Source: Intestinibacillus massiliensis
GTDB lineage: Bacteria > Bacillota > Clostridia > Oscillospirales > Butyricicoccaceae
Reading direction: 5' to 3'
NCBI RefSeq assembly: GCF_900155735.1
Contig: NZ_LT707059.1
Location: forward strand, 429,640-466,170
DNA length: 36,531 nt
Of this stretch, positions 1 to 36,531 are shown piece by piece; the stretch's first letter is position 1; each line of letters begins with the position of its first letter. A model generated the notes under the pieces. The model did not search any database, was not told the origin of the DNA, and was given only the letters and a program-made list of their open reading frames with translations. The position numbers were made by a program, and so were the translations under genes.

Positions 1-1
1 C

Positions 2-403
2 GTCCCGGCCGCGCCGCTGTCCCGCCGCCGGGTCGCGCTCGGCATGTGCGTCTATGTGGCGAGTGCGGTGCTGGGCTTTTTGATTTTACCAAAGAAAACG
101 GCCGCGTTTGCCTATACCGCGGTGTTCGGCGCGTATACGCTGCTCAAATACGCAATTGAAAAGCTACGTGCCAAGCCCTTGCAGTGGGTGTGCAAGCTGG
201 GCTGCGCCGGGGTTGCGCTGGGGGTTGTATTGCTGGCGGCGCCCATGCTGCTTGCGCCTTCGATGCGCGTGTTGCCCGATTCCCTGGATACAGGCGCGGC
301 CTTCGTGGTCGCGGTGCTGCTGTATTTTGTTGTTTTTGTGCTTTATGATATCGCGTTTTCCCGGCTGCTCCAGCTATTGCGGCGTATTTTCCCGCCGGAG
401 TGA
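2..403 (+). CDS. Uncharacterised membrane protein, 5' end outside the window
   Basis: The reading frame is open from the left edge of the window, so the gene is cut. The first in-frame ATG (position 44) is probably internal, because the preceding codons (VPAAPLSRRRVALG) read as a plausible Arg-rich loop before a membrane segment. The visible part has about four hydrophobic segments separated by short basic loops, for example KLRAKPLQWVCKL, and ends with LLQLLRRIFPPE. This looks like an integral cytoplasmic-membrane protein of a kind found next to yicC in some Clostridia, but I do not recognise a function. It lies 63 bases upstream of yicC and could be in the same operon. No promoter is obvious in the gap. 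Confidence 0.6.
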   Translation, partial: VPAAPLSRRRVALGMCVYVASAVLGFLILPKKTAAFAYTAVFGAYTLLKYAIEKLRAKPLQWVCKLGCAGVALGVVLLAAPMLLAPSMRVLPDSLDTGAAFVVAVLLYFVVFVLYDIAFSRLLQLLRRIFPPE

Positions 404-466
404 AGCTGGCCGGTACCGCACCCGGTTTGGGCGGAATACCACAAAAAGAGTGAGGATGTTAAAACG

Positions 467-1342
467 ATGAAAAGTATGACCGGTTATGGAAGGGCGCGTG
501 AAACGCTGTCCGACCGTGAAATTACAGTGGAGCTGCGCGCGGTAAACCACCGCTATTTTGACTGCACGGTGAAGGCGCCGCGCATGTACGGCTTCCTGGA
601 AGACCCAGTAAAGAAAGCGGCCGGCCAGCGCATCGCGCGCGGCAAGGTGGATATCTTCGTGTCGGTCAATGCGGTCGGCGGCGCGGATACCCGCATCGTA
701 CTGAACGACAAGGTCGCGGAAGGGTATCTGGAGGCGCTTTCCGCCCTGCGCGACCGGTTCGGCCTGCGCGACGACATCAGCGTCATGTCGATTGCGAAGC
801 TGCCGGACGTGCTTACCGCCGAAAAGGAAGAAGAGGACATCGAGGCGCTCAAGAAGGACGTCCTTACCGTGCTTGGGCAGGCGGCCGATGAGTTCGACGT
901 GATGCGCGGGCGCGAGGGCCGCAAGATGGCGGCCGACGTGTCCGGCCGTATGGAGACCATCCTCGGGCTGGTCTCCCAGGTGGAGGAGCGTTCGCCCCAG
1001 TGCGTGCAGGAATACCGCGAAAAGCTGGAAAAGCGCATGCGCGAGGTGCTTGCGGATACGTCGATTGACCCGCAGCGCATCCTGACCGAGGCGGCGCTTT
1101 TTGCGGATAAGACCGCGGTGGACGAAGAGACCGTCCGCCTGCGCAGCCACGTGCACCAGCTTGGGCTGATGCTGGAAGAGGACGCGCCGGTAGGGCGCAA
1201 GCTGGATTTCCTGGTGCAGGAGATGAACCGCGAGTCCAACACCATCGGCTCTAAGGCCAACGACGTGCAGCTTGCCAATATTGTCGTTTCCCTCAAGGCC
1301 GAGATCGAAAAGATCCGAGAGCAGATCCAGAACATCGAATAA
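467..1342 (+). CDS. yicC: YicC/YloC-family endoribonuclease
   Basis: The protein has 291 residues and begins with the family hallmark MKSMTGYGRA. It continues with ITVELRAVNHRYFD, characteristic of the YicC N-terminal domain. The C-terminal half, with RKLDFLVQEMNRESNTIGSK, matches the DUF1732 region. YicC/YloC proteins are RNases linked in E. coli to small-RNA turnover and stationary-phase survival. Full length for the family. The ATG is preceded by GAGTGAGGA at a normal distance. It is followed after 12 bases by remA and then gmk, the standard Firmicute order, which supports the call. Acts in the cytoplasm. Confidence 0.95.
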   Translation: MKSMTGYGRARETLSDREITVELRAVNHRYFDCTVKAPRMYGFLEDPVKKAAGQRIARGKVDIFVSVNAVGGADTRIVLNDKVAEGYLEALSALRDRFGLRDDISVMSIAKLPDVLTAEKEEEDIEALKKDVLTVLGQAADEFDVMRGREGRKMAADVSGRMETILGLVSQVEERSPQCVQEYREKLEKRMREVLADTSIDPQRILTEAALFADKTAVDEETVRLRSHVHQLGLMLEEDAPVGRKLDFLVQEMNRESNTIGSKANDVQLANIVVSLKAEIEKIREQIQNIE

Positions 1343-1354
1343 GGGGGCAAGGCG

Positions 1355-1624
1355 ATGAAGCTGATCAATATTGGGTTCGGGAACATGGTTTCGGCAGGAC
1401 GCGTGGTCGCGATCGTAAGCCCGGAGTCCGCGCCGATCAAGCGTATCATACAGGAAGCGCGCGACCGCGGCGTGCTGATCGACGCGACTTATGGCCGCCG
1501 TACGCGCGCCGTCCTGATCATGGACAGCGACCATGTCATCCTGTCAGCGATCCAGCCGGAAACCGTGGCGGGCCGCCTGGGCGGCCATGCCGATACGGAA
1601 GACGAGGTGCCGGAGGATGCGTAA
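1355..1624 (+). CDS. remA: RemA-family DNA-binding regulator (DUF370)
   Basis: This 89-residue protein starts [21 protein letters not shown] and contains [18 protein letters not shown] and [20 protein letters not shown], the conserved core of the RemA/DUF370 family. In Bacillus subtilis RemA is a DNA-binding activator of extracellular-matrix and osmoprotection genes. In Clostridia the family is widespread but its targets are mostly unknown, so matrix regulation here is only an inference. The acidic tail ([10 protein letters not shown]) is variable. Its position between yicC and gmk is the usual one. The stop codon overlaps the gmk start by 8 bases, suggesting translational coupling. Confidence 0.93.
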
Positions 1625-2216
1625 AGGGACACTTTATATTTTTACCGGCCCTTCCGGCACGGGGAAAGGCACGCTTTTAAGCCGGGTCATGGCGCAGGAC
1701 GACAGGCTGTTCCTGTCGGTCTCCGCGACGACCCGCGCCCCACGCCAGGGGGAGCAGGCCGGCGTGCACTACTTCTTCCTTTCCAGGGAGGAGTTCGACC
1801 GCCGCGTGGAGGCCGGCGCGTTCCTGGAATACGCTCATTATGTGGGCAACAGTTACGGGACGCTGGAAGCCCCGGTGCAGCAGAAGCTGGAAGAGGGGTA
1901 CGACGTCGTACTCGAGATCGAGGTGCAGGGCGCAATGGCTGTCCACAGCAAACGCCCGGACGCGGTGATGATCTTTGTCGCGCCGCCCAGCTTCGACGAG
2001 CTTGCGTCCCGCCTGCGCGGGCGCGGCACCGAGAGCGAGGAGACTGTGGAAGCGCGCCTTGCGACCGCGCGGGAGGAACTGCGCCACCAGGAGGAGTTCG
2101 ACTACCTTGTGGTGAACGACGACCTCAAGGCGGCGGTGCGCGACCTTTCCGCCATCTTTATTGCCGAGCGTTGCCGGATTTCGCGTAAAAACGGCGAAGT
2201 ACATACGATAAAATAA
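1617..2216 (+). CDS. gmk: Guanylate kinase
   Basis: The 199-residue protein phosphorylates GMP to GDP with ATP, a step in GTP and dGTP supply. The P-loop GPSGTGKGT is at about residues 10-18. The GMP-binding region follows ([23 protein letters not shown], then [14 protein letters not shown]), and [10 protein letters not shown] is the typical nucleotide-binding strand. I chose the ATG at 1617 over an upstream in-frame ATG at 1533 because [18 protein letters not shown] gives the normal distance to the P-loop. The upstream extension would lie wholly inside remA. The gene overlaps remA by 8 bases and is followed by rpoZ after 36 bases. Length is normal. Confidence 0.96.
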
Positions 2217-2252
2217 GCAACATAACAAACCAAGGAAGAAGAGGGTAACAAT

Positions 2253-2594
2253 ATGCTGAAGCCATCCATGAACGAACTGATGAAACGAGTGGGCAACCGT
2301 TATTTACTGGTCAACCTGGCCGCACAGCGTGCGCGCGACCTGTCTGAACAGGCGGAAGAAAGCGGCGAGCCGCTCGACGATAAGGCGGTCAAGCTGGCGC
2401 TGGACGAGATTGCAGACGGCAAGATCGTTTACCGCCCGGGTCCGCGTGTGGAAAAGATCATCCCGACGGTCGCGGCGACCGATATCGCTGGCACGCTCGA
2501 CCTCGATTTTGTGGAAGAGGATGAGGAAGAGGAAGAAGCCGAGCTGGCGGAAGCCGATGAAATCGAAGATATCCTGGATGAGGATGAGGAGTAA
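2253..2594 (+). CDS. rpoZ: RNA polymerase omega subunit
   Basis: The 113-residue protein starts MLKPSMNELM, followed by NRYLLVNLAAQRARDL, the conserved omega helix that packs on the C-terminal end of RNA polymerase beta prime. The later segment KAVKLALDEIADGKIVY is also typical. The last 30 or so residues are almost entirely acidic (EEDEEEEEAELAEADEIEDI and onwards), a low-complexity tail longer than in E. coli omega. AGGAAGAAGAGGG upstream is the ribosome binding site. The gene is followed directly, with no spacer, by coaBC. Omega stabilises core polymerase assembly. Confidence 0.95.
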   Translation: MLKPSMNELMKRVGNRYLLVNLAAQRARDLSEQAEESGEPLDDKAVKLALDEIADGKIVYRPGPRVEKIIPTVAATDIAGTLDLDFVEEDEEEEEAELAEADEIEDILDEDEE

Positions 2595-3800
2595 ATGAAA
2601 GAGCTACAGGGCAAAAACGTCGTGCTCTGCGTCACCGGCAGCATTGCCGCCTATAAGGCGGCCGACCTGGTGTCCCGCCTGCGCAAGCGCGGGGCGGAGG
2701 TCTACGTGATCATGACCCGGTCGGCCTGCGAGTTCATCACGCCGCTGACGATGGAGACCATGAGCAACCACCCCGTGGTCAGCGACATGTTTGCGCGTAC
2801 CGCCTCATGGGAGGTCGAGCATATCTCGCTTGCCAAGCGGGCGGACGTGTTCGTGATTGCCCCGGCCACAGCCAACATCATCGGCAAGGCGGCGCACGGT
2901 ATTGCGGACGATATGGCTACGACGACGCTGCTCGCGACGCGCGCGCCGCTGGTCGTTGCGCCGGCGATGAACACGGGTATGTATGAAAACCCGGTTGTGC
3001 AGCAAAATATGGAGATTTTAAAGGCGCGCGGGGCAGTTTTTGTCGACCCGGCAGACGGGCACCTTGCTTGCGGCGATTCCGGCCGCGGTAAGCTGGCCGA
3101 CGTGGCGCGCATAGAACAGGCCATCGCAGACGCCGCGACGACGCACGACTGCGACGGCCTTTCGGTGCTTGTAACCGCGGGGCCGACGCGCGAGGCGCTC
3201 GACCCGGTGCGTTTCCTGTCCAACCACTCGACCGGCAAAATGGGCTACGCCCTCGCCGCGCGCGCGCATGCCCGCGGGGCAAAGGTGACGCTGGTGTCCG
3301 GCCCGACCGCCCTGGAAGCCCCGGCGGGCGTTACGTTTGTGCCGGTGGTTTCCGCGCTTGACATGCGGGAGGCGGTGATGAGCCGCCTGCAGGGGCAGGA
3401 TATCGTGATCAAGGCCGCCGCGGTCGGCGATTACCGCCCGGCGCAGCAGGCGCAGGACAAAATGAAGAAGAAAGACGGCGAAATGTCGGTTGCGCTGGTG
3501 CGCAACCCGGATATTTTGGCCGAAATCGGGCAAAACAAGCGCGAAGGGCAGACGGTCTGCGGTTTCTCCATGGAAACGCGCGACCTGCTCGAAAACTCGC
3601 GCGCCAAGCTGGAAAAGAAAAACTGCGACCTTATGGTCGCCAACAACCTCAAAGTCGCGGGCGCGGGGTTCGCGCACGATACGAACGTGGCGACGCTGCT
3701 GTACCGCGACGGCCGGGTAGAGCCGGTCGAGCTGATGCAGAAGGATGCGCTTGCCGACATCGTGCTCGACCGGCTGCTTGCGCTACGGCGGGGCAACTGA
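2595..3800 (+). CDS. coaBC: Bifunctional phosphopantothenoylcysteine decarboxylase / phosphopantothenate-cysteine ligase
   Basis: CoaBC carries out two consecutive steps of coenzyme A synthesis: it couples 4'-phosphopantothenate to cysteine (CoaB half) and decarboxylates the product (CoaC half). The N-terminal flavoprotein half shows GSIAAYKAADLVSRL, PATANIIGKAAHGIADDM and PAMNTGMYENPVVQQN. The substrate-clamp motif ACGDSGRGKLA holds the family's catalytic cysteine. The C-terminal ligase half has VTAGPTREALDPVRFLSNHS and KAAAVGDYRP. At 401 residues it is standard for the fusion. Its ATG directly abuts the rpoZ stop, and GAGGATGAGGAG within the end of rpoZ serves as ribosome binding site. One base separates it from priA. 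Confidence 0.97.
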   Translation: MKELQGKNVVLCVTGSIAAYKAADLVSRLRKRGAEVYVIMTRSACEFITPLTMETMSNHPVVSDMFARTASWEVEHISLAKRADVFVIAPATANIIGKAAHGIADDMATTTLLATRAPLVVAPAMNTGMYENPVVQQNMEILKARGAVFVDPADGHLACGDSGRGKLADVARIEQAIADAATTHDCDGLSVLVTAGPTREALDPVRFLSNHSTGKMGYALAARAHARGAKVTLVSGPTALEAPAGVTFVPVVSALDMREAVMSRLQGQDIVIKAAAVGDYRPAQQAQDKMKKKDGEMSVALVRNPDILAEIGQNKREGQTVCGFSMETRDLLENSRAKLEKKNCDLMVANNLKVAGAGFAHDTNVATLLYRDGRVEPVELMQKDALADIVLDRLLALRRGN

Positions 3801-3801
3801 G

Positions 3802-6273
3802 ATGGAGGGTTTGATCGGCGCTGTCGCGGTGGACGCTGCGACATATGCGATTGACAAACTATATGATTACCGCATCCCCGCCGAACTTGCAGGCCAGGCG
3901 CGGGTGGGATGCCGCGTGCTCGTCCCGTTTGGACGGGGGAACCTGCGCAGTGAAGGGGTTTTGCTGGCGTTCCGCGAGGCTGTGGCGCAGCCGGATAAAC
4001 TCAAGCCGGTCTGCGAAATCCTGGATGAAACGCCGGTGCTGGATACCGAGATGATCCGGCTTGCGGTTTACATGCGGGAGCGGCTTTATTGCACCTTTTT
4101 TGACTGCGTGCGCGCCATGCTGCCCGCCGGGCTGTGGTTCCGGCGCAATGAAACCTATGCCCTCGCGCCGGGGGTCGACGCGGCGGCGCTTGCCGCGCTG
4201 CATGCGCGCCCGGAGGAGGAGGGGCGGCTGCTGTCCCTGTTTACGCTGGAACAGCCCGCCCACACGCTGGCCGAGCTGTCGGAAGCACTGCGCGGCCGTG
4301 CGGTGGTATCGCGGCTCGACGCGCTGTGCGCGGAAGGCGTGCTCGTATACCGCAGCAATATCATGCAAAAGACGCTGGATAAAACGGAGCGCATGGTCAC
4401 CCTTGCGATCGAGCCGGAAGAGGCGCAGCAGCGCGTCGCGCGCGGGCGCAGCCCGGTACGCGCGGACGTGGTGTCCTGCCTGTCGGACGGCGGCGCGATG
4501 GGCTGGAAAGAGCTGTGCTACATGACCGGCGCGACCGATTCCGTGCTGCGTACGATGGTGAAAAACGGCGTCCTGGAAGTGTTCCGGGAGGAGCGCCTTC
4601 GCGCGCCGGATTTTTCAGAGGTCCCGCCCGCGCCGCCAGCGGTGCTCAGTAAGGAGCAGCAGGGCGCGTATGAAGGGCTGCGGGCGCTGCTGGCACAGGA
4701 TCAGGCTTCGGCGGCGTTGCTGTTCGGCGTAACTGGCAGCGGCAAGACGCAGGTCTACATCAAGCTGATTGCGGATGTGCTCGAACGCGGGCAGTCCGCC
4801 ATCGTGCTCGTCCCCGAAATCGGGCTTACGCCGCAGCTGATCCGCACCTTTGTCTCCCATTTCGGCGGCGAGGTCGCGGTGCTGCATTCCGCGCTGTCCG
4901 CCGGCGAACGGTACGACGGCTGGAAGAAAATCCGCGCCGGTACCGCGCGCGTGGTGGTCGGCACCCGGTCGGCCGTGTTCGCGCCGGTACAGAGCCTTGG
5001 GCTCCTCATTTTGGACGAGGAGCAGGACGGCGCCTATAAATCCGAACAATCCCCGCGTTACCATGCGCGGGATATTGCAAAATTCCGTGCCGCGCACAAC
5101 CGGGCGCTGCTGGTGCTTGGCTCCGCAACCCCCTCGGTAGAGAGCTTTTGGGGGGCGAAACAGGGGAAATACCCTGTGTTTCGCCTGACGGAGCGTTACC
5201 TCGGCACTGCTCTGCCGCGCGTGTTCATCGCGGATATGCGCGGCCTGATGCGGCAGGGCTACAGCGGCTCGATCGGCCCGGTGCTGGGCGCGGAAATAGA
5301 GAAAAACCTCGAGAACCGGCAACAGACGATTTTGTTTTTGAACCGGCGCGGCAACAGCCGCGTCATCGGCTGTTCCATGTGCGGTTGGGTGCCCGAGTGC
5401 CCTTCCTGCTCGACGACGTTGACCTACCACTCCGCAAGCGGACGCGCCATGTGCCATTATTGCGGATATTCCATTAAAATTACCGGGATTTGCCCGGAAT
5501 GCGGCAGTCGGCACCTCCATACGGAAACGCCCGGCACGCAAAAGGTGGAGGAGGAGCTCCATGCACGTTACCCGTCCGCGCGCGTGCTCCGTATGGACGC
5601 GGATACGACGGCGACGCGGGGCGCGCATGAAAAGCTGCTGTCCACCTTCGGCGCAGGGCGCGCCGACATCCTGCTCGGTACGCAAATGGTCACCAAGGGG
5701 CTGGATTTTGAGAAAGTCACCCTGGTCGGCGTGCTCGACGCGGACCAAAGCCTATACGCACAGGATTACCGCGCGCGGGAGCGCACGTTTTCCCTGATTA
5801 CCCAGGTCGTGGGACGCGCCGGGCGGCGCTTTGCCGAGGGGCGCGCCGTGATACAGACCTTCAGCCCGGAGCATCCGGTGATCCTTGCCGCGGCGCGGCA
5901 GGATTATGAGGGCTTTTACGAAATGGAAATTGAGGAGCGCGGCGCGCTGCTCGACCCGCCGGTCGCGCAGCTTTTAGTCCTAACGGCGGCCGGGGAGGTC
6001 GAACAGCAGGTACTCGCCGCCCTCCTGCGTCTGAAGGCCAGGCTGGAAGGCCTGATGGAAGGGCAGTTCCGCGATATGAAGTGCGCGGTGCTCGGCCCCG
6101 CAGCGGCCACGGTTGTGCGCGTCAGCGGGCGGTTCCGCTATCACCTGTCGATGCGCTGCCCCGACCACAAACGCCGCAGGGAGCTGATCTCCGGCGTGAT
6201 GCGGGAGTTCAGCCGTGATAAACAGAACAGGGGCGTGTCCCTGTTCGCAGACCAGAACCCAGATTCATTATAA
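3802..6273 (+). CDS. priA: Primosomal protein N' (replication restart helicase PriA)
   Basis: The 823-residue protein reloads the replicative helicase at stalled forks. The N-terminal 3' DNA-binding domain begins MEGLIGAVAVDAATYAIDKL. The helicase core has the Walker A motif GVTGSGKT (about residues 311-318). Its Walker B motif reads DEEQ, where E. coli PriA has DEEH. Four CxxC pairs form the zinc-binding region (CSMC, CPSC, CHYC, CPEC), and GTQMVTKGLDFEKVTLVGVL marks the second RecA domain. I chose the ATG at 3802, one base after the coaBC stop; an upstream in-frame ATG at 3745 lies inside coaBC and is unlikely. All key motifs are intact. Confidence 0.96.
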   Translation: MEGLIGAVAVDAATYAIDKLYDYRIPAELAGQARVGCRVLVPFGRGNLRSEGVLLAFREAVAQPDKLKPVCEILDETPVLDTEMIRLAVYMRERLYCTFFDCVRAMLPAGLWFRRNETYALAPGVDAAALAALHARPEEEGRLLSLFTLEQPAHTLAELSEALRGRAVVSRLDALCAEGVLVYRSNIMQKTLDKTERMVTLAIEPEEAQQRVARGRSPVRADVVSCLSDGGAMGWKELCYMTGATDSVLRTMVKNGVLEVFREERLRAPDFSEVPPAPPAVLSKEQQGAYEGLRALLAQDQASAALLFGVTGSGKTQVYIKLIADVLERGQSAIVLVPEIGLTPQLIRTFVSHFGGEVAVLHSALSAGERYDGWKKIRAGTARVVVGTRSAVFAPVQSLGLLILDEEQDGAYKSEQSPRYHARDIAKFRAAHNRALLVLGSATPSVESFWGAKQGKYPVFRLTERYLGTALPRVFIADMRGLMRQGYSGSIGPVLGAEIEKNLENRQQTILFLNRRGNSRVIGCSMCGWVPECPSCSTTLTYHSASGRAMCHYCGYSIKITGICPECGSRHLHTETPGTQKVEEELHARYPSARVLRMDADTTATRGAHEKLLSTFGAGRADILLGTQMVTKGLDFEKVTLVGVLDADQSLYAQDYRARERTFSLITQVVGRAGRRFAEGRAVIQTFSPEHPVILAAARQDYEGFYEMEIEERGALLDPPVAQLLVLTAAGEVEQQVLAALLRLKARLEGLMEGQFRDMKCAVLGPAAATVVRVSGRFRYHLSMRCPDHKRRRELISGVMREFSRDKQNRGVSLFADQNPDSL

Positions 6274-6288
6274 GGAGTGTTTTGAAAG

Positions 6289-6762
6289 ATGGCCACGAGA
6301 AATATCCTAAAGCAGGGCGACGAAACGCTGAACAAGCGCTGCCGCCCGGTCACCCAGTTTGACGAACGCCTGCACACGCTTCTGGACGATATGGCCCAAA
6401 CGCTGCGCGAGTCGGGCGGCGTCGGCCTCGCCGCGCCCCAGGTCGGCATCCTGCGCCGTGTGGTCGTTTTGCTTGACGTGAACAAAGACCCGGAAGAGCT
6501 GGTGGAACTGGTGAACCCGGAAGTGATCGAGAAGCGCGACGAGGAGCGCATGATCGAAGGCTGCCTGTCCGTGCCCGGCGTATACGGCTACGTCACCCGC
6601 CCGCACTATGCGGTGATCCGCGCGCAGGACCGCAACGGCAACTGGTTTGAGCGTGCGGGCGAGGGTATGGTCGCACAGTGCTTCTGCCATGAGACCGAGC
6701 ATTTGGACGGGCATCTTTTCACGGAAAAGGTGGAAGAATACGTAGACGTGGAGACGGAATAA
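6289..6762 (+). CDS. def: Peptide deformylase
   Basis: The 157-residue metalloenzyme removes the formyl group from the N-terminal methionine of new proteins. All three family motifs are visible: GVGLAAPQVG (motif 1), EGCLSVPG with the metal-binding cysteine (motif 2), and CHETEHLDG with the two metal-binding histidines and catalytic Glu (motif 3, usually HExxH). AAGGAG lies upstream of the ATG. It is followed after one base by fmt, which adds the formyl group to initiator tRNA, so maker and remover of the formyl mark are co-expressed as in most bacteria. Confidence 0.97.
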   Translation: MATRNILKQGDETLNKRCRPVTQFDERLHTLLDDMAQTLRESGGVGLAAPQVGILRRVVVLLDVNKDPEELVELVNPEVIEKRDEERMIEGCLSVPGVYGYVTRPHYAVIRAQDRNGNWFERAGEGMVAQCFCHETEHLDGHLFTEKVEEYVDVETE

Positions 6763-6763
6763 C

Positions 6764-7696
6764 ATGAGGATAGTCTTCATGGGCACGCCGGACTTCGCCG
6801 TGCCGTGCCTAAAGCGGCTGCTGGACGATGGCCATGACGTTGTCGGCGTATTTAGCCAGCCGGATAAGCCGCAGGGACGTAAAATGGTGCTGACTGCGCC
6901 TCCTATAAAGCAACTAGCTTTACAGGCAAAACTGCCGGTTTACCAGCCGGAAACCTTTAAAAACGGGGCGGTGCTGCCGCTTTTGCAGGAACTCGCCCCT
7001 GAGATCATCGTGGTGGTGGCCTACGGGAAAATCCTGCCGCAGTATGTGCTTGACCTGCCGCGCTACGGCTGTGTCAACGTCCACGGGTCGCTCCTGCCGC
7101 GTTGGCGCGGCGCGGCGCCAATCCAGTGGTCGGTGATCGCGGGCGACCGTACCGCGGGCGTGACGACGATGCAGATGGACGCCGGGCTGGATACCGGAGA
7201 CATGCTGCTACGGTATGAGACCGAGATCGGCGCGCGGGAAACGGCGGGCGAACTTTATGAACGCCTCGCCACCGCGGGCGCGGAACTTTTAAGCGAGACG
7301 CTGCGTCGGTTGGAAAAGGGGGACATTGTGCCGGAGCGGCAGGACGACGCGGCCTCATGCTACGCGTCCATGCTGGATAAAAAGCTGGCGCAGGTCGACT
7401 GGCGCCGCACGGCGCGGGAGATCGACTGCCTGGTGCGGGGGCTGAACCCGTGGCCGGTCGCGTTGACGACCCTGCACGGCGAGCGCATGAAGCTGTATGC
7501 GGCGGAGCCGGTGCAGGGCAGCGGCGCGCCGGGTACGGTGCTTGTTTCCGACCCGAAAAGCGGTCTGGTCGTCGCATGCGGCGACGGCGCGCTGCGCCTG
7601 ACAGAGATCCAGGTCGTCGGCGGCAAAAGGATGCAGGCGGGGGATTACCTGCGCGGGCACGCCGTCCCGTCCGGGACGGTGCTGGGGGAATCATAA
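6764..7696 (+). CDS. fmt: Methionyl-tRNA formyltransferase
   Basis: The 310-residue enzyme formylates initiator Met-tRNA using 10-formyltetrahydrofolate. It starts MRIVFMGTPDFAVPCLKRLL and carries the catalytic signature NVHGSLLPRWRGAAPIQW, with the conserved Asn, His and downstream Asp (QMDAGLDTGDM). The C-terminal OB-like tRNA-binding domain begins around residue 210 (REIDCLVRGLNPWP). Length and motif order are normal. The gene sits one base after def, so translation is probably coupled. Confidence 0.97.
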   Translation: MRIVFMGTPDFAVPCLKRLLDDGHDVVGVFSQPDKPQGRKMVLTAPPIKQLALQAKLPVYQPETFKNGAVLPLLQELAPEIIVVVAYGKILPQYVLDLPRYGCVNVHGSLLPRWRGAAPIQWSVIAGDRTAGVTTMQMDAGLDTGDMLLRYETEIGARETAGELYERLATAGAELLSETLRRLEKGDIVPERQDDAASCYASMLDKKLAQVDWRRTAREIDCLVRGLNPWPVALTTLHGERMKLYAAEPVQGSGAPGTVLVSDPKSGLVVACGDGALRLTEIQVVGGKRMQAGDYLRGHAVPSGTVLGES

Positions 7697-7741
7697 AAGA
7701 TACCGGCAGTATCAATATTCTGAGAGATTGGCGGTAAAAAC

Positions 7742-8446
7742 ATGTTTGGATATTATTACGGCTTCGATATGTACTATCTGGTACTGATCGTGCCCTGCGT
7801 CATCCTGGCGCTCTGGGCGCAGATGCGCGTCAAATCCACATTCAACAAGTATTCGCAGGTGCGTAACCGCCGCGGCGTGACGGGCGCGCAGGCCGCGGAA
7901 GCGGTGCTTCGCGCGAACGGGGTCACCGGCGTGCGGTTTGAGCGCGTGGCGGGCAACCTGACCGACCATTACGACCCGCGCAGCAACGTGATCCGTTTGT
8001 CTGCGCCAGTGTACGATTCGGCGTCGGTGGCGGCCATCGGCGTGGCCTGCCATGAGGCCGGGCACGCCGTGCAGTACGCGGTCAATTACGCGCCGATCAA
8101 GCTGCGCGCCGCAATTGTGCCGGTGACGCAGTTCGGGTCGACGCTTTCCTGGCCGCTGCTGCTGATCGGCCTGCTTTTCAACAGCGACCTGATGATTTTT
8201 GCAGGCATCCTGCTGTTTTCGCTGTCCACGCTGTTCCAGCTCATCACCCTGCCGGTGGAACTGGACGCGTCGCGCCGTGCGCTCGCCGCGATCCGTTCCG
8301 GCTACCTGCTGGACGAGGAGGAATACCCGATGGCGAAAAAAACGCTGTGGGCGGCGGCGATGACCTATGTTGCGGCGCTTGCCATGTCGCTGGCGCAGCT
8401 CTTGCGCTTGCTGCTCATTTTCGGAGGACGGAGACGGAATGATTAA
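7742..8446 (+). CDS. YugP-type membrane zinc metallopeptidase
   Basis: The 234-residue protein has an N-terminal membrane segment (YYLVLIVPCVILALWAQMRV), a zinc-peptidase motif HEAGH at about residues 104-108, and further hydrophobic segments from about residue 120 to the end. Tyr- and Gly-rich N-termini such as MFGYYYGFDMYYL and the stretch YDPRSNVIRLSAPVYDSASV are typical of the YugP family of predicted membrane metallopeptidases. The substrate is not known. These genes often lie between fmt and rsmB in Clostridia, as here. The ATG follows GAGAGATTGGCGG, a modest ribosome binding site. The stop codon overlaps the rsmB start by 8 bases. Confidence 0.9.
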   Translation: MFGYYYGFDMYYLVLIVPCVILALWAQMRVKSTFNKYSQVRNRRGVTGAQAAEAVLRANGVTGVRFERVAGNLTDHYDPRSNVIRLSAPVYDSASVAAIGVACHEAGHAVQYAVNYAPIKLRAAIVPVTQFGSTLSWPLLLIGLLFNSDLMIFAGILLFSLSTLFQLITLPVELDASRRALAAIRSGYLLDEEEYPMAKKTLWAAAMTYVAALAMSLAQLLRLLLIFGGRRRND

Positions 8447-9788
8447 AAAACGTCCGGCGACGGCGCGTGAAGTCGCCGCCTTTTCCCTTTTCTCCATGGC
8501 GGAGGACGGCGCCTGGTCGGACGGTGCGCTGCACCAATACCTCGCCCGCGCCGGCCTGCCCGGGCGGGATGCGGCGCTGGCCACGCGCCTGTGCTACGGC
8601 GTGCTGCAAAACCGCGCGATGTGCGACTTTTACCTTGCGAAGTTTTCCAGCGTGCGCCTGCGGAAAATCGCGCCGCGCGTGCTCGATTGCCTGCGCCTGG
8701 GCGTGTACCAGCTCACGATGATGGAACGCATCCCGGCGCATGCCGCCGTGGGGGAAACGGTCGCGCTGATTGAGAAATACGCGCACGCAAGCCCGCGTAC
8801 CGTCGGCTATGCCAACGGCGTGCTGCGTGCGGTCGCGCGCGCGGCGCAGGAGGGCGGCCTGCCGGTGCTGGACTGCCCGGACAAGGAGCGTTATTACGCG
8901 TTGCGCTACAGCCATCCCGAATGGCTGGTGCGCGCGCTGTCCGCGCAGTTCGGGCAAAAGGAAGCTGGCAAGATCTGCGAGGCAAACAACCGCACCGCGC
9001 CGCTGTCGCTGCGCGTCAATACGCTGCGTACGACGCGGGAGGACGCGCTCCGCGCACTAGCGGACGCCGGGTTTGAACCGCGGCCGCACGAGGCCATCGC
9101 GGACGTCATCCTGTGCGCGGGCGGCGATATCGCATCCCTGCCGCTGTTCCGGGACGGCCTCGTCACGGTACAGGACGGCGCGGGCGCGGTGTGCGCCGAT
9201 ATCCTGTCGCCCACGCCGGGCGCGCTGACGGTCGATTGCTGCGCCGCGCCAGGCGGCAAAAGCTTTGCGCTCGCCGCGCGCATGCAGGATACCGGGCGGG
9301 TCGTTTCCTGCGATATCTACGAACATAAGCTGGACAGGATCCGGGCGGGCGCGGCGCGCCTTGGCCTTGGCTGTATCGAGCCGCGGCTGGCGGATGCGAC
9401 ACGGCTGCAAAATGGCCTTGCCGGTCAGGCGGACTTCGTGCTGTGCGACGTGCCCTGTTCCGGGATGGGGATTATCCGGAAAAAGCCGGAGATCCGCTAC
9501 AAGCCGGAAGCCGAGCTTGCGGGGCTTCCCGCGCTGCAAGGTGCGATTCTGGAAAACTGCGCGCAGTATGTCCGGCCGGGCGGCACGCTCGTGTACTCCA
9601 CCTGCACCGTCCTGGAACGGGAGAACGCCGGCGTGGTGGAGGGTTTCCTTGCCGCGCATCCGGGTTTTTCCGCCGTGCCGTTTACCCATCCGGCCTGCGG
9701 CGAGCGGCAGGACGGTATGGTGACGCTGCTGCCGCATGTACATGATACGGATGGGTTCTTCATTGCAAAGCTGAGGAGAAACGCATGA
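8439..9788 (+). CDS. rsmB: 16S rRNA (cytosine-967-C5)-methyltransferase RsmB
   Basis: The 449-residue enzyme methylates C967 of 16S rRNA using SAM. The N-terminal part is a NusB-like RNA-binding domain (AAFSLFSMAEDGAW to about residue 145). The methyltransferase domain carries the SAM-binding motif CCAAPGGKSFALA and the catalytic region CDVPCSGMGIIRKKPEIRYK, in which the Cys of PCSG is the expected catalytic residue. YSTCTVLEREN follows. I chose the ATG at 8439, preceded by GGAGGACGGAG, over an in-frame ATG at 8367 inside the upstream peptidase gene. The gene overlaps both neighbours. Confidence 0.95.
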   Translation: MIKKRPATAREVAAFSLFSMAEDGAWSDGALHQYLARAGLPGRDAALATRLCYGVLQNRAMCDFYLAKFSSVRLRKIAPRVLDCLRLGVYQLTMMERIPAHAAVGETVALIEKYAHASPRTVGYANGVLRAVARAAQEGGLPVLDCPDKERYYALRYSHPEWLVRALSAQFGQKEAGKICEANNRTAPLSLRVNTLRTTREDALRALADAGFEPRPHEAIADVILCAGGDIASLPLFRDGLVTVQDGAGAVCADILSPTPGALTVDCCAAPGGKSFALAARMQDTGRVVSCDIYEHKLDRIRAGAARLGLGCIEPRLADATRLQNGLAGQADFVLCDVPCSGMGIIRKKPEIRYKPEAELAGLPALQGAILENCAQYVRPGGTLVYSTCTVLERENAGVVEGFLAAHPGFSAVPFTHPACGERQDGMVTLLPHVHDTDGFFIAKLRRNA

Positions 9789-10825
9789 CCGAGATAAAAT
9801 CCCTTACATTTGACGAGCTGAAGGGGCAGCTTGCCGCGCTGGGCGAAAAGCCCTTCCGTGCGGGGCAGGTGTTCAAATGGCTGCACCAGGGCGTGGGTTC
9901 GTTCGACGAAATGACCGACCTGTCCAAGGCGCTGCGCCAGAAGCTGGCGGAAAGCTTTGTGCTGACCGTGCCGAAGGCCGTGCGCCGGCAGGTCTCCCAG
10001 CTGGACGGCACGATGAAATACCTTTGGGAGCTGCAGGGCGGCGACTGTGTCGAAAGCGTGCTGATGCGCTATAAGCACGGCAACACGGCCTGCGTCTCCA
10101 CGCAGGTGGGGTGCCGTATGGGGTGCGCGTTTTGCGCCTCCGGCCTGTTCGGCCTCAAGCGCAACCTGTCCGCGGGTGAAATTTTAGACCAAATTTTGTT
10201 TATGCAAAAGGACAGTGGGGAGAATATCCATAATATTGTACTGATGGGCACTGGCGAACCGCTCGATAATTATGAAAATGTGCTGAAATTCCTGCATATT
10301 GTCAGCTGCGAGCAAGGGATCAACATCGGGCAGCGGCATATTTCCTTGTCAACAAGCGGATTAGCTGATAAAATAGAAACGCTGGCACAGGAGAAGCTGC
10401 AAATCACGTTGTCCATATCCCTGCATGCGCCGGATAACGGGAGCCGCAGCAAGATGATGCCGGTCAACAAGAGCTTTCCGATCGAGCGGCTGCTCGAGGC
10501 GACGGGGCGGTACTTCGACATTACCGGCCGCCGCGTGTCGTATGAATATGCAATGGCACGCGGCGTGAGCGACAGGCCGTGGCAGGCGGAGCAGCTGGCA
10601 AAGCTACTGCGCGGCCGCCCGGCGCATGTCAACCTCATCCCGCTGAACCCGGTCAAGGAAAGCGCCCTGCAGCCCAGCACGCGGGAAAGCGTGCGCAGGT
10701 TTCAGGAAATCCTGGAGCGCCATGGGATCGCCGCGACGGTGCGCCGCCGCCTGGGTCCGGATATCGACGCGGCCTGCGGCCAGCTTCGCCGCAGGAACAT
10801 AGAAGAAGGTGGACAAAAAACGTGA
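9785..10825 (+). CDS. rlmN: 23S rRNA (adenine-2503-C2)- / tRNA (adenine-37-C2)-methyltransferase RlmN
   Basis: This 346-residue radical-SAM enzyme adds a C2 methyl group to A2503 of 23S rRNA and, in some bacteria, A37 of tRNAs. The CxxxCxxC iron-sulfur motif is at C110, C114 and C117. MGTGEPLDNY is the SAM-binding region. The second mechanistic cysteine lies near the C-terminus (DIDAACGQL, about C331). The length fits RlmN. The ATGA junction gives a 4-base overlap with rsmB, and a GTGA junction gives another with the phosphatase gene. Confidence 0.96.
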   Translation: MTEIKSLTFDELKGQLAALGEKPFRAGQVFKWLHQGVGSFDEMTDLSKALRQKLAESFVLTVPKAVRRQVSQLDGTMKYLWELQGGDCVESVLMRYKHGNTACVSTQVGCRMGCAFCASGLFGLKRNLSAGEILDQILFMQKDSGENIHNIVLMGTGEPLDNYENVLKFLHIVSCEQGINIGQRHISLSTSGLADKIETLAQEKLQITLSISLHAPDNGSRSKMMPVNKSFPIERLLEATGRYFDITGRRVSYEYAMARGVSDRPWQAEQLAKLLRGRPAHVNLIPLNPVKESALQPSTRESVRRFQEILERHGIAATVRRRLGPDIDAACGQLRRRNIEEGGQKT

Positions 10826-11571
10826 TAGCCTTTGGGAAAAGCGATAAGGGGTGCGTCCGGCCAACCAATCAGGATGCATTCGCAATCGACCTGCAGCCCG
10901 AAGCCGCGCTGCTTGCAGTATGCGACGGGATGGGCGGTGCGAACGCGGGCAATGTGGCCAGCCGGTTCGCCATTGAAAGCTTCATGGGGGTCATGCGGCA
11001 ATCGATAAAGCCGCAGATGGACCGCGGGTATATCTGCGACGTGCTCGTAGACGGCGTGAAATATTCCAACCGCACGGTTTTTGACCTTGCGGGCGCACAG
11101 CCTGAATTCCGCGGCATGGGGACGACGCTGGTCGGCGGCCTTGCAACGGGTAACAGCCTGGTGCTGGCGAACGTCGGCGACAGCCGCGCCTACCGCATCG
11201 GCAAAAACGGCGCGGAACGCCTGACGCAGGACCATTCCTACGTGGAGGAGATGCTGCGGCGCGGCAAGCTTACCGAGGAAGCGGCGCGCAGCCATCCGCA
11301 GAAAAACCTGATTACCCGCGCGGTTGGCGTGGAACCCGAAGTCGACTGCGACCTGTACGAGGTCGAGCTTGGGGAGGACGATATCCTGCTGTTGTGCTCT
11401 GACGGGTTAACCGGCATGGTGTGCGACGAGGATATTGCGGCGCTGGTAACACAGGCCGCGGACTTGCAGGCGGCGGTCGACGCGCTGATTGCCCGCGCCC
11501 TGGAAAACGGCGGCGCGGATAACGTAACGGCCGTATTATTTAAGCGGGAAACACCGGAAGGGAAGGAGTAA
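10822..11571 (+). CDS. stp: PP2C-family Ser/Thr protein phosphatase (Stp/PrpC)
   Basis: The 249-residue phosphatase is expected to reverse phosphorylation by the PASTA kinase encoded next. PP2C metal-binding motifs are present: CDGMGGANAGNVAS, NVGDSRAYRI, LLCSDGLTG and GADNVTAVL. Between them is LTQDHSYVEEMLRRGKLTEEAA. The best start is the GTG at 10822, which gives MIAFGKSDKGCVRPTNQD, the usual N-terminus for the family. It is preceded by AAGAAGGTGG and overlaps the rlmN stop by 4 bases. An in-frame ATG at 10579 would extend far into rlmN and is rejected. The kinase starts 4 bases after the stop. Confidence 0.95.
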   Translation: MIAFGKSDKGCVRPTNQDAFAIDLQPEAALLAVCDGMGGANAGNVASRFAIESFMGVMRQSIKPQMDRGYICDVLVDGVKYSNRTVFDLAGAQPEFRGMGTTLVGGLATGNSLVLANVGDSRAYRIGKNGAERLTQDHSYVEEMLRRGKLTEEAARSHPQKNLITRAVGVEPEVDCDLYEVELGEDDILLLCSDGLTGMVCDEDIAALVTQAADLQAAVDALIARALENGGADNVTAVLFKRETPEGKE

Positions 11572-11575
11572 TCGT

Positions 11576-13669
11576 ATGGACCAGTACATAGGGAAGCTGC
11601 TGGATAACCGGTACGAGATCCTGGAAGTCGTCGGGACCGGTGGCATGTCCGTCGTGTACAAGGCGCGATGCCGGGTGCTGAACCGCTTCGTCGCAATCAA
11701 GATTTTGAAGGAAGAATTTGCACAGGATGAGGAGTTCCGCCGCCGGTTCTATATGGAATCGCAGGCGGTCGCCAAACTGTCGCATAACAATATCGTATCG
11801 GTTTACGACGTGAGCCACACCCCAGGGCTGGAATACATTGTTATGGAGCTTATGGAGGGCATCACGCTCAAGGAGTATTTGCAAAAGAAGGGGCATTTGT
11901 CCTGGCAGGAAGCCCTGTTCTTTGCACAGCAGATCGCCCGGGCGCTCAGCCACGCCCACAGCCGCGGCATCATCCATCAGGATATCAAGCCGCAGAACAT
12001 TTTGATCCTGCGCGACGGCACGGCCAAGGTCACGGATTTCGGCATCGCGAGCTTTGCCGCGACGAGCCAGGAAACGCGCGTCGTACAGGAGGCCATCGGC
12101 TCGGTGCACTATATCTCCCCCGAGCAGGCCAAGGGGTCGACGATTGATTTCCGTACGGATATCTACTCGCTCGGCGTCGTGATGTACGAGATGCTGACCG
12201 GGAAGCTGCCGTTTGAGGGCGATAATGCGCTCGCCATCGTCATGCAGCACATCAGCGCGATGCCGTTGCTGCCGTCCGAGGTGGTGCCCGGCATCCCTCG
12301 CGGGATGGACGATATCGTCATGCATGCGATGTGCCCGACGGCAAGCCGTCGGTATGCCTCCGCGGAGGAGCTTTATAACGACCTGCAGAAGCTGAAAAAC
12401 GACCCCAATGTGACATTTCAGTACGACGGGGAATCCATCCGCGGTGAAGCGCCCTCCTTGGACGAGACGCAGGCGCTGCCGAATTATGCGGACATCCGGC
12501 ACGCGGCTTCCGCCGCACCCGCGCAGCCGCAAAAGCAGCACGCACGCTACCAGCCGGTACGTGAAGAGCCGGAAGGGTATGCGCCGCGCCCGCAGCGCAA
12601 GAAAAAGGGGTTTTTCAGCTCCCCGGTTGCCGTGGCGACGACGGCTGTGGTGGCATTTGTAATATTTGCCGTTATCGTCGGCTGGCTAATGGTTTCCAGC
12701 GGCAGCAGCGGCAAGGTCGAAGTGCCAAACCTGGTGGGTCGCAACATTTCGGATACCACGCTCGCGGAGTATGTTGATTTGAGCGACGACGCGTACCGGA
12801 ATTTCAAATTCAAGACCAAAACGGTGCAGGACGAAAACGGCGTGGACGGCGAAATCCTGAAGCAGGATCCCTCAGCAGGCGAAAAGGTCGCCGAGGGCGC
12901 CACAATTACGCTTACCGTATGCTCGGCCGGCAATGCCAAGGAAGACGAGGAATATACGGTTGAGAAGTTTGAAAACTACACCTATGACGAGGTCAAGGAG
13001 CTGCTGAAGGACACGGGCGTGATCGTACGCCGCGGGCCGGACGAGACTTCGGATACGGTCGAAAAGGATAAGGTCATCCGCACCGAGCCGGCAGAGGGCA
13101 CGAAGCTTAAACGCGGCGAAACGCTGACGGTGATCGTGAGCAGCGGTAAGGATGAAAACGCCATGGGCGTGATGATCAACGTGGTCGGCGCGCCGAAGGA
13201 CGACGCGGTCAAGGCGCTTGACGCGCTGGAAATCAAATCGGAAATCCATATTGTCGCAAGCGACAAAACAAAGGATTTAGTCGTCAGCCAGTCGGTGGAC
13301 GCAGGCGAAACGGTTTCCAAGGATAAAACGGTCATCTTGGAGGTCTCAAGCGGCGTGGCCGCGCCGGAAACGGGAGGCGACGAGCCGACGGACGGCGGCG
13401 GGGGTGAACAAAAGCCCGACGACGGCGGCGGCAGTACGGCCCCGGCGCCGCAAAAGGGCAGCGCGACCATTGACGTCGCAATCCCGGCTGCGGAGCGCGA
13501 AAGCGCGCGCATCGTCGTGAAGCAGTCCGACGGTACGGTGCTCTATGACAGTACCCTGACCGGCGCGGGCGAATCCCAGAGCATCACGCTGGAGGGCAGC
13601 GGCACGCAGATGCTGACTGTTACGGTCAACGGCGGCTATACCTCCAACCAGGAAGTGACTTTTAAGTAA
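11576..13669 (+). CDS. prkC: PASTA-domain Ser/Thr protein kinase (PrkC/Stk type)
   Basis: The 697-residue membrane kinase senses cell-wall material in other Firmicutes. The kinase domain (about residues 10-270) has the Gly-rich loop GTGGMS (20-25), Lys42, Glu61, the catalytic loop HQDIKPQN with Asp136, and DFG (154-156). In the catalytic loop the usual HRD is HQD, so this reads as a non-RD kinase. A basic stretch precedes a single membrane segment at about 350-372. Three extracellular PASTA repeats follow, starting near 381, 460 and 528. A Gly/Pro/Asp-rich linker then leads to a C-terminal beta-rich domain of about 70 residues. AAGGAG precedes the ATG. Paired with the PP2C phosphatase. Confidence 0.94.
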   Translation: MDQYIGKLLDNRYEILEVVGTGGMSVVYKARCRVLNRFVAIKILKEEFAQDEEFRRRFYMESQAVAKLSHNNIVSVYDVSHTPGLEYIVMELMEGITLKEYLQKKGHLSWQEALFFAQQIARALSHAHSRGIIHQDIKPQNILILRDGTAKVTDFGIASFAATSQETRVVQEAIGSVHYISPEQAKGSTIDFRTDIYSLGVVMYEMLTGKLPFEGDNALAIVMQHISAMPLLPSEVVPGIPRGMDDIVMHAMCPTASRRYASAEELYNDLQKLKNDPNVTFQYDGESIRGEAPSLDETQALPNYADIRHAASAAPAQPQKQHARYQPVREEPEGYAPRPQRKKKGFFSSPVAVATTAVVAFVIFAVIVGWLMVSSGSSGKVEVPNLVGRNISDTTLAEYVDLSDDAYRNFKFKTKTVQDENGVDGEILKQDPSAGEKVAEGATITLTVCSAGNAKEDEEYTVEKFENYTYDEVKELLKDTGVIVRRGPDETSDTVEKDKVIRTEPAEGTKLKRGETLTVIVSSGKDENAMGVMINVVGAPKDDAVKALDALEIKSEIHIVASDKTKDLVVSQSVDAGETVSKDKTVILEVSSGVAAPETGGDEPTDGGGGEQKPDDGGGSTAPAPQKGSATIDVAIPAAERESARIVVKQSDGTVLYDSTLTGAGESQSITLEGSGTQMLTVTVNGGYTSNQEVTFK

Positions 13670-13690
13670 TTGGGAAAAGGGAGCGAGTGT

Positions 13691-14590
13691 TTGACGGAAG
13701 GCATGATTTTAAAGGGGATCGGCGGCTTTTATTATGTGGATACGCCGGATGGGCTGGTTGAGTGCAAGGCGCGCGGCAAATTCCGTAAAACGGTCGGCAA
13801 GCCGATCGTGGGGGATCACGTGACGCTGGAAATCCAGCCGGAAGACGGTACGGGCTACTTGATTGATATCGCGTCCCGGCGAAACCAGTTGGTGCGCCCT
13901 GCGGTCGCAAACCTGGATTTGCTCGTGGTGGTCGCGTCATGCGCGCCCCCGAAGACCGACCCCTTTATGATCGATAAGGTGTTCGCGATTGCGGCGCACA
14001 AGGGGATCGGCATGCTGCTCGTCATCAACAAGGCCGACCTGGACGACGGCGCCGCCCTTGCGGAAATCTATCATAAGGCGGGCATTGAGACACTGTGCGT
14101 CAGCGCGGAGACGGGGGAGGGCATAAGCGCCCTCCGCGCCCGGCTCCGCGGGCAGACCGCCGCCTTTGCCGGAAACTCCGGGGTGGGGAAATCCAGCCTG
14201 CTCAACCGGCTGGATGACCGCTTTGGCGCGCAAGTGGGCGGGATATCCGACCGGATCGGCCGCGGCAAGCACACGACCCGCCACGTCGAACTGATGAAGC
14301 TGCCGGACGGCGGCTTTATCGCGGATACGCCCGGGTTTTCTTCCTTCGATACGGAGCAGATGGATCTGGTGCTCGCGGAAGACCTGCAATACGCATTCCC
14401 GGAATTTGCGCCCTATTTAGGGCAGTGCAAGTTCACCGGGTGCGCGCATGTCAAGGAAAAGGGCTGCGCGGTCATCGCCGCGGTCGAAGCGGGCGAAATT
14501 GCCCGCTCCCGGCACGAGAGTTACGTAAAACTTTATGACAGTGTGAAGGATATCAAACAATGGGAGCTTTCAAAGGGCGGCACGCGCTGA
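13691..14590 (+). CDS. rsgA: Ribosome small-subunit-dependent GTPase A
   Basis: The 299-residue circularly permuted GTPase assists late 30S subunit maturation. An N-terminal OB-fold is followed by motifs in permuted order: NKADL (G4), GNSGVGKSSLLN (G1), then DTPGFSSFD (G3). A C-terminal zinc knuckle has the pattern C, C, H, C in QCKFTGCAHVKEKGC. I chose the TTG start at 13691 because it gives TEGMILKGIGGFYYV, which lines up with the N-terminus of Bacillus YloQ (PEGKIIKALSGFYYV), and because AAGGGAG lies 7 bases before it. A TTG at 13670 and an ATG at 13703 fit less well. It follows prkC as in many Firmicutes. Confidence 0.94.
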   Translation: MTEGMILKGIGGFYYVDTPDGLVECKARGKFRKTVGKPIVGDHVTLEIQPEDGTGYLIDIASRRNQLVRPAVANLDLLVVVASCAPPKTDPFMIDKVFAIAAHKGIGMLLVINKADLDDGAALAEIYHKAGIETLCVSAETGEGISALRARLRGQTAAFAGNSGVGKSSLLNRLDDRFGAQVGGISDRIGRGKHTTRHVELMKLPDGGFIADTPGFSSFDTEQMDLVLAEDLQYAFPEFAPYLGQCKFTGCAHVKEKGCAVIAAVEAGEIARSRHESYVKLYDSVKDIKQWELSKGGTR

Positions 14591-15210
14591 TTTTTGCAGC
14601 CGCGCCGGAATCGGAATACGGATATATCCAGGCGTTCCTTGCGGGACATCCGGATGCTGTAATCATCTGTGCCGACGGGGGGCTGCGTCACGCGCACGCG
14701 CTGGGGCTGAAGCCCGACCTGGCCATCGGCGACTTTGACTCGGGCGAGGATACCGGCGAGGCGGCGGAAGTCCTGCGGCTGCGGCCGGAAAAGGACGACA
14801 CCGATACGCAGTCCTGCATGCGCGAGGCGTTTGCGCGCGGCTGCGCGGAGGTCACGCTCGTCTGCGCAACAGGCGGCCGGCTCGACCACTTGCTTGCCAA
14901 CCTGTCGCTTCTGGAGGAGGCGCGGGACTACGGCGGGCGCTGCACGCTGCTTGACCATCAGAACATGGCTGTTTTGCATGAAGGCGGATGCCAGCATTTC
15001 AAAATGCCGGGCCAATACCGGTATTTTTCCATCATCCCGCTGGATGAAAAACTGCAGGACGTCACAATACGGGGCGCAAAATACCCGTTGGAGCATCAAA
15101 CTTTGTTGCGTAAAGGCATGATCTCCATTTCAAACGAAGCGGGCGATTCGCCCTTTGAAGTGGAAATTGGACAGGGAACCGCGCTCATTATTTTCACAAC
15201 CGACCTTTGA
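14560..15210 (+). CDS. thiN: Thiamine diphosphokinase
   Basis: The 216-residue enzyme converts thiamine to thiamine diphosphate with ATP. Typical motifs are ICADGGLRHAHALGLKPDLAI with GDFDS, then EKDDTDTQSCMREAF, TGGRLDHLLANL, and the C-terminal strand region with ISNEAGDSPFEVEIGQGTAL. The ATG at 14560 lies inside the end of rsgA (31-base overlap), with GTGAAGGA about 10 bases upstream, so it is probably translated by coupling. In many Firmicutes the ribulose-phosphate epimerase gene rpe lies between rsgA and thiN; it is absent here. A terminator follows, closing the long operon. Confidence 0.93.
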   Translation: MGAFKGRHALIFAAAPESEYGYIQAFLAGHPDAVIICADGGLRHAHALGLKPDLAIGDFDSGEDTGEAAEVLRLRPEKDDTDTQSCMREAFARGCAEVTLVCATGGRLDHLLANLSLLEEARDYGGRCTLLDHQNMAVLHEGGCQHFKMPGQYRYFSIIPLDEKLQDVTIRGAKYPLEHQTLLRKGMISISNEAGDSPFEVEIGQGTALIIFTTDL

Positions 15211-15230
15211 CAGGATATTTTGTGTATATT

Positions 15231-15266
15231 CGCCATCGTACCCAATGGGTGCGGTGGCTTTTTTTG
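15231..15266 (+). terminator. Intrinsic terminator after thiN
   Basis: GCCATCGTACCCA pairs with TGGGTGCGGTGGC, including two G-U pairs and a very small loop, and runs straight into seven T residues. It closes the long plus-strand operon that ends with thiN. Confidence 0.8.
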
Positions 15267-15299
15267 TTGTGTTTGTTTTGCAATTTCCAAAAGTCGTAC

Positions 15300-15328
15300 T
15301 TGCAAAACAAAAACAACAAGAATATAAT
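15300..15328 (+). promoter_or_regulatory. Sigma-A promoter of the aminotransferase gene
   Basis: TTGCAA (15300-15305), a 17-base spacer and a perfect TATAAT (15323-15328) lie about 45 bases before the chosen start codon. The surroundings are A/T-rich, unlike the coding regions. Confidence 0.8.
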
Positions 15329-15371
15329 AAGGAAGACGATTAAAGAGAGAATCTATGGAGGTAGGTTGGTT

Positions 15372-16568
15372 GTGTTAAAACCCATTTCAAAAATTGCCTC
15401 GCAGGTACAGGCGTCCACGACGCTTGCGATTGACGCAATGTACAAACAGATGAAGGCGCGCGGCGAGGATGTCGTCGGCTTCGGCGCCGGCGAGCCTGAT
15501 TTCCCGACCCCTGAGAGGATCAAGGCGGCGGGGATTGCCGCGATTATGGGGGACCATACGCGCTACACGCCCGCGTCCGGCCTGCCTTCGCTGAAAGAAG
15601 CCGCATGCCTGCGCCTCAAGCTGGACTGCGGTGTGGAATATACGCCGGATCAGATCGTGGTCGCGTCCGGAGCAAAACACAACGTCTATATTGCGCTCAT
15701 GACCCTGTGCAACCCGGGCGACGAGGTGGTTATCCTTGCGCCGTACTGGGTATCCTACAGCGAGATGGTGCAGCAGGCCGGCGCGGTGCCGGTTATCGTG
15801 GCAGCGACGGAAGCGCAGCAGTTCAAGGTAAGCGCGGCGCAGCTCGAGGCCGCGATCACGGAAAACACCAAGGTTGTCATGCTCAACTCGCCCTCCAACC
15901 CGACCGGCATGGTCTATTCCCGCGAGGAGCTGCAGGCGATCGCGGATGTGTGCGTGCGCCGCAACGTATATGTGATCGCCGACGAGATTTACTGCAACCT
16001 GATTTATGACGACCTGGAGTTCGTATCCTTCGCTTCGCTGGGCGAAGACGTCAAGGAGCGCACCATCCTGATCAACGGCGTTTCCAAGTCCTATGCGATG
16101 ACGGGCTGGCGCGTCGGCTATGCGGCTGCCAACAAGCAGATCGCCAAGGTGATGGGCAACTACCTCAGCCATTCCACCTCCGCGCCGAGCACGGTCTCCC
16201 AGTATGCCGCGATTGAAGCGCTGACCGGTACGCAGGAGGATATCGACGCCATGCGCCTCGAGTTCCAGGAGCGCCGCGACCACCTGGTCGAGCGCATGAA
16301 CCGGATTGAGGGCGTTTCCTGCCTGCGCCCGCAGGGCGCGTTCTATGTCATGATGAACATGGAAAGCTTCATTGGCAAGGAAATGTATGGGCAGATGATC
16401 CATGACGACGTGGATTTTGCGAAGCTGTTCCTCGAAAAAGGCAAGGTTGCAACCGTGCCGTGCAGCTCCTTCGCCGCGCCCGGTTACATCCGCTGGAGTT
16501 ATGCAACTTCCATGCGGGAGATCGACAAGGGGCTTGACCGTTTAGAACAGTTCATAAAAAACGCTTGA
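15372..16568 (+). CDS. Class I/II pyridoxal-phosphate aminotransferase, aspartate aminotransferase-like
   Basis: The 398-residue protein belongs to fold-type I aminotransferases of the aspartate aminotransferase I-gamma type found in Bacillus and Clostridia. Landmarks are VVGFGAGEPDFPTPERI near the N-terminus, NSPSNPTGMVYS, DEIYCNLIYDD, the PLP-binding Lys239 in GVSKSYAMTGWRVGY, and the C-terminal YIRWSYATS with the carboxylate-binding Arg. The substrate may be aspartate/2-oxoglutarate, but sequence alone does not exclude another amino acid. I chose the GTG at 15372, 9 bases after GGAGGT. The frame is open further upstream (an ATG at 15207), but that stretch covers the terminator and promoter of this gene and cannot be coding. 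Confidence 0.88.
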   Translation: MLKPISKIASQVQASTTLAIDAMYKQMKARGEDVVGFGAGEPDFPTPERIKAAGIAAIMGDHTRYTPASGLPSLKEAACLRLKLDCGVEYTPDQIVVASGAKHNVYIALMTLCNPGDEVVILAPYWVSYSEMVQQAGAVPVIVAATEAQQFKVSAAQLEAAITENTKVVMLNSPSNPTGMVYSREELQAIADVCVRRNVYVIADEIYCNLIYDDLEFVSFASLGEDVKERTILINGVSKSYAMTGWRVGYAAANKQIAKVMGNYLSHSTSAPSTVSQYAAIEALTGTQEDIDAMRLEFQERRDHLVERMNRIEGVSCLRPQGAFYVMMNMESFIGKEMYGQMIHDDVDFAKLFLEKGKVATVPCSSFAAPGYIRWSYATSMREIDKGLDRLEQFIKNA

Positions 16569-16623
16569 ACAAACTAAATTCGCGCCGTTTTTTCTTGAAG
16601 TAAGCGGGAAAAAATGATAAAAT

Positions 16624-16655
16624 AAAGGCGGACTTTTCGCAGTCCGCCTTTTTTG
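16624..16655 (+). terminator. Intrinsic terminator between the aminotransferase gene and purB
   Basis: AAAGGCGGACT and AGTCCGCCTTT form an 11-bp stem around the loop TTTCGC, followed by a T run. The A run on the left arm means it could also work on the opposite strand. Confidence 0.9.
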
Positions 16656-16694
16656 TGTCAAAATAGAAAATAAACACCGAAAGGATGTCGTACA

Positions 16695-18125
16695 TTGAAC
16701 GCAGTATATGAAAGCCCGTTCTCCGCACGCTATGCCTCTAAGGAAATGCTTTATGTGTTTTCGCCGGACATGAAGTTTTCCACCTGGCGCCGCCTGTGGG
16801 TTTCCCTGGCCAAGGCCGAAATGGCGCTTGGCCTGCCGATTACGCAGGAACAGATTGATGAGATGGAAGCGAACGTCGGAAACATCGACTATGAGGTTGC
16901 CCGCCAGCGGGAAAAAGAGGTGCGCCACGACGTGATGGCGCATGTTTACACCTTCGGCAAGGTGGCGCCGAAGGCGGCCGGCATCATCCACCTGGGTGCG
17001 ACCAGCGCGTATGTCGGCGATAATACGGACATTATCCAGCTGCGCGAAGGCCTCAAGCTGGTGCGCAAGAAGCTGGTCACCGTCCTGGACAAGCTGGGCG
17101 GGTTTGCGGATGCGCACAAGGCGCAGCCGACGCTTGGCTTTACCCACTTCCAGCCCGCGCAGCTTACGACGGTCGGCAAACGCGCCACCCTTTGGATGAA
17201 CGAGCTGCTGATGGATCTCGACGAGGTGGAGTACCGCATCGAGAACCTCAAGATGCTGGGTTCCAAGGGCACGACCGGCACGCAGGCGTCCTTTGTGGAG
17301 CTGTTTGACGGCGACGACGCCAAGGTCAAGGAGCTGGAAAAGCGTATTGCGGACGATTTTGGTTTTGCGGGGGTTGTCCCGGTCTCCGGCCAGACCTATT
17401 CTCGCAAGGTCGACGCGCAGGCGCTGGCGACCCTGTCCGGTATCGCCCAGTCCGCTTCCAAGTTCGCGACCGACCTGCGCCTGCTGCAGCACCTCAAAGA
17501 GATCGAGGAGCCGTTTGAGGCGCACCAGATCGGATCTTCCGCAATGCCGTATAAGCGCAACCCGATGCGTTCCGAGCGTATTTGCGCGTTGGCGCGTTAC
17601 GTGATCTGCGACAGCCTGAACCCGGCGTTTACCTCCGCGACCCAGTGGTTTGAACGCACGCTGGACGATTCCGCGAACAAGCGTATTTCCGTGCCCGAGG
17701 CCTTCCTCGCGATTGACGCGATCCTGAATATCATGATCAACGTCGTTTCCGGCCTGGTCGTATACCCCAAGGTCATCCGCCAGCGCGTGATGAACGAGCT
17801 GCCCTTCATGGCGACCGAGAATATTATGATGGGCGCGGTGAAGCGCGGCGGCGACCGCCAGGAGCTGCATGAGCGCATCCGTGAGCATTCTATGGCGGCG
17901 GGCAAGCGGATCAAGGAAGAGGGACTGGATAACGACCTCATCGACCGCATTGCCAACGACCCGATGTTCGGCATGACCCGTGCGGAAATCGAGGCGGAAC
18001 TTGACCCGCAGAACTATATCGGCCGCTGCCCCGCGCAGGTGGACGATTTCCTGCGGGAGGAAGTGCATCCCCGCATCGACCGCTACCTGGATGGGGAAGA
18101 GGTCACGGTAGAAATCAACCTGTAA
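16695..18125 (+). CDS. purB: Adenylosuccinate lyase
   Basis: The 476-residue enzyme cleaves SAICAR and adenylosuccinate, releasing fumarate, in purine synthesis. The fumarase/aspartase-superfamily signature GSSAMPYKRNPMRSE is at about residues 281-295. HVYTFGKVAPKAAGIIHLGATSAYVGDN and FTHFQPAQLTTVGKRA supply the other active-site regions. Length and content fit the PurB group with a longer C-terminus. Translation starts at the TTG at 16695 (MNAVYESPFSARYAS), 9 bases after AAGGA. It stands alone, apart from other pur genes, between a terminator and the secD promoter region. Confidence 0.95.
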   Translation: MNAVYESPFSARYASKEMLYVFSPDMKFSTWRRLWVSLAKAEMALGLPITQEQIDEMEANVGNIDYEVARQREKEVRHDVMAHVYTFGKVAPKAAGIIHLGATSAYVGDNTDIIQLREGLKLVRKKLVTVLDKLGGFADAHKAQPTLGFTHFQPAQLTTVGKRATLWMNELLMDLDEVEYRIENLKMLGSKGTTGTQASFVELFDGDDAKVKELEKRIADDFGFAGVVPVSGQTYSRKVDAQALATLSGIAQSASKFATDLRLLQHLKEIEEPFEAHQIGSSAMPYKRNPMRSERICALARYVICDSLNPAFTSATQWFERTLDDSANKRISVPEAFLAIDAILNIMINVVSGLVVYPKVIRQRVMNELPFMATENIMMGAVKRGGDRQELHERIREHSMAAGKRIKEEGLDNDLIDRIANDPMFGMTRAEIEAELDPQNYIGRCPAQVDDFLREEVHPRIDRYLDGEEVTVEINL

Positions 18126-18157
18126 CAGCAAACGGCAGGATCGTTTTTTTCAATTTT

Positions 18158-18239
18158 GCATTTGTATGACAAATGCTGTACCAAAGTCAAACATCAATTG
18201 ACTTTATTGCACGGGAAGTTTATAATAAACTTCATGTGC
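18158..18239 (+). promoter_or_regulatory. secDF promoter overlaid by three perfect inverted repeats
   Basis: A near-consensus sigma-A promoter, TTGACT (18198-18203), 17-base spacer, TATAAT (18221-18226), precedes secD. Three perfect 8-bp inverted repeats stack here: GCATTTGT/ACAAATGC (18158-18176), AAAGTCAA/TTGACTTT (18183-18205), whose right arm contains the -35 box, and GAAGTTTA/TAAACTTC (18215-18233), exactly centred on the -10 box and flanked by a further GCAC/GTGC pair. The promoter call is firm; an operator role for the dyads is inference. Confidence 0.82.
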
Positions 18240-18263
18240 GAATGATGCAAGGAGGTAAAAACA

Positions 18264-19544
18264 TTGAAGAAGAGCATTATATCCTTCATTGCTGTTATGC
18301 TGGTCATCGTTTTGATCGGTATTGCCGCGATTATGGGATTTAGCGTGGGGGACAAGACGATCATCCCAAGCGTATTCGATTCGGAGAACGGCATCCGCCG
18401 CGGCCTGGATCTGGTGGGCGGTTCGTCGATTACATTTGAGGCGCAGCTGCCGGACGGGTACGATTCCGGCAACCTTTCCAAGGATATGGAAACCGCGCAG
18501 GAAATGCTGCGTGAGCGCCTGACCCGCGAGGGCTTTACGGAGGCGAGCGTTACCCTGCAGGGGGACAAGCGCCTGGTCGTAGAGATCCCGAACATCAAGA
18601 ACCCGGAAGACGCGGTCAAGATCCTGGGCGCGACCGCGCAGCTGACCTTTACCGATGCTGACGGCAAGGTATGGCTGAACGGCTCCGACGTCAAGGAAGC
18701 CAAGGCGCAGTATGGCCGCATCAGCGAAAGCTCCGTCAAGGAAGAGCATTATGTACAGATGACGCTGACGGCGGACGGCCAGAAGAAGTTTGCCGACGCG
18801 ACCCAAGCGATTTCGTCCCGCACGGACGGCCAGAACTGGATGGCGATCAACCTGGACGGCGTCGCACAGTCCCAGCCGGGTGTACATGAGCGCATCGACA
18901 GCGACAGCTGCATCATCTACGGCAGCTTTAATGCGGACAGCGCCAAGTCTTTGGCCAACCTGATCAACGTCGGCCAGCTGCCGTTCACGCTGGATCAGGT
19001 CGAGCTTCGCGCAGTCGGCCCGCAGCTCGGTTCCAACGCGCTGCGCTCCAGCTTCGTAGCGGCGCTCATCGGCATTGCGCTGGTAGCCATTTTCATGATC
19101 ATCATCTACCGCCTGCCGGGCTTTATCTCGGTCATCGCGCTCGGTTTCTACATGGTCATCGAGGCTGTGATCCTGTCGCTGCTCAAGGTGAACCTGTCCC
19201 TGCCGGGCATCGCCGGTATCATATTGTCAATCGGTATGGCGGTTGACGCAAACGTCGTCATCTTTGAACGTGTCAAGGAAGAGCTGCGCGCGGGCAAGTC
19301 GGTAAAGGCTTCGATCGATTCGGGCTTTAAGCGCGCCTTCACCGCAATCTTCGACTCCAATATTACCACCCTGATTGCAGCGGCCGTGCTGTTCTGGAAG
19401 GGCACCGGTACCATCGTCGGTTTCGCGACCACGCTGGGGCTTGGCGTTATCATTTCCATGTTCACGGCGCTGACCGTGACCCACTTCCTGCTTAACCGCA
19501 TGGTGGATTTCCGGATCAAAAACCCCAAGGTCTACGGTGCGTAA
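18264..19544 (+). CDS. secD: Protein translocase subunit SecD
   Basis: The 426-residue membrane protein works with SecF to help complete protein export through SecYEG using the proton-motive force. It has an N-terminal membrane segment (residues 5-24), the SecD hallmark GIRRGLDLVGGSSITFEAQ, an extracytoplasmic P1-type region to about residue 250, then five membrane segments. The conserved NVGQLPFTLDQVELRAVGPQLG and SIGMAVDANVVIFERVKEELRAG are present. It starts with TTG, 7 bases after a perfect AAGGAGGT. Length fits Gram-positive SecD encoded separately from SecF. secF follows after 18 bases. Confidence 0.96.
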   Translation: MKKSIISFIAVMLVIVLIGIAAIMGFSVGDKTIIPSVFDSENGIRRGLDLVGGSSITFEAQLPDGYDSGNLSKDMETAQEMLRERLTREGFTEASVTLQGDKRLVVEIPNIKNPEDAVKILGATAQLTFTDADGKVWLNGSDVKEAKAQYGRISESSVKEEHYVQMTLTADGQKKFADATQAISSRTDGQNWMAINLDGVAQSQPGVHERIDSDSCIIYGSFNADSAKSLANLINVGQLPFTLDQVELRAVGPQLGSNALRSSFVAALIGIALVAIFMIIIYRLPGFISVIALGFYMVIEAVILSLLKVNLSLPGIAGIILSIGMAVDANVVIFERVKEELRAGKSVKASIDSGFKRAFTAIFDSNITTLIAAAVLFWKGTGTIVGFATTLGLGVIISMFTALTVTHFLLNRMVDFRIKNPKVYGA

Positions 19545-19562
19545 GAAAGGAGGCGTTTTCAG

Positions 19563-20471
19563 ATGAAGAGTAAATTTCAAATTATTAAGAATTTTAAGAT
19601 TTTTGGCATCATTTCCTGCATCCTGTGCATTGTCGGCATCGTCAGCCTTATTGCGCTGCCGTTCGGCAAGAATTTCTTCAACCTGTCCATCGATTTCGCC
19701 GGCGGCACCGAGATGGAATTTAACATGCATGCCGCGGTGACCCCGGATATGAAGGGCGAAATCGCCGACCTGTTCAAGGAAGCCACCGGCGTCGACGGTA
19801 CGGTCGTCGAGGCGGGCTCCGGCGTGAACCAGCAGGCGATCATCCGCTCCACGAGCATCGACACCGATAAGCGCTCCGCGGTTATCGAGGCGATGAAGGC
19901 AAAGTTTAACTTGACCGACGACGACCTGTATAACAACGAGGACGTCAGCGCTTCGGTCGGCAACGACCTCAAGACAGCCGCGTTTATCTCCGCAATCCTC
20001 GCGGCAATCCTGATGATGATTTATATCGCGATCCGTTTTGAGTTTACATCCGGCCTGGCGGCGGTCGTTTGCCTGCTGCACGACCTGTTTGTGATGCTGT
20101 CCTTCTATGTCATCTTCCAGGTGCAGATGGATCAGAACTTCATTGCGGCCGCGCTGACCATCCTGGGCTACTCGATCAACGCGTCCATTATCGTGTTTGA
20201 CCGTGTGCGTGAAAACCTGCGCGTTGCGCGCAAGGAGCCGTTTGAGGATGTTGCGGAGCGCAGCGTCTGGCAGACCATGGGCCGTACGATCAACACCACG
20301 GTAACGACCCTGCTGACGGTCGGCATGGTCTTTATCCTGGGCGTACCGTCCCTGCGCAATTTCACCCTGCCGCTGATCATCGGCATCGTGAGCGGCGCGT
20401 ATTCCTCGATCTTCCTGTCTGCTTCCCTGTGGGGCAAGTTCCGTAAGATCTTCCGCCGCCGTCACGCGTAA
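19563..20471 (+). CDS. secF: Protein translocase subunit SecF
   Basis: The 302-residue partner of SecD has an N-terminal membrane segment (IFGIISCILCIVGIVSLIA), the hallmark LSIDFAGGTEMEFNM, and five C-terminal membrane segments with LGYSINASIIVFDRVRENLR and NTTVTTLLTVGMVFILG. It starts at an ATG behind AAAGGAGG and shares the secD promoter. A long palindrome follows it. Expected in the cytoplasmic membrane as a SecDF complex. Confidence 0.96.
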   Translation: MKSKFQIIKNFKIFGIISCILCIVGIVSLIALPFGKNFFNLSIDFAGGTEMEFNMHAAVTPDMKGEIADLFKEATGVDGTVVEAGSGVNQQAIIRSTSIDTDKRSAVIEAMKAKFNLTDDDLYNNEDVSASVGNDLKTAAFISAILAAILMMIYIAIRFEFTSGLAAVVCLLHDLFVMLSFYVIFQVQMDQNFIAAALTILGYSINASIIVFDRVRENLRVARKEPFEDVAERSVWQTMGRTINTTVTTLLTVGMVFILGVPSLRNFTLPLIIGIVSGAYSSIFLSASLWGKFRKIFRRRHA

Positions 20472-20484
20472 ACAACTGCATTTT

Positions 20485-20520
20485 AAAGGAGGATACCCGG
20501 TTAACCGGGTATCCTCCTTT
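20485..20520 (+). terminator. 36-base perfect palindrome, probable secF terminator
   Basis: AAAGGAGGATACCCGG, centre TTAA, then the exact reverse complement. As RNA this gives a 16-bp GC-rich stem with a 4-base loop. The downstream T-rich tract is weak (TTTGTAACTTT), so termination may be incomplete. The left arm contains AAGGAGG, an ideal ribosome binding sequence locked in the stem. Confidence 0.65.
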
Positions 20521-20562
20521 GTAACTTTGGATACAATAGAACCTGGGAAGGGGGCGTTGCCG

Positions 20563-21381
20563 GTGGAACTCGGCATTTCGACAGCTTGTTTTTATCCGAA
20601 GCCATTGGAGCAGGCAGCCTATGAGGCCGCACAGATGGGCGTCAGCAACGCGGAAGTATTCATCAATACCGAATCGGAATTCCGGCCGGATTACATTGAG
20701 GCGCTCCGTGAACTGCTCTCCACGCATGGGCTGCGCGTTACTTCGGTACATCCGTACACTTCGCCTATGGAAGGGCAGATGCTGCTTTCGGATTATGCCC
20801 GGCGCACCGAGGACGGTATGAAGATGTATGCGCGCTATTTCGAGGCGGCACGCGGCCTGGGCGCGCGCTACTTTACCTTTCACGGGGAGCGCAGCGTGAT
20901 CCGCGACCGGGATGCGGCCGATATTGCGCGCAAGGTGGACGCCTACCGACGGCTGTGCGAACTGGCTGCGGGGCAGGGGCTTGTGCTTGCGCAGGAAAAC
21001 GTGGCATGGTGCAAGTCGGAGAACCCCAATTATCTACGCATGCTGTATGAACAGGTGCCGGAGCTGGGGTTTACGCTGGATTTAAAGCAGGCGCATCGCG
21101 CGGGACATCATTGGGGCGAATACCTGGACGCGGTCGGCGACCGGGTGGTCAACGTGCACCTCAATGATTTCGACAGCACGAGGAGCTGCCTGCTGCCGGG
21201 CGAAGGCGCGATGGATTACGCGGCGTTTTTCCAGAGGCTGCATGCGCTGCACTATAGCGGGCACCTGCTCATCGAGGTCTATGCTTCCAATTTTGCCGAC
21301 CGCGCGCAGTTCCGCCGGTCGGTGGAGTATTTAGAGCCATTTGTCCATGGCCGGGTCAAGGCGGCTCAGCCTGTAGGCTGA
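20563..21381 (+). CDS. Sugar phosphate isomerase/epimerase-family protein (TIM barrel)
   Basis: The 272-residue protein has the pattern of the xylose isomerase-like/AP endonuclease 2 TIM-barrel family. It starts with MELGISTACFYPKPLEQAAY. Metal-site strands follow in order: VTSVHPYTSP, YFTFHGERS, LAQENVAWC, FTLDLKQAHRAG, VVNVHLNDFD and LLIEVYASNF. The substrate is not evident. I chose the GTG at 20563, about 8 bases after GGAAGGGGG; TTG at 20557 and TTG at 20527 are less well placed. It may be read from the secDF transcript past the palindrome, as no strong promoter is seen. It converges on nrdR. Confidence 0.8.
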   Translation: MELGISTACFYPKPLEQAAYEAAQMGVSNAEVFINTESEFRPDYIEALRELLSTHGLRVTSVHPYTSPMEGQMLLSDYARRTEDGMKMYARYFEAARGLGARYFTFHGERSVIRDRDAADIARKVDAYRRLCELAAGQGLVLAQENVAWCKSENPNYLRMLYEQVPELGFTLDLKQAHRAGHHWGEYLDAVGDRVVNVHLNDFDSTRSCLLPGEGAMDYAAFFQRLHALHYSGHLLIEVYASNFADRAQFRRSVEYLEPFVHGRVKAAQPVG

Positions 21382-21411
21382 ACGCCCGTAAGATGAGCAA
21401 AAGGAAGCGGC

Positions 21412-21447
21412 AAAAAGCCCCCGGGATCCTACCCGGGGGCTTTAAAA
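21412..21447. terminator. Two-way terminator between converging genes
   Basis: AAAGCCCCCGGG and CCCGGGGGCTTT form a 12-bp stem with loop ATCCTA, with A and T runs on both sides. It serves the isomerase-like gene on the plus strand and nrdR on the minus strand. Confidence 0.9.
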
Positions 21448-21466
21448 CTTTGGAAATGCAGATGGA

Positions 21467-21922
21467 TCACTTTTCACGGATCATGCTGGAGAGTTCTTCC
21501 ATAAAAGTGTTGATGTCCTTGAATTGCCGGTAAACCGAGGCGAACCTGACGTATGCCACCTCGTCGATCTCCTTGAGCTGCTCCATGACAAGTTCGCCGA
21601 TGGCCTTGGAGGACACTTCGTATTCCAACGTGCCGAACAGCTTTTGCTCCACGTCGTCTACAAGCTGCTCCAGACGCGCCTGGGACACCGGGCGCTTTTC
21701 ACACGCCTTCATCACGCCGGCGAGCAGCTTTTGGCGGTTGTAAGGCTGGCGCGTGCCGTCACGCTTGATCAGCATCATGGGGAGGTGCTCGACCGTCTCA
21801 TAGGTGGTAAAACGTTTCAGGCAGCGCAGGCACTCGCGGCGGCGGCGGATACTGGTCCCCTCGTCCGTTGGACGGGAGTCCACGACCTTGCTGTCCGGGA
21901 AATTGCAAAATGGGCATTTCAT
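21467..21922 (-). CDS. nrdR: Transcriptional repressor NrdR
   Basis: The 151-residue repressor of ribonucleotide reductase genes starts [19 protein letters not shown] with a zinc ribbon (C3, C6, C31, C34; CPFC and CLRC). An ATP-cone nucleotide-binding domain follows ([31 protein letters not shown] to about residue 140). dATP/ATP binding to the cone controls DNA binding in known homologues. No nrd gene is near. It sits alone on the minus strand, with AAGAAGAGAGATG upstream as a modest ribosome binding site. Confidence 0.96.
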
Positions 21923-22170
21923 ATAAAATCATCTCTCTTCTTTGGAGTTGCATTTTTCTTTTATTGTAACATTTCCCATGGAGAAATGAAAGTGTTAAAA
22001 TGCTGGCGGACACATTTACTGTCCCTGCCTACCGGTACAACCTATGGGGTGTGCGCCATATATAGGGGAGATAGGACATAGAAAACGCATCTTGTGTGGA
22101 AAAACAGATCGGGGATACCTGTTTTTGCAAGATATGGCGCCGGGCTATTTTGCAGTTTTTGAAAAAAGCA
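21923..22170. other. Intergenic region between nrdR and the riboflavin promoter, with one strong dyad
   Basis: No convincing gene is seen here. The first part should hold the nrdR promoter; a weak candidate on the minus strand is TTCATT, 16 bases, TACAAT. At 22089-22133 there is a two-part inverted repeat, ATCTTG...CAAGAT enclosing AAAAACAG...CTGTTTTT around an 11-base centre. It lies about 40 bases before the riboflavin -35 box. It matches no RNA family or operator that I recognise. Confidence 0.5.
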
Positions 22171-22171
22171 C

Positions 22172-22200
22172 TTGCAAACCGCCCCGCGATGCAGTATACT
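22172..22200 (+). promoter_or_regulatory. Promoter of the riboflavin operon
   Basis: TTGCAA (22172-22177), a 17-base spacer and TATACT (22195-22200). Transcription would start about 15-20 bases before the FMN riboswitch, the normal arrangement. Confidence 0.85.
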
Positions 22201-22222
22201 CATAGACGAAAACAGAATACGG

Positions 22223-22342
22223 CATTCTTCAGGGCAGGGTGGAATTCCCTACCGGCGGTATAGCCCGCGAGCGGATGCGCAAGCATTGCAGCAGATTCGG
22301 TGAAACTCCGAGGCCGACAGTATAGTCTGGATGGAAGAAGAA
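22223..22342 (+). ncRNA. FMN riboswitch (RFN element)
   Basis: The conserved RFN blocks appear in order: TTCTTCAGGGCAGGGTGGAA, TTCCCTACCGGCGGTATAGC, CCGCGAGCGG, a variable stem around GCGCAAGC, GATTCGGTGAAACTCCGAGG, CCGACAGTATAGTCTGGATG, and the closing P1 strand GAAGAAGAA pairing with ATTCTTC. The element binds flavin mononucleotide and lowers downstream expression when FMN is plentiful. It precedes two terminators and ribD, so control is probably by premature termination. Confidence 0.97.
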
Positions 22343-22380
22343 CACGTAAAAGGCGGTTTCACGCTTATTTTGCGTATTTT

Positions 22381-22413
22381 GTCCTGAAATACTTTGGTAT
22401 TTCAGGATTTTTT
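22381..22413 (+). terminator. First terminator of the FMN riboswitch platform
   Basis: CCTGAAATAC, loop TTTG, GTATTTCAGG forms a 10-bp perfect stem, then ATTTTTT. It is about 40 bases after the aptamer and is probably the switchable terminator. Confidence 0.85.
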
Positions 22414-22434
22414 ATTGCACGCGTAAAGTGCAGC

Positions 22435-22466
22435 GCGCCCCGGGGATGTATTCCGGGGCGCTTTTT
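22435..22466 (+). terminator. Second, GC-rich terminator before ribD
   Basis: GCGCCCCGG and CCGGGGCGC form a 9-bp GC stem with a 9-base loop, followed by TTTTT. It ends only about 20 bases before the ribD start. With two terminators in series, full expression requires both to be bypassed. Confidence 0.8.
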
Positions 22467-22486
22467 CTATTTAGCGAGGTGAAACA

Positions 22487-23566
22487 ATGGAAGATCAGGA
22501 ATATATGCGCCGGGCGCTGTCGCTGGCGGCGCGCGGGGAAGGGCGGGTCAGCCCGAACCCGATGGTCGGCTGCGTGGTTGTAAAAGGCGGGCGCGTCATC
22601 GGCGAAGGCTGGCACGAACAGTACGGCGGGCTGCATGCCGAGCGCAATGCGCTTCAAAACTGCACGGAAGACGCGGCGGGCGCGACGCTCTATGTGACCT
22701 TGGAACCCTGCTGCCACTGGGGGAAAACGCCACCCTGTACAGAGGCCATCTTGGAGCACCGGATTGCCCGGGTTGTGGTCGGGTGCTTAGACGCGAACCC
22801 GCTGGTGGCGGGGCGTGGAGCCTCGATTTTACAGGGGCGCGGCGTAGAGGTGGAGACCGGCGTGCTCGAAGCGGAATGCCGCGCGCTGAACGAGGCGTTT
22901 TTCCATTACATTACGCATCAAACGCCTTTTGTCGTCATGAAATACGCCATGACGCTGGACGGGAAAATCGCGGCGCACACGGGGGACAGCCGCTGGGTGA
23001 CCGGCGAGGCGGCGCGCGCCCATGTGCACCGGATGCGCAACCGCCTGTCGGCGATCATGGTGGGGGTTGGCACTGTGCTGGCGGATGACCCGTTGCTGAC
23101 CTGCCGGATGGAGGGCGGTCGGAACCCTGTGCGCATCGTCTGTGACAGCCGTTTACGCACGCCGCCGGGCAGCAGCCTGATCCGCACCGCGGGGCAGACG
23201 CGCACGATCCTGGCGGCGGTGGAGCGCGGCGAAAATGCGGCGGCGTTGGAACAGGCAGGCGCGGAAATACTCCTGTGTAACGCCGCGGAAGGCCGGGTCG
23301 ATTTAAACGATTTAATAGCAAAACTCGGACAGATGGGGATTGACAGCATTTTGCTCGAAGGCGGCGCAGGGCTGCATTTTGCGGCGCTGGAGGCCGGGAT
23401 CGTGCACAAGGTACAGGCCTATGTCGCGCCGAAGCTGATCGGCGGCGCGGCGGCAAAAACGCCGCTGGGCGGCCGCGGGTTCGACCGCATGGCGCAGGCC
23501 GTGCCGGTCACGGATTTGACGGTCACGCCGCTGGGCGGGGATTTCCTGCTGGAGGGGACGCTCTGA
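22487..23566 (+). CDS. ribD: Bifunctional riboflavin deaminase/reductase RibD
   Basis: The 359-residue protein carries out the second and third steps of the GTP branch of riboflavin synthesis. The N-terminal deaminase domain has the zinc motif HAERNA (near residue 50) and PCCHWGKTPPC. The C-terminal reductase domain starts near residue 145 with PFVVMKYAMTLDGKIA and includes SILLEGGAGLHFAALEAGIV. Full length for the fusion. The ATG is preceded by GCGAGGTG. The stop overlaps the ribE start by one base (TGATG). Confidence 0.96.
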   Translation: MEDQEYMRRALSLAARGEGRVSPNPMVGCVVVKGGRVIGEGWHEQYGGLHAERNALQNCTEDAAGATLYVTLEPCCHWGKTPPCTEAILEHRIARVVVGCLDANPLVAGRGASILQGRGVEVETGVLEAECRALNEAFFHYITHQTPFVVMKYAMTLDGKIAAHTGDSRWVTGEAARAHVHRMRNRLSAIMVGVGTVLADDPLLTCRMEGGRNPVRIVCDSRLRTPPGSSLIRTAGQTRTILAAVERGENAAALEQAGAEILLCNAAEGRVDLNDLIAKLGQMGIDSILLEGGAGLHFAALEAGIVHKVQAYVAPKLIGGAAAKTPLGGRGFDRMAQAVPVTDLTVTPLGGDFLLEGTL

Positions 23567-24210
23567 TGTTTACAGGGATTATTGAAGAGGTAGGCCGCAT
23601 CGCGCGGATCGAACGCGGCGCGGCGGGCGCGCGGCTTTGGGTCACGGCGCATACCGTGCTGGATGGCACGAAAATCGGTGACAGCATCGCCACAAACGGC
23701 GTGTGCCTTACAGTCACCGATATGGAAAAGCAGGCCTTTGCCGCGGACGTCATGGCGGAAACGCTGCGCCGTTCCGCGCTGGGGCAACTGAAGCCGGGGA
23801 GCGGGGTCAACCTGGAACGCGCGATGCCGGCGGACGGGCGCTTCGGCGGGCATATCGTATCCGGGCACATCGACGGCACGGGCACGGTCGCGGGGTTGCG
23901 GCGCGAGGACAATGCGGTCTGGGTGACGGTGCAGGCCGCGCCAGCGCTGCTGCGCTATATCGTGGAAAAGGGCTCGGTTGCCATTGACGGCATCAGCCTG
24001 ACGGTTGCGGCGGTCGACGGGCAAGGGTTCCAGGTGTCGGTGATCCCGCATACAGGGGCGGAGACAACGCTGCTGGGCAAACGGCCGGGCGACCCGGTCA
24101 ACCTTGAATGCGACGTGATTGGAAAATATGTGCAAAAGCTGCTGCAGCCGTCGGAACCGCTGCAAAAAGCCGGCCTCACGATGGATTTTTTAGCGGAACA
24201 TGGCTTTTAA
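23566..24210 (+). CDS. ribE: Riboflavin synthase, alpha chain
   Basis: The 214-residue enzyme dismutates two 6,7-dimethyl-8-ribityllumazine molecules to riboflavin. It starts with the classic MFTGIIEEVGRI and contains two lumazine-binding repeats: GVCLTVTDMEKQAFAADVM with ETLRRSALG, and SGHIDGTGTV with ISLTVAAVDGQGFQVSVIPH. Length is normal. Second gene of the riboflavin operon, translationally linked to ribD. Some Firmicutes use the name ribB for this enzyme. Confidence 0.96.
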   Translation: MFTGIIEEVGRIARIERGAAGARLWVTAHTVLDGTKIGDSIATNGVCLTVTDMEKQAFAADVMAETLRRSALGQLKPGSGVNLERAMPADGRFGGHIVSGHIDGTGTVAGLRREDNAVWVTVQAAPALLRYIVEKGSVAIDGISLTVAAVDGQGFQVSVIPHTGAETTLLGKRPGDPVNLECDVIGKYVQKLLQPSEPLQKAGLTMDFLAEHGF

Positions 24211-24228
24211 TGAAAAGGAGCAATTGGA

Positions 24229-25434
24229 ATGGATAACGTATTTGGAACCGTTGAGCAGGCGCTCGAAGACCTGAGAAACGGAAAGAACATCCTGGTAATC
24301 GACGACCCGGAGCGGGAAAACGAAGGCGATATCATCTGCGCCTCGGAATTTGCCACCACGGAAAACGTCAACTTTATGGCGACATACGGCAAAGGCTTGA
24401 TCTGCATGCCGATGTCGGGCGCGCTGGCCGGCCGCCTGGAACTTTCCCAGATGGTGGAGAACAACACGGACAACCATGAGACCGCCTTTACGGTCTCCAT
24501 CGACCACCGCGATACGACGACCGGGATTTCCGCGGAGGAGCGCGGCTTTACCGCCCGCATGACGGTGGCGGAAGGCGCCAAAGCGTCGGATTTCCGCCGG
24601 CCGGGGCACATGTTCCCCCTGCGTGCGGTGGAGGGCGGCGTGCTCAAGCGCTCCGGCCATACCGAGGCCACGGTCGACCTGTGCCGCCTTGCCGGGTTGC
24701 AGGAGTGCGGCCTATGCTGTGAAATCATGCGGGAGGACGGCACGATGATGCGCACGACGGAGCTAAAGGCCTTTGCGCAGCAGCACAGCCTGACCCTCAT
24801 CACGCTTGCGGACATCATCGCATACCGCCGCCGCGCGGAGACGCTGGTGGAGCGCGTGGCCTGTGCGAATTTCCCGACACGCTATGGCAAGTTTCAGATT
24901 TACGGCTATGTCAATAAGCTCAACGGCGAGCACCATGTCGCCATGACGATGGGCGACGTGGGGAACGGCGAGCCGGTGCTCGGGCGCGTGCATTCCGAAT
25001 GCCTGACCGGCGATGCGCTCGGCTCCGCGCGCTGCGACTGCGGCGAGCAGTACGACGCCGCAATGAAGATGATTGCGCGGGAAGGCCGCGGCGTGCTCGT
25101 TTATATGCGGCAGGAAGGCCGCGGCATCGGGCTGATCAACAAGCTGAAAGCCTACGAGCTCCAGGATCAGGGCATGGATACGGTGGAGGCGAACGTCGCG
25201 CTCGGCTTCCCGCCCGACCTGCGGGATTACGGCATCGGCGCGCAAATCCTGAGCGACCTCGGCGTGCACAAGCTGCGCCTGATGACGAACAACCCGACCA
25301 AAATCGTGGGGCTTTCCGGCTACGGCATCGAGGTGGTCGACCGCGTCCCCATCCAGATCGCGGCGAATCCCTACGATGCGTTTTACCTCAAAACAAAGCA
25401 GGCCAAAATGGATCATATGACGCAGTACAAATAA
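24229..25434 (+). CDS. ribBA: Bifunctional 3,4-dihydroxy-2-butanone-4-phosphate synthase / GTP cyclohydrolase II
   Basis: The 401-residue fusion starts both branches of riboflavin synthesis. The N-terminal half (about 1-205) makes dihydroxybutanone phosphate from ribulose 5-phosphate, with [19 protein letters not shown] and a later block [10 protein letters not shown]...[11 protein letters not shown]. The C-terminal half opens the GTP ring; its zinc site is in [20 protein letters not shown], followed by [26 protein letters not shown] precedes the ATG, 18 bases after ribE. Both halves keep their key residues, so both activities are expected. Confidence 0.97.
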
Positions 25435-25462
25435 AAACATAAGGTTTTAGGAGGATTATTTT

Positions 25463-25924
25463 ATGAAGCTGTATGAAGGCAAACTGGTAGCGGGCAAGGG
25501 CAAATATGCGATCGTCGCCGCCCGCTTTAATGAATTTATCGTGAGCAAGCTGGTCGGCGGCGCGCAGGACGCGCTGCACCGCCACGGCGTGGAGGATGAG
25601 GATATCGCGCTGGCCTGGGTGCCGGGCGCGTTTGAGATCCCGCTGGTCGCAAAAAAGCTCGCCGCCTCGGGCAAGTACGATGCGGTGCTGTGCCTCGGCG
25701 CGGTGATCCGCGGCTCCACCTCCCATTACGACTATGTGTGCAACGAGGTATCCAAGGGCGTTGCGGCGGTCGGCCTGGAAACCGGCATACCGACGGTTTT
25801 CGGCGTTGTGACGACCGATACCATCGAGCAGGCCATCGAGCGTGCGGGCACCAAGGCGGGGAACAAGGGTTATGATGCGGCCTGCACCGCCATCGAAATG
25901 GCCAATCTGCTGCGCCAGCTCTAA
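25463..25924 (+). CDS. ribH: 6,7-dimethyl-8-ribityllumazine synthase
   Basis: The 153-residue protein joins the two riboflavin branches into lumazine, the substrate of RibE. Motifs are [35 protein letters not shown], and [20 protein letters not shown], which carries the active-site His. AGGAGG precedes the ATG. It is the last gene of the operon and is followed by a terminator. Members of this family assemble into pentamers or 60-subunit shells. Confidence 0.97.
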
Positions 25925-25943
25925 CATACAAACGGGATATGTC

Positions 25944-25976
25944 AAAAGGGGTCGTAAAACGGCCCCTTTTTCTTTC
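25944..25976 (+). terminator. Terminator of the riboflavin operon
   Basis: AAAAGGGG and CCCCTTTT, extended by inner TCG/CGG pairing, form an 11-bp stem with a 5-base loop, followed by TCTTTCTT. Confidence 0.88.
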
Positions 25977-25997
25977 TTAAGATTTGCGAAAACCCGG

Positions 25998-26026
25998 TTG
26001 ACGTGGACAGGCTGCTGCGATACACT
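25998..26026 (+). promoter_or_regulatory. Promoter of the small membrane-protein gene
   Basis: TTGACG (25998-26003), a 17-base spacer and TACACT (26021-26026), located 35 bases before the start codon and just after the riboflavin terminator, so the gene is its own unit. Confidence 0.75.
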
Positions 26027-26060
26027 TGACCTATGTATTGAAAAGGAGAGGTCGGAGGAT

Positions 26061-26726
26061 ATGCAAATCATAGATAAAGGGCAGCAGAATATACGCAAGG
26101 CGTACCTTGCCATCCTGGCGCTCTATTTTGTAGGTACGGCTGCTGCACTGGGCTATGTGCTGACGCATGGGGCGCAGGTTTATTTGGTGTTGATGGCGGT
26201 AGCCGGGCTTTTGCTGCCTGCCGTGCCCAAACTGATCTATAAGGTTTTTAAGCTGCGGCCGGTCTACCTGTTCGATATCATTTTTATCGTATTTGCCTTT
26301 GTCGCGGTCACGTTTGCGAGCGTGCTGGGCGGCTACGATATGGTGCCGCACCTGGACAAGATCTTGCACTGCGCCTCGGGCTTCCTGTTTGCCGTGGCTG
26401 GGATGCTGGTCTATTATTACTACAAGCCGGGGCGGCGGAAGGAGGCGTCGGACGCGCCGGTAGTCTCCATGTTTGCCGCGATGTTCGCCATGTCGAGCGC
26501 CGTGCTGTGGGAGATTTATGAATATACGCTCAGCCAGTTTGGCCCGGATCCACAGCTCGTTGCGACGACCGGCGTCAACGATACCATGCAGGACATGATC
26601 GTATGCACAATTGGCGGCTTCATCACGGCCTACTTCTGTTACCGCTATTTAAAGCACGGCAAAAAAGAGCTGATGATGTCGCTTTTTGAAACATTTTATA
26701 AGGAAAATATTGAGCCGCGCCCATAA
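26061..26726 (+). CDS. Predicted polytopic membrane protein, DUF2238/YjdF-like
   Basis: The 221-residue protein has about six hydrophobic segments. Polar motifs that look conserved sit near them: YDMVPHLDKILHCASGF, VLWEIYEYTLSQFG and TTGVNDTMQDMIVCTIGG. The set of Asp-Lys-x-x-His, Trp-Glu-x-x-Glu and Asn-Asp-Thr-Met-x-Asp suggests relationship to the DUF2238/YjdF group of predicted inner-membrane proteins, whose function I do not know. I chose the ATG at 26061, preceded by GGAGAGGTCGGAGGAT; the frame extends upstream into ribH but without a ribosome binding site. It has its own promoter. Confidence 0.75.
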   Translation: MQIIDKGQQNIRKAYLAILALYFVGTAAALGYVLTHGAQVYLVLMAVAGLLLPAVPKLIYKVFKLRPVYLFDIIFIVFAFVAVTFASVLGGYDMVPHLDKILHCASGFLFAVAGMLVYYYYKPGRRKEASDAPVVSMFAAMFAMSSAVLWEIYEYTLSQFGPDPQLVATTGVNDTMQDMIVCTIGGFITAYFCYRYLKHGKKELMMSLFETFYKENIEPRP

Positions 26727-26751
26727 AAAAGCCGCCCCGGTTGGGGCGGCT
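26725..26751 (-). terminator. Terminator of the phosphofructokinase gene
   Basis: On the minus strand GCCGCCCC, loop AACC, GGGGCGGC is followed by TTTTTTATGGG. On the plus strand there is no T run after the stem, so it mainly serves the minus-strand gene. Confidence 0.85.
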
Positions 26752-26770
26752 CGCGGTACTTAAAAGGGGG

Positions 26771-27844
26771 TCAATCGCCCATCGACAGGCCGAGGTCGCG
26801 CGCGGAGCGGATAATCTCGCAATCCGGCGGGACGCTTTTGAGCTTCCCGGCGACGTCTTTCAGCGGGACAGGCACGATTTTGCCGTTTTGCAGGGCGACC
26901 ATGTTGCCGAACTTCTTTTCGCGGATCAGGCGCGCCGCCGCGGTGCCGAACCGGCTGGACAGCAGGCGGTCGTAGGCGCAGGGGCTGCCGCCGCGCTGGA
27001 AATGGCCAGGGATTGTGACGCGGATTTCCTGGCCGCTGATGGCGTGGATTTCGTCCGCCAGGCGGTAGGAGATCGAGGGCTGCTTCATATTTTCGCGGGC
27101 AATGCGGAATTCTTTTTTGGACATCTTGGCTTCGGCCTTGGAAATCGCGCCCTCGGCAACAGCGAGGATGGAGAACCGTTTCCCGGACTGGCTCCGCTTC
27201 TCGATCGCGTCGACGATGTGCTGGACATTGTAGGGGATTTCCGGGATAATGATAATATCCGCGCCGCTGGCAATGCCGGCGTGCAGGGTCAGCCAGCCGG
27301 CCTTATGCCCCATGACCTCGACAATAAACACGCGGCTGTGGGAAAACGCCGTGGAATGGATGGAATCGATGACGTTGGTCGCGATATCAACCGCGCTTTG
27401 GAAGCCGAAGGTCATTTCCGTGCCCCAAAGGTCGTTATCAATGGTCTTGGGCAGGGTGACGACGTTCACGCCGTTTTCCGACAGCAGGTTGGCCGTTTTA
27501 TGCGTGCCGTTGCCGCCGAGGATGACCATGGCGTCGAGCCCCATGTCGCGGTAGGTCTTCAGCATACGGTCGAGCTTGGTCGTACCGTCCTCCAGCGGGA
27601 TCTGCATTGCCTTAAAAGACTCGCGGGACGTGCCGAGGATCGTGCCGCCGAGCGTCAGGATATCGGAGAAGTCGCGGGGCTGCATTTCCTTATAATTGCC
27701 CTCGATCAGGCCGCGGTACCCGTCGGAAAAGCCATAAATGGTGACGTCTTTCCCGAATTCATTATAGAGGGATTTGGCGACGCCGCGGAGCGCGGCATTC
27801 AGCCCTTGGCAATCGCCGCCACTGGTGAGCATACCGATCTTCAT
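26771..27844 (-). CDS. pfkA: 6-phosphofructokinase, ATP-type by position 113 but with atypical motifs
   Basis: The 357-residue enzyme should phosphorylate fructose 6-phosphate in glycolysis. It is longer than the classic 320-residue bacterial enzyme. The N-terminal motif is GGDCQGLNA instead of GGDAPGMNA. The donor-site motif is GGNGTH (110-115), with Asn where E. coli has Asp103 but Gly at the position (E. coli Gly104) that favours ATP. The catalytic loop is PKTIDND (132-138), with Lys where E. coli has Gly124, as in pyrophosphate-using and plant/trypanosome ATP enzymes. Catalytic Asp136 is kept. It probably belongs to the long or mixed-substrate group; ATP is more likely than PPi, but not certain. 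GGAGG precedes the ATG. Confidence 0.88.
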   Translation of the reverse strand: MKIGMLTSGGDCQGLNAALRGVAKSLYNEFGKDVTIYGFSDGYRGLIEGNYKEMQPRDFSDILTLGGTILGTSRESFKAMQIPLEDGTTKLDRMLKTYRDMGLDAMVILGGNGTHKTANLLSENGVNVVTLPKTIDNDLWGTEMTFGFQSAVDIATNVIDSIHSTAFSHSRVFIVEVMGHKAGWLTLHAGIASGADIIIIPEIPYNVQHIVDAIEKRSQSGKRFSILAVAEGAISKAEAKMSKKEFRIARENMKQPSISYRLADEIHAISGQEIRVTIPGHFQRGGSPCAYDRLLSSRFGTAAARLIREKKFGNMVALQNGKIVPVPLKDVAGKLKSVPPDCEIIRSARDLGLSMGD

Positions 27845-27878
27845 AATGCATTCCTCCGTTTTCTCATTTCTTAATCTC

Positions 27879-27907
27879 AGTATAATCTAAATGGTGGAAA
27901 AAAACAA
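27879..27907 (-). promoter_or_regulatory. Promoter of the phosphofructokinase gene
   Basis: On the minus strand TTGTTT (27907-27902), a 17-base spacer and TATACT (27884-27879), about 35 bases before the start codon. Confidence 0.7.
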
Positions 27908-27963
27908 CGGTAACATAAAAAACAAAAATTTGATCATGGCTGGCTGTATTTACAGGTTTTGTG

Positions 27964-27972
27964 TGGTATAAT
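27964..27972 (+). promoter_or_regulatory. Extended -10 promoter of the AI-2E-family gene
   Basis: TGGTATAAT gives a perfect -10 hexamer (27967-27972) with the extended TG. No good -35 is seen at 16-18 bases. The start codon lies 50 bases downstream. Confidence 0.65.
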
Positions 27973-28021
27973 GCTTCGTATACCCAATAGATAGAAAAGT
28001 TCTGATTTGCAGGGGAGACTT

Positions 28022-29233
28022 ATGGATTTAAACCGAAACAATATGAAAAAAATTGCATTACTGATTGCCTTTGCGGTACTGCTGTTTGTAGGGCTGGAAA
28101 ATTTCCAGAAAGTGACCGGCGTCATATCCGGCTTTTTCGCGCTGGTTTCCCCCTTTATCCTGGGCGGGTGTATCGCGTTTATCCTGAATGTGCCCATGGC
28201 CTTTATCGAGCGCAGCCTGTTTGGGAAACGCCGGGAAGCCTGGGCGCGCAAGTGCAAACGGCCGGTCAGCCTGGTGCTGGCGATCGCGCTCGTACTGGGG
28301 CTGGTCGTCGTGGTGGTGCTGCTGGTCGCCCCGCAGATTGCGCGTTCCATCGGGCTGCTGAGCAACCGCATGCCAGATTTCTTCCTTAAGGTACAGGGCT
28401 GGATTTCAGAACTGGAAGCCCAGTTCCCAGCGCTGTCGGGGCAGCTTTCCAACCTGCAGTTTGACTGGGATACCATCGATTGGGGCATGGTCGGCCAGAC
28501 CGCATGGGATTTCCTCCGCAACGGTGCGGGTGACATGCTGGGTTCCACCTTTAACATGGCGTCTTCGATCATCGGGGCGATCGTAAACTTCTTCCTCGGT
28601 ATGTTTTTCGCGCTCTATGTGCTGCTGCAAAAGGAAAAGCTTGGCCGCCAGGTCAAAAAGCTCCTGTATGCCGTGCTGCCCTCGCCGAAGGCGGACGGGT
28701 TCCTATCGATCTGCACCCTTTCCCAGCAGACCTTCGCGAACTTTATCACCGGGCAATGTACGGAGGCGGTCATCCTCGGGCTGATGTTTTTTATCAGTAT
28801 GTCGGTGCTGCATTTCCCATATGCATTGCTGGTCGGCGCCTTGATCGCGCTGACGGCGCTGATCCCGATTTTCGGCGCGTTTATCGGATGCTTCGTCGGC
28901 GCATTCCTGATCCTGATTGAAAACCCGATGCAGGCGCTGTGGTTCATTATCCTGTTCCTGGTGCTGCAGCAGGTGGAGGGCAACCTCATTTACCCGCATG
29001 TGGTCGGCAATTCAGTGGGGCTCCCCTCGCTTTGGGTGTTGGTGGCGGTGACCGTCGGCGGCAGCACAATGGGCATCGTGGGCATGATTATCTGTATCCC
29101 GGTCTTTTCGGTGCTCTATACCTTGATCCGGACGGCGACCAACAACCGCCTGCGGGCGCGGGGCGTCCCGCCGGAAAAGTGGGGGGACAGCCCGCAAAAA
29201 CCGCCAAAGGGCAAGACAGGCGCAAAAGAATAG
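28022..29233 (+). CDS. AI-2E family transporter (PF01594-type permease)
   Basis: The 403-residue membrane protein has two N-terminal membrane segments, a third around residue 80-105 (VLAIALVLGLVVVVVLLVAP), a polar region, and then several segments to about residue 375. LTALIPIFGAFIGCFVGAFLILIENP and GNLIYPHVVGNSVGLPSLWVL are the hallmark stretches of the family. Members include TqsA, linked to autoinducer-2 export, and others linked to sodium/proton exchange, so the substrate is open. I chose the ATG at 28022 after AGGGGAG. The Pro/Lys-rich C-terminus (KPPKGKTGAKE) is cytoplasmic. It is followed by a terminator. Confidence 0.88.
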   Translation: MDLNRNNMKKIALLIAFAVLLFVGLENFQKVTGVISGFFALVSPFILGGCIAFILNVPMAFIERSLFGKRREAWARKCKRPVSLVLAIALVLGLVVVVVLLVAPQIARSIGLLSNRMPDFFLKVQGWISELEAQFPALSGQLSNLQFDWDTIDWGMVGQTAWDFLRNGAGDMLGSTFNMASSIIGAIVNFFLGMFFALYVLLQKEKLGRQVKKLLYAVLPSPKADGFLSICTLSQQTFANFITGQCTEAVILGLMFFISMSVLHFPYALLVGALIALTALIPIFGAFIGCFVGAFLILIENPMQALWFIILFLVLQQVEGNLIYPHVVGNSVGLPSLWVLVAVTVGGSTMGIVGMIICIPVFSVLYTLIRTATNNRLRARGVPPEKWGDSPQKPPKGKTGAKE

Positions 29234-29242
29234 GTATTTGGC

Positions 29243-29283
29243 AAAAGGCGTGGGAATCCCTTCCGGTTTCCACGCCTTTTTGT
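29243..29283 (+). terminator. Terminator after the AI-2E-family gene
   Basis: AAAAGGCGTGG and CCACGCCTTTT, with further inner pairing, form a stem of 11 or more base pairs that ends in a T run. Confidence 0.88.
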
Positions 29284-29296
29284 CAGAATTGACCGA

Positions 29297-29324
29297 TTGA
29301 CAAAACCGTGTGGCATGGTATAAT
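29297..29324 (+). promoter_or_regulatory. Strong promoter of the metY-cysK operon
   Basis: A perfect TTGACA (29297-29302), a 16-base spacer and a perfect TATAAT (29319-29324) with an extended TGG in front. This is the best promoter in the window. Transcription would start near 29331, about 150 bases before metY, leaving a long leader. Confidence 0.92.
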
Positions 29325-29376
29325 AAATCCATACTAAACAAATATGAAATAAGGAGTTTGGAAGGAGGCTGCAAAG

Positions 29377-29430
29377 ATGGATACGATTGTACGTGGCAAG
29401 CGGGAGGGCAGCCGAATGTGTTGTCGCTAA
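29377..29430 (+). CDS. Candidate 17-residue cysteine leader peptide
   Basis: A short reading frame in the metY-cysK leader encodes MDTIVRGKREGSRMCCR. Its ATG is 8 bases after GAAGGAGG, a better ribosome binding site than that of metY itself, so it is very probably translated. The two Cys codons (TGT TGT, 29419-29424) come just before the last Arg codon and the stop. Tandem Cys codons are rare by chance, and the genes downstream make cysteine and homocysteine. The natural reading is a leader peptide whose translation reports charged Cys-tRNA supply. Polycysteine upstream frames of this kind are known for sulfur genes in mycobacteria. The stop is 50 bases before metY. Function here is inferred. 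Confidence 0.78.
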   Translation: MDTIVRGKREGSRMCCR

Positions 29431-29463
29431 AAGGGAAAGATTCATTTTAAATCAGACAACACA
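29417..29463 (+). promoter_or_regulatory. Hairpin linking the leader Cys codons to the metY ribosome binding site
   Basis: TGTGTTGTC (29417-29425) is perfectly complementary to GACAACACA (29455-29463). The first arm contains both leader Cys codons. The second ends 3 bases before the metY ribosome binding site AGAAGGA (29467-29473). A ribosome paused at the Cys codons or at the stop would block the first arm. There is no T run, so this resembles control of translation rather than a terminator. Confidence 0.6.
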
Positions 29464-29480
29464 GAAAGAAGGACATTATT

Positions 29481-30779
29481 ATGCAGAACAATAGGAATTA
29501 TCATTTTGAGACCCTCCAGCTCCATGTCGGCCAGGAGCAGCCCGATCCGGTAACAGGCGCACGCGCCGTACCGATTTACCAGACCACATCCTATGTATTT
29601 GAAAACAGCGCGCATGCCGCGGCACGGTTCAGCCTGAACGATGCGGGCAACATTTACGGCCGCCTGACCAACCCCACGCAGGAGGCTTTTGAAAAGCGTA
29701 TTGCGGCGCTGGAGGGCGGTTCCGCGGCGCTGGCGGTGGCGTCCGGCGCCGCAGCGATCACCTACGCGGTGCTGAACCTTGCAAAGGCCGGGCAGCATAT
29801 CGTCGCCGCGCGTACGCTCTATGGCGGCACGCATAACCTGTTCGCCCATACGCTGCCGGAATACGGCATTGCAACGACCTTTGTCGACCCGGACGAGGAG
29901 GGCGCGTTTGAGCGCGCAATCCAGGACAATACCCGCGCGGTCTATATCGAATCGATCGGCAACCCCAACGCAAGCCTGATCGACATCGAAAAGGTTGCCG
30001 AGGTTGCCCACCGGCACGGCATCCCGCTGGTCGTGGACAACACCTTCGCAACCCCGTACCTCCTGCGGCCGATCGAATACGGCGCGGACATTGTTGTACA
30101 CTCTGCCACCAAGTTTATCGGCGGGCACGGTACGGCGCTCGGCGGCGTAATCGTGGAAAGCGGCAAGTTCGATTGGGAGGCTTCGGGCAAATTCCCCGGC
30201 CTGACCGACCCCGATCCCAGCTATCACGGTGTTAGCTTTGCCAAGGCGGCCGGGGCGGCGGCCTTTGTCACCCGCATCCGGGCGATCCTGCTGCGCGACA
30301 CCGGCGCGTCGGTTGCGCCGCTCCACGCGTTCCTGTTCTTGCAGGGGCTGGAAACGCTGTCCCTGCGGGTGGAGCGCCATGTACAAAATGCGGAAAGGGT
30401 GGTAGAATATTTACAGAACCATCCGCTGGTAGAGCGTGTAAACCATCCTTCGCTGCCGGGGAACCCTTACCATGCGCTGTACAAAAAGTATTTCCTGCAG
30501 GGCGGCGCCTCTATCTTTACCTTTGAAATCAAGGGTGGGGAACAGGAAGCGCGCGCGTTTATCGACCATCTGGAGATCTTTTCGCTGCTGGCAAATGTGG
30601 CGGACGTCAAGTCGCTTGTCATCCACCCGGCTTCGACGACCCATGCGCAGCTCAATGCGGAGGAACTCGCGTCTGCGGGGATCCGGCCGAACACCATCCG
30701 GCTGTCGATCGGCACGGAGCATATCGACGATATCCTACTTGACCTTGATACCGCATTCCGGGCGGTTAAAAACCCATAA
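29481..30779 (+). CDS. metY: O-acetylhomoserine sulfhydrylase-type PLP enzyme (MetY)
   Basis: The 432-residue protein belongs to the Cys/Met metabolism PLP family and to the longer O-acetylhomoserine aminocarboxypropyltransferase branch. It starts with [37 protein letters not shown]. The PLP-binding Lys211 is in [13 protein letters not shown], and [10 protein letters not shown] precedes it. The C-terminal part has [22 protein letters not shown]. Expected to make homocysteine from O-acetylhomoserine and sulfide; some members also use O-acetylserine. Expressed from a consensus promoter with a 150-base leader, and followed after 13 bases by cysK, so the two form one sulfide-fixing operon. Confidence 0.93.
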
Positions 30780-30792
30780 AGGAGCCTTTATT

Positions 30793-31725
30793 ATGGAAAA
30801 AATTGCACGTAGCGTAACAGATTTGATCGGCGGTACGCCGCTGCTCGAGCTTGTAAATTTTGAGCGTACCCACGGCCTCAACGCCCACATCCTTGCTAAG
30901 CTGGAGTATTTTAATCCGGCGGGGTCGGCAAAGGACCGGATCGCCAAGGCAATGGTAGAGGATGCGGAGGCCAAGGGGCTGCTCGTCCCCGGTTCGGTGA
31001 TCATCGAGCCGACCAGCGGCAACACCGGGATCGGCCTGGCCGCGGTGGCCGCGGCACATGGATACCGGATCATCTTGACCATGCCGGAGACCATGAGCGT
31101 AGAACGCCGCAACCTGCTCAAGGCGTATGGCGCGGAACTGGTGCTTACGGACGGCGCAAAGGGGATGCAGGGCGCGATCGATAAGGCTGCAGCCCTTGCC
31201 AAGGAAATCCCGCATGCGTTTATCCCCGGCCAGTTTGTAAACCCTGCAAACCCCGCGGCGCACTATGCCACGACCGGCCCCGAGATTTGGGCGGATACCG
31301 ACGGCAAGGTCGATTATTTCGTGGCGGGCGTCGGCACGGGCGGCACGGTTTCCGGCGTGGGCAAATACCTCAAGGAAAAGAACCCTGACGTCCGTATCAT
31401 TGCCGTGGAGCCGTCCGGTTCGCCGGTGCTGTCCGGCGGCAAGCCCGGCCCTCATAAGCTGCAGGGGATCGGCGCGGGCTTTGTCCCGGATACGCTGGAT
31501 ACCGCGGTTTATGATGAGATTATTACGGTCGGGAACGACGAGGCGTTCCAGGCCGGCCGCGCGATCGCGCGCGCGGAAGGGCTGCTTGTCGGCATTTCCT
31601 CCGGCGCGGCCGTATGGGCGGCGATGGAAGTCGCAAAGCGCCCCGGCAACGAAGGCAAGCGGATCGTCGCACTGCTGCCCGACACAGGGGAGCGCTATTT
31701 GTCCACACACATGTTTACTGACTAA
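30793..31725 (+). CDS. cysK: Cysteine synthase A (O-acetylserine sulfhydrylase)
   Basis: The 310-residue fold-type II PLP enzyme makes cysteine from O-acetylserine and sulfide. It starts [20 protein letters not shown]. The PLP lysine is Lys47 in [11 protein letters not shown]. The substrate loop PTSGNTG is at 73-79, followed by the phosphate-binding [15 protein letters not shown] and the late [12 protein letters not shown] chose the ATG at 30793, preceded by AAAGGAGCC; the frame stays open into metY upstream but with no support. No serine acetyltransferase gene (cysE) lies in the window. The gene is followed by a strong terminator. Confidence 0.96.
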
Positions 31726-31732
31726 TTCGCAC

Positions 31733-31763
31733 AAAAAGGCCGTCTGATAAGACGGCCTTTTTG
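31733..31763 (+). terminator. Terminator of the metY-cysK operon
   Basis: AAAAAGGCCGTCT and AGACGGCCTTTTT form a perfect 13-bp stem around GATA. Confidence 0.93.
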
Positions 31764-31772
31764 TTTATCGTA

Positions 31773-31801
31773 TTGACTTGCGGGGGCGTCGCAGGTACAA
31801 T
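31773..31801 (+). promoter_or_regulatory. Promoter of the macro-domain operon
   Basis: TTGACT (31773-31778), a 17-base spacer and TACAAT (31796-31801), 53 bases before the macro-domain start codon. Confidence 0.82.
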
Positions 31802-31854
31802 AGCAGTAGGAACAAATTGGATGACAGGACGAACGGACGGCAGGAGGCGTTAAA

Positions 31855-32361
31855 ATGGGATTTTCAATTATGCTGGGCGATATTACACAGGTAAAGGCAG
31901 ACGCAATCGTAAACGCGGCGAATGAGAGCCTGCTCGGCGGCGGCGGGGTGGACGGCGCGATCCACCGCGCAGCAGGCCCCGGGCTGCTGGCGGAATGCAA
32001 GCAGCTCGGCGGGTGCAAGACCGGCGAGGCAAAGATTACAAAGGCGTACCGGCTGCCGGCAAAGTATGTCATCCACACGCCGGGGCCGGTATGGCGGGGC
32101 GGCATCCGCGGGGAAGCGGCCTTGCTTGCTTCCTGTTACCATAACAGCCTGCTGCTTGCACGCGATCATAACTGCGAGACCGTCGCGTTCCCGTCGATCA
32201 GCACGGGGGTATATAATTACCCGCTCGACCAGGCCGCGGAAATTGCCGTGCGGGAAATCCGCCGTTTCCTCAAGGAAAACCTTGTGCCCCGCGATATTAT
32301 CATGGTGTGCTTTGACCGCGTCACCCAGGCGGCTTATGAGCATGCGGCGGAGAAGCTGTAA
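31855..32361 (+). CDS. Macro-domain protein, probable O-acetyl-ADP-ribose deacetylase
   Basis: The 168-residue protein is a single macro domain of the MacroD/YmdB type. [20 protein letters not shown] is followed by [15 protein letters not shown], with the family's Asn, Gly-rich loop and Asp at about residues 20, 28-31 and 33. Later come TPGPVWRGG and [17 protein letters not shown]. These enzymes bind ADP-ribose and remove acetyl groups from O-acetyl-ADP-ribose or mono-ADP-ribose from proteins. AGGAGG sits 7 bases before the ATG. No ADP-ribosyltransferase or sirtuin gene is near. The WYL-domain regulator starts 3 bases after the stop. Confidence 0.92.
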
Positions 32362-32364
32362 ACA

Positions 32365-33360
32365 ATGCCACGGAAGCAAAACCAAAAGCAGAAGGTGTTG
32401 CGCCTCGCGCAGATCCTGCACGAGCGCACGGACGAAGCGCATGTTTTAAGCGCTGATGAACTCATCGAATGCCTGGAAGAATACGGTATCCAAGCGGAGC
32501 GCAAAAGCATTTACACGGATATTGAGGCGCTGTGCCAATGCGGCTTCGATATTGAGCGTCAGGGCGGGCGCGGCGGCGGCTATTATCTTGCCAACCGCAT
32601 GTTTGAACAGCCTGAGCTGAAACTATTGGTGGACGCGGTGCAGTCCTCCCGCTTTATCACGCACCGGAAATCCCATGCCCTAATCAATAAGGTGGAGCGG
32701 CTTGCAAGCTCGTACCAGGCAAGGGCGCTCCAGCGCCAGGTTTATGTCAGCGGGCGCATCAAAACCATGAATGAGAGCATTTACTACAATATCGACCGCA
32801 TACACAGCGCGATTGCGCAGGGGAAGCAAATCTGTTTCCGGTATTTTGAATGGACGATTACGCCGGATTTGCAGGTAAAAAAGCAATTCCGGCGTGATGG
32901 CGCGCAATATACGGCCAGCCCCTGGGCGCTTGTCTGGAACAGCGAAAACTATTATTTGGTCGCATACGACCCCATGGCCGCGGCGATCCGCCATTACCGC
33001 GTGGATAAGATGGAACAAATCGGGATACTCGATGCGGCGCGGCAGGGCAAGGAGCAGTTTGAACGGCAGGACGTCGGGCAATATGCAAAGCACCTGTTTG
33101 GCATGTTCGGCGGCGCCGTGGAAACGGTCGTCCTGCGCTGCGAGAACCGCTTGGCCGGCGTGATGCACGACAGGTTTGGCGGAGATATGATGCTGCTGCC
33201 GGAAGACGAGGCCCATTTCCGGATGCAGGTAGAGGTTGCGGTCAGCCCGCAGCTGTTCGGCTGGCTTTGCGGGCTTGGCGCGGGGGTACAGATTGCCGAA
33301 CCGAAGGCGGTGGCGGATCAATACCGCGCCTATTTGCAGCAGGTATTAAAAGGTAGGTAG
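32365..33360 (+). CDS. WYL-domain transcriptional regulator (YafY type)
   Basis: The 331-residue protein has an N-terminal winged helix-turn-helix of the HTH_11 type (about residues 8-75: QKVLRLAQILHERTDE, then AERKSIYTDIEALCQCGFDIE). The central WYL domain runs from about 140 to 225. Its signature appears as ASPWALVWNSENYYLVAYD (YYL in place of WYL), followed by IRHYRVDKMEQI. A WCX-like C-terminal region (ETVVLRCENRLAGVMHDRFG) ends the protein. WYL domains bind nucleic acid or nucleotide ligands and control stress, defence and metabolic genes. It is probably translated by coupling to the macro-domain gene, since the ribosome binding site is weak, and may regulate this operon. Confidence 0.9.
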   Translation: MPRKQNQKQKVLRLAQILHERTDEAHVLSADELIECLEEYGIQAERKSIYTDIEALCQCGFDIERQGGRGGGYYLANRMFEQPELKLLVDAVQSSRFITHRKSHALINKVERLASSYQARALQRQVYVSGRIKTMNESIYYNIDRIHSAIAQGKQICFRYFEWTITPDLQVKKQFRRDGAQYTASPWALVWNSENYYLVAYDPMAAAIRHYRVDKMEQIGILDAARQGKEQFERQDVGQYAKHLFGMFGGAVETVVLRCENRLAGVMHDRFGGDMMLLPEDEAHFRMQVEVAVSPQLFGWLCGLGAGVQIAEPKAVADQYRAYLQQVLKGR

Positions 33361-33380
33361 TCAAGAAAGGCAGGACAGAC

Positions 33381-34262
33381 ATGTTTTATACACTGGAAAA
33401 CCAGTTTTTGAAGGTTGAGATCAATAGCTTTGGCGCAGAGCCGTCCAGCGTGCGGGACGCTTCCGGCCAGGAACGGCTGTGGACGGCTGACCCGGCGGTC
33501 TGGAAACGCCATGCGCCGATGCTGTTCCCGATTGTGGGACGCTTGAAAGGCGGCGGCTACACCTTGGGCGGCAAACCGTATCAGATTTCACAGCACGGCT
33601 TTGCGCGCGATAATGAATTCCGGGCGACGGTGCATGAGCAGGAGCGCCTTGTGCTGGAACTGACGGAAACGGCGGAGACGCTGGCGCACTATCCGTTCCG
33701 GTTTACGCTGTCGGTCGAGTACCGGCTGGAAGGGGATACGCTTGTCAAGGCGCATACCGTGTGGAACCGCTCTGAAAAGCCGCTGTATTATGAACTCGGC
33801 GGGCACGAAGGCTATTGCATTGCGCTAACGGAAGGCGAGCGTATGCGGGATTCCTATATCCTGTTCCCGGGGATGACGGAAATCCACCCGATCCAAACGG
33901 ATGAAAACGTATTCCTGACGGAAAAGAAGGGCTGCTTGCCGCTCACAGACGGCAAGCTGTACCTGACGCCCGGCCTGTTTGACGGCGACGCGCTGATTCT
34001 TGACGACCTCACCTGCAAAACGCTGGTATTGGGCAGCGACAAGAACAGCAGCCGTGTCACGGTAGCGTTTGAAGGGTTTGGCTATATGGGCATTTGGAGC
34101 AAACCGGGTGTGGAAGAGCCGGGATATGTCTGCATCGAGCCTTGGAGCGCCCTGCCCGACGGCGCTTACCTGGACAGCGCGTTGGAACATAAAGTGGGCG
34201 TGCGGCAACTTGCGGCGGGACAGCAGGAGACCTTGGCCTACCGGATGGCGTTTGAAGTTTAA
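33381..34262 (+). CDS. Aldose 1-epimerase family protein (LacX/GalM-like)
   Basis: The 293-residue protein has the galactose mutarotase-like beta-sandwich pattern. It starts with MFYTLENQFLKVEINSFGAE. Likely catalytic residues are the His of SQHGFARDNEF, the His of ELGGHEGYCIAL and the Glu of CIEPWSALPDG. This layout resembles the LacX branch rather than true GalM, and the sugar substrate is unknown. It begins 20 bases after the WYL-regulator stop, with AAAGGCAGGA as ribosome binding site, and no promoter is seen between them. It is probably the third gene of the macro-domain operon. Followed by a terminator. Confidence 0.88.
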   Translation: MFYTLENQFLKVEINSFGAEPSSVRDASGQERLWTADPAVWKRHAPMLFPIVGRLKGGGYTLGGKPYQISQHGFARDNEFRATVHEQERLVLELTETAETLAHYPFRFTLSVEYRLEGDTLVKAHTVWNRSEKPLYYELGGHEGYCIALTEGERMRDSYILFPGMTEIHPIQTDENVFLTEKKGCLPLTDGKLYLTPGLFDGDALILDDLTCKTLVLGSDKNSSRVTVAFEGFGYMGIWSKPGVEEPGYVCIEPWSALPDGAYLDSALEHKVGVRQLAAGQQETLAYRMAFEV

Positions 34263-34267
34263 AACAT

Positions 34268-34304
34268 GAAAAAAGCCCCCTCCGCTTTTGCGGGAGGGGC
34301 TTTT
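34268..34304. terminator. Terminator after the aldose-epimerase-like gene
   Basis: AAAAGCCCC...CCGC, loop TTTT, GCGG...GGGGCTTTT, with one mismatch and one G-T pair in the middle of the stem. A and T runs on both sides suggest it also serves the converging minus-strand gene. Confidence 0.85.
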
Positions 34305-34321
34305 GCTATGCGATAGATGCA

Positions 34322-34855
34322 TTATGAGCAGGGTACGCCGGTCACATCCGCATAGTGCGCGTCAACACGGACGGTAAAGTGCCGCTGGTTTGAGCAGGTG
34401 CTGTTGGAGTGCGGGATTGTGGCGCTGTCTTCCTCCGGCAGGATAAAGCGGGCGGAGGGGAGCTGCACGTCGACACAGGCCATCCCGCCCTGTGCGGGGA
34501 CAAGAAGGGTCTTGATCCCGCGGGGATGGGATGTGCCGTTGGGGTCGACCTCCATCAGCGTGATGCCGACTGCCACGCGCTTGCCGGGGCAGACGTTGCG
34601 CAGGGTCGCCGTCACGTCGAGGATACGCCCCTGGCTTTCAATGATGGCGTCGCCAATGTTAGCGCATTTGATGTCTTCGCAGTAATCAAAGAAAACATCG
34701 GCAGGCGTTGCGCGGCAGCTTGCCATCGTTACGGAGGTAGAAGCAGCGCCCTGGCGGCAGGGGCAGGACGAGGCGGCCTGGCCGTCTGTCAGGGCAGGGG
34801 TATGTGCGGCAGTCAGATCGGACAGGGCAACCGCTTCGGCAAGATTACGTTCCAT
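34322..34855 (-). CDS. Cys-rich conserved hypothetical protein of Clostridia
   Basis: The 177-residue protein has nine cysteines and no signal peptide or membrane segment that I can see. The first 50 residues are low in structure and rich in Ala, Ser and Thr, with CPC. The core, from about residue 57, reads DYCEDIKCANIGDAI, then RILDVTATLRNVCPGKRVAV, NGTSHPRGIKTLLVPAQGG and finally NQRHFTVRVDAHYAD. I have the impression that this core recurs in uncharacterised proteins of gut Clostridia, sometimes as tandem repeats, but I do not know its role. A strong GGGAGGT lies 8 bases before the ATG. No clear promoter is visible upstream. Confidence 0.8.
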   Translation of the reverse strand: MERNLAEAVALSDLTAAHTPALTDGQAASSCPCRQGAASTSVTMASCRATPADVFFDYCEDIKCANIGDAIIESQGRILDVTATLRNVCPGKRVAVGITLMEVDPNGTSHPRGIKTLLVPAQGGMACVDVQLPSARFILPEEDSATIPHSNSTCSNQRHFTVRVDAHYADVTGVPCS

Positions 34856-34883
34856 AAAAGAGAACCTCCCAAAAGATGAAATT

Positions 34884-34905
34884 CATAAGAAGCAAAGGCT
34901 CTTAT
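34884..34905. repeat. Small inverted repeat upstream of the Cys-rich gene
   Basis: ATAAGAAGC and GCTCTTAT pair with one bulged A around a short A-rich loop. It lies in the leader of the minus-strand gene and could be an RNA hairpin or chance. Nothing else gene-like is seen between 34856 and 35006. Confidence 0.35.
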
Positions 34906-35006
34906 GTATTTTGATGGTTAGCGCCGGATAGCCTGATGCTTTATTTTATGCGGCGTGCCTGCGGCGGGTACGAGGGAAGCTAAAATTATTTATATGTGCA
35001 GGGACA

Positions 35007-35049
35007 CAAAAAAGCCACGGGATGCAGCGCAGGCTCCCGTGGCTTTTTA
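35007..35049. terminator. Terminator of the MATE gene
   Basis: AGCCACGGGA and TCCCGTGGCT form a 10-bp stem with a 12-base loop. T runs follow it on both strands, so it ends the MATE transcript on the minus strand. Confidence 0.88.
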
Positions 35050-35068
35050 TGGTGTTTTAAACCGGGGG

Positions 35069-36508
35069 TTAAACGGTCGTGGCGGACATATCCGGATGAG
35101 AAGGCCCATCGTGCGATTCCTGGATGCGGCGGTTCAGCTTTTTCATTTCGGGTACGATAAACAGGAATACGATAATCGCGGAACCGATATCGGCAGCCGG
35201 GCCGGCAAAGAGGATGCCGTCCAGCCCGAAGAAGCGGGGCAGGATCAGCAGCAGCGGGATGAGCAGCAACAGCTGGCGCAGCATGGAAAGGATGGACGCC
35301 TTGAGCGGCTGCCCGGTAGCCTGGAAGTAGTTGGTGGACACGATCTGGAACCCGGCGCAGAAGATGCCGAACAGATAGATCTTGAGGCACTTGATTGCGA
35401 ACGCCGTGAACTGCTCGTTATCCGCGCCGAAAATCTGCACGACAAATTGCGGGAAGAGCTGGCAGAACGCCCAGCAGATGATGATGGCGACCGTCGCGGA
35501 GATGGCGGCGGTTTTGTAAGTCTTGCGGATCCGTTCATACTTTTCCGCGCCGAGGTTAAAGCCAAGGATCGGCTGCGAACCGACGCCGATGCCGATTGCC
35601 ACAGAGCCGAGGATCATGGCAAGCTTCATGACGATACCCATTGCGCTGAGGGCGATTTCGCCGCCAACCGGGCTCTGGTTCCCGTAATATACCAGGGAAT
35701 TGTTCATGACGACCTGCATGATGCATGCGACGCCGGAGGTGATGCCCGATGACACGCCAAGTACGACGATTTTGCCCATTACACGGCCGACCGGCTTCAT
35801 GGCCTGGCGGGAAAAACGCATATGGCTCTTTTGCTTTTTGGTTTTGCGTGCAAAGTATACCACCATAATGAGGGAGGATAGGATCTGGGAGGTAATCGTC
35901 GCGACTGCGGCGCCCTTCACGCCCCAGTGCAGTACGAAAATATAAATCGGGTCAAGCACCGTGTTCAGGGCGGCGCCGATCAGGATGCCGTACATGGATA
36001 GGCGCGGCGCGCCGTCGGTACGCGCCATATTGGAAAGCGCGACGCTGATGACGCTGAACGGGGAGCCGATCAGGATGATCGAGGTATAGTCCTTGGCAAA
36101 GGGCATCACAAGGTCGGTCGCGCCGAACAGACGCAGCACGGGTTCGAGGAAAACAAGCCCCAGCACCGCGCATACAACGCCGATCGCCGCCGATAACACA
36201 AGGAGGTTATTGAGCGTCAGGCGGGCTTCGCCATCCTCGCCCTGCCCGAGCTTAATGGCCGCGTAGGCGCTACCGCCGGAACCGACCATAGTGGCAAAAG
36301 CCATCAGGATCGTGACGATCGGGAAGGCAACGGTTGTCGCGGCGTTGCCCAGGTAGCCTACGCCCTGCCCGATAAAAATCTGATCGACGATGTTATAGAT
36401 CGAATTGACAAGGCAGGCGATAATCGACGGGATGGCAAACGATGCGAGCAGCATGCCAATCGGCTTATATCCAAGTGGGTTCTGTATGGTTGTTTCATGG
36501 GTTGGCAT
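35069..36508 (-). CDS. MATE family efflux transporter
   Basis: The 479-residue protein has twelve hydrophobic segments in two halves. It starts with NPLGYKPIGMLLASFAIPSIIACLVNSIYNIVDQIFIG, the usual N-terminal MATE pattern, and has matching regions such as FPIVTILMAFATMVGSGGSA and GVGSQPILGFNLGAEKYERI. MATE proteins expel organic cations, drugs or metabolites in exchange for sodium or protons; the substrate here is unknown. This looks like the NorM/MepA-like group common in Clostridia. The ATG at 36508 is preceded by AAAGGAG at a rather long distance of 12 bases. The upstream promoter lies outside the window. Confidence 0.93.
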   Translation of the reverse strand: MPTHETTIQNPLGYKPIGMLLASFAIPSIIACLVNSIYNIVDQIFIGQGVGYLGNAATTVAFPIVTILMAFATMVGSGGSAYAAIKLGQGEDGEARLTLNNLLVLSAAIGVVCAVLGLVFLEPVLRLFGATDLVMPFAKDYTSIILIGSPFSVISVALSNMARTDGAPRLSMYGILIGAALNTVLDPIYIFVLHWGVKGAAVATITSQILSSLIMVVYFARKTKKQKSHMRFSRQAMKPVGRVMGKIVVLGVSSGITSGVACIMQVVMNNSLVYYGNQSPVGGEIALSAMGIVMKLAMILGSVAIGIGVGSQPILGFNLGAEKYERIRKTYKTAAISATVAIIICWAFCQLFPQFVVQIFGADNEQFTAFAIKCLKIYLFGIFCAGFQIVSTNYFQATGQPLKASILSMLRQLLLLIPLLLILPRFFGLDGILFAGPAADIGSAIIVFLFIVPEMKKLNRRIQESHDGPSHPDMSATTV

Positions 36509-36531
36509 TGCTTTCAGATACTCCTTTTTCG

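Follow-up and report, generated by a model that had tools for sequence, protein, structure and literature searches.

Organization of the metY-cysK leader region

The DNA analysed here, referred to as the window, is a stretch of 36,531 nucleotides of Intestinibacillus massiliensis contig NZ_LT707059.1, and positions are those of the window. A short reading frame lies between a promoter and an operon for sulfur assimilation, accompanied by the following features:

29297..29324, + strand: sigma-70 promoter, TTGACA-16-TATAAT with extended -10 (TG), 12 of 12 consensus bases
29326..29350, no strand assigned: imperfect inverted repeat AATCCATA-9-TATGAAAT, just 3' of the -10 box
29362..29368, + strand: ribosome binding site of the leader, AAGGAGG, read from the sequence
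29377..29430, + strand: leader peptide MDTIVRGKREGSRMCCR followed by a stop, 17-codon frame
29413..29420, + strand: family core CGA-AUG-UG (Arg-Met, then UGN; UGU = Cys in the window)
29417..29425, + strand: 5' arm of a perfect 9-bp stem, holding both Cys codons of the leader
29455..29463, + strand: 3' arm of this stem, ending three bases 5' of the metY ribosome binding site
29467..29473, + strand: metY ribosome binding site, AGAAGGA, read from the sequence
29481..30779, + strand: metY-type O-acetylhomoserine/O-acetylserine sulfhydrylase (TIGR01326, 637 bits, cut-off 495)
30793..31725, + strand: cysK, cysteine synthase A (TIGR01139, 452 bits, cut-off 351)

The original prediction had read the 17-codon frame, with its tandem Cys codons near the end, as a leader peptide through which cysteine controls an operon for a MetY-like sulfhydrylase and cysteine synthase. 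The frame is real, its strong ribosome binding site standing 8 bases before the ATG, and the identity of both genes was borne out by scores above the family cut-offs. Promoter-like sites of any quality numbered 4 between positions 29200 and 29520, against 0.4 expected from shuffled sequences, and the -10 box of the listed promoter ends 52 nt 5' of the start codon. The inverted repeat that follows the -10 box recurs as a near-identical sequence at locus L003, the counterpart in another genome of the genus; by its resemblance to such sites, the repeat is a candidate operator for a repressor of the Rrf2/CymR type.

The leader RNA of the window was predicted to fold more stably than shuffled sequences (z -2.29). 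With a ribosome on the first nine codons, the 3' arm of the stem was predicted to be almost fully paired (mean unpaired probability 0.01-0.02); with the ribosome at Met the value was 0.92. The metY binding site was predicted to be open with or without a ribosome (0.83 versus 0.78 with the ribosome at Met), such that in this prediction the ribosome position changes the adjacent stem only, not the metY binding site. No terminator-like site was found between 29200 and 29520. Elsewhere the window contains an FMN riboswitch (22221-22346, + strand; Rfam RF00050, 120 bits). The same genome carries a second metY-like gene (L005, G000:C34:27986-29239), 45% identical, and no leader of the family described below (GRM leaders) was found in the stretch read upstream of it.

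Conservation of the leader peptide and its CGA codon

In the sole other genome of the genus that was compared (G001, locus L003), a frame stands at the same position with an identical core CGAATGTGT (MIGSRSIRRAERMCRCCAIQ...), and this leader reads ...ERMCRCCAIQ.... Upstream regions of metY were compared at 136 loci (L002, L003 and L007-L140, the window included; 56 from search loci and 80 fetched), which are part of the matches: 33 of 87 genomes in one search and 168 of 394 in another, among the matches listed. The octamer CGAATGTG, encoding Arg-Met followed by UGN, occurred in 86 of the 136 regions within 300 nt and in 87 within 450 nt, with one occurrence on the reverse strand in either case. 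It was the commonest 8-mer in the 300 nt 5' of metY (86, versus 48 for the promoter word TATTGACA). CGAATG was present in 105 of the 136 regions of 450 nt (reverse strand: 8). Subtraction of five matches judged by eye to be due to chance (L046, L059, L105, L107, L132) and of one duplicate left 99 distinct metY leaders, in which the core is in frame with a short ORF, mostly with a ribosome binding site. By our own count the leader is absent from 36 of the 136 regions; at the related loci where it is missing, no known riboswitch was found by Rfam to replace it. Judged by its sequence, the window leader is a divergent member of this large clostridial leader-peptide family: its length to Met is 14 residues, and the NFRxG part of the typical peptide is missing. 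A sequence model (R1) gave no match in the window's own genome at E values up to 10; because it missed even the window leader, R1 is too weak for counting members.

Single loci deviated from the common arrangement. L040 (reverse strand) has two tandem leaders before one metY: the first ends LMRMCT... with a CGC codon and has a terminator-like hairpin (by eye) behind it, and the second ends NERM-UGA with CGA. About 230 nt 5' of metY at L107 lies a variant frame, CCRRLCSRAG, which resembles the terminator class described below, has Arg for Met and was left uncounted. Five metY loci of genus g5 (L030-L034) have no leader, and their upstream regions share, by eye, a CCTAGTATAATAGTAG-like stretch.

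The distribution of the family was evaluated by pattern searches. A strict core pattern matched 36 of 391 genomes of the class and none of the 391 in the reversed control; among its matches, L142, L144 and L149 are probably due to chance. A scan of named genomes yielded at least 120 stretches with the leader pattern, and the results given here rest on 80 of them, the forty stretches L251-L290 being left out. Going by their titles, these 80 derive mostly from Clostridia (Oscillospiraceae, Ruminococcus, Lachnospiraceae, Blautia, Christensenella), with one Erysipelatoclostridium and one Treponema that has a good leader; L190 and L218 are chance-like matches in other phyla. A sample of the phylum beyond the class gave matches in 4 of 299 genomes (reversed control: 1), none of the four leader-like. 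The leader on the contig labelled Treponema (L236, 671-693; MKFFFEKLVRENFRNGRMCLCCLFN) precedes genes that by eye resemble a methyltransferase and an amino-acid ABC transporter, and may reflect horizontal transfer or a misbinned contig.

The strict search (30 loci) and the named genomes (80 stretches) together gave 110 pattern loci, of which L142, L144, L149, L190 and L218 look like chance. By our rule a downstream ORF was found at 100, ten having none, and this ORF was metY in 85 of the 100; L142, L144 and L172 were dropped, L172 being a good leader before an unclear gene. Other targets were NlpA-type lipoproteins (L205, PF03180; seven more by eye), a solute-binding lipoprotein at L151 (SBP_bac_11; a sulfate binder by eye) and metN at L291 (by eye). 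Of 76 operons examined, 29 carried cysK as one of their first three ORFs.

For analysis of the peptide, 86 pattern leaders and the 99 metY leaders were combined, duplicates removed, into a set of 185. As the 86 had been selected on R-x-G-R-M plus TG, only the 99 leaders or the 136 regions serve to gauge how strong these features are. The typical peptide reads M-x3-F-x2-L-[LV]-R-x-N-F-R-[FNC]-G-R-M, with LxRxNFRxGRM as core. In 116 of 184 leaders it runs for 18 residues to Met, and the ribosome binding site scores at least 4 in 181 of 185. A promoter of looser pattern stands 5' of 147 of the 185 leaders, a count made with no control run. Single-base codon differences in the leader frame were synonymous at a fraction of 0.70, against 0.24 expected, when pairs were chosen by nucleotide identity (choice by amino-acid identity inflates the value, to 0.79); the other two frames gave 0.15 and 0.06, and the region downstream 0.21 against 0.20 expected. 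Judged by this excess of synonymous differences, the leader peptide is under selection. These comparisons show a translated peptide, usually of 18 residues to Arg-Met, upstream of sulfur amino-acid genes, selected at the amino-acid level and with an Arg codon that is almost invariantly the rare CGA. The original prediction is supported in so far as a translated, conserved leader peptide precedes sulfur genes in many Clostridia.

The codon choice at this Arg was nearly uniform: of 88 codons before ATGTG, 86 were CGA, one CGC and one CGG, and the other three Arg codons did not occur. CGA is the rarest Arg codon in 109 downstream genes (31 of 1457, 2%), and its share of the remaining Arg codons inside the leaders is 0.116. 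One reading of this conservation is that a protein or a small RNA recognizes CGAATGTG in DNA or RNA, the reading frame being incidental; eight bases are indeed conserved at the nucleotide level, and CGA is near-invariant despite five other Arg codons. However, the core lies in frame with an ORF that has its own ribosome binding site in the 181 leaders counted above, and the 45 bases upstream of the core evolve as coding sequence in the leader frame only. We therefore regard such a site as very improbable. A second codon preference was seen for Phe at codon -4, where UUC outnumbered UUU 95:17, against 103:160 elsewhere in the 185 leaders. Pairing between the ribosome binding site and the fourth and third codons before CGA was noted. 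This pairing was rejected as the reason for UUC, since leaders of the terminator class also use it (10 UUC and 1 UUU among 15), and no explanation thus fits both architectures.

The original prediction had expected a comparison of upstream regions to reveal a conserved short frame with Cys codons near its end. The short frame was found, and Cys codons were common, but 49 of the 185 leaders have no Cys codon at all. Among the 99 metY leaders, the codon after Met was UGA in 33, UGC in 30, UGU in 18, UGG in 3 and another codon in 15. Across all 185, UGA directly follows Met in 57, which speaks against tandem Cys codons as a conserved feature, and 47 of these 57 have no Cys in the preceding 16 codons either. 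Stops directly after Met were without exception UGA (57 of 57), whereas later stops comprised 72 UGA, 48 UAA and 8 UAG. Where the frame continues past Met the expectation of a Cys-rich leader held: 124 of 128 leaders had a Cys codon either at -3 to -1 or within seven codons 3' of Met, a figure that is partly due to how the leader set was selected. In the metY set, the 265 later tail codons included 46 for Cys; the corresponding count in the other frames was 19 of 760. Genus g4 illustrates the exchange: of eight loci read, a leader is present at seven (L010, L014, L015, L016, L021, L024, L026) and absent from L025, with UGC, UGC, UGC, UGG, UGU, UGC and UGA, in this order, as the codon after Met; UG is therefore kept while sense and stop codons interchange. 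UG follows CGA-AUG in 166 of 171 leaders without terminator arms. Cys codons were rejected as the universal conserved element; in the aligned leaders the constant element is CGA-AUG, with Cys codons common and not universal. Cysteine as the signal for the family is plausible.

Ribosome position and RNA folding in two leader classes

The core lies 45-100 nt 5' of the gene in 137 of the 185 leaders. In the short class, which has no terminator, the RNA from the leader end to the ribosome binding site was predicted to be more structured than shuffled sequences (mean z -1.32, n = 152), compared with +0.24 for metY coding sequence (n = 106), -0.39 for the spacer alone and -0.82 for the 5' part of the leader. 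With a ribosome mask at Arg-Met, the binding site had a predicted unpaired probability of 0.507, up from 0.365; masks 36-60 nt upstream gave 0.348-0.384, and a mask 24 nt upstream gave 0.508. Intrinsic terminators were rejected as a general feature of this class, since hairpins of -6 kcal/mol or better that overlap the frame were found in 11 of 153 leaders versus 8 in the reversed control, and hairpins of -8 kcal/mol or better in 7 of 153 versus 3. A direct anti-SD element right after the core was unconvincing (mean z -0.42), and pairing of CGAATGTG with the spacer was weak (longest run 5.50, versus 4.85, sd 0.36, for shuffled 8-mers).

An automatic scan detected an intrinsic terminator between core and gene in 13 of the 185 leaders. 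Leaders of the terminator class have a long antiterminator that starts right after the core; 14 of 185 belong to it by their arm motifs alone, and L291 is a further member. The class had first been drawn up by eye, as 15 leaders including L052 for the counts of R.GRM and codons, and as 15 including L291 and without L052 for folding; L170, L220, L225 and L247, with an automatically found hairpin, were left out of it. A search pattern for this class matched 2 of 394 genomes and missed known members, and was discarded as too strict. The antiterminator arms of L291 and the 14 leaders defined by arm motifs matched their own partner better than those of the others (6 of 20000 permutations).

Folding under ribosome-sized masks predicted a switch in 8 of the 13 leaders with a modelled terminator (L027, L053, L092, L101, L125, L237, L245 and L291), at P-site positions -1 to +1. 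The terminator was improbable with the P site 5' of CGA and probable at CGA or AUG; in most of the eight it became improbable once more beyond about codon +12, at some or all positions. L007, L091 and L178 were predicted to be terminated, or mostly so, at every position tested, L011 and L204 to be open, and no U-tailed hairpin was found in L068 and L112 among the 15 leaders modelled. Without a ribosome, seven of the eight switching leaders were predicted to be open, and the OFF state therefore requires a ribosome that truly dwells at CGA-AUG.

The two classes differ in where Cys codons stand. Cys occurred at -1 to -3 in 10 of 14 terminator-class leaders versus 14 of 171 others (p = 1.4e-7; 11 of 19 versus 13 of 166, p = 6.6e-7, with the four left-out hairpin leaders added), and UG followed Met in 4 of the 14, versus the 166 of 171 given above. 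L245 has no Cys before CGA and a Cys right after AUG, and is predicted to be OFF while waiting at that Cys, hence of the wrong sign for a switch driven by cysteine starvation.

We consider it fairly probable that GRM leaders are a clostridial family of leader-peptide attenuators in which ribosome position sets the expression of sulfur genes. Ribosomes would dwell at CGA-AUG(-UGN), and their position while the downstream RNA folds would decide expression. In the terminator class, the antiterminator arm would stay accessible as long as the ribosome is held at least one codon before CGA (ON) and would be covered once the ribosome stands at CGA-AUG (OFF). In the commoner class, which includes the window, the RNA of the leader end would pair with the spacer or with the ribosome binding site of metY, until a ribosome at Arg-Met opens the pairing (ON). 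Cys codons, before CGA in the terminator class or after AUG in the other, would hold the ribosome back under a shortage of charged tRNA-Cys (ON), and the window leader would use its Cys-Cys codons in this way. For leaders that end in UGA and have no Cys, the delay may come from nascent-chain arrest combined with slow RF2 termination, or from slow decoding of CGA.

A plainer scheme, that of the original prediction, is attenuation by cysteine codons as such, with scarce charged tRNA-Cys stalling the ribosome at Cys codons to turn the operon ON, and with CGA-AUG and the peptide merely setting the pace. It is favoured by the Cys-rich tails and by the placement of Cys codons 5' of CGA, in those 10 of 14 terminator-class leaders, or after AUG, where a stall would mean ON in most models. 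Yet the 57 leaders with a stop codon next to Met, of which 47 lack Cys in the preceding 16 codons, do not fit it, nor do Cys codons explain the near-invariant CGA and the conserved peptide. The 49 leaders without Cys, together with the sign of L245, mean that control by charged tRNA-Cys fails there, and that arrest or slow CGA decoding is needed; as an account of the family, the plainer scheme is possible but doubtful.

Alternatively, the leader could be a constitutive translational helper that keeps the metY site open, all regulation residing in a repressor at the promoter. Inverted repeats were noted after the -10 box in many of 20 leaders listed (no control run), a mask at the leader end modestly opens the metY site, and a protein like the Rrf2-type protein of L180 (by eye) is encoded in 3 of the 76 operons examined. 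This would, however, leave unexplained the terminator class, in which 8 of 13 models switch at the same codons, and the clustered Cys codons, and we think it unlikely.

Candidate signals and relation to known leader systems

The leaders without Cys codons also bring to mind arrest peptides. TnaC, which senses L-Trp, stalls while Pro24 occupies the P site and the UGA stop codon the A site (PMC8429421). TnaC and SpeFL (L-ornithine; same source) resemble GRM leaders in a short peptide, whose length is largely constant in the GRM family, and in UGA as the direct stop. By analogy, an NFRFGRM chain with Met in the P site and a sulfur metabolite bound might block release at UGA or transfer to tRNA-Cys. 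The usual length of 18 residues to Met and, where a stop directly follows Met, the exclusive use of UGA agree with such an arrest, as does R.GRM, which in the metY set is retained by 25 of 33 leaders of the UGA type and by 20 of 48 of the Cys type (p = 0.003). Several leaders, the window's included, nevertheless lack the NFRFG part and keep CGA-AUG-UG, an effect of the peptide alone leaves the preference for CGA among synonymous codons unexplained, and inspection of the leaders by eye did not reveal the TnaC motif WFNID. Moreover, GRM leaders differ from TnaC and SpeFL in sequence, in the interchange of UGA, Cys and Trp within a genus and in the near-invariant CGA. As an account of the family, ligand-dependent arrest of this kind is possible but doubtful.

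The codon CGA is a further candidate. In the window's genome (95.9% complete), 52 tRNA genes were found, with TCT, CCT, ACG and CCG as Arg anticodons, and because of this set only one tRNA, tRNA-Arg(ACG), can read CGA. By eye it carries C32 and A37, and inosine is expected at its wobble position. RlmN uses SAM. In Vibrio cholerae, according to part of PMC12588516, RlmN makes m2A37 and its loss modestly reduces CGA decoding; in E. coli, 2-thiocytidine at position 32 renders the counterpart of tRNA-Arg(ACG) unable to bind CGA, as stated in part of PMC5372741. Two TtcA-like proteins are encoded in the window's genome, both at 206 bits, below the cut-off of 272. By analogy with these systems, the CGA codon might be the sensor, gauging sulfur status through modification of its tRNA. 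The near-invariance of CGA in both architectures speaks for the codon. Thiolation would slow CGA under plentiful sulfur, and in the folding models a difference of one or two codons decides whether this gives OFF. Against this stands that 2-thiocytidine 32 of V. cholerae is reported, in the same part of PMC12588516, for tRNA-Ser(GCU). We rate a CGA sensor as improbable; if true, it would explain why CGA is retained when every Cys codon is lost.

Attenuation governed by ribosome position, the reading that we favour, has precedents. Attenuators of the trp/his type consist of a terminator and an antiterminator 3' of a short frame with codons for the product of the pathway. Terminator-class GRM leaders are predicted to share this layout; they differ in that the modelled switch lies at CGA-AUG, and the family differs in that most members have no terminator and in its conserved peptide. 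Tandem codons for the product, expected in every member of a trp/his-type family, are missing from the Cys-free GRM leaders. Canestrari et al. 2020 reportedly described polycysteine leaderless uORFs of mycobacteria. Unlike these, GRM leaders have a ribosome binding site, a 5' leader and a conserved Arg(CGA)-Met end, and a quarter of them have no Cys, although the window has Cys-Cys; in the window, the position of the -10 box and the strong ribosome binding site likewise contrast with leaderless frames. What the two have in common is a short upstream frame with Cys codons, for which regulation by cysteine is proposed in mycobacteria (PMC9094748, in part).

In clostridia, part of PMC2940859 describes control of cysteine and methionine genes by T-boxes, S-boxes and repressors, and GRM leaders would resemble the cysteine T-boxes and S-boxes in acting in cis on cysK and related operons. 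Neither the window nor 60 related loci matched the Rfam models of T-boxes and S-box/SAM riboswitches at gathering scores, and no Rfam family matched the window leader or these loci, one tRNA aside. Four leader peptides compared with NCBIfam and Pfam matched no family. No description of such a leader was found in titles and beginnings of abstracts, a search with subscription papers and preprints outside its range, and the strings FRFGRM, NFRNGRM, GRMCRC and YGRMCCC occurred in no full text searched. Leader-peptide attenuation is known; the GRM family, with its almost invariant rare codon and its interchange of Cys and UGA, appears to be new.

To the control of cysteine and methionine genes in Oscillospirales, Lachnospiraceae and further Clostridia, the GRM family adds a leader-peptide layer. 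As UGA, Cys and Trp codons replace one another behind the almost invariant rare CGA, it becomes testable whether a leader can sense sulfur status without Cys codons, be it by nascent-chain arrest or by modification of a single tRNA.
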